Assembly: GCA_002772535.1 (NCBI GenBank)
Contig: PFDP01000014.1
Location: 62,001-126,000 of the forward strand
DNA from: Candidatus Peregrinibacteria bacterium CG10_big_fil_rev_8_21_14_0_10_36_19
GTDB lineage: Bacteria; Patescibacteriota; Gracilibacteria; UBA1369; LOWO2-01-FULL-3
Reading direction: 5' to 3'
DNA length: 64,000 nt
The notes below the pieces were generated by a model. That model had not been told where the DNA came from, ran no database searches, and saw only the letters and a list, made by a program, of their open reading frames with translations. A program made the position numbers and the translations under genes. Below, one piece after another: positions 1-64,000 of this stretch (within the stretch, counting starts at the first letter, position 1; each line of letters opens with the position of its first letter).

Positions 1-763
1 CCTCAGAAATTTTATTTGCGATTTCAACGAAGTGAAGAGGTTTTCTAAGAGATTTAAGAATGATATATGCTTTATCCCTAATACTTCTAGGGTTGATATG
101 TCTCCATGTCATTAAACCAAAGCCTTCATCAGTTCTTTTAATTCTTTGATCAACCTCAAAAGAAGAAATCATCATAGGATCAGAAAAATCCTTAACCTTT
201 TCAGCAAGTACTTGCCTTACAGCCACAACTAGCTTTGAATCAGGCATAACTTCAGCCTTCTTTTTTAGTATTTTAATAGCATTGTTTGCGATTGATGAAA
301 CTGTTGAAAGATCAATGGATTTAATTCTCCAGAAAGGCTCATATACATTTGTTTTCTCAGCTTTATTGATTTCAGGATTAATATTGAGTGCAAGTCTAAT
401 AATATTTGCATCAATATTATCCTCAGACTTAATTTCATTCAAAACAGCGCTCACAAGCTTTTTTTCAAGTAAAACTCCGCCATTTTCTCTAATCACTCTA
501 TCCGCAATTTCATTAACAATATTTAATTTTGTAGTTTGAACAGTCCTTCTAAGCTTACTAAGGGCAATTTTTTCAATCTGTCTAATTCTTTCACGTGTAA
601 CAGAAAACTGTTTTCCAATACTCTCTAAAGTTCTTCTTGGCTTATTATCAAGGCTAAACCTTTGCACGATAACGTCTTTTTCCTTAATAGACAAAACCAT
701 AAACATCTCCTCGACAACTTCTGCAAGGTTTAAATCAGATATTGGTGCATTTTCAGTAGGCAT
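1..763 (-). CDS. Sigma-70 region 4-like + HARE-HTH-like regulator, C-terminus cut off by window edge
   Basis: Manual reverse translation from ATG at 763 is open to position 1: MPTENAPISDLNLAEVVEEMFMVLSIKEKDVIVQRFSLDNKPRRTLESIGKQFSVTRERIRQIEKIALSKLRR... ending in MTWRHINPRSIRDKAYIILKSLRKPLHFVEIANKIS; clear paralog of the CDS at 7276-8343. Confidence 0.8.
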   Translation of the reverse strand, partial: MPTENAPISDLNLAEVVEEMFMVLSIKEKDVIVQRFSLDNKPRRTLESIGKQFSVTRERIRQIEKIALSKLRRTVQTTKLNIVNEIADRVIRENGGVLLEKKLVSAVLNEIKSEDNIDANIIRLALNINPEINKAEKTNVYEPFWRIKSIDLSTVSSIANNAIKILKKKAEVMPDSKLVVAVRQVLAEKVKDFSDPMMISSFEVDQRIKRTDEGFGLMTWRHINPRSIRDKAYIILKSLRKPLHFVEIANKISE

Positions 764-986
764 AGTCTATTAAATTAAAAACTTTGAACTGCTCCAACAT
801 ATTTACTTTGCGTAAGATTGTCAAGCAAGAAATTTGATAAAAAGGCAATTATGTTTTATAAAATATGTTGAAAGATAGAAAAAAATATATACCTAATAAA
901 TTACACTGTCAAAAAAAAAGTGAAAAAAACATTTGAGGTTGCAATTTAAGTCCGTATTAGTAAAATGTTAAAGCTTTATAGCACGT

Positions 987-1070
987 GGGCGAGTGGTGGA
1001 ATGGTAGACACGCTAGTCTTAGGAACTAGTGGCGCAAGTCGTGAGGGTTCAAGTCCCTCCTCGCCCACCA
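987..1070 (+). tRNA. tRNA-Leu (anticodon TAG), CCA encoded
   Basis: Acceptor gggcgag/ctcgccc, TGGTGGAATGGTAGACACG D-arm, anticodon loop CTTAGGA, T-arm gagggttcaagtccctc, 3' ACCA. Confidence 0.93.
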
Positions 1071-1076
1071 CAAAAG

Positions 1077-2030
1077 CTAAAACTCCATTGATATATCAAC
1101 TCCAGCTACGCCAGAGGTTAAAGAACCCATTGAAATAATATCAACTCCTGTTTTTGCATATTCAAAAAGATTCTGATCATTTATACCACCAGAAGCCTCA
1201 AACAAAATTGAGTCATAAAGCCCCATGCCTTTAACAGACGATAACGCTTCATTTATTAATTCAGGAGACATATTATCCATCATTACAACTCCAACGATAG
1301 GTAAATTAAAATCATTAAAAAGCTTACAAACCTCAATCACTTCAGTGATGCGTGAAACCTCTATTTCAGCAAAACGAAAGTCGATGCTTGAATTCTTAAG
1401 CTTAACAAAAAAATCATAAAAATTGCGACCATCAACATCTAAATGAGTATCTTTCAATAAAACAGCGTCAGACAAATTCAATCTATGTGTTCCAGTACCA
1501 CCAACATTACAAGCTCTCTTGTCCAGAAGACCCCACAATGTTTTTCTTGTCGGCGTAAGAAGTGCATCAAATTCTGAAGATATTGATACAGCCTTTGCTG
1601 CATTTGTTGCCACAGAAGACATTCTATTTAAAAGATTCAAAACAGTTCTCTCAACAGCCAGTATATCCTTTACTTCTCCATATATCTCAGCCAACACATC
1701 ACCTTTAGCAAAACCCGCCCCCTCTTTAACAAAAAATTTTACATCCAAACTTCCAACCAGTTTTTGCCTTAAATTAGTAGTTTTATCGGACAAAAAATAC
1801 TCAATTTCCTGTCTACCAGCCAAAATCCCATTACTTTTGGCCACAATTTTAAATCTTTCAGTTCTAGGGAAGGGAAAAGCTATATCACTTGTGATATCGC
1901 CATAAAGTCCCAAATCTTTTTCCAATTCAAGAAAGGTATATCTAAAAACCCACTGTTTATAAGTAGTGTTATCCAAATTTAAAGAATTTCCAGAATCATG
2001 AGTTAAACGAACCAAAGCTTTTCTATCCAT
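1077..2030 (-). CDS. nadC: Nicotinate-nucleotide pyrophosphorylase (QPRT)
   Basis: GDITSDIAFP, ERTVLNLLNRMSSVAT, TRKTLWGLLDKRACNVGGTGTHRLNLSDAVLLKDTH, FEASGGIN. Confidence 0.93.
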   Translation of the reverse strand: MDRKALVRLTHDSGNSLNLDNTTYKQWVFRYTFLELEKDLGLYGDITSDIAFPFPRTERFKIVAKSNGILAGRQEIEYFLSDKTTNLRQKLVGSLDVKFFVKEGAGFAKGDVLAEIYGEVKDILAVERTVLNLLNRMSSVATNAAKAVSISSEFDALLTPTRKTLWGLLDKRACNVGGTGTHRLNLSDAVLLKDTHLDVDGRNFYDFFVKLKNSSIDFRFAEIEVSRITEVIEVCKLFNDFNLPIVGVVMMDNMSPELINEALSSVKGMGLYDSILFEASGGINDQNLFEYAKTGVDIISMGSLTSGVAGVDISMEF

Positions 2031-2031
2031 A

Positions 2032-2949
2032 CTAGTTAGATACCTTAAACATTTTATTAAGTGCTTCTAGTGCTTTTATTTGAATTTTTTTATCAACTTT
2101 CACAACTGGTGATTCATTTTCTAAGCATCGAAGAATGTATTCTAGCGTATTTCTTTTCATATCAAAACACATATTGCAAAGACCAGTAAATTTCTTAGAT
2201 GGTACTTCACGATTAAGACGCTCGGTCATTCCACATTCTGTTAAAACAAAAAACTCTTTTGCATTTGATTTTTTAGCCACATTAATCATGCCGGTTGTGC
2301 TTGCAATGTGATCTGCCAATTTCAGGACTTCAGGTTTAGACTCAGGATGAGCTATAACCTCGGCGTTAGGATTTTGCTGCCTAACGCTTTTTACATATTC
2401 AGCATTAACAACGTGATGAACGGGGCAATAACCCTGCCAAGCTATAATTTCTTTTTCGGGCACCTTGGTTGCAACATATGCAGCTAAATTTTTATCTGGA
2501 ACAAATATTATCTTTTTATTAGGTAGCGAATTTACAACATCTACAGCATTGGAAGATGTACAGCAAATATCAGACACAGCTTTTACATCTGCTGTTGAAT
2601 TAACGTATGCTACCACAGCGGCATCTGGATGCTTCTTTTTAAATTGTACGAGAGCTTCGGCGTCAATCATATCCGCCATAGCGCATCCAGCATCAATAGT
2701 AGGAACAATAACTTTTTTATCAGGATTCAAAATTGCAGCACTCTCAGCCATAAAATGAACCCCACAAAAAAGGATAATATCAGCATTAGTATTCGCCGCT
2801 TGCTTACATAATCCCAAAGAATCTCCGATGAAATCCGCAACATCATAAATTTCAGGGCGCTGATAATTATGAACAAGAATCACAGCGTTTTTTGCGCGCT
2901 TAAGATCGTTAATTCTCTTAACTAAGATTTTGTTTTCCACTTCACTCAT
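2032..2949 (-). CDS. nadA: Quinolinate synthase NadA
   Basis: VHNYQRPEIYDVADFIGDSLGLCKQA, FCGVHFMAESAAILNPDKKV, WQGYCPVHH, TECGMTERL; likely start MSEVENK (ORF extends to 2991). Confidence 0.95.
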   Translation of the reverse strand: MSEVENKILVKRINDLKRAKNAVILVHNYQRPEIYDVADFIGDSLGLCKQAANTNADIILFCGVHFMAESAAILNPDKKVIVPTIDAGCAMADMIDAEALVQFKKKHPDAAVVAYVNSTADVKAVSDICCTSSNAVDVVNSLPNKKIIFVPDKNLAAYVATKVPEKEIIAWQGYCPVHHVVNAEYVKSVRQQNPNAEVIAHPESKPEVLKLADHIASTTGMINVAKKSNAKEFFVLTECGMTERLNREVPSKKFTGLCNMCFDMKRNTLEYILRCLENESPVVKVDKKIQIKALEALNKMFKVSN

Positions 2950-2960
2950 GCGAAAAAACA

Positions 2961-3479
2961 CTACATCACACCATGAACAAAACGCAACCAAAGAGTTTTT
3001 AAATTTTCTAAAGAAGTTTTAAAAATTGTCGACATCAAACGATTAAGATCCCTAATCTTCCTAAGAGTATTTGAAACTTCATGATAATTTGATTCACCAG
3101 GTGATTTCATCATTTTCATGGCCTTTTTATGCAGTCTATCAATTTCTTTTTGAATTTCTTTTTCAACAGTAATTCTTAGAACCTTCTCAGAAGGTAAATT
3201 TCTAAGCAGTTTTTTCTTAAATTCTTCAGGGTCTATATTGTGTTGGGTTTTACTTCCAGATTTTACAGAGCCACTCCCAGAGTTTTCTTTATTCTCACCA
3301 AGAGTTTCTGAGACATTACCCATTACCTCGCCAGAAACATCAACACTATCAAGGCTAATAGCCGAAGAAATATCCACTTTACCAATATTACGACTCGCAC
3401 TTGAGTCCTCGATTTTGCGACCAATTTCAGCAGAGTTGGTCGTACTTAGGGATTCTTTATTTTTGTTTTGCTCAAGCAT
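2961..3479 (-). CDS. Hypothetical protein, Ser/Asn-rich N-terminus and charged helical C-terminus
   Basis: 172-aa ORF upstream of nadA; no family recognised. Confidence 0.55.
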   Translation of the reverse strand: MLEQNKNKESLSTTNSAEIGRKIEDSSASRNIGKVDISSAISLDSVDVSGEVMGNVSETLGENKENSGSGSVKSGSKTQHNIDPEEFKKKLLRNLPSEKVLRITVEKEIQKEIDRLHKKAMKMMKSPGESNYHEVSNTLRKIRDLNRLMSTIFKTSLENLKTLWLRFVHGVM

Positions 3480-3547
3480 ATTTACAAGTGAGTAGTTCTA
3501 ATATTATAAACTAAAAAGTATACACAGTCAATTGGCCTAAAAATCGT

Positions 3548-3576
3548 TTGTATGCTACAACTTCTAACGCTACAAT
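3548..3576 (+). promoter_or_regulatory. Putative sigma-70-type promoter of valS
   Basis: TTGTAT (3548-3553), 17-bp spacer, TACAAT (3571-3576). Confidence 0.5.
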
Positions 3577-3606
3577 AGCATAAACAATTTAAAGACAATA
3601 ATCAAA

Positions 3607-6330
3607 ATGGATTTTGAAATGGAGTCGGCATATACGGCAAAAAAATACGAAGATGAAATTTACAGCAAATGGGAGAAAAGTGGGGCCTTTCAAGCACAAG
3701 GTAAAAAAAGTGGCAAAAAACCATTTACAATATCAATGCCACCACCAAACGCTACTGGCGTTTTGCATTTAGGCCACGCAGTAATGCTAGCACTTGAAGA
3801 TATAATGATTCGTCACCACAGAATGATGGGGGAGGATGCACTTTGGATACCAGGTACAGATCATGCCGCCATCGCCACGCAAAGCGTAGTTGAAAAAGAG
3901 CTAGAAGCCTCAGGAATAAAAAATCCAAGAGCTCAGCTAGGTAGAGAAAAATTATTGGAAGAGATCCATGAATTTACAGAAAAATCAAAAAATACAATTA
4001 GAAATCAGGTTAGAAAAATGGGAGCAAGTTGTGACTGGTCAAAAGAAAGATACACAATGGAAAAAGATCTTAATCATGCCGTAAATACCTTTTTTCAGTA
4101 TATGTATGAGGACGGATTGATTTATCGAGGGGGGCGGATAATCAATTGGGACCCGAAAATGCAAACTACAGTTTCTGATGATGAAATAGAATATGTAGAA
4201 GAAAAAACAAAATTTTACTATTTTCAATATGGACCAGTTGTAATTGGTACAGCCCGGCCAGAAACAAAATTTTTAGACAAGGTGATAGTAGTACACCCAG
4301 AGGACGAAAGATACAAAGACCTAATTGGTAAAGAGTTTGAACTAGAATGGATAGATGGCCCAATCACAGCCACAGTAATAGCAGATGAGAATATTGATAT
4401 GTCCATGGGAACAGGAGCAATGACCATTACACCAGCTCACAGTTTTGTTGATTTCGAAATGGCCCAAAAACATAAACTTGAAACACCTCAAATTATAGAT
4501 TTTGATGGCAACATAAAATCTGAAGTTTCAGAAGAATTTGCAGGAATGCCAATTTCAGATGCTAGAGAAAAAATTGTTGAAAAATTAAGATCAAAAGGAC
4601 TTTTAGTAAAGGTAGATGAAGAATATGTACACAACATTGCCGTTAGTTACAGAGGAAAAGGAACAATTGAGCCTCAAATAATGAAACAATGGTTTATTGA
4701 TGTAAATAAAAAAACCATAGAATGGAAAGGAGATAAGTGCAGTATAAAAGAGGTTCTACAGGATGTAGTAAGATCAAATATGATACAAATACTTCCAAAT
4801 AGATTTGAAAAAATATACTTCAGCTGGATAGATAATCTAAAAGATTGGTGTATCTCAAGGCAAATCTGGTGGGGGCATCAAATTCCAATGTGGCACAAAT
4901 GTACTCCAGAGCAATATGAAGCCTTTAATGAGAAAAAAGATGCTAGTAGCCTAATGCTTAATATTTTAGAAATAGAAAATGAAGTTTCATTCGGCACGGA
5001 AAAACCAAAAGATGGTTTATGGGTAAGAGATCCAGACACTCTCGATACATGGTTTAGTGCAGCCCTTTGGACATTCTCAACACTAGGATGGCCAGAAAAA
5101 ACTGATGATTTAGACTTTTTTCACCCTACAGATGTACTAGAAACAGGCTATGACATTATTTTCTTCTGGGTTGCAAGAATGATATTAGCTTCAACCTACG
5201 CACTACGCAGAGAGGGGCTACCTGAAGAAAAATGTATTCCTTTCAAGACAGTATATTTACACGGATTGATAAGAGATATAAATGGTAAAAAAATGAGTAA
5301 ATCTAATCCAGAAACTTGTATAGATCCACTCGATATGATCGATTTATATGGAGCAGACGCACTTAGATTAAGTCTAGTAATTGGGTCAACTCCAGGTAAT
5401 GATATGAGACTTTACGAAGAAAAAATTGCAGGATACCGAAATTTTATTAACAAGATATGGAACTCAGCACGCTTCACAATAATGAATGTAGAACCAAAGA
5501 ATCTCAAATTAACTCTTCAAAATGAAGATATTAAAAGCTTTGCAGACAAATGGATTTTAACAGAACTACAAACTCTCATAAATCAGGTAAACGAAGATCT
5601 AGATAAATACCGTTTTTCAGACGCAGGTACAAAAATATACGACTTTATTTGGAGCAAATACTGCGACTGGTATCTCGAAAATTCAAAAGGCGAATTAAAA
5701 AACGAAGTTGTCCTATTGCACGTTTTAAAAACCTGCTTAAAGCTAATTCACCCATTTGTTCCATATGTAACAGAAAAAATTTGGGAGTTCCTAGATACAG
5801 AGGGAATGCTTATATCAGAAAAATGGCCAGAATTAAACAATTCCCATATATTCAAATCTGAATCTCAAAAAATGGAGGAAGTTCAGGATGCTATAACGGC
5901 AATAAGAGTTGCGAGAGCAGAATTAAATGTGGATGGGGGCAAAAAAATCAATGCAGAGATATACACCGAAAACGATCAAAGCGCTTTTGTTGAAAACAAA
6001 GAGTTTATTGAAAGAGCAGCAAGACTTGAAAAACTGATTCTACTCAAGACCCCAAAGCAAGAAGATGGAGTGAAAATAGTTATCAGTGGAAAAAATGAAA
6101 TATATCTCCCTCTAAAAGACATGATTGATCCGGAAAAAGAGCTTAAAAGATTAAATAAAGAAATAGAGCAAAAAGAGCAATTCATAAAATCATTGAAAGC
6201 TAAACTATCAAATACTGGATTCACAAAAAACGCACCAGTAGACATAATTGAGAAAGAAACAACAAGGCTTAGGGAGGAAGAGGATAACTTGGTAAAATTA
6301 ACTCAACAAAAATCCCAAATTGTGTTATAA
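3607..6330 (+). CDS. valS: Valyl-tRNA synthetase
   Basis: PPPNATGVLHLGHA, GTDHAAIATQ, WCISRQIWWGHQIP, GKKMSKSNPE, C-terminal coiled-coil arm. Confidence 0.97.
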   Translation: MDFEMESAYTAKKYEDEIYSKWEKSGAFQAQGKKSGKKPFTISMPPPNATGVLHLGHAVMLALEDIMIRHHRMMGEDALWIPGTDHAAIATQSVVEKELEASGIKNPRAQLGREKLLEEIHEFTEKSKNTIRNQVRKMGASCDWSKERYTMEKDLNHAVNTFFQYMYEDGLIYRGGRIINWDPKMQTTVSDDEIEYVEEKTKFYYFQYGPVVIGTARPETKFLDKVIVVHPEDERYKDLIGKEFELEWIDGPITATVIADENIDMSMGTGAMTITPAHSFVDFEMAQKHKLETPQIIDFDGNIKSEVSEEFAGMPISDAREKIVEKLRSKGLLVKVDEEYVHNIAVSYRGKGTIEPQIMKQWFIDVNKKTIEWKGDKCSIKEVLQDVVRSNMIQILPNRFEKIYFSWIDNLKDWCISRQIWWGHQIPMWHKCTPEQYEAFNEKKDASSLMLNILEIENEVSFGTEKPKDGLWVRDPDTLDTWFSAALWTFSTLGWPEKTDDLDFFHPTDVLETGYDIIFFWVARMILASTYALRREGLPEEKCIPFKTVYLHGLIRDINGKKMSKSNPETCIDPLDMIDLYGADALRLSLVIGSTPGNDMRLYEEKIAGYRNFINKIWNSARFTIMNVEPKNLKLTLQNEDIKSFADKWILTELQTLINQVNEDLDKYRFSDAGTKIYDFIWSKYCDWYLENSKGELKNEVVLLHVLKTCLKLIHPFVPYVTEKIWEFLDTEGMLISEKWPELNNSHIFKSESQKMEEVQDAITAIRVARAELNVDGGKKINAEIYTENDQSAFVENKEFIERAARLEKLILLKTPKQEDGVKIVISGKNEIYLPLKDMIDPEKELKRLNKEIEQKEQFIKSLKAKLSNTGFTKNAPVDIIEKETTRLREEEDNLVKLTQQKSQIVL

Positions 6331-6355
6331 TAAAGACAAATAAAAACAAAATAAT

Positions 6356-7279
6356 TTGTCAAACCAGGCTTTCTTCGACCAAATAGAGCAAAACATTAAT
6401 TCTTTAATATCAGAGAAGCGATTTAAAGATGCCTATAGTAACTGTATTAAATACATCAATCTATATCCAAATGTTGAACAATTAATCAAACTTAAAAAAC
6501 GTATAGAGGAAGAGGTATCCGAAGAAAATGAAAATCTAATAGCAGAAAAAATTAAGGAGGTAAAAATAATCATAAAAGAGGAAAGGTACGCAGAGGCTAT
6601 AAAAACACTTAAATCTTTACTGGAAGGAAGTCCAAACAATTCTAAAATAAAAAGTCTGATTATAGAATCTCAAGAAGGGTATAAAAAACAGGTAGATGAA
6701 CAAAATAAGAAATTCATCAAAACAAAAGAAGAAAAACTAGATCAGGTTTTAGAAAAGAATCCAGAAACGTTAATACCTGAATTACTAATTATTGAGCAAA
6801 ATAATCCCGGTAACAAGCTTGTGCAAGACCTTAGCACCAAATACAGGGATAAACTCATAAGTAAAAAAATTAAGCTACAAAAAAATCTTTTGGAGTCAGA
6901 AAAATATGAACTAATTGAAAATCTTCTGAATGAGCTGGAAAAAATAAACCCTAAAAATCAAGAACTACAAAGCCTTAGAGATTATGTGCGAATTAATCGG
7001 CACTCAGAGCAAATTGAAGAAAAAGAGGACTATGTATATAGAAGTGAAAAACAGTTAACAACATTAATACAGCTTAAAAAATACGATAAAGCAATAAAAG
7101 TAGCTCAAGAAATTTTATCAGTAGATACCAAAAATACTCGTATAAAAAGTCTATTAAAAGTAGTAGAGGAAAAATACTATCAACAAACTAAGAATAAGGT
7201 TATAGACCAAATGATAGACTATCAAAATAGTCTATCAATTTTGGCCAAACAAAACCCAAAAGAGTTTCAAAAAATTTAA
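6356..7279 (+). CDS. Hypothetical protein with TPR-like helical repeats
   Basis: 307-aa ORF, TTG start; repeated RYAEAIKTLKSLLEGSPNNSKIKSL / KYDKAIKVAQEILSVDTKNTRIKSL units. Confidence 0.65.
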   Translation: MSNQAFFDQIEQNINSLISEKRFKDAYSNCIKYINLYPNVEQLIKLKKRIEEEVSEENENLIAEKIKEVKIIIKEERYAEAIKTLKSLLEGSPNNSKIKSLIIESQEGYKKQVDEQNKKFIKTKEEKLDQVLEKNPETLIPELLIIEQNNPGNKLVQDLSTKYRDKLISKKIKLQKNLLESEKYELIENLLNELEKINPKNQELQSLRDYVRINRHSEQIEEKEDYVYRSEKQLTTLIQLKKYDKAIKVAQEILSVDTKNTRIKSLLKVVEEKYYQQTKNKVIDQMIDYQNSLSILAKQNPKEFQKI

Positions 7280-8343
7280 GCTTTTAATTTATATCTCTTA
7301 CGACCAACACGCTCAAATTGAGTGCCGTTTTTTAATGCAAGCACAATAGTGATTTTCTTCACTTGTCTCTTGCTAAGTACCCCTTCAACAATTTCCTCTT
7401 GAGATAACTCCTTACCACCAGATAGCAGTTTTTCGATAACTGCTGAAACAGTACCGCTCTCATACCCCCATTCTTCAAGGGCATAAATTCCACGTCCAAT
7501 TAAAATAAATTGATCATGACGAATAAGTTCATTATGTACAGCCTGAATATTAACTTGTCTCTTATCAAACTCTGAATTTTCGATCTTAGAAGCAATATCA
7601 GAAAAATGCATTGGTTTTTTTGAGTTTCTCAAAATATATAAAATTTTGTCTCTCAAGGTTCTTGGATTTACATGACGCCACTCAAGAAGACCAACCATCT
7701 CATTATCCAAAATAGCCATTCTCTTATCAATAGATATAAGAGATTTCATTAAGCAAAGATCAATATCAACATCTTTCAAAATTGGTTTAATATCACCATG
7801 AACTCTATCAACACTCTTAATATTACCGTATTTATGAAGCTGATTAACAATCTTTGAAGACGCATATTTTAATGAATAATCGCTAATTTTTTTGTTTCTC
7901 ACGTATGGGTAAAAATTTATAGTATTACCAATACATTCAACTTCATCATTCAAAACTAGAGAAAGATGTATACCACTTTCATTCACAGTCATACCAGAAG
8001 GTAAGCTCTTTTTTAGATCATCAATTAGATCATCTTCTTTTACCAAGCCGCCGTGCTGGCTAACAACTTCGTTAGTAAATTCATGCAAATGCTTCAAGGA
8101 AGTATTAAAAACATTACGTTTCATCTTTGAAAGTGCATTTTTTTCAATCTGTCTTACACGTTCACGTGTTACAGCGAATTCTTGTCCAATTTGTTCAAGT
8201 GTCATTTTGCCAGAACCATCTAAATCAAATCTTTTTTTAACAACAACTTTTTCTTTATCGGATAGTAAAAGGAGTAGATTATTTACTAATTCCGAGAGTT
8301 CAGCCACAGTTTGGGCAACATTAGTAGCATTACCAGTATACAT
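7276..8343 (-). CDS. Sigma-70 region 4-like + HARE-HTH fusion transcription regulator
   Basis: LLSDKEKVVVKKRFDLDGSGKMTLEQIGQEFAVTRERVRQIEKNALSKMKR (region 4) and LRDKILYILRNSKKPMHFSDIASKIE...VHNELIRHDQFILIGRGIYALEEWGY (HARE-HTH); likely start MYTGNAT (ORF extends to 8439). Confidence 0.85.
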   Translation of the reverse strand: MYTGNATNVAQTVAELSELVNNLLLLLSDKEKVVVKKRFDLDGSGKMTLEQIGQEFAVTRERVRQIEKNALSKMKRNVFNTSLKHLHEFTNEVVSQHGGLVKEDDLIDDLKKSLPSGMTVNESGIHLSLVLNDEVECIGNTINFYPYVRNKKISDYSLKYASSKIVNQLHKYGNIKSVDRVHGDIKPILKDVDIDLCLMKSLISIDKRMAILDNEMVGLLEWRHVNPRTLRDKILYILRNSKKPMHFSDIASKIENSEFDKRQVNIQAVHNELIRHDQFILIGRGIYALEEWGYESGTVSAVIEKLLSGGKELSQEEIVEGVLSKRQVKKITIVLALKNGTQFERVGRKRYKLKA

Positions 8344-8462
8344 AGTAAACTCGTTAGGATATGAGAGGGAGGAATATGAAGTGATTATAAAAACATTTTG
8401 ACAAAAATAGCAAAGAAAAGGTCTTGTGATTCTTGTCAAAATGATCTGTTGTTTAATAACTA

Positions 8463-8771
8463 CTATGAATTAAAAATATACCCAACACAATGAACAGTTT
8501 TGATGTGATTGCGAAAAGATTGACTTCTTAATTTTCGTCTCAGAAGACTAACGTGAACATCAATTGTGTTAGTCGCACAAAAAATATTTCTATCCCAAAC
8601 TTCCTCAAGAAGGCGCGTACGCGTTAGTACTTCACCGGGGTGTTCCATAAAAAATTTAAGCAAAGAAAATTCTCTATAGCGCATAGGAACTTTTATTCCA
8701 TCCACTTCAACTTCATAAGAAAGTTTATTTAATTTAACAGAACCGGAGCTAATAATATCCAAATCAGTCAT
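8463..8771 (-). CDS. Stand-alone OmpR/PhoB-type winged-helix DNA-binding protein, no receiver domain
   Basis: YREFSLLKFFMEHPGEVLTRTRLLEEVWDRN...TIDVHVSLLRRKL...IKTVHCVGYIF; about 100 aa only. Confidence 0.88.
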   Translation of the reverse strand: MTDLDIISSGSVKLNKLSYEVEVDGIKVPMRYREFSLLKFFMEHPGEVLTRTRLLEEVWDRNIFCATNTIDVHVSLLRRKLRSQSFRNHIKTVHCVGYIFNS

Positions 8772-8878
8772 AATCAAATAATGATGGCAAATTTAAAAAA
8801 ACAAAAAATAAAAAAGAAATCATTACAAAATATGACTAACTACAGACAAAAAGTTGAATTAAAAAGTGTTGTTGATAA

Positions 8879-10288
8879 ATGTTCAACACACTTGTAAACT
8901 ACGCGTATATGGAAAACAAGATGGAAAAAATAGTTGCATTGTCAAAACGAAGAGGTTTTGTCTTCGCTGGTTCAGAAATATATGGAGGTTTCGCAAACAC
9001 TTGGGATTATGGACCATACGGAATACAGCTCAAGAAAAATATTCAAGATTTCTGGTGGAAAACTTTTGTACAAGAAAGGCCAGATATTGTTGGGCTAGAT
9101 TCTTCAATCTTAATGAACCCAAAAGTTTGGGAGGCATCAGGCCATCTCGGATCATTTACAGACCCATTAATGGACTGTAAAAACTGTAAAGAAAGAATCA
9201 GAGGAGATAAACTAATAGAAGAAAATCTTGGTATAGAACAAGCGGCTGGAAAATCTTTAGAAGCTATAGGGCAAATTATAAAAGAGAATAATCTAAAATG
9301 TCCAAAGTGCGGAAAATGTGATTTCACAGAAGCACGTGCATTTAATATGATGTTTAAAACTCACCAAGGTGTAGTTGAAGAAACATCTACAGCTGCGTAC
9401 CTAAGACCAGAAACCGCTCAAGGAATATTTATAAATTTTAAAAACGTTCAGCAAAATTGCAGAATGCAAATTCCATTTGGCGTTGCTCAAATTGGAAAAT
9501 CATTCAGAAACGAAATTACACCTGGAAATTTTACATATAGAACAAGAGAATTTGAGCAAATGGAAATCGAATACTTCATAAACCCAAACAACAAAGAAGA
9601 TATTAAAGCAAAGTTTGAAGAATGGAAAAATCTTTCAAAACAATGGTTCCTTGATTTAGGAATCAAAGAGGAAATGCTAAGATTCCGCGAACACGAATCA
9701 GATGAATTATCCCACTATTCATCAATGACATTCGACGTAGAATACAAATTTCCATTTGGTTGGGGAGAGTTAATGGGTGTTGCATATAGAGGATGTTTTG
9801 ACCTAACACAACATCAAGAATTCTCAGGAAAAAACTTAGAATACACAGACCCACAAACAAACGAAAAATACATACCACATGTTATAGAACCCGCCTTTGG
9901 TCTTAGCAGAACAACGCTAATCACTTTATTAGATGCCTATGAAGAAGATGAGGTAGAAGGAGAAACAAGAGTTGTTATGAGATTTTCTCCAAAAATTGCA
10001 CCAGTAAAAGCTGCCATTTTCCCATTAATCAAAAAACCAGAACTACAAAAAGTGGCACAAGAGATATTCAACGACCTCAAAAAAGAATTTTATGTAGAAT
10101 ACGATGAATCCGGAGCAATCGGTAAAAGGTACAGAAGACAAGATGAAATAGGTACACCATTCTGCATCACAGTTGATTTCGACACACTTGAAGACAATTT
10201 TGTAACCTTAAGAGATAGAGACACCACTAAACAGGAAAAAATTCAAATTTCAGACCTCAAAGAAATACTCCGAAAAAAAATTCAATAG
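8879..10288 (+). CDS. glyS: Glycyl-tRNA synthetase (single-chain, eukaryote/Gram-positive type)
   Basis: KRRGFVFAGSEIYGGFANTWDYGPYG, YLRPETAQGIFINF, FRNEITPG, EFEQMEIEYF; true start may be MENKMEK at 8909. Confidence 0.95.
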   Translation: MFNTLVNYAYMENKMEKIVALSKRRGFVFAGSEIYGGFANTWDYGPYGIQLKKNIQDFWWKTFVQERPDIVGLDSSILMNPKVWEASGHLGSFTDPLMDCKNCKERIRGDKLIEENLGIEQAAGKSLEAIGQIIKENNLKCPKCGKCDFTEARAFNMMFKTHQGVVEETSTAAYLRPETAQGIFINFKNVQQNCRMQIPFGVAQIGKSFRNEITPGNFTYRTREFEQMEIEYFINPNNKEDIKAKFEEWKNLSKQWFLDLGIKEEMLRFREHESDELSHYSSMTFDVEYKFPFGWGELMGVAYRGCFDLTQHQEFSGKNLEYTDPQTNEKYIPHVIEPAFGLSRTTLITLLDAYEEDEVEGETRVVMRFSPKIAPVKAAIFPLIKKPELQKVAQEIFNDLKKEFYVEYDESGAIGKRYRRQDEIGTPFCITVDFDTLEDNFVTLRDRDTTKQEKIQISDLKEILRKKIQ

Positions 10289-10290
10289 CA

Positions 10291-10319
10291 TTGCAAAATA
10301 AAGCCATTTCTGCTATAAT
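10291..10319 (+). promoter_or_regulatory. Putative promoter of the T4SS-like ATPase gene
   Basis: TTGCAA (10291-10296), 17-bp spacer, TATAAT (10314-10319). Confidence 0.55.
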
Positions 10320-10341
10320 AATATGATTATTTAAAAAAGAA

Positions 10342-13011
10342 ATGAGCCAAATATTTGAAATTATTAAAGCGTATCCAATAGAACTATTTTTAGGGCTAAT
10401 AGTCCTATTTTTCAGTACAAAAATATTAGTTTGGGCGGTTAGAAATTTAAACCACTACAGACAATCAAAAAAACTTGTTTACCTAAAAATAACTCTTCCA
10501 AGGGAAGATTCACCTAAAGATAAAGAAAAAAGTACAGAAAAGGATTTTAAAGAAAAAATAGCGATAATGTCGCAATTTTTCAGAAATCTATATGAAACCA
10601 GAGAGTTAAACTATTCAAATAAATTTAGAGTAAAACTCTTCGCAAACAACATCTTCAGCTTTGAAATAGTAGCTAGCAACAAAATTATAGAATTTTACGT
10701 TACAACCCCAAAATACTACCAAGATATAGTAGAAAAACAGATAACTTCATACTATCCAGATGCTGATATTTTACCGCTAAAAACTTCCTACGAAGCAATT
10801 CCGGAAGGAAACAAAGTGAAAGGATACTATGCCTACACAGAGCAACCTTATTGGTTTCCAATTAAAACTTTTAAAGATATTGAAAACGACCCATTAAACG
10901 ATCTTTCAAACATTCTAACAAAATTAACATCAGAGGAAACTGCTGTAATACAAATGGTTGTAAGACCAAGCGGAAACGCATGGAACAAAAAAGCAACAGA
11001 GATTGGTGAAGCCTATTTTAAAGGAGAAAAGCAAGGTTGGAACATTCCAATTATTGGGCCAATACTCAATGTTTTCAAAGGAATAGTGCTAGGATATGAC
11101 AAAATGGAAACCGCAGACAAAAAGGGTGGAGGGTATGTGAGAATGTTGCAAAGTAAGGAAGAAGTCGCAAAAAAAATGGGTGAAAAAGCAACTCAGGCTG
11201 GATTTGATACAGTAATAAGACTTCTTGCAACAGCAAAAACAGAAAGCAGGGCAGAAGAAATTAGCAATAGTCTTATAGTAGGCTTCAGTCTATTTAAAAA
11301 TGAGGCATCAAATTGGCTACAAACGAAAAGAATTTTCCTCATTGACTTCATCAACGATAAAATTTTTGCTTTCAACTTTAAACACAGATTAATAGACACA
11401 AGAATTCCCTTAATGGGAGAAAAAAAATCATTACTAGGGGAAGATGAACTCTCAAGTATATTCCATTTTCCAAATAGTAAATACAATTACACACCAAGCA
11501 TCAATTGGATAGATTACAAAGTATTACCAGCTCCAGTAAACTTACCAACAGAAGGAATTTTACTTGGTCACAATGTATTTAGAGGTGAGAAAAAAGAAAT
11601 TAGGTTTCAAAAGAAAGACAGATCAAGACATCACTACATTGTCGGAAAATCTGGTTCAGGTAAATCTGCACTGCTTTCATATATGGCCAGACAAGACATT
11701 ATAAACGGTGAGGGAGTTTGCGTGATAGATCCCCACGGAGATTTGATAGAAGATCTACTTAATTACGTGCCAAAAGAAAGGGCTAAAGATGTAATTATTT
11801 TTGATCCATCAGATCAAGACAGACCAATGGGTCTAAATATTCTTGAAGCAGCGAGTTCAGCTGAACAAGATTTAGTATCCTCACAAGCAACAGAAATTTT
11901 TATTAAACTTTTTGGTGACGAAATCTTCGGGCCTCGTATTCAGCACTACTTCAGAAACGCCTGTTTAACCCTAATGGAAGATCAAGAAGAAGGAGCAACA
12001 CTTATTGACGTACCTAGAATATTTACAGACGATGCTTTTCTAAAATATAAAGTTAAAAAAGTTAAAAACCCAGTAGTAAAATCTTTTTGGCAAAATGAGT
12101 ATGCAAACACCGGCGACAGAGAAAGACAAGAAATGATTCCGTACTTCAGTTCAAAGTTTGGACCATTTATCACAAATACCATTATGAGAAATACAATTGG
12201 TCAAAAGGCTTCAGCTTTCGATTTTAGAAAAATCATGGATGAAGGAAAAATTCTATTCGTTAAATTAAGCAAAGGTAAAATTGGAGATCTTAATACTCAG
12301 TTACTTGGTTTAGTAATGGTGGCAAGATTACAAATGGCGGCAATGAGTCGTGCAGACATTCCAGAAGAACAAAGAAAAGATTTCTTTCTATATGTGGATG
12401 AGTTCCAAAACTTTGCTACAGACAGTTTCTGCTCAATTCTCTCAGAAGCGCGTAAGTACCGTCTTAATCTAATTATGGCACATCAATACATTGGACAGCT
12501 TACAGTCTCAAAATTTGGACAAACATCAACAAGAATTAGGGATGCAGTTTTTGGTAACGTTGGTACACTCTCATCATTTAAAATTGGTGCTGAAGATGCA
12601 GAATACATTGCCAAGGAATACGCGCCACTACTTACAGAACAAGATGTAATCGGAATATCTAATTACAAAATGTACACAAAGCTTAACATAAACAACACAA
12701 CTTCAAGACCATTCTCTATTTCCACAATATGGGATGAAACTGGTAAAAATCCTAAAATAGCATCAATCATTAAAGAATATTCAAGACTAAAACATGGTCG
12801 TAAAAAAGAGTTTGTTGAAGAAGAAATCACAACAAGAATTGGTATAGATATAGACGCACCAGAGGTAGACATTAGCAAATTACCAGGTCAACCAAATGCC
12901 GCACAAGCTCCAGAAGGTAATGCAATGGCAAGTATGCTCCAAGAGCAAACACAAACACCTGACGATCAATCAACACCCCAATCAGACGATAACACAACCC
13001 CACAAAGCTAA
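10342..13011 (+). CDS. VirB4/TraG/HerA-like type IV secretion ATPase, N-terminal membrane anchor
   Basis: N-terminal TM; Walker A HYIVGKSGSGKSALL; DPHGDLIEDLL; Walker B FFLYVDEFQNFAT; Gln/Thr/Pro-rich tail. Confidence 0.85.
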   Translation: MSQIFEIIKAYPIELFLGLIVLFFSTKILVWAVRNLNHYRQSKKLVYLKITLPREDSPKDKEKSTEKDFKEKIAIMSQFFRNLYETRELNYSNKFRVKLFANNIFSFEIVASNKIIEFYVTTPKYYQDIVEKQITSYYPDADILPLKTSYEAIPEGNKVKGYYAYTEQPYWFPIKTFKDIENDPLNDLSNILTKLTSEETAVIQMVVRPSGNAWNKKATEIGEAYFKGEKQGWNIPIIGPILNVFKGIVLGYDKMETADKKGGGYVRMLQSKEEVAKKMGEKATQAGFDTVIRLLATAKTESRAEEISNSLIVGFSLFKNEASNWLQTKRIFLIDFINDKIFAFNFKHRLIDTRIPLMGEKKSLLGEDELSSIFHFPNSKYNYTPSINWIDYKVLPAPVNLPTEGILLGHNVFRGEKKEIRFQKKDRSRHHYIVGKSGSGKSALLSYMARQDIINGEGVCVIDPHGDLIEDLLNYVPKERAKDVIIFDPSDQDRPMGLNILEAASSAEQDLVSSQATEIFIKLFGDEIFGPRIQHYFRNACLTLMEDQEEGATLIDVPRIFTDDAFLKYKVKKVKNPVVKSFWQNEYANTGDRERQEMIPYFSSKFGPFITNTIMRNTIGQKASAFDFRKIMDEGKILFVKLSKGKIGDLNTQLLGLVMVARLQMAAMSRADIPEEQRKDFFLYVDEFQNFATDSFCSILSEARKYRLNLIMAHQYIGQLTVSKFGQTSTRIRDAVFGNVGTLSSFKIGAEDAEYIAKEYAPLLTEQDVIGISNYKMYTKLNINNTTSRPFSISTIWDETGKNPKIASIIKEYSRLKHGRKKEFVEEEITTRIGIDIDAPEVDISKLPGQPNAAQAPEGNAMASMLQEQTQTPDDQSTPQSDDNTTPQS

Positions 13012-13014
13012 AAA

Positions 13015-13091
13015 TGGTGTCAAGGGGGAGACTTGAACTCCCGACCTCAGGGTTATGAATCCTGCGCTCTAACCAGCTGAGCTACCCTGAC
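13015..13091 (-). tRNA. tRNA with CAT anticodon (elongator Met, or Ile2)
   Basis: GTCAGGG/CCTTGAC acceptor, TAGCTCAGCTGGTTAGAGC D-arm, loop TTCATAA, GGGAGTTCAAGTCTCCC T-arm, encoded CCA. Confidence 0.88.
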
Positions 13092-13113
13092 ACATTTGCT
13101 TAAAAAGCATTTT

Positions 13114-13188
13114 TGGTTGCGGGGGGAGGATTCGAACCTCCGACCTCCGGGTTATGAGCCCGACGAGCTGCCACTGCTCTACCCCGCG
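13114..13188 (-). tRNA. Initiator tRNA-fMet (CAT)
   Basis: CGCGGGG...CCCCGCA with C1/A72 mismatch, GTCGGGCTCATAACCCGGAG anticodon arm with GGG/CCC pairs, encoded CCA. Confidence 0.93.
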
Positions 13189-13226
13189 ACATTGTGTAAA
13201 GAATCTAATACAAAACAACCTCAAAG

Positions 13227-13625
13227 TCAATTACCAAAAAAGAATTCCCACCACTGATCTAAGTTTGACATACCTGCATATTTAGCTACAGAAAGGCCAT
13301 CTAAATCACTTTCAGGATCAACCTGAGCCATAGCTTCTGATGACAAAATGATAACTTCTTCCCCAGGGTTAACCAGTCCCAAATTTTGTTTCGCAATCTT
13401 GTCTATATACTCTTCAGATGTAAAATACAGATAATCTTCATTCTTTTGTTTGTTATCAGCATCAATCGCCGCATTTTCAGCTTTAAAAGATTCAATATAA
13501 CTATCCACTTGGTAGCTATTATAAACATTCTTAGTAAGAGAATAAATTAAGTAACCAACAAGCAAAAACTCGATTATTATTATCAGCTTAGTAAAACTTG
13601 ATGTGTGAGAAAATCTTGAAGACAT
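13227..13625 (-). CDS. FtsB/DivIC-like septum formation initiator protein
   Basis: Single N-terminal TM, coiled coil, EEYIDKIAKQNLGLVNPGEEVIIL. Confidence 0.8.
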   Translation of the reverse strand: MSSRFSHTSSFTKLIIIIEFLLVGYLIYSLTKNVYNSYQVDSYIESFKAENAAIDADNKQKNEDYLYFTSEEYIDKIAKQNLGLVNPGEEVIILSSEAMAQVDPESDLDGLSVAKYAGMSNLDQWWEFFFGN

Positions 13626-13683
13626 GGCATAAAATTATCACAGTTTGTTTCTTTTTTTAAGCATTTTAGCTAAACTTCATACA

Positions 13684-14964
13684 ATGAAATTCACAGAAGC
13701 ACAAAAAATACATTTTGTAGGAATTGGAGGAATAGGGATGTCATCTATTGCTCAAATTATTAAAAGCCGCGGTGCAGACATCTCAGGTTCCGACAGTACA
13801 CCCTCCGATATTACAAAAACACTGGAGTCTTTTGCGGTAATATTCAACAAGCACTCCAAGGAAAATGTTCCTGAGGATACAGACCTTGTAGTTTATTCGC
13901 CTGCAGTGCCATCAGACAATCCAGAGATTATAAAAGCAAAAGAAAAAAATATACCAACTATTTCATACTCAGAGGCTCTCGGGCACCTCAGTGAAGAGTA
14001 TTTCACTATAGCCATTGCAGGAACACATGGAAAATCTACAACAACAGCAATGACATCTTTATCTCTAGAATCGCTAGACCCAACTGTCGTAATAGGGACA
14101 AAATTCAACTTCTTCAATAATACAAATTATAGAATAGGAAAAAGTAAGTATTTAATAATAGAAGCCTGTGAATACAAAGAAACATTTTTACATGTCAGTC
14201 CAAATATTTTAATCATCACTAATATTGAAGCGGATCATCTGGATTACTTTAAAAATGAAGAGAACTATGTAAATGCATATCGAAAATTAGTAAAAAAACT
14301 CAACAAAGAAGATGTCTTAATAATTAACTCAAACGATAAACACTCCATTGATGTATCACAAGACTCAAAATCAAAAGTTATTAAATGGCTAAAACCAAAC
14401 ACCAATTTAAAACCACAGGTGCCAGGAGAGTTTAATATAGAAAATGCAACCTTTGCATATTATGCCGCAAAGGAGCTTAACATAGAAAATTCAGAGATCA
14501 TTCAGCAAATATCTAAGTTTCAAGGTACATGGCGCAGAATGGAAAGAAAGGGAGCTATTTTTAATACAGCAGAGTTTATCGACGATTACGCCCACCATCC
14601 AACAGAAATCCGAGCAACCCTAAAAGCCCTAAGGGAAGAAAATCCTAGTTCAAAAATACTATGCATATATCAACCACATCAACACTCTAGAACCAAATAT
14701 TTCCTTGAAGAATTTGGAAAGGCATTCAAAGATGCAGATCAAGTACTAATCCCAGATATATACAAAGTGAGAGATGAAGACTCGGACGTTAAAGAGGCAA
14801 CAACAGAGTCATTAGTAAATGAAATATCAAAACATCACAAAAATGTAATAAACGGCGGGGGACTAAAAAGTACGGCAGAATTCATAAAAAACAACCATCA
14901 AAACTACGACCTAATAATCACAATGGGAGCGGGAAATATAACAGATATATACAAACAGCTCTAA
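13684..14964 (+). CDS. murC: UDP-N-acetylmuramate--L-alanine ligase
   Basis: IHFVGIGGIGMSSIAQI, AGTHGKSTTTAM, DDYAHHPTEI, QPHQHSRTKYF; ORF extends to 13645. Confidence 0.96.
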   Translation: MKFTEAQKIHFVGIGGIGMSSIAQIIKSRGADISGSDSTPSDITKTLESFAVIFNKHSKENVPEDTDLVVYSPAVPSDNPEIIKAKEKNIPTISYSEALGHLSEEYFTIAIAGTHGKSTTTAMTSLSLESLDPTVVIGTKFNFFNNTNYRIGKSKYLIIEACEYKETFLHVSPNILIITNIEADHLDYFKNEENYVNAYRKLVKKLNKEDVLIINSNDKHSIDVSQDSKSKVIKWLKPNTNLKPQVPGEFNIENATFAYYAAKELNIENSEIIQQISKFQGTWRRMERKGAIFNTAEFIDDYAHHPTEIRATLKALREENPSSKILCIYQPHQHSRTKYFLEEFGKAFKDADQVLIPDIYKVRDEDSDVKEATTESLVNEISKHHKNVINGGGLKSTAEFIKNNHQNYDLIITMGAGNITDIYKQL

Positions 14965-16346
14965 ACCCTTTTCCACAAAGTTCCATTTGGCGTATCATCC
15001 AATTCAATACCACGACTTTTTAAATCATCACGAATAGAGTCAGACTTCGCCCAATCTTTATTTGCACGAGCCTCTTCACGCTCCTTTATGAGCGCTTCAA
15101 TTTCATCATCAATAGTCTCATTTTCAGGTATCAAAACTGCGAAAACTTTATCAACCGCAGAAATAGCCTCCAAAGCAGACTGAACCTGATCAGAAGTTAA
15201 AGTTCCAAGAGTACTCATAGAGTTTATAGAGCTAATCATGTGAAAAACTGCACCAAGGCCTCCGGAAGTATCAAAGTCATTATCCATAGAGTCAGCAAAA
15301 CTCTCTAAACATTCTTTACCCCAAAGACCATCACCATTCCCATCTGGTAGCGTAGATAAATCTAAATCTGCATAATACCGATAAAAGTTATGAATTCTTT
15401 CTAGACCAGCCTTTGCCTGATCCAACAAAACATCTGAAAAATTAACAGGATTACGATAGTGAGTTTGCAAAAACATAAATCTCACAACCCTAGGATCATA
15501 TTTTTGAAAGATCTCCCTAAGTGTAAAAAAGTTCCCAAGACTCTTACTCATTTTCTCATTATCAATCTGTATGAATCCATTATGCATCCAATGTTGAGCA
15601 AATGAGTCTTCACCAAAAACCGCACAAGACTGAGCAACCTCACATTCATGATGAGGAAATTTAAGATCAAGACCACCACCGTGTATATCAAACTTTTCAC
15701 CCAACTCCGCAAAACTCATAGCACTACATTCAATATGCCAACCTGGTCTACCGTCACCCCATGGACTCGGCCAAAAAGGCTCACCATCTTTTTTAAACTT
15801 CCACAAAACAAAATCTTGAGGATTCCTCTTAGAATCTTTTACATCAACTCTTGATCCCATTTGTAATTCATCCAAATTTTGCCCAGAAAATTCACCATAT
15901 TTCTCATAACTCGAAACATCAAAGTAAACACCATCATCAAGTGAATAAACATGACCTCGCTCTTCAAGTTTAGAAATTATATCAATCATTCCCTCAATGT
16001 AATCAGTAGCTTTTGGCTGAACAGTTGGGATCATAACACCCAATTTTCCATAATCCTCAGCATACTCTGGAATAATTTTATTAGCCAATTCAGGCACTGT
16101 AATAGACTCATCATTAGCCCTATTAATCATTTTATCGTCAATGTCAGTATAGTTGGACACAAATTTCACCTCGAAACCCTTAAATAAAAAATATCTACGC
16201 ATAACATCGAAAGAAACTGCACTTCTTCCGTGCCCAAGATGTGCCAAATCATAAACAGTTGGTCCACAAACATACATTGATATTTCTCCATCAACTAAAG
16301 GTGTAAACTCAATTTTCTTACTCAAATGTGTGTCAAAGATTTTCAT
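14961..16346 (-). CDS. cysS: Cysteinyl-tRNA synthetase
   Basis: MYVCGPTVYDLAHLGHGRSAVSFD, GWHIECSAMS, DIHGGGLDLKFPHHECEVAQS, KMSKSLGNF. Confidence 0.97.
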   Translation of the reverse strand: MKIFDTHLSKKIEFTPLVDGEISMYVCGPTVYDLAHLGHGRSAVSFDVMRRYFLFKGFEVKFVSNYTDIDDKMINRANDESITVPELANKIIPEYAEDYGKLGVMIPTVQPKATDYIEGMIDIISKLEERGHVYSLDDGVYFDVSSYEKYGEFSGQNLDELQMGSRVDVKDSKRNPQDFVLWKFKKDGEPFWPSPWGDGRPGWHIECSAMSFAELGEKFDIHGGGLDLKFPHHECEVAQSCAVFGEDSFAQHWMHNGFIQIDNEKMSKSLGNFFTLREIFQKYDPRVVRFMFLQTHYRNPVNFSDVLLDQAKAGLERIHNFYRYYADLDLSTLPDGNGDGLWGKECLESFADSMDNDFDTSGGLGAVFHMISSINSMSTLGTLTSDQVQSALEAISAVDKVFAVLIPENETIDDEIEALIKEREEARANKDWAKSDSIRDDLKSRGIELDDTPNGTLWKRV

Positions 16347-16663
16347 AGAAAGCTGATCAAAATTTTAATTAATAATTTAGACAAAATATCCACAGCAAAT
16401 AAAACAATGATAGCCGACAAATCAAGCATACCAATTTGATGAGGAATTTTCTTAGCAATATTCAAAACAGGATCTGTTAATTCAAATAAAATCCTCACGA
16501 TCGCATTACCAGAGCGGGGATTGGTTCCCATTGTAAGCCACGAAGAAATGATTCTGGCAATCATTAACCAATAAATGATCTGTGAAAGAACATTTATAAA
16601 GTGAGCTAAGAAAAGTATTATTTGAGTTTTTAACATACGCTTATTTCTAAGCGATCTTATCAA
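16343..16663 (-). CDS. YggT family membrane protein
   Basis: LSQIIYWLMIARIISSWLTMGTNPRSGNAIVRILFELTDPVLNIAKKIPHQIGMLDLSAIIVLFAVDIL. Confidence 0.85.
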   Translation of the reverse strand: MIRSLRNKRMLKTQIILFLAHFINVLSQIIYWLMIARIISSWLTMGTNPRSGNAIVRILFELTDPVLNIAKKIPHQIGMLDLSAIIVLFAVDILSKLLIKILISFL

Positions 16664-18519
16664 CTTCTTTCCCTAATTTCAACTCGACGCCTAAAAGTCG
16701 AAGAATAAAAGCTGGCTCCAATGAAAGCAATAAATACTAGCCAAGCCATTTCAGGTCCAGTATCACTAACAGAATTGTTTGGATCAATAAGCGAATCGTT
16801 TCCAGCAATACCACCTTGAACGTCAGGAGAAGGCACATTGGCAACCAAAGCAGATGGAGTAGCTTCCACAATATTACTTAAGCTAGGGCTAATATTACCC
16901 TTTTTATCAACTGCAGCGACACCCAAATAGTATTTCGTATCATTTTTTAAGTTAGGAATATACCAAGTAGTAGATGCAGTAAAAGTATCAATTGCTTCTG
17001 TTAACTTTGAAGGTGAAACTCCATAGTAGATTCTGTAATTTTGAATTCCACTTCCGGCGATTGAAGGGGCCTTCCAAGTTAAACTAATCCTATGATCAGA
17101 AGCCTGAGCCTTAAGCTCGCTTACATTTCCAACTTCAGCAACAGTTCCATCAGAATTCACAGTCCCAACAGGCACATTTGCTTTAGAATCTAACCTTGTT
17201 TCGTTTCCTAATTGGTCTACAAGAATAAAATCAACAGGATAATTACCATCCGTAAGTGGTACAGCAAAATCAGCTTCATAATAACCATTACCGCTGTCAG
17301 ACATTTGATAGATATTGCTTTGAAATAGAGCTGCGGCCTGCAATAAACTCTCTGTGGTATATAGTTTTACTTTAACGGTTGTGCCAGGAGAAGGATTGGA
17401 AGGCATAATTTCCACTTTATTTAAAGTAGGGGCAGATGTGTCAATTTTTACTAAAACAGTAGCAGTTTCACGAACAACTGTTCCAAAGCTATCAACTTCA
17501 ACAACTCTAAAATTATGATCACCATCACTCAAACCAGAGACGGTATAACTATAATTACCAGTAACATCAGCAATTAAAGAAGTTAGCTTCAACTGACCAT
17601 CAAATAAGTCTAATTTAGCACCAGGGACAGCCTTACCACTAATTACTTGAGTATTATTACTGTAGGTGCCAGCTACAGGGTTAGAAATATTAAATGCACC
17701 AGAGTTAGAGCTTCCTCCACTTACAGAAGCTAACACCTTAAAATCTTGAGATCCTACAAGTGCAAAATTTTTCATATCCCTAACTTCAACAGTATAGTTT
17801 CCTGGAACTTGAAAAGTAGTAGCAAGACTAAATGTATGAGACCCCTGATCCTGAACTGTAAATGTATAATCACTTGGCAAAATAGCATTGCTAGCGTTAC
17901 CACTAACAACAGAGAATCTAATTTGGCCATCATAAGAAGTAACAACGTCGCCCATCGAATCTTTAGCGCTCACAGTAAAAGTTACGCTTTTTCCAGCAAC
18001 GATAGAAGCAGGTAAATTCTCAAATTTAAAACCATCAATTACAGAAGAAGAATTACCGCTAGCTAAAAAAGTAGTAGCGCCAGAGTAATTATTGTTAAAA
18101 ATATACTGAGAATCATTAAAATAAAGAACTTTCGCTTTTGCATCTAAAATTTTATCAGCAGTTACATCATATATAGAATATGTAACAGGACCTTTAGTCG
18201 AACTAGAAACTCGGAAGATAATTTCACCTTTGGAATTAGTTGTGTTTGAGGAGTAAAAACTAACACTTGTTCCAGCAACACTAGGAATTAAACGCATTTC
18301 ATGACCAGAAACCGGCAACCCTTTATCATCAACAAGTTTCACATTCACAAAAGCAAATCCATTAATATTCTTAACTACCTGCTCACTAGGGAAAACAACA
18401 GATGATTTAGAAGAAACAGATCCAGCATAAGCCATTCCAACAAACGAAAGAGCTAAAATTACAGAAATCACTATTTTTGAGAACATTTTTTTCATTTGTG
18501 TTTTTATTTTTTCATACAA
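16660..18519 (-). CDS. Secreted/membrane-anchored Ig-like + fibronectin type III surface protein
   Basis: N-terminal signal (MKKMFSKIVISVILALSFVGMAYA, start likely 18495), Ig-like repeats, FN3 (SDHRISLTWKAPSIAGSGIQNYRIYYGVSPSKLTEAIDT...YLGVAAVDKKGNIS), C-terminal TM + RRR. Confidence 0.8.
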   Translation of the reverse strand: MYEKIKTQMKKMFSKIVISVILALSFVGMAYAGSVSSKSSVVFPSEQVVKNINGFAFVNVKLVDDKGLPVSGHEMRLIPSVAGTSVSFYSSNTTNSKGEIIFRVSSSTKGPVTYSIYDVTADKILDAKAKVLYFNDSQYIFNNNYSGATTFLASGNSSSVIDGFKFENLPASIVAGKSVTFTVSAKDSMGDVVTSYDGQIRFSVVSGNASNAILPSDYTFTVQDQGSHTFSLATTFQVPGNYTVEVRDMKNFALVGSQDFKVLASVSGGSSNSGAFNISNPVAGTYSNNTQVISGKAVPGAKLDLFDGQLKLTSLIADVTGNYSYTVSGLSDGDHNFRVVEVDSFGTVVRETATVLVKIDTSAPTLNKVEIMPSNPSPGTTVKVKLYTTESLLQAAALFQSNIYQMSDSGNGYYEADFAVPLTDGNYPVDFILVDQLGNETRLDSKANVPVGTVNSDGTVAEVGNVSELKAQASDHRISLTWKAPSIAGSGIQNYRIYYGVSPSKLTEAIDTFTASTTWYIPNLKNDTKYYLGVAAVDKKGNISPSLSNIVEATPSALVANVPSPDVQGGIAGNDSLIDPNNSVSDTGPEMAWLVFIAFIGASFYSSTFRRRVEIRERS

Positions 18520-18613
18520 TTATACACCAAAAACACAAAAAAAACAATAAGTAAAGCCACATAAGAGCACTCAGTCAACAAAATAACAAATGGTAAAAAT
18601 GCTATTTTATTGG

Positions 18614-18625
18614 TATGTTTAATGC
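18614..18625 (+). promoter_or_regulatory. Putative leaderless -10 element (TATGTT + 6 nt + ATG)
   Basis: TATGTT TAATGC ATG at 18614-18628. Confidence 0.35.
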
Positions 18626-20155
18626 ATGAAAAAAATAATAACAAGCCTCTTTTTAGGAGCAGTATTAATAGCTAACACCTCAACCGCTGTATTTGCAGCA
18701 ACAGACTACAGAGAAGCTGTAATTGAAGCCGAAAAAACAGTTGAATCTAATAGAAGTACAATATTTGATGCATCTCAGTCATTCCTTCCAGACCCAAACA
18801 AAGAATATACATATCAATGGGATTTTGGAGATGGAAATAAAAATGAAGGTGTAGAAGTGCTCCATGCATATAAAACCCCTGGTAACTACACAGTAAAACT
18901 CACAATCGATGATGGTTTCACAAAAACAAAAAGTGAAATACAGGTTTTTGCCTATAAAAAACTAATCACATTAATTACAGATAATAGTGATGCGAAAGAA
19001 TTGATAGAAATCATAAGAAATAGAGCAGAAAAAAACGGAATATTTATAAAAATAATAGAAAGTTTTGGCTCAAGTACTGAATTTATTTCAGAAGAAGTGC
19101 TTACGAAAAAACTTACAGAAGAATCACCAAATATTCAAAAATCAGCGCAAATAATGATATGGACAAAAGAAAATGCAGGACTCAATGCATTATCAAGGTT
19201 CATACAAAGTAATCAAAAAAAACAAATATCAAATTTTTCACAAAAATCCATCATAGTAATTGATAAATCTCCAGAAAGCAGCAGCAGCAGAATAGAAAGA
19301 CAATTTAAGATCATTAAGCCAAAAAACATCATCACAACAACAGAAGCTGGAGCCTATGAAGCGGTCGAAACAATTGATGACAATGAGTTATTAAACTCAT
19401 TAGAAGAAAAAGGCCACAAATATGCAATTATTAATGAAAAAACAGGGAAATTAAGGCCTTGGAATTTTATGTCACATTTTGTAAACACACTAGTTAATAA
19501 CGGCATCCCAGATAACACCATAGCCCTATTACTATTATTACCAATAATAGCCACCGTTGTTGCATTTATGAAACAGGTGGTTGGAGCAACAACATTCGGT
19601 ATTTATACACCATCAATTATTACACTTTCATTTTTAGTAATTGGTATGCATGCAGGATTATTAACACTAATAGTTGCAATTCTTGTGGGAGCCGCAGTAA
19701 GGCCGGTGCTCAAAAAAGTACACATGCTATTTATTCCAAAAATGGCAATAGTAATAACCTTAGTATCACTAACACTATTTTTAATTCTTATCGCAACAAG
19801 CGCGCTTGGCCTTTTTAACTCAGAATTTCTCTCAATTGCAATTTTCCCAATGCTAATTCTAAGCACCCTAGTTGAAAAATTTGTTAGTGTGAAAAGCACA
19901 AAAGGACTTTCATCCGCTGCTGCTCTAATGGCTTCAACAATTATAGTAGCAATAGTTGCATACTTTGTAGTGGGAGGGGAGATAGAACTTGGATTCACAA
20001 ATTTCAATTTCCCTTGGGTAAAAAGCATCATTATGTCCTACCCAGAATTAGTTTTCTTACTCATACCTTTCAATATTGCACTTGGAAAATGGACAGGCCT
20101 AAGAGTTATAGAAAGGATAAGATTTAGAGAAATTTTTAGACACATAGAAGAATAA
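18626..20155 (+). CDS. PKD-domain + 7TM_transglut-like membrane protein
   Basis: Signal peptide; PKD YQWDFGDGNKNEGVEVLHAYKTPGNYTVKLTI; C-terminal multi-TM block LLLPIIATVVAFMKQVVGATTFGIYTPSIITLSFLVIGMHAGLLTL resembling the 7TM domain usually fused to an inactive transglutaminase. Confidence 0.75.
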   Translation: MKKIITSLFLGAVLIANTSTAVFAATDYREAVIEAEKTVESNRSTIFDASQSFLPDPNKEYTYQWDFGDGNKNEGVEVLHAYKTPGNYTVKLTIDDGFTKTKSEIQVFAYKKLITLITDNSDAKELIEIIRNRAEKNGIFIKIIESFGSSTEFISEEVLTKKLTEESPNIQKSAQIMIWTKENAGLNALSRFIQSNQKKQISNFSQKSIIVIDKSPESSSSRIERQFKIIKPKNIITTTEAGAYEAVETIDDNELLNSLEEKGHKYAIINEKTGKLRPWNFMSHFVNTLVNNGIPDNTIALLLLLPIIATVVAFMKQVVGATTFGIYTPSIITLSFLVIGMHAGLLTLIVAILVGAAVRPVLKKVHMLFIPKMAIVITLVSLTLFLILIATSALGLFNSEFLSIAIFPMLILSTLVEKFVSVKSTKGLSSAAALMASTIIVAIVAYFVVGGEIELGFTNFNFPWVKSIIMSYPELVFLLIPFNIALGKWTGLRVIERIRFREIFRHIEE

Positions 20156-20156
20156 T

Positions 20157-22544
20157 ATGTTTTTTAAAGACAAAGGAATTTTAGGAATTAATGCAAGAAA
20201 CCTTCTTTATATTAAGCCATATAATAAAAAGAAGGCTATAAAACTTGCAGATGATAAAATTAAAACTAAGCAATTTCTTTCAACACGCGGAGTTCCCGTT
20301 CCAAAACTCTATAACACAATACAAACCCCAGAAGAATTAGAAAGATTTGACTTTAGCACACTTCCAAATCAATTTGTAATTAAACCAAACAATGGATATG
20401 GCGGAGAGGGGATTATACCAATCATAAACAAAAAAGAAGGGTACTGGATGACAGCAGGAGGAAAACAGTTAAGCAAAAAAGAACTGAAAGAACATATAAG
20501 CGATATTATAGATGGAAGATTTTCTATATCAAATGTTGCAGATATAGCCTTTTTTGAGCAATTAATAATCCCAGATGAGGCTATTGGAAAATACTCTTAC
20601 GAAGGTCTGCCAGATATAAGAATTGTAGTACATAACTTAATTCCAGTAATGGCGATGCTTAGATTGCCAACAAAGGAGTCGAGCGGAAAAGCCAATTTGC
20701 ACCTTGGCGCGGTGGGAGTTGGAATAGATATTGCAAAAGGAGAGTTAACATACATTAGCTACAAAAATAAAATAATAGACGAACTTCCAAACAACCTTGG
20801 AAAAATTAGAGGCGTAAAAATACCATACTGGGATGATATTCTACTTATAGCATCACAAGTTCAACTAATTACAAATCTAGGATACATGGCCATAGATATA
20901 TGCTTGGATAAAAACAATGGACCAGTATTGTTAGAAATAAATGCACGCGCAGGATTAGGAGTACAAATAGCCAACCTAGCACCACTAAGAAAAAGATTAG
21001 AGCGAATTCAAGGAGTAATCGTAACAAGCCCAACAAAAGGAGTAAGAGTGGCAAAAGATATGTTTGGAAATGTAGTTGAAAAGGAAATTGCACATGTATC
21101 TGGCAAATTAGTAATTGCTACAGAAGAAAAAATAGAGATAATTCAAAAAAACGAGGTTTATGAAATTACAGGAAAAATAGATACTGGTAGATCAAGAACA
21201 GTTATAGACAAGGCAACAGCAGAAAAATTAAAACTTTTAGATGATCCAGATGAATACGATCAAGAAAAATCCACGCTAAAAATCAAATTCATACTCAAGG
21301 GCAAAAGAATACAAACAATTGCCGATGTTGTAGTAGAACCAAGTGAAAGTTACAAGGTAATTATAGGAACTAGGGATCTAAAAAATTTTCTCATAGACAC
21401 AAGCGCAAAAACCGATGACAAACAAACATGGCAAAAGGAAACTCCACAAGTTGTAAATAAGAAAGAAGAAAAAAAGCCAAATTACAAAGATATAGATGAA
21501 AAGCTAAACAAGATCGACAGTAAAATAAAACTACTTTACCACCTAAGACCATTAAACCTAGAAATCGAGCGCAAAAGGTTTTTTAAAGATCCAACATATA
21601 ATCCACAATTTGAATATCCAAGTCTAAAATTTGATCCAATAGAACTCGTAGATGCTCTAGAAAAAATAAAGGTAGATGAAAGTCCACTTGGGCAAATATT
21701 TAATGAAAAGAAAAAAGAGATATCAAACAAAGTAAAATTAATAGAATCCATCGATGAAGAAAGATTCAGCAACACCTCAGTAGACCTTTACGGAAAACCA
21801 GCAATAGAGGAAGTAGAAGAATGCATTAACATTCTAAAAAATCTCAACATAGAAGATTTAAAACCAGAAAAATCTCCATATACCGCAGAAGATGCCAAAA
21901 AAAGATTTGAAAAAATTTTTAATAGCTACGGATTAAAGAGTTGGAAAGTAAAAATAAAAGATAACATGGTAGCCGACTGCGTAGCTGGCAAAAATAATCG
22001 TCTATTTATAAACAAAGGTGCAAAATTTAGTAAGGAAAGAATAGAAACGCTCATAGTTCATGAGATAGAAACTCACATTCTTACAGCCGAAAATGGAAAA
22101 TTTCAGCCATATGAAATTTTCAATAGAGGACTAGCAAACTACCTAAGAACACAAGAGGGTATGGCAATGTACAATGTTGAAGAGCAAAGAGGGCACTCAT
22201 TTAATAAAAACTATAAAGCGCTTGGTCACGTAATCGCCATAGATCTCGCCATAAAAAATTCGTTTGCAGAAACATACAAAAAACTAGTCGCATTAGGATT
22301 ACCTAGCAAGCAGGCATTTAAATCTACACTTAAAGCAAAAAGGGGGATAGGTAACACATCACACCCAGGAGCCTTTACAAAAGATTATGTATATTATTCA
22401 GGCTATAAGCAGGTAAAAAAATTTATAAACGATGGTGGAGATATAAAAGACCTATATTTAGGGAAAATTGACATCGAAGATTTGGAAAAATCAAAAAGTA
22501 TCCCAGGTATTAAAAACGCAAAAATATTACCAACTTGGTTATAA
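20157..22544 (+). CDS. Fusion: alpha-L-glutamate ligase-like ATP-grasp + retropepsin-like domain + DUF1704/MATCAP-like zinc metallopeptidase
   Basis: ATP-grasp MFFKDKGILGINARNLLYIKPYNKKKAIKLADDKIKTKQFLSTRGVPVPKLY...LLEINARAGLGVQIAN; retropepsin-like GKIDTGRSRTVID...YKVIIGTRDLKNFLID; metallopeptidase IVHEIETHILTAENG...LRTQEGMAMYNVEEQ (HExxxH, QEGMA). Confidence 0.82.
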   Translation: MFFKDKGILGINARNLLYIKPYNKKKAIKLADDKIKTKQFLSTRGVPVPKLYNTIQTPEELERFDFSTLPNQFVIKPNNGYGGEGIIPIINKKEGYWMTAGGKQLSKKELKEHISDIIDGRFSISNVADIAFFEQLIIPDEAIGKYSYEGLPDIRIVVHNLIPVMAMLRLPTKESSGKANLHLGAVGVGIDIAKGELTYISYKNKIIDELPNNLGKIRGVKIPYWDDILLIASQVQLITNLGYMAIDICLDKNNGPVLLEINARAGLGVQIANLAPLRKRLERIQGVIVTSPTKGVRVAKDMFGNVVEKEIAHVSGKLVIATEEKIEIIQKNEVYEITGKIDTGRSRTVIDKATAEKLKLLDDPDEYDQEKSTLKIKFILKGKRIQTIADVVVEPSESYKVIIGTRDLKNFLIDTSAKTDDKQTWQKETPQVVNKKEEKKPNYKDIDEKLNKIDSKIKLLYHLRPLNLEIERKRFFKDPTYNPQFEYPSLKFDPIELVDALEKIKVDESPLGQIFNEKKKEISNKVKLIESIDEERFSNTSVDLYGKPAIEEVEECINILKNLNIEDLKPEKSPYTAEDAKKRFEKIFNSYGLKSWKVKIKDNMVADCVAGKNNRLFINKGAKFSKERIETLIVHEIETHILTAENGKFQPYEIFNRGLANYLRTQEGMAMYNVEEQRGHSFNKNYKALGHVIAIDLAIKNSFAETYKKLVALGLPSKQAFKSTLKAKRGIGNTSHPGAFTKDYVYYSGYKQVKKFINDGGDIKDLYLGKIDIEDLEKSKSIPGIKNAKILPTWL

Positions 22545-23561
22545 AATGATCATAGCGTCGCCGAAGCTATAAAACCTATACTCCAGCCTTTTTGCCAACT
22601 CATACAACTCTTTCACATAAGGAACAGCATCATCAACCCCTTTATTCTCCAAAAACGAAGCAACAAGCATTATTAAGCTACTTTTTGGTAAATGAAAATT
22701 AGTAATCAGGCCATCCACAACTTTCCATTTATAGGACTTTGGAAATATAAAAATATCAGTTTCACCCGTCTTAGGAGAAAACTTACCATCAAAAACAGAC
22801 TCCAACACTCTCACCGAAGTAGTACCAACGGCAAAAATTTTCCCTCCACTTGATTTTGCAAAATTTAAAACATCACAAGCCTCCTTTCCAATTTCATAAA
22901 ATTCACTATGCATTTTATGATTTTCAACCAATTCAGAACTTACAGGTAAAAAAGTACCTCTACCTACATGCAATAAAACCTCCACTACCTTAACACCTTT
23001 TTCCCTTAATTTAGCAAGAAGTTGGTCAGTAAAATGCAACCCTGCGGTTGGGGCTGCCACACTACCACTTTCCTTTGCATAAACAGTTTGATAATCCACA
23101 TCTGTTGAATTAGAGCCCTTAATATAAGGCGGCAAGGGAATTGATCCATAGGCATTAAGGTCAAATCCAGTACTAAACTTTATATTCCTAGTACCATCAT
23201 CATTTATACTCAAAACCTCAGCCTCAACCTTCTCATCCAAATTCATCACTTTCCCAGCAGGAAAAGCCCTCCCAGGCTTAACTAAGCAATTATAAATTCC
23301 ATCAATATTACTTAAGACAAAAACCTCTCTAGCAAAACCATTTTCTGAAAAAAGTATTCTCGCAGGTATAACCTTTGACCGATTAACTACCAACACATCA
23401 CCTGAATTTAAATAATCAATAACATCATAAAATTTTCTATGAACAACATCACCATTCTTAACCACCATCAATTTAGCAGAATCTCTTGGAGAAACGGGGT
23501 CTTGAGCAATAAATTTTTCAGGCAAATCAAAATCAAAATCCTGCGTTCTAAGCTGACTCAT
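22539..23561 (-). CDS. queA: S-adenosylmethionine:tRNA ribosyltransferase-isomerase
   Basis: LPEKFIAQDPVSPRDSAKLMV, VAAPTAGLHFTDQLL, HVGRGTFLPV, GLITNFHLPKSSLIMLVASF. Confidence 0.95.
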   Translation of the reverse strand: MSQLRTQDFDFDLPEKFIAQDPVSPRDSAKLMVVKNGDVVHRKFYDVIDYLNSGDVLVVNRSKVIPARILFSENGFAREVFVLSNIDGIYNCLVKPGRAFPAGKVMNLDEKVEAEVLSINDDGTRNIKFSTGFDLNAYGSIPLPPYIKGSNSTDVDYQTVYAKESGSVAAPTAGLHFTDQLLAKLREKGVKVVEVLLHVGRGTFLPVSSELVENHKMHSEFYEIGKEACDVLNFAKSSGGKIFAVGTTSVRVLESVFDGKFSPKTGETDIFIFPKSYKWKVVDGLITNFHLPKSSLIMLVASFLENKGVDDAVPYVKELYELAKRLEYRFYSFGDAMIIL

Positions 23562-23563
23562 AT

Positions 23564-24703
23564 TTAAACATTCCAAGAAGTACTATTATCCTTAACTTGT
23601 TCATCAGCACTATTCTTAGCATCTCTCTTGATAACAATCAAACTCATATCATCATCTTGTTGAGACATATAATTAGAAACATCCGAAGCTAAGTGATAAT
23701 GTAATCCCTCGGCAGAATACTGAGGGGCAAACTCAATTATTGCCTTTTTAATTCTTTCCAAACCGTACAATTCTCCTTCTGCATTTCTAGCCTCAGTAAT
23801 TCCATCGCTATACAAAACAACAAAATCACCATCAGATATATCAATTTCCTTTTCAGTAATCAGTTTTGAATTGTCGGGAACCATACCAAGTGCAACCCCT
23901 CCAGACAATATTGCATCACACGTACCAGTAGCAGTCCTATAGACAAGTATGTGCTCATGACCAGCTCCAACAAATGTCATTTTTTGAGATTTTTCATCCC
24001 AACACAGCATCACCATAGTCATGAACATTGATTTTTTTACGTGTTTTTTAATGTATTGATTAACCTTCACCATAATTTCAAAGGCAGAAGTGTACATACC
24101 AGAAAAAACAGAAACCAATGAGCTTACCATTGTCATTATTAAACCAGCAGCAACTCCATGGCCAGTAACATCTCCAATATAAATATAAGTTTTACCACTA
24201 TCAGATCTTAAAATGTTAAAACTATCACCGCCAAGTTCAGTTGCAGGTTTAGTTTTAGCAACAATTTGTAATCCAGGTATCTTAGGACTCACCAAAGGCA
24301 AAATATCTTTTTGTAACTGCGAAGCCACCTGTAATTCACCCATAAGCCTATCTCTATCTTTAATATCAGCACTTACTTCAGAAACACTTTTAGTAACCTG
24401 ATTAAAAAAATGAGCTAAAATACCAATTTCATCAATCCGAGTAGTATAAATCCTCTTGTAAGGATGCCCAGTCAATAAAGACTGCATCTGATACAATATT
24501 TCCTTCAAAGGTCGGATAATATCGAAATAATAAAAAAGAGCAAAAATAAAAGAAAATCCAATTAAAAAATAGATTAAAACATTAACAGTAAGTTCTACAG
24601 CATAATATTTATTTAAACCATAATAGAGCCCAACCATCAAAAAAGACAAAATAAGAAAATCGATCAACAATTTCCTTATTATAGTTTTTCGAAGTGATCT
24701 CAT
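23564..24703 (-). CDS. Membrane-anchored HAMP + SpoIIE/RsbU-type PP2C serine phosphatase
   Basis: Two N-terminal TMs, linker, ELQVASQLQKDILPL...GGDSFNILRSDSGKTYIYIGDVTGHGVAAGLIMTM...VVLYSDGITEARN. Confidence 0.9.
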   Translation of the reverse strand: MRSLRKTIIRKLLIDFLILSFLMVGLYYGLNKYYAVELTVNVLIYFLIGFSFIFALFYYFDIIRPLKEILYQMQSLLTGHPYKRIYTTRIDEIGILAHFFNQVTKSVSEVSADIKDRDRLMGELQVASQLQKDILPLVSPKIPGLQIVAKTKPATELGGDSFNILRSDSGKTYIYIGDVTGHGVAAGLIMTMVSSLVSVFSGMYTSAFEIMVKVNQYIKKHVKKSMFMTMVMLCWDEKSQKMTFVGAGHEHILVYRTATGTCDAILSGGVALGMVPDNSKLITEKEIDISDGDFVVLYSDGITEARNAEGELYGLERIKKAIIEFAPQYSAEGLHYHLASDVSNYMSQQDDDMSLIVIKRDAKNSADEQVKDNSTSWNV

Positions 24704-24707
24704 TATT

Positions 24708-25058
24708 TTATTTTAAACAAGCTTCAATAGTATCGCAAACAGGCATTATTTCAGGCAAACCAATAGCAGAAAAAACATCCTTAACGTGTGCATTAGCCTT
24801 TAAAATTGCTAATTTTTTATCTCCTTTAACTAAATGCCCATTTAATTCCATCAAATAACCAATTCCTTCGCTATTGATAAATTTTAACTTTGAAAAGTCA
24901 AAGATTAAATACTTCCCCTTAAAAGCGTCAACAGTTGCTTTTAAAGAATCTTTAATATCGCTGTAACCAGCTTTATCAAAATCACCCTCAAATTTTACTA
25001 TCTGATAATTTTCCGTCTTATCTTCCAAACTAATATTTAATGTCTGATTCATGGTCAA
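24708..25058 (-). CDS. STAS-domain anti-anti-sigma factor
   Basis: YLIFDFSKLKFINSEGIGYLMELNGHLVKGDKKLAILKANAHVKDVFSAIGL. Confidence 0.9.
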   Translation of the reverse strand: MTMNQTLNISLEDKTENYQIVKFEGDFDKAGYSDIKDSLKATVDAFKGKYLIFDFSKLKFINSEGIGYLMELNGHLVKGDKKLAILKANAHVKDVFSAIGLPEIMPVCDTIEACLK

Positions 25059-25070
25059 TGATTAATTATA

Positions 25071-27446
25071 CTAAATTTTAAGTGCACTATTTATAACATC
25101 AACTTCATCATATTCTTCAATGATTGAGTATAATCTACGGAGATCCAGTAGCTGTTTATTGTTTAACTTATCTAAATCAATTTTTCGTTTATCAGTACTA
25201 ATTAATTCATTAATTTTCTCCGCAACTAAGTGCTTTAACATTCTATCAATATTTTTAGAAATACGCACATCAATATTTTCAAGCATTTTTTTCACCTTAA
25301 ACACTGTAGATTCCTTATGAGATAATAAAAATTCCAATATAACAGGAATCGAACGGTCATCTCCAATTTTAGCCATAGTAATTGCAGCATGGAGCCTTAC
25401 ATCAGAATTTTTTGATTCCAACATACGAAGACAATAGGAAATTTTATTCCGCATCCTTAAATCACCAATTATCATTAGTGCCAAAATATTTTCATTATTA
25501 CTTCTAAAAGAAATAAAATTATCAACTACCTTATCTATCTCAAAATTATAATTAGAGATTTTCCCAAGAGCTATTGCAGCAGCAGCTCTTTGCTTCTTAT
25601 TTGTTACACTTAAAAAAGGCAACAATATATTAACCATAGAAGGATCAGCACAAGCCCCAAGCGCAAAAATAACATCCGCCTTTAAAGAGCCAGTAGATTT
25701 CTTTAAAACTTCTAATAGGAAGTCTATTGCATAAATAGTACTAATAAAGGATAAAAGTCTTAAAATTGCCATCTTCAATTCAGCATTTTTCTCATCTACA
25801 TAAAGCTGTTTAAGTAAATTTACCAAATCATATTCTAGCTTCAAATTTTTCGATAAAATAGATGGTAGCTTATCATAAGATAACAAAGTATTAAGAGCTG
25901 CTAAACGAATTCTAGGTTTTTCATCATAAAGTACATTCATAATCATAGGAATTGCATCAGCATACTCAAGTTCTCTAAGTGCCTTTAAGATTTTTAGCTT
26001 CACAACAACATTTTCATCTTTTCTAGACAAAATCTTTGAAAAAATAGGTAAAACATTTCTATGCCCCTTTTGAGATAAAATATCAATTGCATTCAACCTC
26101 ACAATGCGATTTTTAGATTCAGAAAGATCAAATACGGCAACCTCAGTATATTTTTGTTGCAACAAGTATGTCACAACGAAAAATAGAATAGTCACAATAA
26201 TCATAACTAAGTTCACAGCAAAAATCAGAACATCATCTTTAAACAAAAACTGTAAAGTAATTAAAAACAATGTTCCAACAATGGCACCAACAGGTCTTAC
26301 AACCCCTTCTAACAACTCTCTAGTATGCTCTCTTAATTTATCCTTAACAGCATAGTATGCACTATGATAAGCATTCATATTAATAATACTAGTAATTGTG
26401 AAATTATTTTTTGCAAGAATAGCTGTAGTAAAATCAAATGACAAAATTAACCCAAACAAGCTTAAAAAAGTTACTATAGTATGAAGAATCATACTACCAA
26501 TAACTCCCAAATAATTAATAATCCTACTTCCAATAAAAAGCTGCACAAGTAGAGCAGATGAACTGAAAAGAACATACAAAATACCTAAATCATGCACAAA
26601 AGCATGCTCAAATCCACTACCAGCCTCCATTACCACATTTGAAACAGTCTGATAAACAGCCTTAGTATACTGAAATTCAAGTAAGTTAAACAAAACCCAT
26701 TGCAAAAATACAACCAAAAATAGACCTTTAATAAAACCCATATGCTTAACATTCCTAAACTCATTTTTAAGTTTAGACATAACCCCAACTCTAGTAGTTC
26801 TACCTAAAGATAGACTTATAACTTCAACTTTCTCAAAAAAGGTCTCATAAAGCACAATCAAAGGAATCATCAAAAGCAAAAACATAATCCACAAAACAAC
26901 AAAATTAAAAGTATCAATAGATCCAGCTAAAAGCGTAACTCCTAAACCGGCAATAATACCACCAACAGTTTCAGAAGCTTCAATCAAAGGAAATGTTCTC
27001 TCACTTTCAAGAGGTGTAAACATTTCTTCAATATAGCCATCAAAAATAATTTTAAATTGAACAAGAAATATAGATTCAGCAACAACTAAAAGTAGAAAGA
27101 AATATATTAAATCAAATTTAGCCAACAAATAAGCTAGCGATAGAGTAATAATTGCTGCCACAACCGTCCAAATCATCAAAACATTCTTTCTAAAATGATG
27201 TAAAAGACTAGAATAAAAAACAGTACCTAAAATTGTAAAAAAAGCATTCATTACAAACAAATATGGCAATGATGCAATACCATATCTCGCCACAAACATA
27301 GCTACAATTATAGTCCAGCCAACCACAAAACCTACTCTATACAAAAACCTTATAATCCAAGCAAAACCTACTCTAGACCACTCATTGTCATTTATATTGA
27401 AAATCTTATTTATCAACGAAATCTTAGGAAAAGTTCCAAAGGACAT
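25071..27446 (-). CDS. Multi-TM transporter-like protein (MFS/ADP-ATP translocase-like) with C-terminal HEAT repeats
   Basis: About 12 TM segments then HEAT-like repeats (VRLNAIDILSQKGHRNVLPIFSKIL; IRLAALNTLLSYDKL; VRLHAAITMAKIGDDRSIPVILEFL); true start likely MSFGTFPK. Confidence 0.75.
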   Translation of the reverse strand: MSFGTFPKISLINKIFNINDNEWSRVGFAWIIRFLYRVGFVVGWTIIVAMFVARYGIASLPYLFVMNAFFTILGTVFYSSLLHHFRKNVLMIWTVVAAIITLSLAYLLAKFDLIYFFLLLVVAESIFLVQFKIIFDGYIEEMFTPLESERTFPLIEASETVGGIIAGLGVTLLAGSIDTFNFVVLWIMFLLLMIPLIVLYETFFEKVEVISLSLGRTTRVGVMSKLKNEFRNVKHMGFIKGLFLVVFLQWVLFNLLEFQYTKAVYQTVSNVVMEAGSGFEHAFVHDLGILYVLFSSSALLVQLFIGSRIINYLGVIGSMILHTIVTFLSLFGLILSFDFTTAILAKNNFTITSIINMNAYHSAYYAVKDKLREHTRELLEGVVRPVGAIVGTLFLITLQFLFKDDVLIFAVNLVMIIVTILFFVVTYLLQQKYTEVAVFDLSESKNRIVRLNAIDILSQKGHRNVLPIFSKILSRKDENVVVKLKILKALRELEYADAIPMIMNVLYDEKPRIRLAALNTLLSYDKLPSILSKNLKLEYDLVNLLKQLYVDEKNAELKMAILRLLSFISTIYAIDFLLEVLKKSTGSLKADVIFALGACADPSMVNILLPFLSVTNKKQRAAAAIALGKISNYNFEIDKVVDNFISFRSNNENILALMIIGDLRMRNKISYCLRMLESKNSDVRLHAAITMAKIGDDRSIPVILEFLLSHKESTVFKVKKMLENIDVRISKNIDRMLKHLVAEKINELISTDKRKIDLDKLNNKQLLDLRRLYSIIEEYDEVDVINSALKI

Positions 27447-27529
27447 TTTGTTTTTGTTTAATAATATATTATAACACAAAAAAGACATTTAATCAACAAA
27501 CTAAAAACCTCAAACCATAACAAATGATA

Positions 27530-27541
27530 TAAAATAACAAC
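27530..27541 (+). promoter_or_regulatory. Putative leaderless -10 element (TAAAAT + 6 nt + ATG)
   Basis: TAAAAT AACAAC ATG at 27530-27544. Confidence 0.4.
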
Positions 27542-29083
27542 ATGCATAAAAAAATATTCAAACCAATTAAAATGGGTGGTGCAACAGCATTACTAGCGGT
27601 TACATCACTTATTAGTTACGCAATAGGACTCGGTCGAGATAAAGTAATTGCCTTCAATTTTGGCGCAACAACAGCAACCGACGCTTACAACGCCTCCTTT
27701 ATAATCCCAGATATGTTATTCAACCTCTTTATTGCAGGTGCATTAGCAGCAGCATTTTTACCGGTTTTCTCAGAACATCTTGTAAAAGACAAGGAAAAGG
27801 CCCATCAAATTGCAAACACAATTCTAACAGGGGGTACACTTTTAATTACCATAATTGCAATTTTGGCATTTATTTTTATGGAGCACTTAGTACCATTTAT
27901 ATTTCTTAGCGACGACCCAGAATTACAAAAAAGCATAATAAACATGACACGCCTCATGCTACCATCAGCAATACTTTTTGCCATAAGCAACACGCTTGGG
28001 AATATTCTCATGAGCTATAAACATTTTATGGCATATTCTCTATCTCCAATTTTATACAACTTGGGGATAATTTTAGGAGTAATTTTCTTAAATGAAAGCT
28101 TCGGTATCTATTCAGCCGCAATTGGAGTTTTGATAGGAGCAATACTACACGCAACTGTTAGGGTAATAGATACCATTTTTACAGGATACAAATATAAACC
28201 AGAATTAAAACTAAAAGACCCCGCATTTAAAAAGATTGTTAAATTAATGATACCAAAAACAATTAGCTTAATAGCATGGCAAATAAATCTCTATATATTT
28301 ACATTTGTAGGATTAAAATTAAGCGAAGGTTCTGTAGCAGCATTTAATTTTGCAAGAAATATTCAAAGCTTTCCAGTTAGCCTATTTGGCATAGCATTTG
28401 CCACTGCAGTATTCCCATATTTAACAACAACAATAAGCGAAAATGATAAAGAAAAATACACAGAGCACACACAGAAAACTATCCAAAGAATCTTGTTTTT
28501 CACCATCCCGGCTATGGTAGGAATAATGTTACTCTCAAAACCACTAGTTCAACTAATATTGGGGGGAGGGGAGTTTGATGAAAATGCTATCAATCTCACA
28601 GCATCCATTTTATTCTTTTTTGCCATCTCAATCCCATTTGAAAGCCTGGTTCACATACTCGCAAGAGCATTTTATGCAAAACAAAACACATTAACACCAA
28701 TGATCATAAATCTATCTGCAATGACAGTAATATCACTAATCACACTATATGTTGCACCACAATATGGAGCAAAATGGTTTTCAATAGGTTTTTCAATTGG
28801 CTTTGCATTCCAGGTTTTTATATTAGCAATCGCACTAAAAAAAGAATTACACAAATTCAAAACATCAATATTTATAACAAGTATAGGAAAAATTTTAGTT
28901 TCTAGCTTAATAATGGCGATAGCAATTTTAATGTTGCAAAACTCCTTACATTCAACAAATATAATCACAACTTTAGTTCAAATAACAGCAGGTGCAACTG
29001 TATTCTTAATAACAGCAGCAGCATTAAAACTAGAAGAAATATCAAGTGTTCAATATATAATTCAAAGATGCTTAAAAAAATAA
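27542..29083 (+). CDS. murJ: Lipid II flippase MurJ (MviN)
   Basis: ATALLAVTSLISYAIGLGRDKVIAFNFGATTATDAYNASFIIPDMLFNLFIAGALAAAFLPVFSEH. Confidence 0.94.
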   Translation: MHKKIFKPIKMGGATALLAVTSLISYAIGLGRDKVIAFNFGATTATDAYNASFIIPDMLFNLFIAGALAAAFLPVFSEHLVKDKEKAHQIANTILTGGTLLITIIAILAFIFMEHLVPFIFLSDDPELQKSIINMTRLMLPSAILFAISNTLGNILMSYKHFMAYSLSPILYNLGIILGVIFLNESFGIYSAAIGVLIGAILHATVRVIDTIFTGYKYKPELKLKDPAFKKIVKLMIPKTISLIAWQINLYIFTFVGLKLSEGSVAAFNFARNIQSFPVSLFGIAFATAVFPYLTTTISENDKEKYTEHTQKTIQRILFFTIPAMVGIMLLSKPLVQLILGGGEFDENAINLTASILFFFAISIPFESLVHILARAFYAKQNTLTPMIINLSAMTVISLITLYVAPQYGAKWFSIGFSIGFAFQVFILAIALKKELHKFKTSIFITSIGKILVSSLIMAIAILMLQNSLHSTNIITTLVQITAGATVFLITAAALKLEEISSVQYIIQRCLKK

Positions 29084-29730
29084 TCATTATAAGTTTAATT
29101 TTAGCAGCCACAATAGGTGGTGCTTTAAACTATAAAAAAACGGAGAAAAAAATAGTAAAGGAGCAAAATCAAATACAAGCACAGGCAGAAAATTTGCTTG
29201 AAGTGAATTTTATTTGCCAAGCCCCATTGCAAACACAAGAAAACTGGGAACTACACGAAGAAAGTTGTGAAGAAGCAGCTCTTTTACAGGCATACTTATA
29301 CGAGAAAAACAAAAGTATGACAAAATCAGAAGCAAACACAGAAGTATTAAAAATGATCAATTGGCAAATAGAAAACAAAGGCAAACACGAAGATTTATAT
29401 AGCGAAAAAATGATCAATTTTGCAAGAGAGTATTACCAACTAGAAAAAGATGAATTTCAAACTATAAAAAATGCAACAATTGACGATATCAAAAAAATAA
29501 TTGATCAAGGACATCCTGTCATAGTGCCTGTTTTAGCAAAAGAATTAAAAAATCCTTATTACCCATACCCTGGATATCATATGCTTGTAGCAATAGGGTA
29601 TACAAAAGACCACATCATAACGAATGATAACGGAACGAGACATGGGGAAAAATTTAGTTACAAAAATGAAATTTTTCAAAAAGCTATGGACGCCTCCACA
29701 AAAGAAATTTACTACCTAAAGTTTAAATAA
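29068..29730 (+). CDS. C39-like cysteine peptidase family protein
   Basis: N-terminal TM; VNFICQAPLQTQENWELHEESCEEAALLQ...GHPVIVPVLAKELKNPYYPYPGYHMLVAIGYTKDHIITND. Confidence 0.82.
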   Translation: MLKKIIIISLILAATIGGALNYKKTEKKIVKEQNQIQAQAENLLEVNFICQAPLQTQENWELHEESCEEAALLQAYLYEKNKSMTKSEANTEVLKMINWQIENKGKHEDLYSEKMINFAREYYQLEKDEFQTIKNATIDDIKKIIDQGHPVIVPVLAKELKNPYYPYPGYHMLVAIGYTKDHIITNDNGTRHGEKFSYKNEIFQKAMDASTKEIYYLKFK

Positions 29731-30794
29731 CCACATATCTTCACATCAGATCCGATCGTAGAAACAGAAACATCAGACAAAAAAACAGAATCAGAAAGCT
29801 TATCAACACCATTACCACCTATAACACTTAAGCCATTACCACCTATAATCTTTGGAGAAACATACCAAAGGACTTTATCAATTAACTCACCATTTCCCAG
29901 ATTCTCATCAAACAAACTCCCAAAAACACTAGCCCCTCCCTCTACATACACACTTCCAACAGAAAAATCATAGATTTGCTTTAAAATATCCAACCAATTA
30001 GCAAATTTCAAAACCCGCCCACCAATTTCCTCATATAAGTACTCTTTCCCATTAATTTCTTTTACAAAATACAAAAAATTACCATCCCTAAAAAAATTTA
30101 AGTTAAGATCCAAATCAGCACAACCACCAACAACAATACGCAAAAGATTTTTATCACTAAGCTCACCAAAAGAAGCAAGAGTGGGATTATCATTCCTTAC
30201 AGTACCAGCACCAACTAAAACGGCATCACAATAACTTCTTTCCAAATGAGCATCATTTCTAGCAGCCTCACCAGTAATATATTTAGACTCGCCAGAAGCT
30301 GTAGCGATCTTTCCATCAAGAGTAACAGCAGCCTTCATAACAACATAAGGCAAACCAAGAATAGAATTTTTTACAAACTCTTGATTCAAAGAGCGAATGG
30401 ATCTAACTAACTCTAAATCTTCACAAACAAAAACCTGCACACCATGACTCCTAAGAAATTCAATTCCACCACCATTTACTTTCATAGATGGATCAATCAT
30501 TCCAACAAAAACTCTAGCAATACCAGCTTGTATAATAGCCTCCGTACATGGCGGCGTTTTTCCAGTGTGACAACATGGCTCAAGAGTTACATAAAGATCA
30601 GACCCCATTAAAGAATTATTAGCAGAATCAAAAGCATTAATTTCTGCATGACGATCGCCAAAAGCCTTATGCCACCCCTCACCAATAATCTCACCATTCC
30701 TAACAACTACAGCACCAACACAAGGATTAGTTAAAACACACCCTTTACCAAGTTTAGCAAGCTCTAAAGCCCTAGCCATAAACCTTAGATCCAT
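29712..30794 (-). CDS. ribD: Bifunctional riboflavin deaminase/reductase RibD
   Basis: GCVLTNPCVGAVVVRNGEIIGEGWHKAFGDRHAEINAF, VTLEPCCHTGKTPPCTEAII, VMKAAVTLDGKIATASGESKYITG. Confidence 0.96.
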   Translation of the reverse strand: MDLRFMARALELAKLGKGCVLTNPCVGAVVVRNGEIIGEGWHKAFGDRHAEINAFDSANNSLMGSDLYVTLEPCCHTGKTPPCTEAIIQAGIARVFVGMIDPSMKVNGGGIEFLRSHGVQVFVCEDLELVRSIRSLNQEFVKNSILGLPYVVMKAAVTLDGKIATASGESKYITGEAARNDAHLERSYCDAVLVGAGTVRNDNPTLASFGELSDKNLLRIVVGGCADLDLNLNFFRDGNFLYFVKEINGKEYLYEEIGGRVLKFANWLDILKQIYDFSVGSVYVEGGASVFGSLFDENLGNGELIDKVLWYVSPKIIGGNGLSVIGGNGVDKLSDSVFLSDVSVSTIGSDVKICGYLNFR

Positions 30795-30795
30795 A

Positions 30796-32001
30796 TTAAA
30801 TATGGTTTAAAATATGTCCCATCTTATCTTTCTTCGTTTTTAAATATGACAAACTTCTTTCATGAGAATTAACTTCAATTGGCACCCTCTCCACAACATT
30901 CAATCCATACCCCTCAAGTCCAACAATTTTTTTCGGGTTGTTAGTCATAAGCCTAATATCCTTTACACCTAAATCAACCAAAATCTGCGCACCAATACCA
31001 TAATCTCTTAAATCAGGTGCAAATCCCAATTTTTCATTCGCCGTAATAGTGTCCAACCCCTCATCCTGCAAAGCATATGCTTTAACTTTATTTATCAGTC
31101 CAATACCTCTACCTTCTTGTCTCATATACAAAATCACGCCAGAACCTTCATTCTCAAGTTTTTTCATAGCCGCCTCAAGCTGCAATCTGCAATCACATTT
31201 CAAAGAGCGAAAAACTTCACTTGTAATACATTCACTATGAGCACGCACCAATACAGGTTTAGAAGAGTCGATTTTACCTTTAACAAATGCAATATGTTCA
31301 GCATCATCCAAGTCATTTTTATAAACCTTCATAGTAAAGTCTCCGAAATCGGTAGGTAGAACAGTTTCAGCCATAAGCTTAACTAATTTCTCACTCCTTC
31401 TTCTGTACTCAATCAGATCAGATATCGTAACAATTTTCAAATTATGCTCCTTTGCAAATGTTAATAACTCATCTCTTCTCATCATTTCACCATCCTCTCT
31501 AGCAATCTCACAAATCATTCCAGCAGGGGATAAACCAGCCAATCTAGCAAGATCAACAGCAGCCTCGGTATGACCAGCCCGTCTCAAAACACCACCTTCT
31601 TTTGCAATCAAAGGAAAAACATGACCAGGTCTCGCAAAATCAGTAGATACAGAACTATAATTTGCAATTGCTTTTACAGTTTTAGCTCTATCTGTTGCGG
31701 AAATACCAGTACTAGTTCCATCAATCAAATCAACGGAAACAGTAAAATTACACTGCTTAGATTCAGCATTACGCTCAACCATTGGAGTAAATTGAAGACG
31801 ATCAGCAATATCCACATCAACAGGGACACAAATCAACCCCCTTCCATGAACAGCCATAAAATTAACAGCTGCCGGAGTCACTAACTCGGCAGCCATTAAA
31901 AGATCTCCTTCATTTTCTCTGTCTTCATCATCAAGCACAACTACCATCCCACCAGTCTTAATAGACTGAATTACATCCTCTATATCATCAAATTTAAGCA
32001 T
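30796..32001 (-). CDS. ribBA: Bifunctional DHBP synthase / GTP cyclohydrolase II
   Basis: [70 protein letters not shown]; start MLKFDDI. Confidence 0.96.
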
Positions 32002-32005
32002 AAAA

Positions 32006-32779
32006 CTAGATTGCGAACCTAGAAAAACTTTCAATTACAGCATCAGAAGATGCAAGTAATTGCTCGATAGTTAAATCCGGATTCTTAACAAATGCCTGTT
32101 TTAGTAAAGCGCTTTCTTCTCTAAATTTCTTTTCCTTACCAATCATGATTTTTTCAACCATTTCAGCAGGCTTTCCCTCTTGAGCTAATTGTTCAGCCCA
32201 AATTGCTTTTTCTCTAGCAACAAGCTCATCAGAAACTTCTTCTGGAGCAATAAAGTGTGGATTAGTAGCAGCAATATGCATAGCAATATCTTTAGCAAGA
32301 TCAGCATTACCACCTTTAATTCCAACTAAAACTCCAATTTTTCCATTAGAGTGAACATAATCACCAACACTTTCGTTGTTGTAAATTGCCATTTTAGCAA
32401 TTTGAACATTTTCTCCTAGTCTATATCCAGCATCCTTAATCATATCTAACTCTTTATCATCAACTGAGATTTCACCAGCTAATAATTTATCAGCAACTTC
32501 CTCAGCAACAGACATAAAATCATCGCTTAAAGCAACAAAATCAGTTTCACAATTCAATTGCACCATTGCAGATACACCATCCTTAGACTTAATAAACACA
32601 ACACCAAAAGATGTAACTCTATCCGCTCTATCAGCTGCCTTAGCAGCACCTTTTTTTCTCAAAATATCTACCGCAGCATCATAATCACCATTTGATTCTT
32701 CCAAAGCAGCTTTACAAGCCATCATAGAAACACCTGTAGCTTCACGTAATTCTTTAATTTGTTCAATTGAAACAGCCAT
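32006..32779 (-). CDS. tsf: Elongation factor Ts
   Basis: [56 protein letters not shown]. Confidence 0.97.
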
Positions 32780-32805
32780 AATTATTTGTATTTTAAAATA
32801 TAAAT

Positions 32806-33498
32806 TTACTTAGAAGTTTTTGCAGACTTCTTCTTTAAAGCCTCTTGCACTCTTGAAAGTAAATATTTAAGTGATTTCAAAGCATCATCATTTCCAGGAA
32901 TTGGAAAATCAACACCAGAAGGGTTTGAATTAGAATCCAAAATAGCTACAACAGGAAGACCAAGTCTTTTAGCCTCCTTAACAGCAATTTGATCTCTAAC
33001 AACATCAACTACGAATACGCAATCAGGTAGATCAGATAAATTTTGTACACCTCCTAGAGATGCTTCAAGTTTTACAATTGTTTTATCCAAAGAAGATGCT
33101 TCCTTTTTAGTATATTTTTTAAATTCACCAGTTTCTTTTTGACCTTTTAAATCAGCCAAGTACTTAACACGAGCCTTAATAGTCTTAAAATTAGTTAAAA
33201 GACCAGGAATCCATCTTGAAGAAACGAATGGCATAGAAACACCACCTGCAATATCTTCAATTAGCTTAAGTGTTTGAGGTTTAGTACTAACAAAAAGTAC
33301 AACCTTCCCTTCAGAAGCCATTTTAGATAAAAACGCCACAGCTTGCTCAAGGTAAGTTGCAGTTTTTTCTAAATTGATAATATGAATCCCATCTTGTTCA
33401 CCAAAAAGAAATTTTTTCATTCTTGGATTCCATTTTTGAGTTCTGTGTCCAACGTGCACCGCACTATCGAACATCTCCTTAAATTCTGATTTTGACAT
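32806..33498 (-). CDS. rpsB: 30S ribosomal protein S2
   Basis: VHVGHRTQKWNPRMKKFLFGEQDGIHIINLEKT, RWIPGLLTNF, AILDSNSNPSGVDFPIPGNDDA. Confidence 0.97.
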   Translation of the reverse strand: MSKSEFKEMFDSAVHVGHRTQKWNPRMKKFLFGEQDGIHIINLEKTATYLEQAVAFLSKMASEGKVVLFVSTKPQTLKLIEDIAGGVSMPFVSSRWIPGLLTNFKTIKARVKYLADLKGQKETGEFKKYTKKEASSLDKTIVKLEASLGGVQNLSDLPDCVFVVDVVRDQIAVKEAKRLGLPVVAILDSNSNPSGVDFPIPGNDDALKSLKYLLSRVQEALKKKSAKTSK

Positions 33499-33565
33499 AA
33501 TCCTTATGGTTTACGCCTGGCAGTCATTAACTTGTGTCATGCCCACTAGGGGAGGATTCCACAAC
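33499..33565 (-). promoter_or_regulatory. Candidate structured rpsB 5' leader
   Basis: Leader (mRNA sense) GGAATCCTCCCCTAGTGGGCATGACACAAGTTAATGACTGCCAGGCGTAAACCATAAGGATTATG: more GC-rich than surroundings; TGGGCA/TGCCA pairing with one bulge; AATCCT complementary to AGGATT abutting the start codon. Confidence 0.4.
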
Positions 33566-33625
33566 CTGAAAGACAGACTTGAAATAAATAAATAGCAGGA
33601 GTAATTTAATGAAAAACATCCCTTA

Positions 33626-33892
33626 ATGCAAGTAAAAAAGCCAAAAATGGAAGAATTAAATAATTTAAGAAACAAAATTAACAAAATAGATCAAAAATTA
33701 ATCAAGACACTCAAAGAAAGAGAAGCTTTAGTTAGAGAAATATCAAAAATCAAGAAAGACCAAAATATCCGCATTATTAACAGAAAAAGAGAAAAAGAGG
33801 TTATAGAAAAATGTGAGAATTTATATCAAAAAAACATCATGAAAAAGGTAATAAGCGAGTCAGTAAAAATACAAAAAGCATCTTTGACTTAA
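33626..33892 (+). CDS. Stand-alone chorismate mutase (AroQ-type)
   Basis: LNNLRNKINKIDQKLIKTLKEREALVREISKIKKDQNIRIINRKREKEVIEKC. Confidence 0.85.
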   Translation: MQVKKPKMEELNNLRNKINKIDQKLIKTLKEREALVREISKIKKDQNIRIINRKREKEVIEKCENLYQKNIMKKVISESVKIQKASLT

Positions 33893-33912
33893 AAGCTAAA
33901 ATTTGATATAAT
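33884..33912 (+). promoter_or_regulatory. Strong consensus promoter of the HATPase/STAS/PrsW operon
   Basis: TTGACT (33884-33889), 17-bp spacer, TATAAT (33907-33912). Confidence 0.65.
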
Positions 33913-33933
33913 ATAAACATAAAAAAGAAACAA

Positions 33934-34461
33934 ATGGACGAAAATACAAACAAAAAAACAAAAATAACAATTACACTTCCAACTAGTGCGTATTTCATGT
34001 CTGGTATTAGAGATTTTACTTTAAACATGATCAAAAATACTACAAACTTCCCAGAAAAATGGGCCTTTAGATTTCAATCGGTTGTTGATGAGCTTTGTAA
34101 TAACGCAATTGAACATGGATCAGCGCCAGAAAGCGAAATTAGAATTACATTTATACATGTAAAAGACGACTATCTTGAAATAGAAGTAGAAGATACAGGA
34201 ACCGGTAAGGATAAAATTAAAGCAGAGGAACTAACAAAAATTATTGAATCAAGAAAAGCCCCTGGCTATGCATTTACAGGAATTAGAGGAAGAGGACTTG
34301 TAAAAATAGTAAGCGAATGGACAGATGAATTAAAAATTGAAGACAGGCCAGAAGGGGGACTCAGACTTACTATTAAAAAATATTTAAAAAATGCAAGACA
34401 AGGTGAAGGTCTTGAGCTTGAACAAAAACAAAACTCACTAACAATTAACAATTTACAATAA
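33934..34461 (+). CDS. RsbW/SpoIIAB-like HATPase_c anti-sigma/serine kinase
   Basis: FRFQSVVDELCNNAIEHGSAPESEIRITF (N box), VEDTGTG, GRGLVKIVSEWTDELKI. Confidence 0.9.
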   Translation: MDENTNKKTKITITLPTSAYFMSGIRDFTLNMIKNTTNFPEKWAFRFQSVVDELCNNAIEHGSAPESEIRITFIHVKDDYLEIEVEDTGTGKDKIKAEELTKIIESRKAPGYAFTGIRGRGLVKIVSEWTDELKIEDRPEGGLRLTIKKYLKNARQGEGLELEQKQNSLTINNLQ

Positions 34462-35261
34462 TGACAGAGGCAACAATTACAATTGAAGACAAAGGTGGAC
34501 TAAAAATTGCACACATAGGTGGTCAATTAGACGAAAGCAATGTAGACACAAAAATCCAAGATATATACAAAGCCCTTGAATCATCACAACCAGGGGTAAA
34601 AATGATTTTTGACCTTGAAAATTTAGAATACATGAATAGTAAATCTATAGGGTATTTAACAGATTTATACGGCAAAGTTACAGAAAAGGGAGGTAAAGTA
34701 GCCATATCTAATGCAAAACCTAATATAGCTGATATTCTTCAAGTAGTTGGCCTAACTCAATTAATAAATACATACGAAACCGTGCAAGAAGCAGAATTAG
34801 CGATGAACGGAAGTCAGCAAACTGCACAACCAGAAGCAGCTTCAGCGCCAACAGCTACGCCTGCACCTACAGCAGCATCGATGCCTCAAGCAGTAGAACA
34901 GCCTATTCAAACAATGCCAGAGGCGCCAGTACAGGCTCCTGCATCACAAGCCCCTGCTGCATCACCACAAGTGGCAACACCAGCACCAGCAGAAATGCCA
35001 ACCATGCCAATTCAAGCAGCCAACGAAGCTCCACAAGTAACTCCATCAGTTGCAAGTTCAGAAACTGTGCAAGCTCCAATGCCAACAGTTGAAGCTACCC
35101 CAGCTCAAGCACCAACACCCGTTTCAACACCGATGCCTACAGCGGAACCAGTACCCCAAACAGTAGAGCAACCTAGCCCAACAATGCCACAAGAGCCAAT
35201 GCAAGCTCCTGCACCAACACCAACAGAATCTACAGAAGAGTCTAGTTACAAATTTGAATAG
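34461..35261 (+). CDS. STAS-domain protein with long Pro/Ala/Gln/Met-rich C-terminal tail
   Basis: STAS: MIFDLENLEYMNSKSIGYLTDLYGKVTEKGGKVAISNAKPNIADILQVVGL; tail of about 140 aa with imperfect repeat VEQPIQTMPEAPVQAPA / VEQPSPTMPQEPMQAPA. Confidence 0.88.
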   Translation: MTEATITIEDKGGLKIAHIGGQLDESNVDTKIQDIYKALESSQPGVKMIFDLENLEYMNSKSIGYLTDLYGKVTEKGGKVAISNAKPNIADILQVVGLTQLINTYETVQEAELAMNGSQQTAQPEAASAPTATPAPTAASMPQAVEQPIQTMPEAPVQAPASQAPAASPQVATPAPAEMPTMPIQAANEAPQVTPSVASSETVQAPMPTVEATPAQAPTPVSTPMPTAEPVPQTVEQPSPTMPQEPMQAPAPTPTESTEESSYKFE

Positions 35262-35263
35262 TA

Positions 35264-36505
35264 ATGATAGACAATCCAATATTTTTAATAGGAATATCAG
35301 CAATATTTGCCTTTGTGCCTGTTATAATATGGTTAACCTTTTTATTCAAAAAAGCTGAAAAGAGTAAGAAAACTATAGCTTTGGTTTTTCTTTTAGGATG
35401 TTTAACAGCACCAGCGCTATTGGGTTTACAGTACGCTTGGGATTTAGTACCAAGATTTAATCTTGCAGCTTTTATAGAAAATAACATCACAGAACAAAGC
35501 AAGATGTATATAGCGATGTTTGTGCTCTTTGGTGCAATGGAAGAAATTATAAAAATGATAGTTATTTCCAGTATTGATAAAAGAACAGTCCTAATAAACA
35601 CAATTAATGACTCAATTCGATACAGTTTCGTGTCGGCACTAGGATTCTCTTTTACAGAAAATATCTATTATATGTATGAATTCTGGAACAGTATTAGTAC
35701 TGGAGCACTTATAGGAATGTTTATATTCAGATCAAGCTTTACAGCAGCAGCGCATATGATTTTTTCAGGCATATTTGGTTACTACTATGGTGTTGGCAAG
35801 TTTTCATTCCAAATTACACGACAACAAAAGCTTGTGGGAGAAAAGAATAAAATTACCCATTTAATTAGCAAAATATTCAAACTTTCAACGAGCCAAGCTC
35901 ATCAGCAAAAATTGATATTTAAAGGCTTATTGATAGCAATAGGAATGCACGCAACATATAATTATCTATTACAATACAACAAAACATTACCCGTAATGAT
36001 ATTTGTAATATTAGGATTTCTATTCCTTCAATTCCTTTTAAAAAGAAAAAGTGGACATTTAGTTCTTGAAACAGACATTACAGCAAAAAGAAAATCCACA
36101 ATGGCTCCAAGAGATGAAGAAGTAGTAACAGAATTAATAAGTATGTGGTTTAAAGAAAAAAAATATGTAGATGTTATTCATATATGCGAAAGACTTTTAG
36201 AAAGAGATCCCGACAATACGGTAGTTCAAATATTTAAGGCAAAAGCAATGGATCAAATGGAAAATACAAATATCTATAAAAAAATACTTGGAAGCATATT
36301 GCCATCCAAAACAGTACAAGATGAAAGCTTAATAAGAAAGCACCTTGAAGAAAAAGAGATGTTTAATAAAGTTCAAACAATGATTAAGGAACAGCTTGAA
36401 AAAGAGGGTAAAAAATATCAAGAATACAAAGAAGAAGCACAGCAAAGTAATGAATCACAAGAAAAAACAAATACTCCAAGTGATACTTTTCAAGTAGAAG
36501 AATAA
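35264..36505 (+). CDS. PrsW-like intramembrane metalloprotease with C-terminal helical (TPR-like) extension
   Basis: FGAMEEIIKMIVI (EExxK), ALGFSFTENIYYMYEF (ExxxEN-like), FTAAAHMIFSGIFGYYYG (His motif), multiple TMs. Confidence 0.87.
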   Translation: MIDNPIFLIGISAIFAFVPVIIWLTFLFKKAEKSKKTIALVFLLGCLTAPALLGLQYAWDLVPRFNLAAFIENNITEQSKMYIAMFVLFGAMEEIIKMIVISSIDKRTVLINTINDSIRYSFVSALGFSFTENIYYMYEFWNSISTGALIGMFIFRSSFTAAAHMIFSGIFGYYYGVGKFSFQITRQQKLVGEKNKITHLISKIFKLSTSQAHQQKLIFKGLLIAIGMHATYNYLLQYNKTLPVMIFVILGFLFLQFLLKRKSGHLVLETDITAKRKSTMAPRDEEVVTELISMWFKEKKYVDVIHICERLLERDPDNTVVQIFKAKAMDQMENTNIYKKILGSILPSKTVQDESLIRKHLEEKEMFNKVQTMIKEQLEKEGKKYQEYKEEAQQSNESQEKTNTPSDTFQVEE

Positions 36506-36511
36506 GTATGC

Positions 36512-36523
36512 TAAAATAATTGC
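36512..36523 (+). promoter_or_regulatory. Putative leaderless -10 element (TAAAAT + 6 nt + ATG)
   Basis: TAAAAT AATTGC ATG at 36512-36526. Confidence 0.4.
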
Positions 36524-37642
36524 ATGACTCTCAAAAATGCAAAAATAGCACTAGTCTTTGATTGGACAACAACTAGAGGAGGCGCAGAAAAAGTAAATCT
36601 TACATTACATAAGATGTTTCCAAATGCCCCAATTTTTACATCAATTTATAACGAAAAGAACTTACCGGAATTTAAAGAGGCAGCAATCAAAACATCCTTT
36701 ATACAGAAACTTCCTTTCGCAAAAACAAAACACCAAATGTATTTAAATCTTATGCCATATGCATATGAATCTTTTGATTTAAGCAGCTACGATATAGTAA
36801 TCTCTAGCTCTCACAGTTGTGCAAAGGGCATCATTACAAAGCCAGAAACAATGCACATATGCTATTGTCATACACCAATGAGGTACGCATGGGATAACTG
36901 GCATACATACATTTCAGACTACAAAATAAATCCATTAATTAAGTACATTGGGAAAAGAAAAATGCACAAATTAAGAATGTGGGACAAAATATCAGCAGAG
37001 AGAGTTGATCACTTTATTGCAAACTCAAGTACCACGAAAAAGCGCATAGAAAAATACTACAGAAAAAATTCCGAAATCATCTTTCCGCCAATCGAAACCA
37101 AAAACTTCACAATTGCAGAAGAAACAAAAGGATATTTTCTTGCAGTTGGAAGATTAACTCCATATAAAAAATTTGATCTAATAATAGAAACATTTAACCA
37201 AATAGGACTTCCCCTAAAAATAGTTGGAAGCGGAATATCTGAGCAAGACCTTAGAAAGCAAGCTAACTCTAATATAGAATTTTTAGGACAAGTTAATGAG
37301 AAAACATTGCGAAAACTTTACAGTGAAGCAGAAGCTCTAATATTTCCACAAATAGAAGACTTTGGCATAACAGCGCTAGAAAGCCTGGCATCAGGAAGGC
37401 CAGTAATAGCATTAAACGAAGGAGGAGCAAAAGATTCATTAACAAATGAAAATGCAGTATTCTTTGAAAAACAAACTCCAACTCACCTAAAAGAGGCCAT
37501 AGAAAAATTTCAAAAAACTAAAAATCAATACAAACCAGAAAACCTCAAAAAATATTCAGAAAAATTTGAAGAAGAAGAATTTAAAAAAAATCTAGAAGAA
37601 TTTATACAAACCAAATGGCAACAGTGGCAAACTAAAGAGTAA
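36524..37642 (+). CDS. Glycosyltransferase family 4 (GT-B)
   Basis: LVFDWTTTRGGAEKVNLTLHKMFPNAPIFTS, FLAVGRLTPYKKFDLIIETF, IFPQIEDFGITALESLASGRPVIALNEGGAKDSL. Confidence 0.93.
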   Translation: MTLKNAKIALVFDWTTTRGGAEKVNLTLHKMFPNAPIFTSIYNEKNLPEFKEAAIKTSFIQKLPFAKTKHQMYLNLMPYAYESFDLSSYDIVISSSHSCAKGIITKPETMHICYCHTPMRYAWDNWHTYISDYKINPLIKYIGKRKMHKLRMWDKISAERVDHFIANSSTTKKRIEKYYRKNSEIIFPPIETKNFTIAEETKGYFLAVGRLTPYKKFDLIIETFNQIGLPLKIVGSGISEQDLRKQANSNIEFLGQVNEKTLRKLYSEAEALIFPQIEDFGITALESLASGRPVIALNEGGAKDSLTNENAVFFEKQTPTHLKEAIEKFQKTKNQYKPENLKKYSEKFEEEEFKKNLEEFIQTKWQQWQTKE

Positions 37643-38183
37643 CTAAAGCCATAAAAACATTTACAATTCCCCAAGCCGACAAAGTTAAAACAATACCTAT
37701 TACTCCATTCTTAAGAGCATTTTTCCCCTTGTCTTTATCATCAGATATTCCAGCAAAAAGATACAAATAACCTCCGTAAACTAGAGAACCAACAGTTATC
37801 AGACCAGACAGCGCAATTACAAATTCCAAAATATAGCGCACATAAAAAGGCACCATCCAAAGTTTTATATTTCCAGTTCTAATACCACAAGCTAAAACGT
37901 CACTACTAGTAACATTTTGAGGACCATTTGGTACATTAATGAGAGGGGTTCTTTTTGCAACAGTTTGCTTTGCAATCTCACGGTTAGTAGATACATAAAA
38001 CATTAGCACATCACAATCTTCAACAGTTTCAATTGTAGTTTGAGGCAAAATAGTACCCCTTTGAGAATCTAAATTTATAGCCTGCTCAGTTGGAGTTAGC
38101 TCGGCTTCAGCGGCAAAAACTACAGATACAAAGCTAGAACAAATCACAAAAGCAATAACTACTGAAACTATTTTTTTAAACAC
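37632..38183 (-). CDS. T4SS-type pilin/TrbC-like membrane protein
   Basis: Signal-like KKIVSVVIAFVICSSFVSVVFA; two C-terminal TMs VIALSGLITVGSLVYGGYLYLFAGISDDKDKGKNALKNGVIGIVLTLSAWGIVNVF; ORF extends to 38231 but an upstream TATAAT suggests the GTG start at 38183. Confidence 0.75.
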   Translation of the reverse strand: MFKKIVSVVIAFVICSSFVSVVFAAEAELTPTEQAINLDSQRGTILPQTTIETVEDCDVLMFYVSTNREIAKQTVAKRTPLINVPNGPQNVTSSDVLACGIRTGNIKLWMVPFYVRYILEFVIALSGLITVGSLVYGGYLYLFAGISDDKDKGKNALKNGVIGIVLTLSAWGIVNVFMALVTL

Positions 38184-38287
38184 AGTGATGAATGTAATGA
38201 GGTACAAATTACAAAAGCTATTATAACACATAACCTTGCTCTTTTCAAAGCATCATATATAATCCTTACACATTTAACAAAATAAAA

Positions 38288-39649
38288 ATGGACCCCGCGC
38301 CAATAGTCGCAATAGTTGGACGTCCCAATGTTGGAAAATCAACACTCTTCAATCGCTTGATTGGCAAAAAAATGGCCATAATAGCAGAAGAAGCCGGAAC
38401 AACAAGAGACAGAGTTATGCAAAAAATGGATTGTCATGGCTATTTTATTAATTTAGTTGATACGGGTGGTTTAGAATACGGCAAAAAAGAAAACATTGAA
38501 GAAGACATACAAAGTCAATCACATGTAGCAATAGACGGTGCAGATGTAATTTTATTCATTGTTGATGTAAGTGCAGAACTCACATCAAACGATTTTGCAG
38601 CTGCAGAAATATTACGTAAATCAAAAAAAGATATCATACTTGTGGCCAGCAAATGCGATAATCAAGGTTTTGAAGATAGAATATACAATATATATGAATT
38701 AGGTTTTGGGGAACCTGTAAAAATATCAGCGATACATAAGCTAGGAATAGAAAGCCTAACACATACAATAGAAGACCACTTAAAAAAACAGGGATTTAAA
38801 AAGGGGGAACAGATTAAAATAGAAGATCAAACTAACATATGCATTTTAGGTAAACCTAATGCTGGAAAATCATCTTTAGTTAATTCTTTACTGGGCTCAG
38901 AAAAAGTAATTGTATCTGATGTACCAGGAACAACAAGAGACAGTACGGATACAGAAGTGGTTTATAAAGAAAAAACATATAACTTAATAGACACAGCCGG
39001 ACTAAGAAAAAGAGGAAAGATAGAAAGAGGTATAGAAAAATTCAGTGCATTAAGATGTCTCATGGCCATTGAAAGATCAGATATAGTTATTCTCCTAATA
39101 GACGGAAGTAAAGGTTTAACAAGCCAAGATGCACACATCGTAAGTTACGCGCTTGAGCACAATAAAGGTTTAATAATTGGTGTAAACAAAATAGATCTTT
39201 TTGAAGAAGGTGAAGAGACAAGAGATAGTATTACCCACAGATTACAAAGAAAATTCAGCTTCATACCATGGGCACCAGTAATATTTTTATCAGCAAAAAA
39301 CAAAAAAAATATATACAACATATTTGAACTCGCAGACAAAATAATGGCTGAAAGAAGAAAAAGAATTCCAACACCGGAGTTCAACAGCTTCTTACAAAAA
39401 ATCACATTCAAGCACGTACCAGCAAGTGCAAGGCAAAAAAAGCCAAAATTCAAATATGGTAGCCAAGTAGAAATAGAACCACCAACATTTCTATTCTTTT
39501 TCAAATTCGCCAACAATCTTCACTTCTCATACCCAAGATATCTAGAAAACGAAATAAGAAAAGAGTACGGGTTCCAAGGAACAGCAATACAATTAAAGTT
39601 CAAAAATCAAACTAGCGAAAACGAGCAATCTCTAAAAACTTCTCAGTAG
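38288..39649 (+). CDS. der: GTPase Der (EngA), two G domains + KH-like
   Basis: VGRPNVGKSTLFNRLIGKKMAI, DTGGLEYG, LGKPNAGKSSLVNSLLGSEKVIVSDVPGTTRDS, DTAGLRKRGKI. Confidence 0.97.
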   Translation: MDPAPIVAIVGRPNVGKSTLFNRLIGKKMAIIAEEAGTTRDRVMQKMDCHGYFINLVDTGGLEYGKKENIEEDIQSQSHVAIDGADVILFIVDVSAELTSNDFAAAEILRKSKKDIILVASKCDNQGFEDRIYNIYELGFGEPVKISAIHKLGIESLTHTIEDHLKKQGFKKGEQIKIEDQTNICILGKPNAGKSSLVNSLLGSEKVIVSDVPGTTRDSTDTEVVYKEKTYNLIDTAGLRKRGKIERGIEKFSALRCLMAIERSDIVILLIDGSKGLTSQDAHIVSYALEHNKGLIIGVNKIDLFEEGEETRDSITHRLQRKFSFIPWAPVIFLSAKNKKNIYNIFELADKIMAERRKRIPTPEFNSFLQKITFKHVPASARQKKPKFKYGSQVEIEPPTFLFFFKFANNLHFSYPRYLENEIRKEYGFQGTAIQLKFKNQTSENEQSLKTSQ

Positions 39650-40331
39650 TAATGTTTTTATCCTCAAACCTATCAAACCACGCCCGTCTATAAATTCTTC
39701 GACGGTCAACATTATGAAATTTTAAAATATTTCTAGAAACTATAAGTCCAGATTGATCTTCCAAGTTAGACATCTTCAAAGCAGCTCTTTTTAACTGCCA
39801 TTTAGAAAGTAAATTTTCAATAAAATCCCCAAATTTACCATCAAAAACAAAAGTTAAAATATTTCGTAAAACGCTTTTATTTCTTAAATTACCACAACTT
39901 TCCATAACAATAGGGGTAGAAAAATAAGAACGAATCCAAGTATTAGCAGCAACAAAGTCTTTAAAAACACCATCATTAAAAACTGGCATAATTTTCTTAA
40001 CCCAAAAAGCCAAATAAACATCATCACTTAAAGCAAGATCAGCAAACGACAACCTAGAATCATCAACAAAAAAAGATAAACAAAATCTGCTACTAATCTT
40101 ATCTCCATGCCTTCTTACCCCAAGAAGGTGAAAAACAAAAGTCACAAGAGTTCGTACAAAAAAAAGCCTTCCTTTCTTAGCAATAATAAATAAATCTATA
40201 TCACTTTTTTCATCAACAATCCCAAAAGATAAATTATTACAAACACCAACAAACTTTAAAAAAGGAATAAAATTCAAAAAAGAAACATATCTATCAACCC
40301 GCCTCCACAACTTTATTTCTACTTCATTCAT
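39612..40331 (-). CDS. Nucleotidyltransferase-fold protein
   Basis: LSFGIVDEKSDIDLFIIAKKGRLFFVRTLVTF (GxxDxDL-like). Confidence 0.65.
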   Translation of the reverse strand: MNEVEIKLWRRVDRYVSFLNFIPFLKFVGVCNNLSFGIVDEKSDIDLFIIAKKGRLFFVRTLVTFVFHLLGVRRHGDKISSRFCLSFFVDDSRLSFADLALSDDVYLAFWVKKIMPVFNDGVFKDFVAANTWIRSYFSTPIVMESCGNLRNKSVLRNILTFVFDGKFGDFIENLLSKWQLKRAALKMSNLEDQSGLIVSRNILKFHNVDRRRIYRRAWFDRFEDKNITTEKFLEIARFR

Positions 40332-40337
40332 AAATTA

Positions 40338-40345
40338 AGTATACT
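40338..40345. promoter_or_regulatory. Palindromic bidirectional -10 element AGTATACT shared by two divergent genes
   Basis: Reads TATACT-6nt-ATG on both strands (plus start 40352; minus start 40331). Confidence 0.55.
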
Positions 40346-40351
40346 AAACAC

Positions 40352-42430
40352 ATGATAGAAACAAAAGAATTAGAAAACATATTGGGAAAAAGCCCAAATT
40401 CGCCAGGTATTTACAAAATGCTAGATGAAAAAGGTGAAATAATTTACATAGGAAAAGCAAAAGATCTAAAAAAGCGTGTTAAACAATACTTTCAAAAAGA
40501 CTATTTTCATTCAAGCAGGACAAAAATATTACTTGAAAAAGTTAAAGACATAGAATTAATAGCAGTAGATAGTGAATTAGAAGCAACAATACTAGAATCA
40601 AACCTCATTAAAGAACTTCAGCCCAAATACAATGTCATCATGAAAGATGACAAATCATACGTTTACATAAAAATAACAAAAGAAGATTTTCCAAGAGTAC
40701 AAATAGTAAGAGAAATACTAAAAGATAATGCAAAATACATAGGGCCAAAAACAGCTGCACACAAAGTAAAAGAAACCTTTAAACTTTTAAAAAAGATCTT
40801 CCCATTTAGGCATTGCGGGCTTGGAATAGAAATGATTCAAGAAAACATAGGTAAAGAACACACAGTAAAAATAACTAACAAAGTTATTAAATATCCATGC
40901 CTAGATTATTATATAAAACGCTGCATCGCCCCCTGCATAGGAAAATGCAAAATTAATGAATACCAAGATATTATTAAAAATGTTGAAAATTTTTTAGAAG
41001 GCAAAGCAGACCAAGTTATTGAAAATATAAAAATTCAAATGCAAACCTATGCTCAAAATAGAGAGTTTGAAAAAGCCGCAAAGTTAAGAGACAAATTGCT
41101 AAAAATCCAAGACATACTCGAAAAACAAAAAGTTCAAGACGGAAACACAACAAGCAAAGATGTAATAAATTACCTTGTGCATCAAAACAAAGCCTACTTC
41201 AATCTATTTCAAATCAGATCTGGGAAACTAATAGGACAAGAAAATTTTATTTTAAGTGCCGAAGCAACAGAAGATGAAAGTCAAGAAACAGAAATCCTAG
41301 AAGCATTTATAGAGCAGTACTATGCAATTGCAACAGATATACCAAAAGAAATCCACATACCACACAAAATCCACAAAGATAAAATTGAAGGAGCAAAAAT
41401 AATTATCCCAAAAATAGGAGACAAAAATAAACTACTCGAAATGAGCCTCAAAAATGCAAGAATTTATGCAGATAAATCTGCTCCAAGATGGAACAAGGAA
41501 AATGACCTCACAATCAAAGCCACGGAAAAACTTCAAGAAATACTGAAGATAGAAAAACCGCTTAAGAGAATTGAATGCTACGACATCTCACATCTAAGTG
41601 GCACAGACACAGTAGCATCAATGGTTGTTTTCGAAAACGGAGCGCCAAAAAACAACATGTACAGAAAATTCAAAATCAAAACAGTACAAGAAAAGCCCGA
41701 CGATTTTAAATCCATGGAAGAGGTGCTCACAAGAAGACTAACTAAAATTGCTCAAGAAATACAACAAAAAGAGTACAAATTCAAAAAAGCCCCTCTAAAA
41801 AAACAAAACGAACTGAATAGTGAAAAAGATCCCAAGAAGATTTTTTTCACACTAGAAAAAAACAAAATAATTAAAGGATATATTTCAATATCAGAGCATG
41901 ATAAAAAAATCGCAGAAATAAAAGATCTATGGGTTGAAGAAAAAGAAAGGGGCAAAAAACTTGGATACAATTTGATAAAAAATATAATTCAAAAATCAAG
42001 CAGTAAACGTTTTTATATTGGATGTGAGCCAAAAATGAGAGAATATTATATGATAGCTGGATTTGAAGATATAAAAAAAGTCCCAGAAGAAATTAACCAG
42101 CAGAAAAATCTAATCTATCTTGTATATGACAAAATTAAACATAAAAAGGACGAATCATTTTCAAAAATACCTGATCTAATAGTAATTGATGGAGGCAAAG
42201 GTCAACTCAGTAGCGCCTCGAATGTTTTAAAAAAACTAGAACTCAATATTCCACATATTTCATTAGCGAAAAGATTAGAAGAAATTTTTGTACCAAAAAA
42301 CTCCAAACCTATAATACTAGAACGCAATAATGAGGCCTTAAAACTTTTACAAAGAGCCCGAGATGAAGCCCACAGATTTGCAATTTCCTTTAATAGAGAT
42401 TTGCGCTCAAAAAGAATTAAAAAAACTTAA
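40352..42430 (+). CDS. uvrC: Excinuclease ABC subunit C with inserted GNAT-like domain
   Basis: GIY-YIG SPGIYKMLDEKGEIIYIGKAKDLKKRVKQYF; UVR REFEKAAKLRDKLLKIQDI; RIECYDISHLSGTDTVASMVVFENG; insert; PDLIVIDGGKGQLSSA; RARDEAHRFAISFNRDLRSKR; ends without HhH domain. Confidence 0.95.
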   Translation: MIETKELENILGKSPNSPGIYKMLDEKGEIIYIGKAKDLKKRVKQYFQKDYFHSSRTKILLEKVKDIELIAVDSELEATILESNLIKELQPKYNVIMKDDKSYVYIKITKEDFPRVQIVREILKDNAKYIGPKTAAHKVKETFKLLKKIFPFRHCGLGIEMIQENIGKEHTVKITNKVIKYPCLDYYIKRCIAPCIGKCKINEYQDIIKNVENFLEGKADQVIENIKIQMQTYAQNREFEKAAKLRDKLLKIQDILEKQKVQDGNTTSKDVINYLVHQNKAYFNLFQIRSGKLIGQENFILSAEATEDESQETEILEAFIEQYYAIATDIPKEIHIPHKIHKDKIEGAKIIIPKIGDKNKLLEMSLKNARIYADKSAPRWNKENDLTIKATEKLQEILKIEKPLKRIECYDISHLSGTDTVASMVVFENGAPKNNMYRKFKIKTVQEKPDDFKSMEEVLTRRLTKIAQEIQQKEYKFKKAPLKKQNELNSEKDPKKIFFTLEKNKIIKGYISISEHDKKIAEIKDLWVEEKERGKKLGYNLIKNIIQKSSSKRFYIGCEPKMREYYMIAGFEDIKKVPEEINQQKNLIYLVYDKIKHKKDESFSKIPDLIVIDGGKGQLSSASNVLKKLELNIPHISLAKRLEEIFVPKNSKPIILERNNEALKLLQRARDEAHRFAISFNRDLRSKRIKKT

Positions 42431-43589
42431 TTTCAGACTCTTCAATTAACTTATCCTCCCATAGCTTCAAATCTAAATTTTCTTCAAAAGATGCAGTATC
42501 AAATAAATTAGCCTTTAATTCAGGCTTACGAGATGTAAACATTGTACATGTATCAGAAGAAGGCAGTTTTGAAATGTCATAAGTACCAATCTTTTCAGCC
42601 AAATTCACAATATCCTCCTTATCATAAGCAACAAGTGGTCTATAAACAGGAATATTTGAAGCCTCATCCACAACAAACATATTTTCAGCAGTTTGAGAAG
42701 CAACTTGGCCAAAACTTTCTCCAGTTATCAAACCCTTGGCAGACTCCTTTTTAGCAATTGCATCAGCAACTCTAAACATCATCCTTCTATATAAAATAGT
42801 TCTAATACTTCCTGGAATTTCCAAACAACGACCAACCTCATTTTGAAATTCACCAAAAGGCACGAAGTAAAGTTTAGAATCATCCTGATATTGAGCAAGA
42901 ATATTTACTAAATCCTCCACTTGAGTCATCTCACTATCATCAGAAAATGGAAAACTATGGAAATGTACAAAAATCACTCTAGCTCCTCTTCTCATCATTA
43001 ACCAAGATGCCACAGGGGAATCAATACCCGAAGAGATCAAAGAGACAAGCCTGCCTTGCGAACACGCAGAAAGCCCCCCAAGTCCTTTATAAGTTTTGTA
43101 ATAAAAAAAAGATTTGTTATTAAAAAATTCAACCCCTATTGTAAGATCAGGATCTTTCATTTTAACAGGAATAGAAAAATCATTTTTCAACAGGTAAGCA
43201 CCAAGATATCTCTCAGCCTCAACAGACTTATATGGCAGCTGCATAGACCTTTTACAACTAACCCTAAACGAGGAAGGCAAAACATCAAAAGTTGGCATAT
43301 ATTTCAAAATACCCTCACCCAAATCATCTAAATCCAAAGATCCTTCATAAACAAATCTAAAAGTTTTGATACCAAAAATTTTCTCTAAAACCTCAACATA
43401 TTCAGATTCAACATATCTATCAGGCAGCGGAACAAAAATTCTTTTTAAAGTATGTTTCACAACAAAAGTAGCAGAAAAACGCTTTTCAAGTTTATACTTA
43501 ACCTGCTTTCGCATTTTTTCGACAAAATAATCCAAGTTAGCTCTTTTAAGCCCAATTTCACCGTAATGTATTATTATAAACCTTTTCAT
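42417..43589 (-). CDS. thiI: tRNA 4-thiouridine sulfurtransferase ThiI
   Basis: IIHYGEIGLKRANLDYFVEKM, THUMP, SLISSGIDSPVASWLMMRRGARVIFVHFHSFPFS, LITGESFGQVASQTAENM. Confidence 0.95.
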   Translation of the reverse strand: MKRFIIIHYGEIGLKRANLDYFVEKMRKQVKYKLEKRFSATFVVKHTLKRIFVPLPDRYVESEYVEVLEKIFGIKTFRFVYEGSLDLDDLGEGILKYMPTFDVLPSSFRVSCKRSMQLPYKSVEAERYLGAYLLKNDFSIPVKMKDPDLTIGVEFFNNKSFFYYKTYKGLGGLSACSQGRLVSLISSGIDSPVASWLMMRRGARVIFVHFHSFPFSDDSEMTQVEDLVNILAQYQDDSKLYFVPFGEFQNEVGRCLEIPGSIRTILYRRMMFRVADAIAKKESAKGLITGESFGQVASQTAENMFVVDEASNIPVYRPLVAYDKEDIVNLAEKIGTYDISKLPSSDTCTMFTSRKPELKANLFDTASFEENLDLKLWEDKLIEESEIKFF

Positions 43590-44098
43590 TTAACAAAGAA
43601 ATACCACACATCATTAAACTGAAAAACTCTCAATGAAACTAACAATTTATCACCATAAAGTAAGTCTACATCAGAAAATTGACCCACCTCATCAATTGAA
43701 AATAGCATCTCCCTTTCCTCCTGCCCAATATTATCATAACCCTTATAATCAACCGTAACATCAGCATCATTAGAGACACCAGCTGCAGGTAAAACTGTAA
43801 GTAAATTATCAACCATAGAAACTTGATCCTCAGAATATGTCATACGCATTTCCTCAACTTTTAAAGGATCAAAATCAATTCCTTTAAATTTATATATGGC
43901 CAAAACAAAATCAAAAGGCATAGAACTTTGAAGCAAAACATCCTTATCACCATTAACAATAGATTGAACAATTTCCTTTGAAAACTCCACACCAGTCATT
44001 CCAGAAAAATCCCTCTTTTTAACAGATCCACCAAAGCTACAAGCAGATAAAAAGATAGCTGCTAGAACACAAATTACAATAAAGTTTTTAAATTTCAT
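43586..44098 (-). CDS. Putative lipoprotein
   Basis: Signal peptide with lipobox: MKFKNFIVICVLAAIFLSACSFGG. Confidence 0.7.
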   Translation of the reverse strand: MKFKNFIVICVLAAIFLSACSFGGSVKKRDFSGMTGVEFSKEIVQSIVNGDKDVLLQSSMPFDFVLAIYKFKGIDFDPLKVEEMRMTYSEDQVSMVDNLLTVLPAAGVSNDADVTVDYKGYDNIGQEEREMLFSIDEVGQFSDVDLLYGDKLLVSLRVFQFNDVWYFFVK

Positions 44099-44135
44099 AT
44101 AAAAAAGTTAAAATCAAACAGATAATAGCAACACA

Positions 44136-44921
44136 ATGAAACCAAATCTACCCTTAATAATGGGAATACTCAATATAACACCAGACTCTTTTAGTGATGG
44201 GGGACTTTATAATTCAATCAAATCAGCAAAAAAAAGAGCGAAAGAAATGGAAAAGGAAGGAGTAGATATAATAGACATAGGAGCAGAATCAACCGGACCC
44301 GGATCAAAAAAAGTCAAAGAAGATGAAGAGTTAAAACGCATTATCCCAATCCTAAAAGAAATCAGAAAAAGCACAAAATTGCCAATTTCAATAGATACCT
44401 ACAAGGCAAAAGTAGCAGAAGAATGCCTTAAAGAAGGAGCAAACATCATCAACGACATCTCCGCCCTCAGAGGAGATAAAAGAATGGCAAAGGTAGTTTC
44501 AAAGTACAAGTGTCCAATAATTATTATGTATTCAAAAGATAAAACACCTCACGCAACAATCAAGAACAAAAGCTATAAAAACCTTCCAAAAACCATTAAC
44601 GATTTTCTAAGACAACGCATCCAATATGCAGAGAAAAACGGGATAAAAAGAAAAAACATAATAATAGACCCAGGAATGGGGAATTACATAAGCTCAAACC
44701 CAAAATACAGTTATGAAATATTAGCCAAGTTATCTGAATTTAAGATTCACAAAATGCCAATAATGTTAGGACTATCAAGAAAATCATTTTTAGGGTCTGA
44801 AATTAAGGATAGAGACGAAAAAGCACTACCACTTACAACTATTGCATATTTAAATGGAGCAAGTATAATCAGAACTCATGACATCAAAGGTGTCAAGAAA
44901 CTACTAAAATCACTAAATTAA
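44136..44921 (+). CDS. folP: Dihydropteroate synthase
   Basis: IMGILNITPDSFSDGGLYNS, DIIDIGAESTGPGSK, PISIDTYKAKVAEECLKEGANIINDISAL, IIDPGMG. Confidence 0.95.
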   Translation: MKPNLPLIMGILNITPDSFSDGGLYNSIKSAKKRAKEMEKEGVDIIDIGAESTGPGSKKVKEDEELKRIIPILKEIRKSTKLPISIDTYKAKVAEECLKEGANIINDISALRGDKRMAKVVSKYKCPIIIMYSKDKTPHATIKNKSYKNLPKTINDFLRQRIQYAEKNGIKRKNIIIDPGMGNYISSNPKYSYEILAKLSEFKIHKMPIMLGLSRKSFLGSEIKDRDEKALPLTTIAYLNGASIIRTHDIKGVKKLLKSLN

Positions 44922-44925
44922 AAAC

Positions 44926-45273
44926 ATGCCAACTATGCAACTAAGCTGCGCCTTCAGATTCGCAGCATCACACTTCCTCACAAAATATCACGGAAAATGT
45001 GAAAACCTACACGGACACAACTACAAAATCATCATCACAATCGAAGGTCCAGTAAAAGAAGATGGTATGGTTTTAGACTTCAAAATTGTTAAGGAGGTAG
45101 TGAAGGAAAAAGTAATAAACATACTAGATCATACACACCTTAACGATACAATCGAAAACCCATCAGCAGAAAACCTTTCAGTATGGATATGGGAAAAACT
45201 CAAAAATGATCTACCCCTAAAAAAGGTTGGAGTTTATGAAACAGAAGATTATTACTGTGAATATGAAGGATAA
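44926..45273 (+). CDS. 6-pyruvoyltetrahydropterin synthase superfamily, CE-x2-HGH (PTPS-I/III-like)
   Basis: FAASHFLTKYHGKCENLHGHNYKIIITIEG...MVLDFKIVK...LDHTHLND. Confidence 0.93.
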   Translation: MPTMQLSCAFRFAASHFLTKYHGKCENLHGHNYKIIITIEGPVKEDGMVLDFKIVKEVVKEKVINILDHTHLNDTIENPSAENLSVWIWEKLKNDLPLKKVGVYETEDYYCEYEG

Positions 45274-45730
45274 ATTTCAAGTATATATTGCCTTAGGTAG
45301 CAATCTCGAAGACAGAGAATTAAAGCTAAAAACAGCATTAGAAGAAATTGCAGAAGTATCTCAGATCAAGAAAAGATCAAACATAATTGAAACAGAACCA
45401 GTTGGCTACACTAACCAAGGAAAGTTCCTAAACATGGCAATAGAAGTGGAAACAACACTTTCACCAATGGAACTACTAATAAAACTACAAGAAATTGAAC
45501 ACAAACTAGGTAGAGTAAGAGATATAAAATACGGACCAAGAACTATAGATTTAGATATAATTTTCTACGAGGATAAAATTATAAATCAACCACACCTACA
45601 AATACCTCACCCTGAAATGCACAAAAGAGACTTTGTTTTAACACCATTAAACGAGTTAGCACCAGAAAAAATACACCCAAAAATCAAAAAATCCATTAAT
45701 ACTCTCAAAAATGAACTTAGCAAAAATTGA
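45263..45730 (+). CDS. folK: HPPK, 2-amino-4-hydroxy-6-hydroxymethyldihydropteridine pyrophosphokinase
   Basis: QVYIALGSNLEDRELKLKTAL, IETEPVGYTNQGKFLNMAIEVET, GPRTIDLDIIFY, IPHPEMHKRDFVLTPL. Confidence 0.95.
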   Translation: MKDKFQVYIALGSNLEDRELKLKTALEEIAEVSQIKKRSNIIETEPVGYTNQGKFLNMAIEVETTLSPMELLIKLQEIEHKLGRVRDIKYGPRTIDLDIIFYEDKIINQPHLQIPHPEMHKRDFVLTPLNELAPEKIHPKIKKSINTLKNELSKN

Positions 45731-46262
45731 AGAATTAGCACGTCAATTAATCATTGAAATAGGAGAAGACCCAAAGCGTGAAGGATTAAAAGATACTCCA
45801 AAAAGAGTTGCTAAATCTTTTGAAAGAATTTTCGGTGGATATTTAAAAGATCCAAAAGAAATACTTACTACCTTTGATGGAGAAAACTACGATGAAATGA
45901 TCATCTGTAAAAATATAGATTTCTATTCTACCTGTGAACACCATATGCAACCGTTTTTTGGGCAAGCATGGATTGGATACATACCAAATAAAAAGATTGT
46001 CGGTATTTCAAAACTACCACGCATACTAGATATATTTTCAAGAAGACTTCAAAACCAAGAAAGAATCACAACACAAGTCGCAGACACACTACAAGAGCTT
46101 CTAAGCCCAATAGGAGTAGGAGTTGTACTCGAAGCCGAACACCTATGTATGAAATGCCGCGGAGTAGAAAAACAAAACACATTAATGACAACCTCAGCCT
46201 TTCGTGGGACATTTAAGAAAAAGGCTAAAACTCGCTATGAGTTCCTAAAGCTAATAAAATGA
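45711..46262 (+). CDS. folE: GTP cyclohydrolase I
   Basis: EDPKREGLKDTPKRVAKSFERIFGGY, STCEHHMQPFFGQAWIGYIP, EAEHLCMKCRGVEKQ. Confidence 0.96.
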   Translation: MNLAKIEELARQLIIEIGEDPKREGLKDTPKRVAKSFERIFGGYLKDPKEILTTFDGENYDEMIICKNIDFYSTCEHHMQPFFGQAWIGYIPNKKIVGISKLPRILDIFSRRLQNQERITTQVADTLQELLSPIGVGVVLEAEHLCMKCRGVEKQNTLMTTSAFRGTFKKKAKTRYEFLKLIK

Positions 46263-46819
46263 TCTTAATAATAGACAATTATGATTCCTTCACATACAAC
46301 CTCTATCAACAAGTGGAAAGCTTAGGAAAAAAGACAAAAGTCTACAAAAATGATCAAATCACAATCAACAAAATAAAAAGACTCAAACCAGAGAAAATAA
46401 TCATATCACCAGGACCAAAAAGGCCAGAAGATGGAGGAATTTCAATTGAGGTTATTAAAAAATTCTACAAAACAATTCCAATACTCGGCGTATGCCTAGG
46501 ACACGAGGCGATTGGTTTAATATTTGGATCAAAAGTAATACATGCAAAAAAAATAATGCACGGCAAAACATCTGATGTTTATCACACTAGAAAAGGTATT
46601 TTTAGAAAAGTCAGCACACCTCTCAAAGCAGCAAGGTATCACTCTTTAATACTCAACGCTGTTCCAGAAGAATTTACACTTGAAGCATGGACAAAAGACG
46701 AAGAAATAATGGCAATCAAACATCAAATTTACCCACTATATGGGATACAATTTCATCCAGAATCATTCATGACATCGCAAGGGAATACCATAATGCATAA
46801 TTTTCTTTATGAAATTTAA
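46259..46819 (+). CDS. pabA: Aminodeoxychorismate/anthranilate synthase component II
   Basis: ILIIDNYDSFTYNLYQQVESLG, IISPGPKRPEDGG, ILGVCLGHEAIG, GIQFHPESFMT. Confidence 0.93.
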   Translation: MILIIDNYDSFTYNLYQQVESLGKKTKVYKNDQITINKIKRLKPEKIIISPGPKRPEDGGISIEVIKKFYKTIPILGVCLGHEAIGLIFGSKVIHAKKIMHGKTSDVYHTRKGIFRKVSTPLKAARYHSLILNAVPEEFTLEAWTKDEEIMAIKHQIYPLYGIQFHPESFMTSQGNTIMHNFLYEI

Positions 46820-48020
46820 CAAAAAACATAAAGACATATTTATACGCCTAGAAAAAACTGAAAAAAAAGTTTGCTTCTTAGCTGGAACTAAAAAAATTTT
46901 AGCATTTAACCCAAACGCAGAATACAAATACAAAATTTCTCAAAAAAATAATCAATTTGAAAAATTTGCAAATGAGCAATTAAAAAAAGGAAGAATATTA
47001 ATAGGCTTTATCTCTTATGACCTCGGATACGAAGTACATAACATTAAACCAACAGCCAAAAACGATCTAAAACTCCCAGACATTAACTTCTATGCATATG
47101 AGGACTGGATAGAGGACGATAAGATTATTTGCAAAAAGGGCAAATATATTCAAAAAATAGAAGAAATTCTCAAAAGACCAATAAAAAACATCAACGAAGA
47201 AAAATCTAAAAATTTTGAACCAGAAACCAAAAGACAAAATTACAACAAGTCATACAAAAAAATTAAAGACTACATTAAAGAAGGAGACATCTACCAAATA
47301 AATTTAACCCATAGATTAAAAGCAAAAACTAAAAGAGACGGTAAAGAATTATTTACAAAAATTATTGAAACTCAAAATGTAGATCACCTTGCATACATCG
47401 AAGGTGATGGATTCGAAATACTCAGTGCATCACCAGAACAATTTATACAAATTAAAAAAAGAAATATAACAACAACTCCAATTAAAGGTACAAGACCCCG
47501 TGGAAAAACAGAAAAAGAAGACAAAAAATTAAGGGAAGAGCTAGAAAATAGCGAAAAAGAAAAAGCAGAGTTAAACATGATAACGGATCTTCTTAGAAAC
47601 GACATAGGAAAGTGCTGCAAAGCCGGAACAGTTAGAGTTACAAAAAATAGAATAATCAAGGAATATCCAGCGGTTTGGCACAGTTACTCAGAAATTGTTG
47701 GGGAATTATCAGCAAAATACACAAATATTCAAACACTAATTTCAATGCTACCAGGCGGATCAATAACAGGATGCCCGAAAAAACGAGCAATAGAAATTAT
47801 TGATGAGCTAGAAACAACAAGAAGATCGGTTTACACAGGAAACATCGGATACATAAAACCAAATCACGACCTAGAATTTAGCATAGCAATCAGAACAATT
47901 ATCAAAAAGAAAGAAGATCTATACTTACAGGTAGGTGGAGGAATAGTATTAGACTCTAGCGAAAAATCAGAATTTAAGGAGACACTAGATAAAGCAGCAT
48001 CATTTATGAAACTACTATGA
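46809..48020 (+). CDS. pabB: Aminodeoxychorismate synthase component I
   Basis: YKKIKDYIKEGDIYQINLTHRL, PIKGTRPRGKTEKED, MLPGGSITGCPKKRAIEIIDELE, SIAIRTIIKKKEDLYLQVGGGIV. Confidence 0.94.
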   Translation: MKFNKKHKDIFIRLEKTEKKVCFLAGTKKILAFNPNAEYKYKISQKNNQFEKFANEQLKKGRILIGFISYDLGYEVHNIKPTAKNDLKLPDINFYAYEDWIEDDKIICKKGKYIQKIEEILKRPIKNINEEKSKNFEPETKRQNYNKSYKKIKDYIKEGDIYQINLTHRLKAKTKRDGKELFTKIIETQNVDHLAYIEGDGFEILSASPEQFIQIKKRNITTTPIKGTRPRGKTEKEDKKLREELENSEKEKAELNMITDLLRNDIGKCCKAGTVRVTKNRIIKEYPAVWHSYSEIVGELSAKYTNIQTLISMLPGGSITGCPKKRAIEIIDELETTRRSVYTGNIGYIKPNHDLEFSIAIRTIIKKKEDLYLQVGGGIVLDSSEKSEFKETLDKAASFMKLL

Positions 48021-48778
48021 TCGCTATCTTAAACAATAAAGAAGTTAAAGAACAAAAAGCAAAAAATTTTTTAAAAAAGGCAGCTGAGCAAAATGGTCTT
48101 TATGAAACTCTAAAGACTATAAACAAAAAAGCACCGACACTAAAACTCCACTTAAAAAGGTTACTAAACTCAGCAAAAGCCATAAATATAAAAATATCAT
48201 ACAAGGAAGAAGAGCTAGAAAAAATGGTAAGCAAGATTATAGAAAAATCCAAATACAAAAGCCAAAGAATAAGAATCACAGTAATAGAAAATCACATCCT
48301 AATAACTTCAACGAGATTTCAAAATAAACAAAACATTACAGAGGGAGTTAGCTGTATTTCTCACATTGCGATGAGAGAAAATCCAAAAATTAAATCAACA
48401 AAAATACAAATATCGAAAAACGCCAACAGAAAAGCAAAAAAACAAAAAAGTTTCGACGCAATACTTTTAGACAAAAATCAAATTGTTTACGAATGCGCAT
48501 ATGCCAACCTCTTTTGGTTTGAAAAAGACACACTATGTACAAGAAAATCAAAAGTGCTACCTGGTATAACTAGAGAAATCATTCTAAAAAAATCCAAATT
48601 TCCAATCAAATTCAACGAATGCACAATTGAAGAACTATACAAAAAAGATGAAGTTTTCCTATCTTCAAGCCTCAGAGACATCACCCCAATCACAAAAATA
48701 GATAACCACAAAATAGGCGACGGTAAACCTGGAAAGAAAACTACCCAACTTTATTACGAGATTTTTTCACATAGCTAA
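48017..48778 (+). CDS. pabC: Class IV aminotransferase, probable 4-amino-4-deoxychorismate lyase
   Basis: Position after pabB; LYETLKTIN, CAYANLFWFEKDTLCTRKSKVLPGITREIIL, DEVFLSSSLRDITPITKID. Confidence 0.85.
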   Translation: MIAILNNKEVKEQKAKNFLKKAAEQNGLYETLKTINKKAPTLKLHLKRLLNSAKAINIKISYKEEELEKMVSKIIEKSKYKSQRIRITVIENHILITSTRFQNKQNITEGVSCISHIAMRENPKIKSTKIQISKNANRKAKKQKSFDAILLDKNQIVYECAYANLFWFEKDTLCTRKSKVLPGITREIILKKSKFPIKFNECTIEELYKKDEVFLSSSLRDITPITKIDNHKIGDGKPGKKTTQLYYEIFSHS

Positions 48779-49361
48779 AAATAGCGTACACAAAAACTGT
48801 AGCAAAAATCACCCCAAGCAAAAGCCCATAAAAATTAACAATCAAAAAATCTTTATACATTCCAATTAAGTATCCCTTAAATCCAAGGAAAATAGTCCAA
48901 ATACCAGCACCCAAAAGTGTGTATAAAATAAATGGAACAATAGGCATTTGTACAAAACCCGCCGGTAAAGAAATTAATTGACGCACCCCAGGTATAAGTC
49001 TTCCAACAAATGTTGACAATCTCCCATTTCTAATAAAAAACTGCTCAGCCCTGTGTAATTTTGCCTCACTTAAGAGCAAATATTTTGCAAATCTCTTATT
49101 AACCAATCTATAAACCAAAGGTTTTCCCAAAAACAAAGCCAAATAATAATTAATCAAAGCTCCAGCTAAACTACCAGCCAAAGCCGACCCTAAAACAAAA
49201 TAAATATTCATCTCTCCCTGTTGAGCCAAATAAGCAGCAGGTGGAACAACTAATTCAGAAGGGAATGGTATAAAAGAACTCTCAACAGTCATTAAAAAAA
49301 ACACCCCCCAATAACCAGTATCACGCGTAAACTCCAAAAGTAAATTAATCAAAGATTCCAT
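48741..49361 (-). CDS. DedA family membrane protein
   Basis: GYWGVFFLMTVESSFIPFPSELVVPPAAYLA, GRLSTFVGRLIPGVRQLISLPAGF. Confidence 0.93.
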   Translation of the reverse strand: MESLINLLLEFTRDTGYWGVFFLMTVESSFIPFPSELVVPPAAYLAQQGEMNIYFVLGSALAGSLAGALINYYLALFLGKPLVYRLVNKRFAKYLLLSEAKLHRAEQFFIRNGRLSTFVGRLIPGVRQLISLPAGFVQMPIVPFILYTLLGAGIWTIFLGFKGYLIGMYKDFLIVNFYGLLLGVIFATVFVYAIFSYVKKSRNKVG

Positions 49362-49372
49362 AAAGTAAAATT

Positions 49373-49459
49373 TGGTGCCCAGGGCGGGAATCGAACCCGC
49401 ACTCCATTGCTAGAACTAGATTTTGAGTCTAGCGCGTCTACCAATTCCGCCACCTGGGC
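49373..49459 (-). tRNA. tRNA-Leu (anticodon CAA), CCA encoded
   Basis: GCCCAGG/CCTGGGC acceptor, TGGCGGAATTGGTAGACGCG D-arm, loop CTCAAAA, variable arm, TGCGGGTTCGATTCCCGC T-arm. Confidence 0.93.
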
Positions 49460-49553
49460 ATATAACAGCATAAAATTTACCAAAACTTATAACGATTGAC
49501 AATCACTAATAAATAATTGACAATAAAAAACTGTAAACCACTAAATAAACACA

Positions 49554-50840
49554 ATGTTTCTAGATGAACACAAAATTAAGGTAGAAGCCGGAAAAGGAGG
49601 AGATGGCTGCGTAAGTTTTCGCCGTGAAAAATTCATAGCAAAAGGTGGGCCAAACGGAGGAGACGGAGGAAACGGTGGTGATGTCATAATTAGAGTAGAC
49701 AAAAATCTAAATACATTAAATCACCTAGCACACAAAAAACTCTTTAAAGGAAATAATGGAGAGCCAGGAAAAGGAAAAGATATGCATGGTAGAAATGGGG
49801 AGCCATTTATCATAAGTGTACCACCTGGAACAATGATTTTTAACGAAGATAAAAGCCAATTACTCGCAGACCTAGGAGCAGACCAAGAAGAAATTAGTAT
49901 AGCAAAAGGCGGAATTGGTGGAATGGGTAATGCAAGATTTGTAAGTTCCACAAACCAAGTACCAAGACTTGCAGAAATTGGAGAACCCGGAGAATCCAAA
50001 GAGATAGTAATGGAACTTAAACTTATCGCTGAAGTCGGAATAATAGGACTACCATCAGCTGGAAAATCCACATTAATCTCAGTTATAAGCAATGCAAAGC
50101 CAAAAATTGCAGCTTACCACTTCACAACTCTAGCTCCAAACCTTGGCGTAGTTAAACATAGAAATCAAACAACAGTAGTAGCGGATATTCCAGGACTAAT
50201 TGAAGGAGCAAGTGAAGGAAGAGGACTAGGGCACCAATTCCTAAAACACGTAAGCAGAACAAGACTTCTAATACACGTAATAGACGGATCACTACCAAAC
50301 CCTGGAGAAAACTACACAACAATTCGCAAGGAACTAGAAAAGTTTGATAAAAAACTAGCAAAAACTGAGGAAATCCTAGTAATAAACAAAACAGACATCA
50401 TTCCAGCAGATGAACTTAAGAAAATTGAAAAAGAACTCAAAAAAGTGAGCAAAAAGAAAGAAATATTTAAAATATCAGCTGCAGCCCACCAAGGACTAGA
50501 ACCATTACAAGACATCATGTTTGCAAAACTAGCAGAAATCGAAAAAGTAGATATAGAAATTGAAAAACCTAAAGACCTTCCAATATTAACACCGCATCTA
50601 GACACAGAAAGATACCACATTAAAAAAATCGAAACTGAAGGAGAACACCAAATCTTTCACATAACAGGTAAACGCATCGAGCAAGTAGCAATAATGACAG
50701 ATATCAAAAACCCACAAGGACTAGAGCGCATGTATCACTTTATAGCCAAAATGGGCATTCAAAAATCAATTGAGAGGAAAGGAGCAACTTTTGGTGATAT
50801 AATAATGATAGGCGAAAAAAGAATTCCTTACAGAAAATAA
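49554..50840 (+). CDS. obgE: GTPase ObgE/CgtA
   Basis: AGKGGDGCVSFRREKFIAKGGPNGGDGGNGGDV, GLPSAGKSTLISVISNAKPKIAAYHFTTLAPNLG, DIPGLIEGASEGRGLGHQFL. Confidence 0.97.
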   Translation: MFLDEHKIKVEAGKGGDGCVSFRREKFIAKGGPNGGDGGNGGDVIIRVDKNLNTLNHLAHKKLFKGNNGEPGKGKDMHGRNGEPFIISVPPGTMIFNEDKSQLLADLGADQEEISIAKGGIGGMGNARFVSSTNQVPRLAEIGEPGESKEIVMELKLIAEVGIIGLPSAGKSTLISVISNAKPKIAAYHFTTLAPNLGVVKHRNQTTVVADIPGLIEGASEGRGLGHQFLKHVSRTRLLIHVIDGSLPNPGENYTTIRKELEKFDKKLAKTEEILVINKTDIIPADELKKIEKELKKVSKKKEIFKISAAAHQGLEPLQDIMFAKLAEIEKVDIEIEKPKDLPILTPHLDTERYHIKKIETEGEHQIFHITGKRIEQVAIMTDIKNPQGLERMYHFIAKMGIQKSIERKGATFGDIIMIGEKRIPYRK

Positions 50841-51403
50841 TGAAAGCAATCATTGGTCTCGGTAACGTTGGAGAAAAATACACAAACACAAGACACAATG
50901 TGGGGTTTTTACTCTTAGACAAACTGGCTAAAAACATAGAAAAGCAAACCTCAGAGAATTTAGAGTGGAAAAATGAAACGAAATTCAAAGCACACACTAT
51001 TAAATCAAAAATCAACGCACACGAAATACTATTAGTAAAACCTACAACTTTTATGAACCTTTCAGGCGAATCAGTAAGGTCAATAATAAATTTTTTCAAA
51101 CTTACGCCAAAAGACATAATAGTTATATACGATGATGTTGATTTACCACTAGGAACAACAAGATTTCGCGAAAAAGGCTCAGCCGGAACACATAATGGCA
51201 TGAAATCAATCATAGAACAGCTAGGAACCGAAGAATTTCCAAGAATTCGCATAGGAATAGAAAGTAGAGGGGAGTTTGCACCAAAGTCACAAGACCTACA
51301 TAGCTTTGTTTTAAGCGATTTTTTGAGCACAGAGGAGAAGATCCTAGATGATTCTCTTAACGCAGGAATTACAAAAATAGAAGAACTTCTAAAAATAGCT
51401 TGA
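50840..51403 (+). CDS. pth: Peptidyl-tRNA hydrolase
   Basis: IIGLGNVGEKYTNTRHNVGFLLLDKLA, KPTTFMNLSGESV, YDDVDLPLGTTRFREKGSAGTHNGMKSI. Confidence 0.96.
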   Translation: MKAIIGLGNVGEKYTNTRHNVGFLLLDKLAKNIEKQTSENLEWKNETKFKAHTIKSKINAHEILLVKPTTFMNLSGESVRSIINFFKLTPKDIIVIYDDVDLPLGTTRFREKGSAGTHNGMKSIIEQLGTEEFPRIRIGIESRGEFAPKSQDLHSFVLSDFLSTEEKILDDSLNAGITKIEELLKIA

Positions 51404-51455
51404 CCAAAGCAACATTTTTCACTAAATTACATAGGCTTTTTAACGCAAAAAAAAC

Positions 51456-51857
51456 ATGTTCGCAATAATTGAAACAGGAGGAAAACAATATAAAGTAGAA
51501 AAAGGTACAACATTTCACGTTGAAAAATTAGATGTGAAAGAAGGAAGTACAGTAAAACTAGACAAAGTACTACTAGTAAGTGACGGTGAAAAAACAGACA
51601 TCGGTACACCTATTGTTGCTGGTGCTGAAGTTACAGCAAAAGCTGTAGAACACGGTCGTGGTGATAAAATCGTTGTTTTCAAAATGAAAGCAAAAAAGAG
51701 ATACCAAAAAACACAAGGTCACAGACAAGACTATACATTGCTAGAAGTTACAGAGATTAAACAATCTGGAAGCAAAGCAACAAAAGCTACAAAAGAAGAA
51801 GCAACAGAAGAAAAGAAACCAGCAGTAAAAAAGACAACAAAAAAGAAAGAAGATTAA
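51456..51857 (+). CDS. rplU: 50S ribosomal protein L21 with Lys-rich tail
   Basis: [56 protein letters not shown]. Confidence 0.95.
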
Positions 51858-52780
51858 AAAGACCTCAATTCATTAAGAATTAAATCTAAATCCTCCGGTA
51901 AGGGGGATTTTATTTTTATCTCTTTTCCATCCAAATCAACAAACTCTAATTCGGCAGCATGTAAAAACTGTCTTTTTAAACCATATTCACCTTCAAACTT
52001 CCTATTAAAACTCGACATACCATACACATTATCTCCAACCACAGGGCAACCAACAGCTGCCATATGCACGCGAATTTGGTGAGTTCTTCCAGTTTCCAGG
52101 CTAATATCTAATAAAGACAAATCCACACCCTTTCCCAACCTAAATTCTTCCAACACTTGATATTTAGTGATAGCGATTTTTCCATTTGTCATAACAGCCA
52201 TACGTTTCCTAGAAACACCATCACGAGCTATAGGCGAATCGATCACCCCTTCTTTAAAATCCAAAATACCCCTAACAAGAGTTAAATATTTCTTTACAAT
52301 TCTCCTTTCTTTAAAAAGCTCAATAAAATAGTCATATGCTTTTTTGTTTTTTGCAATTACCATTAAGCCAGAAGTCTCTTTATCTAAACGATGAACAATA
52401 CCTGGACGCATTTCATCCTCAAACTCAGAAACCTTCACCTTACCCATTACAGCATTCACAACGGTACCAGTTCTATTGTCAGAACCACTAGGGTGCACAA
52501 CCATGCCAGCCGGCTTATTTACAACCATGTAATCATCAGTCTCGTGCATTACAACTAAATTTAGGTCCTCAGGGACAATATCAACCAAAGACTCCACATT
52601 AGCCTCAATTTCAACTCTATCACCTTCAGACAAAACAAATTTTGCTTTTACATCATCACCATTAACACGAACAGCACCATCTTTAATCAGCTTCTGAAGT
52701 TTTGATCTAGAAAAATTTTCAACATTGTCAGCCAAAAATTTATCCAATCTAACACCACCTCTACCTTTTAATTTAATCAT
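51854..52780 (-). CDS. rluD: RluD-type rRNA pseudouridine synthase
   Basis: N-terminal S4 domain; [59 protein letters not shown]. Confidence 0.94.
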
Positions 52781-53558
52781 TTTTCTTTTTTAAACCAATC
52801 CAAGCCATATCAAACATCATTTTTTGCATTTCTGCAAACTCTTTACTCTCAATTATCACACCATATTCAAATCCTTTATCCAAATTAATCATTGAAACTT
52901 TATTGTCATATATATTAACTTCCACTTCAAACATACTCTCATACATCCCAGCATCCACAAAAAGAAAATCAGTAATAGGCGAGGATGCATCATAGTTCTC
53001 ATCAAAAAACGCCCTAACTTCTTGAGTATCGGGCGTCATTGCGCGTAGCTTCAACTTTTTTCCTGTAATTCTAATTTCCTTGTATTCGATAAGGAAATCC
53101 TTCAAACCAGACTCAAACCACTTCGGAAAAGCCAAACAAGCTCTAAAATCACAAACAGCATCGAGAGCATCATACATCACATGTTTAACACCCTCTAAAC
53201 CATCAAAGTAACTCACAACCGGCTTCCTTAAAACAGAATCACCCTTAAGCGCCCTAAATTTTGGTATAAAATTCAAAACCTGCCCCTTATAATATTCATA
53301 AGTTTTACATTTACTATCTAAATAAGCGACCAGTGAATTTGGATCACTAGCCGCATAATATTTCACCGAACCATTACAGTGGAAAGAAATAATTCCCTTT
53401 CGCATCAAAGATTTCAGGACCGAATAAGTAGTGGTTCTATTAAGACCAGACATTTTAGCCACTACACTCACCGCTTGAGGACCAACCCTCAACAACTCTA
53501 AATAAACGTTAGATTCATTTTCCGTAAAACCGATTTGTTTCAATTTTTCACTAAGCAT
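52773..53558 (-). CDS. TrmB-family transcriptional regulator
   Basis: LKQIGFTENESNVYLELLRVGPQAVSVVAKMSGLNRTTTYSVLKSLMRKGII. Confidence 0.87.
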   Translation of the reverse strand: MLSEKLKQIGFTENESNVYLELLRVGPQAVSVVAKMSGLNRTTTYSVLKSLMRKGIISFHCNGSVKYYAASDPNSLVAYLDSKCKTYEYYKGQVLNFIPKFRALKGDSVLRKPVVSYFDGLEGVKHVMYDALDAVCDFRACLAFPKWFESGLKDFLIEYKEIRITGKKLKLRAMTPDTQEVRAFFDENYDASSPITDFLFVDAGMYESMFEVEVNIYDNKVSMINLDKGFEYGVIIESKEFAEMQKMMFDMAWIGLKKKND

Positions 53559-53668
53559 AATTGTAAAAAATGGACAGTAAACTTACAATATACTGATTTT
53601 TTAACTTTTGTCAACTTTTTCCTCCTCTCAATTTGCTATCCCCACTCTATTTTGATAAATTTACACAT

Positions 53669-54859
53669 ATGAAAACAGACATTCAAACACTATTAGACAG
53701 AGGAACTGTAGATGTAATTATCCGCAAAGAACTCGAAGAAAAAATAAAAGCCGGAAAAAATCTTAGAGTAAAATTGGGAATAGACCCAACCGGATCAGAT
53801 TTACATATTGGCCATGCTGTAGTTTTAAAAAAATTAAGACATTTTCAAGATGCTGGTCACACAGCAGTATTAATAATTGGCGACTACACAGCAAGAGTGG
53901 GGGACCCAACAGGAAAATCAGAAACTAGAGTAATGCTTACAGCCGAACAGATTGAAAAAAATATGAAATATTACATCAAACAAGCGGCCGCAATATTAGA
54001 CATGGATAAATTAGAAATAAGATACAACTCAGAATGGTTCAGCAAAATGAACATGGGAGATATTCTTGAACTTACGGCAAAAAAAACAATCAACCAAATG
54101 ATTCAACGTGAAGATTTCAAAAATCGCATCCAAAACGATCAAGATGTTTCAATGGTTGAAACCCTATACCCACTAATGCAAGGTTACGATTCAGTAATGC
54201 TCAATTGTGATGTAGAAATTGGGGGGACAGACCAATTATTCAACATGATGGTAGGAAGAGATCTTCAAAAACGCTACAACAAAACAACAATCCAAAACAT
54301 CATCACAGTACCAATTCTAGAGGGACTTGATGGCGTAGAAAAAATGAGCAAATCACTTAACAACTATATTGGTATAAACGATGAAGCCAATGAAATGTAT
54401 GGAAAAACACTTTCAATACCAGACGACCTAATTACGAAATATTTTGAATTAGCCACAAATATACCAATGGACGAAATTAAGAAAATTTCAAAACGCATGG
54501 AAGATGGAGAAAACCCAAAAACGTTCAAAATGCAGCTTGCAAGAGAACTAGTAAAACAATACCACAATGAAGATGCCGCAAAAAAAGCTGAAGAAGAATT
54601 CGAAAACATCTTTAAAAACAAAGGAATACCAGAAGACATAGAAACAATTACATTCACAAAAAAATCATACAATATTATAGACTTAATATCAGAATCTGGC
54701 TTAGCACAATCAAAAAGTGAAGCAAGAAGGTTAGTAGAAGGTGGGGGAGTAAAGATAGACAGCGAAAAAATACCATCAATAGAAACAGAAGTAGATATTT
54801 CAACTGAAAAAATTCTACAAGTAGGTAAAAGAAAATTTGTAAAAGTGATCAGCAAATAA
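53669..54859 (+). CDS. tyrS: Tyrosyl-tRNA synthetase (with S4 domain)
   Basis: LRVKLGIDPTGSDLHIGHAVVLKKLRHFQDAGH, GDYTARVGDPTGKSETR, EGLDGVEKMSKSLNNYIG; ORF extends to 53633. Confidence 0.96.
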   Translation: MKTDIQTLLDRGTVDVIIRKELEEKIKAGKNLRVKLGIDPTGSDLHIGHAVVLKKLRHFQDAGHTAVLIIGDYTARVGDPTGKSETRVMLTAEQIEKNMKYYIKQAAAILDMDKLEIRYNSEWFSKMNMGDILELTAKKTINQMIQREDFKNRIQNDQDVSMVETLYPLMQGYDSVMLNCDVEIGGTDQLFNMMVGRDLQKRYNKTTIQNIITVPILEGLDGVEKMSKSLNNYIGINDEANEMYGKTLSIPDDLITKYFELATNIPMDEIKKISKRMEDGENPKTFKMQLARELVKQYHNEDAAKKAEEEFENIFKNKGIPEDIETITFTKKSYNIIDLISESGLAQSKSEARRLVEGGGVKIDSEKIPSIETEVDISTEKILQVGKRKFVKVISK

Positions 54860-56907
54860 TGATTCAGGACAAATCGCTAGAAAAAGTCTTAAGCACCACC
54901 AAGGGGCATATTCAAAAACTTAGCAACCTTGGTGTAAACACAATCAAGGATTTTATCCTTTACTTTCCTCGTACACATGCCGACAACAGTGAATACACAA
55001 AAATAGCAGACATAATCACAAACGAAACCGTTAGCATCAAAGGAAAACTCACAAACCTTTTTACTGTAACAAGCAAATACGGCAAAAAGATTACACAAGG
55101 TGTTTTTACAGACGATACTGGGGTTATTCAAGTAGCATGGTTCAGTCAACCGCACCTCACAAGACTACTACCAAGAAACAAAGAAATAGTACTCACAGGA
55201 AAGGCCAAGTACTCATTTGGCAAAATAACATTTCAAAGTCCATCATACGAAATACTCAAACCATACGAAGAACAACTTCATAGCGGAAGAATTGTGCCAG
55301 TATACCACGAAACAGAAGGAATAAGTTCAAAATGGATAAGGGAAAAATTAAAACCAGTCATAGACGGATACATAGAACTATTCGAAGAACACCTTCCAGA
55401 TGAAATAAGACAACAACACCAATTAATAGGCTTAAAAAGAGCTCTAAAAAACATCCACTTTCCAGAAAGCGATGAAATGTTAGATCAGGCATATAAAAGA
55501 CTGTCTTTCGACGAACTTTTCATCCTTCAGCTCAAAGTTCTACAAAAAAAATGGCACTGGCAACACAGCGGAAACATACAATCCAAAGTTATAAACACAG
55601 AGGAAGATCACCTTAAAGAAGCCATAAAATCACTTCCTTTTGAACTCACAGGCGCCCAAAAACGCAGCTTACTTGAAATACTCAATGACCTTAAAAAACC
55701 CTTCCCAATGAACAGAATGGTACAGGGAGATGTAGGATCAGGAAAAACAATAGTAGCAATTTTAGCAGCACTCAATGCAGTTAAAAACGGCTATCAAGTA
55801 GCAGTTATGGCACCAACAGAAATACTCGCAAAACAACACTACAAAAATTTCATTCAGCTATTATCAAATTTTAGTCTCAATATTCAATTTATCGCAGGCA
55901 GTACACCAACAAAACAAAAAGACGAAATCATAAGACAAATGAAAACCGGAACCGCAGATATCATCATTGGCACACACGCTTTAATACAAGAAAAAATTGG
56001 ATTTAAAAACCTAGGGCTAGCAATTATAGACGAACAACACAGATTTGGAGTTAAACAAAGGGAAACCTTAAAGAGCTTTGGTACACCTCATATGCTAAGC
56101 ATGACAGCAACTCCAATCCCAAGAAGCCTAGCAATAACAATATATGGAGATCAAGACCTCTCAATAATTGACGAAATGCCAGCTGGACGCCAAGAAATCG
56201 TAACTAAAGTCGTACCAGAAACAAAAAGAATGCAAGCGTACAGATGGATAGAAGATCAAATTGCAAAAGGAAGACAAGCATTCATAATTTGCCCACTAAT
56301 AGATGAATCCAATGCTATAGAAGTAAAATCTGTAATTCAAGAATACGCCTACCTCCAAGAACATATATTTCCAAATCTAGAACTCACATTTTTGCATGGA
56401 AAACTAAAACAAGAAGAAAAAGATCTTATAATGCAAGATTTCAAGGACAACAAAATAAACATCCTAGTTTCAACATCAGTGATAGAAGTAGGTATAGACA
56501 TACCTAATGCCACAATTATGCTTATAGAGGGATCTGAACGCTTTGGCTTATCACAATTACACCAGTTCAGAGGGCGTGTTGGAAGAGGGGAACATAAATC
56601 GTACTGCTTTCTGTTTACAAATGCACTCTCCGAAGAAGGAAAAAAGCGCATGGATGCAATGGAAAGACACACCAGCGGATTCAAACTCTCAGAAATAGAT
56701 TTACAACTTAGGGGACCAGGGGAAGTCTACGGAGTTAAACAAAGCGGAATACCAGATCTGAAGATGGCTAGCTTGACAGACTCAAAAACTGTTGAAAAAG
56801 CACGAAGTAGTGCCGAAATGATAATAAATGAAGACCCAACACTACAAAAATACCCAAAACTGCTCGAGAGAATAGAGCAAACTCAAAAAGTCTACATAAA
56901 CGACTAA
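54859..56907 (+). CDS. recG: ATP-dependent DNA helicase RecG
   Basis: NRMVQGDVGSGKTIVAILAALNAVKNGYQVAVMAPTEILAKQHY, IDEQHRFGVKQRE, SMTATPIPRSLA, QFRGRVGRGEHKSYC. Confidence 0.97.
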   Translation: MIQDKSLEKVLSTTKGHIQKLSNLGVNTIKDFILYFPRTHADNSEYTKIADIITNETVSIKGKLTNLFTVTSKYGKKITQGVFTDDTGVIQVAWFSQPHLTRLLPRNKEIVLTGKAKYSFGKITFQSPSYEILKPYEEQLHSGRIVPVYHETEGISSKWIREKLKPVIDGYIELFEEHLPDEIRQQHQLIGLKRALKNIHFPESDEMLDQAYKRLSFDELFILQLKVLQKKWHWQHSGNIQSKVINTEEDHLKEAIKSLPFELTGAQKRSLLEILNDLKKPFPMNRMVQGDVGSGKTIVAILAALNAVKNGYQVAVMAPTEILAKQHYKNFIQLLSNFSLNIQFIAGSTPTKQKDEIIRQMKTGTADIIIGTHALIQEKIGFKNLGLAIIDEQHRFGVKQRETLKSFGTPHMLSMTATPIPRSLAITIYGDQDLSIIDEMPAGRQEIVTKVVPETKRMQAYRWIEDQIAKGRQAFIICPLIDESNAIEVKSVIQEYAYLQEHIFPNLELTFLHGKLKQEEKDLIMQDFKDNKINILVSTSVIEVGIDIPNATIMLIEGSERFGLSQLHQFRGRVGRGEHKSYCFLFTNALSEEGKKRMDAMERHTSGFKLSEIDLQLRGPGEVYGVKQSGIPDLKMASLTDSKTVEKARSSAEMIINEDPTLQKYPKLLERIEQTQKVYIND

Positions 56908-57144
56908 TTTTAAAAACAGCCCAAATTGTCATAAAAGTTTTTTAAAACAAACGACCCAAAGGTCATCTTTTTAAAAAAAACGCCTGAAATCGAAAGTTTT
57001 AAAAAGCCTAAAACAAGCCACAAACAGAACCTGTTGAAAAAATCAGCAACTCACACGAGGACACTAAAAGTAAACAAAAGAAGTAAAAAGCAAAGCAGCC
57101 TTAAGAATCCAGAAAAACCAACCCTCTTTTGAAGTGTACTTATC

Positions 57145-57168
57145 TTTGCACAAGATATATTGTGCAAA
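57145..57168. repeat. Perfect inverted repeat, 9-bp arms and 6-nt loop, directly downstream of elp3
   Basis: TTTGCACAA GATATA TTGTGCAAA. Confidence 0.75.
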
Positions 57169-57169
57169 C

Positions 57170-58879
57170 TTAAATCTCTCTCACCATATATGTCCCCTCA
57201 AGCTCATACCCCTTCTTCCTATAATATTCCCTTGTACCTATACCAGCAATAACCGCCATCTTCTTATAACCAGCATCTTTAGCCAACTTTTCTGCATCCA
57301 TCATTAGCTTAGTTCCCCACCCGATATGCTGCTTCTCACCAATCAAATGCTTACCAACCGGTATCTGCTTACCATAAACATGAACTTCACGTATTAAAGC
57401 AGCCCCATCTAACTCTTCCAAAAACACCTGCCCAGGAAATCTTAACCTCAATAAAGCAATTAATTTATCCTGTTTTACATCTTCATAGCTTAAAAAGAGC
57501 TCTTTCCCTCCTCCAGCATCATATTCTCGCAAAACAAACTGAACATCATTAATATCAACATTATGGTTACCAATTTCTCTATACCTAATATCCCTACATC
57601 TAACACCCTCATCCTCCATACGTTTTTCCAAAACCTGCCTTATATTAGAAACTTTCGAACCAGCCGCAATATCCGGAGCTGGAATATCACGAGCAACTCT
57701 GTCAACACGGCACCACTCAGGAACATCTTTCATTTCTTCATATAAAACCTCCTCCAAAGTCTTATCATCATATGGCTCAAATTCACCACGCTTATGCATT
57801 TCATATAACTCTGTTTGCTCAATTACCATACAAGGGTAAATTTTTAAATAGTCAGGCTGATAAGAATCTCCCTCAAAAAGCTCCCCAATCATTCTTTTGT
57901 CTAACTCAACATTAGAGCCAGGCAAATTTGGCATCATATGATAGCCAATTTTAAATCCGGCATCTTTCAAAAGAGCCGTTGCCTTTCTTACAGAAGCTAA
58001 ATCATGACCACGCTTTGTAAACTCCTGCACATCATCATCAGTAGTTTGAACACCAATTTCTGTTTTAGTAACACCCAAGCGCCTTAAATGTCTAATTTCT
58101 TTTTCATTAATACAATCTGGACGCGTCTCAATATTTATCCCAATACAACGCACATCTGCAGTTTCATTTTCCAAAATAGCATCCTCCAAAGACTTTTCAA
58201 CAATAGGCTCCAGAATAACAGAATTAACAGTCTCAGGACCATAATCACTCTCAATAACCCTCTCCTCAGTAATATCCTCCATTTTATCAGTTTTTCCAGC
58301 CTTAACCTGCATAAAAAACTCATTCATAGCCATCAAACACTGTGCTACAAACCATTCACGATAATCATGCCTATAGGAACTCCAAGTTCCCCCAATTACA
58401 CGCAATTCCACTTTAGAAACTTCATGACCTGTCATATGCAAAGCCTTAAGACGCACAAAAACCTGTGTATACGGATTAAACTGTTGCCTAAACGCCCTCT
58501 GTGCAGCAGGCTGACTTGGTAAATAACTCTTAGGCATTCTTACATCAGTTGGACAATAAATACATCTACCTGGGCAAGGAAACGGCTTAGTTAAAACAGT
58601 AACAGGAGTAACTCCACTTAAAGTTCTCACACTACGCTTTTGAATCAAATCCAAAAGTTTTTGATTAGGAGAAATAACCTCTTCATTTATCAAATCATTA
58701 TAAGCCTTGATAAAATAAAGGTTATGAAAAATAGCCCCTTTCCTTTCCTTCATGACAGAATTACGAAATTTCTCAAATTCCCTTCGGTTTTTAAAGTTCA
58801 TTTTACTAGCGCGCTCGATAATCTCGCGCGCCAACACCTGATTGTCAGAAAGATCTATCTTTGAAAAATCCATAGTCAT
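57170..58879 (-). CDS. elp3: Elp3-family radical SAM / GNAT tRNA wobble uridine enzyme
   Basis: KPFPCPGRCIYCPTDVRMPKSYLPSQPAAQRA, LRVIGGTWSSYRHDYREWF, IGINIETRPDCINEKEI, LGVTKTEIGVQTTDDDVQEFTKRGHD, C-terminal GNAT IPVGKHLIGEKQHIGWGTKLMMDAEKLAKDAGYKKMAVIAGIGTREYYRKKGYELEGTYM. Confidence 0.93.
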   Translation of the reverse strand: MTMDFSKIDLSDNQVLAREIIERASKMNFKNRREFEKFRNSVMKERKGAIFHNLYFIKAYNDLINEEVISPNQKLLDLIQKRSVRTLSGVTPVTVLTKPFPCPGRCIYCPTDVRMPKSYLPSQPAAQRAFRQQFNPYTQVFVRLKALHMTGHEVSKVELRVIGGTWSSYRHDYREWFVAQCLMAMNEFFMQVKAGKTDKMEDITEERVIESDYGPETVNSVILEPIVEKSLEDAILENETADVRCIGINIETRPDCINEKEIRHLRRLGVTKTEIGVQTTDDDVQEFTKRGHDLASVRKATALLKDAGFKIGYHMMPNLPGSNVELDKRMIGELFEGDSYQPDYLKIYPCMVIEQTELYEMHKRGEFEPYDDKTLEEVLYEEMKDVPEWCRVDRVARDIPAPDIAAGSKVSNIRQVLEKRMEDEGVRCRDIRYREIGNHNVDINDVQFVLREYDAGGGKELFLSYEDVKQDKLIALLRLRFPGQVFLEELDGAALIREVHVYGKQIPVGKHLIGEKQHIGWGTKLMMDAEKLAKDAGYKKMAVIAGIGTREYYRKKGYELEGTYMVREI

Positions 58880-58929
58880 TTTTAACAGAGGGAGTTTACC
58901 ACAGTAATTAAATATGTTAAAACAATATT

Positions 58930-59610
58930 ATGCAGCAAAAAACAGCCAAAGAAATTCTAAAAAAAGTTGTTGAAGATTACGACAACATTGCTCAAGAATT
59001 CGACACAACTAGGAAATACAACTGGAAAGAGTTCGAACAATACCTACCCTACATAAAAGAAAATGATCAAGTTTTAGATATAGGCTGTGGAAATGGCAGA
59101 CTTTATAAATTCCTAAGCGAAAACAAAAAAATAAAATACATCGGCCTAGAAAAAAGCAAAAAACTACTTGATGCTGCCAAAAAAAACTTCAATCAAGCTA
59201 AATTTGTGCATGGAGATATGCTTAAACTCCCCTTCAAGGAAAAATCTCAAGATGTTATCACTTCAATCGCCTCACTTCATCATATCCCATCAGAAAAACT
59301 TAGAAAAAAAGCACTAACAGAAATGCATAAAACTCTTAAAGAGAATGGCATATTAATTTTAAGTGTCTGGAATTTATTTCAGCCAAAGTACAAAAAATAC
59401 ATTTGGCAATCACGAATAAAATCACTATTATCACTTGGAAAATATGACCCAAGAGACACATTCATCCCCTGGAACAACAAGGCAAAACGCTACTATTACG
59501 CATTCACAAAAAATGAATTGGAAAAACTACTAACACAGGCCAATTTTCAGATCTTAGATCACCACATCTCAAACAATTTTGTTTACATATGCAAAAAATT
59601 CTCAAAGTAA
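58930..59610 (+). CDS. Class I SAM methyltransferase, Trm9/ALKBH8-MT-like
   Basis: VVEDYDNIAQEFDTTRKYNWKEFEQYL, VLDIGCGNGRLYKFL, SIASLHHIPSEKLRKKALTEMHKTLKENGILILSVWNLFQ, DTFIPWNNKAKRYYYAFTKNELEKLL. Confidence 0.87.
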   Translation: MQQKTAKEILKKVVEDYDNIAQEFDTTRKYNWKEFEQYLPYIKENDQVLDIGCGNGRLYKFLSENKKIKYIGLEKSKKLLDAAKKNFNQAKFVHGDMLKLPFKEKSQDVITSIASLHHIPSEKLRKKALTEMHKTLKENGILILSVWNLFQPKYKKYIWQSRIKSLLSLGKYDPRDTFIPWNNKAKRYYYAFTKNELEKLLTQANFQILDHHISNNFVYICKKFSK

Positions 59611-60398
59611 AAATAGACGCAACAACATTAAAAAGTGCCACAAAAAAAGCTATAGAATTTGCTGAATCAGTAAATCAACACATCATCACAACACCAAACG
59701 CAGAAATAATCCTTGAAGCTCAAAAAAGCGAAAAATTCCTTACCATACTCAACAGGTCAGATCTAAATATAGCAGATGGAATAAGCCTACTTTGGGCAGC
59801 AAAATATCAAGAAATAAGTAAAGGGAAATACAATCTCTATAAAATCATGCTTGGCACAGTATCACTTCTCAGCATTATATTTTACCCAAAATTCATTCAC
59901 AGCGTATTACCAGAAAGAGTTACAGGAGCAGACTTAATGGATAAAATATGCGAAGAGGCAGGCAAAAGAAGGCACTTAAGAATATTTCTACTCGGAGGGG
60001 CAGAGCAAATTGCAGAAATCACTAAAGAAAATTTAGAAAGAAAATACCCAAACATTAATATCGTAGGAACATACAGTTGCCCACACAGCGAAAACCAAAA
60101 ATCAATCGAACTAATTCAAAAATCTAACGCAAATATTTTATTTGTAGCTTTTGGAGCACCAAAACAAGAATTATGGATTAGCAAAAACCTTAAAAACATC
60201 CCAAGAGTAAAACTAGCACTAGGAGTGGGGGGAGCATTTGACTTCATATCACAAAACAAAAAAAGAGCACCAAAATGGATGCGCAAAACAGGGCTAGAAT
60301 GGCTATTCAGACTCATTCAAGAACCAAAAAGAATCAAAAGAATTTACAACGCAACAATTAAATTCCCTACAGAAGTTATCAAAAGAAGTTTAGACTAA
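59589..60398 (+). CDS. WecG/TagA/CpsF family glycosyltransferase (GT26)
   Basis: HIITTPNAEIILEAQKSEKFLTILNRSDLNIADGISLLWA, RVTGADLMDKICEEAGKRRHLRIFLLGGAEQIAEI, FVAFGAPKQELWISKNL, GVGGAFDFISQNKKRAPKWMRKTGLEWLFRLIQEPKR. Confidence 0.95.
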   Translation: MQKILKVKIDATTLKSATKKAIEFAESVNQHIITTPNAEIILEAQKSEKFLTILNRSDLNIADGISLLWAAKYQEISKGKYNLYKIMLGTVSLLSIIFYPKFIHSVLPERVTGADLMDKICEEAGKRRHLRIFLLGGAEQIAEITKENLERKYPNINIVGTYSCPHSENQKSIELIQKSNANILFVAFGAPKQELWISKNLKNIPRVKLALGVGGAFDFISQNKKRAPKWMRKTGLEWLFRLIQEPKRIKRIYNATIKFPTEVIKRSLD

Positions 60399-60667
60399 TC
60401 CTTTTTCTTTTTAACCTCAGAAGCTTTCTTTTCAAAAAACGCTTCTATATAAGGCTTGGCACTAGCAATCATAAAATCAACAGCCTTAAGTGGCTCAACA
60501 ATTGTAGAATGTACTCTATCTACAACCTCTTCAACATCTTCAACAACCTTAGAAATATCACGCAAAATCAAAACTGCATAAAAAATAAACATACAAAGAA
60601 AAACCACCAAAACAATCCACCCGATGGCCAAAGACATATTTAAAAAATCTGCAGAAGTACTAAACAT
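60395..60667 (-). CDS. Small single-TM hypothetical protein
   Basis: 90 aa; IGWIVLVVFLCMFIFYAVLILRDISKVVEDVEEVVDRVH, Lys-rich tail. Confidence 0.6.
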   Translation of the reverse strand: MFSTSADFLNMSLAIGWIVLVVFLCMFIFYAVLILRDISKVVEDVEEVVDRVHSTIVEPLKAVDFMIASAKPYIEAFFEKKASEVKKKKD

Positions 60668-60705
60668 AGGAAAAGGTTAATTAAACTAATATTAAATGAA
60701 CACAA

Positions 60706-62136
60706 CTAAGAAATCAACTTTCTCAGCGTTTCATTAATTAAAGATGGATTTCCTTGCCCTTTCATTTCCTTCATCACCTGACCAACCAAAAACCCAATAG
60801 CTTTTTCATTACCACCTTTAACATCCGCAACAGGACCTGGATTCCCATCAACAACACTCTTACAAACAGCCTCAATCGCACCAGCATCACTCACTTGTTT
60901 CAATCCCTTTTCTTCAACAATCACTTTTGGAGATTTTCCAGTAGCATACATCTCATCGAAAACTTCACCCTTTGCAGTGTTATTAGAAATTTCACCAGAC
61001 TTAACCAAATTAACTAATTCAGCCATTAAATCGGCAGTAACTTTTTGGTTATTAATTCCTAAAATATCTTCATTAAGTTTTGCCATCAAAATAGTATTTA
61101 TAAAGGAAACAGCACGCTTAGCATCATCAGTTTTTTCAACAACCTCCTCAAAATAAACAGCCAATTTAGGATCCTCAGAAATGATACGAGCATCATCCTC
61201 AGATAACCCTAACTCATTCACATAACGATGCCTCTTAACAACCGGCATTTCAGGAACCTCACTTCTGTACTGATCAACCATTTCCCTACCAATATGTAAA
61301 GTTGGAATATCTGGCTCAGGAAAGTAACGATAATCGTCACTCTCCTCTTTTTCACGCATGAAAAAAGTTTTATTAGAAGAATCATCCCAACCAACAGTAA
61401 CCGGCGACCTTAAAGCCTCCCCTTTCTCCCAAAGTTCAGTTTGCTTCTTAATTTCATATTCAATTGCAGCCTCAAGTGACCTAAAAGAATTCAAATTTTT
61501 AATTTCCGCACGAGGATAGAGCTTATCATCACCCACAGGCCTCATAGAAACACTAGCATCAAATCTCATCATCCCCTTTTCCATATCTGCATCACTACTA
61601 CCAACATATCTTAAAATTTTCTGAACTTCTCTAGCATAAGCCGCAGCCTCAGCCGCACTTCGCATATCAGGATCAGAAACTATCTCCATAAGTGGCGTAC
61701 CAGCACGATTAAAATCAACCAAAGAACCATCACGAACATGAGTTAACTTCCCAGCATCATCTTCCAAATGCAAACGAGTAATTCCAATTTTTTTTGTATA
61801 ACCATTAACCTCTATATCAACAAAACCTTTCTCAGCTAAAGGCTCATCAAATTGTGAAATTTGAAAACCTTTTGGACTATCTGGATAAAAGTAATTTTTT
61901 CTATCAAACTTACAAAATTCCGGGATATTACAATTTAAGGCCAAAGAAGCCTTAACACCTTTATGAACAGCCTCTTCATTTACAACAGGTAACTGTCCAG
62001 GCATTCCAGTACAAATAGGACAAATATTTACATTAGGATCCTTACCAAAAGAATCATTATCACAACCACAAAACATCTTTGTCTTAGAGGAAATTTGTGC
62101 GTGAATTTCTAAACCAATTATTACTTCAAGTTCCAT
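60706..62136 (-). CDS. gatB: Asp-tRNA(Asn)/Glu-tRNA(Gln) amidotransferase subunit B
   Basis: VIIGLEIHAQISSKTKMFCGC, CTGMPGQLPVVN, DRKNYFYPDSPKGFQISQF, LEDDAGKLTH, NRAGTPLMEIVSDPDMRS. Confidence 0.97.
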   Translation of the reverse strand: MELEVIIGLEIHAQISSKTKMFCGCDNDSFGKDPNVNICPICTGMPGQLPVVNEEAVHKGVKASLALNCNIPEFCKFDRKNYFYPDSPKGFQISQFDEPLAEKGFVDIEVNGYTKKIGITRLHLEDDAGKLTHVRDGSLVDFNRAGTPLMEIVSDPDMRSAAEAAAYAREVQKILRYVGSSDADMEKGMMRFDASVSMRPVGDDKLYPRAEIKNLNSFRSLEAAIEYEIKKQTELWEKGEALRSPVTVGWDDSSNKTFFMREKEESDDYRYFPEPDIPTLHIGREMVDQYRSEVPEMPVVKRHRYVNELGLSEDDARIISEDPKLAVYFEEVVEKTDDAKRAVSFINTILMAKLNEDILGINNQKVTADLMAELVNLVKSGEISNNTAKGEVFDEMYATGKSPKVIVEEKGLKQVSDAGAIEAVCKSVVDGNPGPVADVKGGNEKAIGFLVGQVMKEMKGQGNPSLINETLRKLIS

Positions 62137-62171
62137 GTTATATAATTAATACAGACGCAAGTCTAACACAA

Positions 62172-62594
62172 CTAAAGCTTGGCGCCCAAGTCATTTAATG
62201 CTTTTTTAAAACTAGCCAAAGCAGCCTTAGCATCTACTAAATTAATATCTTCAAGCTCATGTGCCACTTTATTTCTAAGTTTATGAGCACTCCACACAGA
62301 ATTTATATCAGAAAATCTTCCACCAGCCTTCTTTAGTTTTTCACCCAAAGTCCCCTTAAACCCTTTTTTTCCCAAAGCATAATCAAGCAATTTATCGGCA
62401 TCCAAAACAGCAGCCTTCGGATTGCCATGAAACATATCAATGATACGTATCCAATGAGATTTTATATATTGCAACTCCTTAGAATCATAAACATCTTTTT
62501 TAAGCTTTTTAAAAAAAATGTAAGCAACAACAACAAAATCAAAAACCAAAAAAGCAATTAAAGCAAGAACCCAAATTGAAATATTATTCACCAT
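62172..62594 (-). CDS. Membrane-anchored hypothetical protein
   Basis: N-terminal TM then helical domain DKLLDYALGKKGFKGTLGEKLKKAGGRFSDINSVWSAHKLRNKVAHE. Confidence 0.65.
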   Translation of the reverse strand: MVNNISIWVLALIAFLVFDFVVVAYIFFKKLKKDVYDSKELQYIKSHWIRIIDMFHGNPKAAVLDADKLLDYALGKKGFKGTLGEKLKKAGGRFSDINSVWSAHKLRNKVAHELEDINLVDAKAALASFKKALNDLGAKL

Positions 62595-63180
62595 CTTCTT
62601 CTTCGTTTAACATTTGATGATGGACATGATAAGAAATCATATCGGAAAGCATGGTTTTCAAAGCTTGATGATCTCTCACACTTCTCTCATAAATAAACTG
62701 CTCCTGATAACGCATAACTATCCTTTCAAGCCTTCTTGGATTAGCCGCATCCTTTAAAACCACCGATGTTTTTGCCCCAAGCTTATCAATTGTAATATCT
62801 CCATAATTAAAAAGCGTCTGCAAAACGCCTTTAATAGTATAAGCAATACCTTCAATCATATGATAATCAATTCTTGTAGTAGTCACATCAAACAAACCAT
62901 TTCTCTCAATATCAATAACACCTGCATTAGTAAGAATCCAGCAGTCAAAATACCAATCTAAAAAATGGTAAAAATAACCAAAAACACCAACAATTGCCCA
63001 AATCAAAAAGCCCACTAAAAATTGCGGAAACAAAAGATAGCCAATAAATGGTACGGTTAAGCCAAAAAAAGTTGTCTTTGCAGCTTTAACCTTGAAAATC
63101 AAAATATGCCTATGAGCAACATACAAAATTTTCTCACCATCATCTAGATATCCAGCAAAAAGTCTTTCAGCAAAAGTCAT
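62584..63180 (-). CDS. bPH-domain-like membrane protein
   Basis: DDGEKILYVAHRHILIFKV, TMs, WILTNAGVIDIERNGLFDVTTTRIDYHMIEGIAYTIKGVLQTLFNYGDITIDKLG. Confidence 0.8.
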   Translation of the reverse strand: MTFAERLFAGYLDDGEKILYVAHRHILIFKVKAAKTTFFGLTVPFIGYLLFPQFLVGFLIWAIVGVFGYFYHFLDWYFDCWILTNAGVIDIERNGLFDVTTTRIDYHMIEGIAYTIKGVLQTLFNYGDITIDKLGAKTSVVLKDAANPRRLERIVMRYQEQFIYERSVRDHQALKTMLSDMISYHVHHQMLNEEEDGE

Positions 63181-63186
63181 AACTAC

Positions 63187-63192
63187 ATTATA
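63187..63192 (-). promoter_or_regulatory. Perfect TATAAT placed 6 nt from the start codon of the bPH-domain gene
   Basis: Minus strand TATAAT GTAGTT ATG; start codon at 63180-63178. Confidence 0.5.
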
Positions 63193-63228
63193 TTGTAAAA
63201 AAAGAAAAAAAACTATAGGATTGAAACC

Positions 63229-63906
63229 ATGAAAAACGAAACAAAAAAGAAATTACTCCTCAATAGTTTAGATTTATTCACAAACGTTGTAATCATTTTA
63301 ATAGCAGTTCTCGTTGTACAAAAATTTCTAGTAGCCCCATTTGAAGTTTCTGGAGCCTCAATGTGTGACACACTCAACGTTATAGATGGTCAATGTAAAC
63401 ACGACAAAGGTGAAACAGTTTTAATCAATGAAGCACTATATTTATTCAATTCACCAAAAAGAGGAGAAATAGTTGTTTTTACATCTGAAACTGAAGGAGA
63501 TAAATACTTTATCAAAAGAGTAATTGGGCTACCTGGAGAAACAGTTGAAATACTAAATGGCGAAGTATACATAACAAACACAGAAGGAAAAACAGAAGTA
63601 ATAGATGAACCATATCTCAACGAAACAAACAGACACAACACACTAGATTATGGAGAATATACCGTATTTAACATACCAGAAGGTCACTACTTCCTACTTG
63701 GAGATAATAGAATAGCATCAACAGATTCACGCAGTTGTTTCGCAAGTTCACCATCTCAAAATTGCAGATTACACCCAGAAAATTCATTTATTCCAGAAGA
63801 GAAAATAAGAGGAAAAGCAGCAGTAGTCTTGTGGCCAATCAAAAACATGAGAAAACTTGAAACACCAACTTACTCAATAAACTCTGAATCTTTAGAAGAA
63901 AAGTAA
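63229..63906 (+). CDS. lepB: Signal peptidase I
   Basis: N-terminal TM, PFEVSGASMCDTL (Ser), KYFIKRVIGLPGETVEI (Lys), YFLLGDNRIASTDSR. Confidence 0.95.
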   Translation: MKNETKKKLLLNSLDLFTNVVIILIAVLVVQKFLVAPFEVSGASMCDTLNVIDGQCKHDKGETVLINEALYLFNSPKRGEIVVFTSETEGDKYFIKRVIGLPGETVEILNGEVYITNTEGKTEVIDEPYLNETNRHNTLDYGEYTVFNIPEGHYFLLGDNRIASTDSRSCFASSPSQNCRLHPENSFIPEEKIRGKAAVVLWPIKNMRKLETPTYSINSESLEEK

Positions 63907-64000
63907 GATTCAAGTAGCACAGACCCTAAGATTAAAAAAATACCAGTCCACCAATTAAGAGACCGGAGAATTTGAAGTAACAAGCAAACATTTACAATCA
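63870..64000 (-). CDS. Possible C-terminus of a membrane protein, cut off by window edge
   Basis: Minus frame open to the edge: IVNVCLLLQILRSLNWWTGIFLILGSVLLESYFSSKDSEFIE*; its 37-bp tail overlap with lepB matches the convergent-overlap pattern elsewhere here. Confidence 0.35.
   Translation of the reverse strand, partial: IVNVCLLLQILRSLNWWTGIFLILGSVLLESYFSSKDSEFIE

Follow-up and report, generated by a model that had tools for sequence, protein, structure and literature searches.

On the forward strand of the window, a stretch of 64,000 nucleotides from Candidatus Peregrinibacteria bacterium CG10_big_fil_rev_8_21_14_0_10_36_19, an open reading frame (ORF) of 692 amino acids (40352..42430) was identified by profile matches as uvrC with a nested GNAT domain. 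UvrC is among the most conserved bacterial repair proteins. The ORF scores 486 bits against the TIGR00194 equivalog (cut-off 285) and is a complete UvrC with both nuclease domains and the UVR motif; genes encoding UvrA and UvrB are found in the same genome. All features described here lie on the forward strand. The GIY-YIG nuclease domain for 3' incision (residues 18-94, 40403..40633; PF01541, E 1.4e-11), whose residues Y32, R42, E77 and N94 are kept across all UvrCs compared, is followed by the UVR motif, the UvrB-binding element (residues 220-254, 41009..41113; PF02151, E 1.2e-7), and by the UvrC RNase H-like region (residues 269-373, 41156..41470; PF22920). The RNase H domain for 5' incision is present in two halves. 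Its first half (residues 395-465, 41534..41746; PF08459) contains the catalytic D411, and its second half (residues 607-690, 42170..42421), delimited by profile, structures and conservation, contains the catalytic D613 and H674 and is followed by no HhH. D411, D613 and H674 are present in 102/102 UvrCs carrying a GNAT insert and in 39/39 insert-free UvrCs. The PF08459 match is broken in two by the insert, its first piece covering residues 395-472, and the solved UvrC RNase H chains 2nrr and 2nrt align to residues 389-465 and ~605-688, skipping the insert.

The nested GNAT domain (residues ~466-606, 41747..42169) was recognised by PF00583 and PF13673, by an AlphaFold (AF2) model and by Foldseek. 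A previous interpretation made from the letters of the DNA, the sequence-only reading, had placed a GNAT-like insert between the two catalytic-Asp segments at coordinates close to these, and all three lines of evidence bear this out. PF00583 matches between the PF08459 halves with an E value of 1.4e-7 and 32 bits (curated cut-off 20.7), as does PF13673 with an E value of 2.2e-7, above its curated cut-off. EVLTRR and VIDGGKGQL lie 148 residues apart in the window, whereas most UvrCs of the phylum that have no insert show a spacing of 11-31. For the insert alone, AlphaFold run on three natural sequences gave a model with a pLDDT of 80.5 and a pTM of 0.74, in which strands and helices follow one another as in a GNAT. 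When this model was compared to the PDB using Foldseek, GNATs were retrieved (GCN5 with E 1.6e-7, 3d8p, ElaA 5z6n), with TM-scores of 0.62-0.68 to several of them; structure prediction thus yielded the GNAT fold that had been suspected. A profile made from 116 inserts pulled 50 PDB sequences, all named ones being GNATs or acetyltransferases (best 3d8p, 6e-8), and GNAT profiles match up to 87 of the 116 inserts. A full-length AlphaFold model built from three sequences was poor (pLDDT 41), too much so to position the insert relative to the nuclease, the insert being its best-predicted part. The insert of the 692-aa UvrC has a real GNAT fold.

Three elements can be marked within the insert: motif A, the putative acetyl-CoA pyrophosphate loop KERGKKLGYNL with R533 and G538 (residues 531-541, 41942..41974); Y565-Y566 in the YYxxxGF motif (42044..42049), of which Y566 is the putative general acid; and the exit motif D-x-S-F (residues 600-603, 42149..42160), directly before the catalytic strand. 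Measured against the pattern [RQ]xxGx[GA], the RGKKLG of the window has the R and the last G, and the fourth-position G is replaced by K. A lysine at this position is common among GNAT-UvrCs, and the solved GNAT ElaA has RGEKVGQQL there.

To describe the distribution of the insert we rely on 163 extracted UvrCs. Of the 89 genomes of the order (UBA1369), 84 yielded a UvrC match, and a long insert is present in every UvrC whose insert site was extracted. Inserts of at least 100 residues are found in 119 of 141 UvrCs of the class (Gracilibacteria) and in 2 of 22 UvrCs from other classes, the latter being a chosen, not a random, sample. A profile search of 382 genomes across the phylum revealed full-length insert matches within UvrC confined to the class, except for one genome, G265. 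The insert is thus found in relatives at the same site, and over 100 genomes have it in frame. This rules out an assembly error, a frameshift or a chimera, an explanation to which we attach practically no credence. At the same site, a UvrC from outside the class (L110; G250, f38) holds a K/E-rich non-GNAT insert of 130 aa, and the 321-aa insert at L107:2242-3249 (G015) apparently consists of two tandem GNAT copies. Among UvrCs from a plasmid collection (80 records, 38 genera), the best 15 listed align over only 75-82% of the query, each split into two or three segments, as would be expected if they had no insert.

The insert is missing from the families f18, f28, f29, f33 and f35 and from some members of f21. 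Two GNAT-free UvrCs, L164 (G236, f19) and L145 (G090, f18), still carry D-x-S-F, which looks like a relic of GNAT loss; the domain was apparently lost in L164, and probably likewise in L145, with the UvrC core kept. A FastTree phylogeny of the UvrC core, insert excluded, requires 10 changes of insert presence with weakly supported deep branches, so that one early gain with several losses is the simplest reading and not a proof. Identities of insert and core are correlated (Mantel r 0.75, a value reached in none of 500 permutations), and we count this divergence in step as support for vertical inheritance. Most simply, the GNAT of the main lineage goes back to a single insertion early in the class, followed by vertical inheritance and later loss in a few lineages. 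The GNAT insert of Peregrinibacteria and their relatives, a large group of uncultured bacteria of very small size, is ancient and selectively maintained.

Other domains are found in the same loop. The neighbouring family f21, beside its insert-free members, includes an AadB-like nucleotidyltransferase in L112 (2081-2665; PF10706, E 1.7e-6), an insert of similar sequence in L199 and a DUF559 endonuclease domain in L151 (1152-1739; PF04480, E 1e-34). Five further f21 members (L115, L154, L155, L191, L193) carry GNATs of a generic kind, their CoA loops being canonical or nearly so. Scores of three of these against the main-insert profile are weak (L154 21.5, L155 13.0 and L115 51 bits, versus 67-193 bits for most main-type inserts), which suggests that the generic GNATs were inserted independently of the main lineage. 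In f23, L160 has a serine hydrolase in the loop (2344-3021; PF06821, E 1e-11). By its sequence record, the UvrC loop before the second catalytic-Asp strand is evidently an insertion hot spot. According to RNase H topology, this alpha-beta loop presumably lies at the sheet end away from the active site, a position that would account for its tolerance of inserted domains. At another place in UvrC, behind the position that corresponds to residue 164, L175 (G199) carries a 145-aa DUF559-like sequence resembling that of L151. The UvrC inserts of L151, L163 and L079 include the peptides SPHPDPLPEGEG, NTSPNPSLERRGA and QDVPVGAIHESP, which are repeat-like and look like translated interspersed repeats.

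The insert is under purifying selection. Its omega is ~0.03-0.27 where dS is measurable, including lineages in which the insert is unrecognisable as a GNAT; these values are rough because dS is saturated in many pairs. In the window family, mean identity is 46% for the insert as compared to 62-74% for the UvrC core and 67-74% for the nuclease halves; the insert evolves faster. A CoA loop of the RGxKLG type, with R533 and G538, is retained in 75 of 102 GNAT-UvrCs, that of the window included, and is eroded in f10, f11, f14, f20 and scattered others. Y566 is present in 86/102, namely in 71 of 75 with an intact CoA loop versus 15 of 27 without it (Fisher p 1e-5; independent-pair test, median p 0.03, range 0.016-0.29). 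CoA loop and Tyr566 were lost together in some lineages. No significant dependence on the CoA loop was seen for Y555, K482 and K550, and that of D600 was weak (Fisher p 0.06). Conserved insert positions across the class are K482, K550, Y555, G570, F571, P578, D600 and S602. The D-x-S-F pattern of the exit motif occurs in 97 of 102 GNAT-UvrCs and 10 of 12 divergent inserts as opposed to 2 of 39 insert-free UvrCs (L145 and L164). Joint loss of loop and Y566, while Y555, GF, P578, K482 and D600-S602 persist, leads us to infer two layers of conservation: a structural layer with a conserved scaffold or contact role and, separable from it, a layer with a putative cofactor or enzymatic role.

After the RNase H domain, only a tail of 5 residues follows in the window UvrC; the absence of the C-terminal (HhH)2, already pointed out in the sequence-only reading, is hereby confirmed. 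The 3' end of uvrC overlaps with a convergent gene whose stop is at 42417, so that no separate HhH is encoded just downstream. Nor was a short free-standing HhH ORF found in the genome, whose only two HHH_5 matches above cut-off belong to frames that are 189 and 361 aa long. UvrC of the E. coli type has been reported to depend on HhH for binding ssDNA and for 5' incision (PMC7835731). One might suppose that the insert stands in for the missing DNA-binding domain, the more so as insert and HhH absence coincide in 27/27 members of the window family and the insert is basic (net charge +7.0 versus +3.4 per 100 aa for the rest of UvrC, a difference that may partly reflect K-rich proteins). HhH is kept, however, in 51/102 GNAT-UvrCs and absent in 6/39 insert-free UvrCs of the phylum, and a tree-based independent-pair test revealed no association between GNAT insert and HhH loss. 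A link between the two, as implied before, did not hold up; HhH loss is a separate and repeated event, and we consider such a replacement very unlikely. Since insert-free UvrCs may lack HhH too, its absence does not exclude the window protein from UvrC.

The explanation we favour, with about as much belief as doubt, is a working UvrC in which the GNAT is above all a module for docking or positioning and, in most lineages, probably also an acetyl-CoA binder. A whole GNAT domain would have entered the RNase H loop just before the strand with the second catalytic Asp. With this loop at the sheet end far from the active site, as RNase H topology implies, the nuclease should fold and cut normally, and a GNAT-bearing UvrC would perform normal dual incision. 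The insert would primarily dock or position, making contact with DNA or with UvrB close to the 5' incision, by means of K482, K550, Y555, GF and P578 together with the D-x-S-F tether. In most lineages, the window's included, it probably still binds acetyl-CoA via RGxKLG. Such inserts may acetylate a nearby lysine or tune incision to the acetyl-CoA level, an acetyl-CoA role that would since have been lost repeatedly.

Alternatively, the main function may be that of an active acetyltransferase, which would acetylate UvrC itself, UvrB or another partner and make repair track the metabolic state. R533, G538 and Y566 are kept across deeply diverged lineages (75/102) and lost as a unit, and PF00583 exceeds the Pfam cut-off just twice in the genome, once in the UvrC insert. 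We still regard this as rather doubtful, as at least 27 of the 102 recognisable inserts, and also the divergent ones of f3, f30 and f31, are without the CoA loop with the domain still in frame, and the CoA-loop residues are not among the most conserved positions of the class. Since a CoA loop in 75/102 would also fit an insert that is mainly an enzyme, ranking scaffold over enzyme is a matter of judgement. Likewise tentative is the proposal of an active nested GNAT, dependent on acetyl-CoA, that would as an enzyme or sensor modify or gate the 5' incision of UvrC. Finally, the GNAT could be a remnant without any repair role in an exposed loop which tolerates foreign domains. Such a neutral passenger would fit the unrelated domains in f21 (nucleotidyltransferase, DUF559, independent GNAT) and the serine hydrolase in f23, the loss of the GNAT from L164, and probably from L145, without loss of the UvrC core, and the faster evolution of the insert. 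We find it improbable in view of the purifying selection on the insert, its near-invariant residues across the class and the fact that, small genomes notwithstanding, no sampled UvrC of the order is without it.

The choice posed by the sequence-only reading, coupling of acetyl-CoA or acetylation to excision repair or else a structural spacer, is answered in part on each side. Coupling is favoured by the cofactor loop and Tyr566 being kept in most lineages and disfavoured by their joint loss in others. A spacer agrees with the other insert residues being conserved everywhere.

In the open-access literature, we found no description of a UvrC bearing a GNAT or acetyltransferase or of UvrC in Peregrinibacteria, and no account of UvrC and lysine acetylation. 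We class the GNAT-bearing UvrC as a variant of a known protein. A GNAT nested in the 5' nuclease of UvrC, in a class with reduced genomes, provides a natural test of coupling between excision repair and acetyl-CoA, which may be physically coupled in these bacteria. If true, gating of 5' incision by acetyl-CoA would put nucleotide excision repair directly under metabolic control. Lineages which lack the CoA loop and keep the domain represent a built-in control for enzymatic versus structural roles, and the loop in which nucleotidyltransferase, nuclease and hydrolase domains have also settled is an internal site of UvrC permissive for insertion.

With canonical UvrC (Thermotoga maritima RNase H domain 2NRR/2NRT; GIY-YIG domain 1YCZ/1YD6) the window protein shares the nuclease domains, the UVR motif and the catalytic residues; it differs in having a GNAT of ~140 residues within the RNase H domain and no C-terminal (HhH)2. 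With GNAT acetyltransferases (Staphylococcus aureus 3d8p, E. coli ElaA 5z6n, GCN5 5trm/8h6c) the insert has fold, strand order, a motif A-like loop and YYxxxGF in common. Unlike these, it is nested in a nuclease and is not a free enzyme, and in its motif A, which has been eroded in some lineages, a K takes the fourth position. Lineage-specific insertions and deletions in UvrC are also known from the conserved signature indels of Deinococcus repair proteins (PMC5867870). There, the UvrC changes are reported as indels, whereas the insertion described in this study is a whole domain with the fold of an enzyme.
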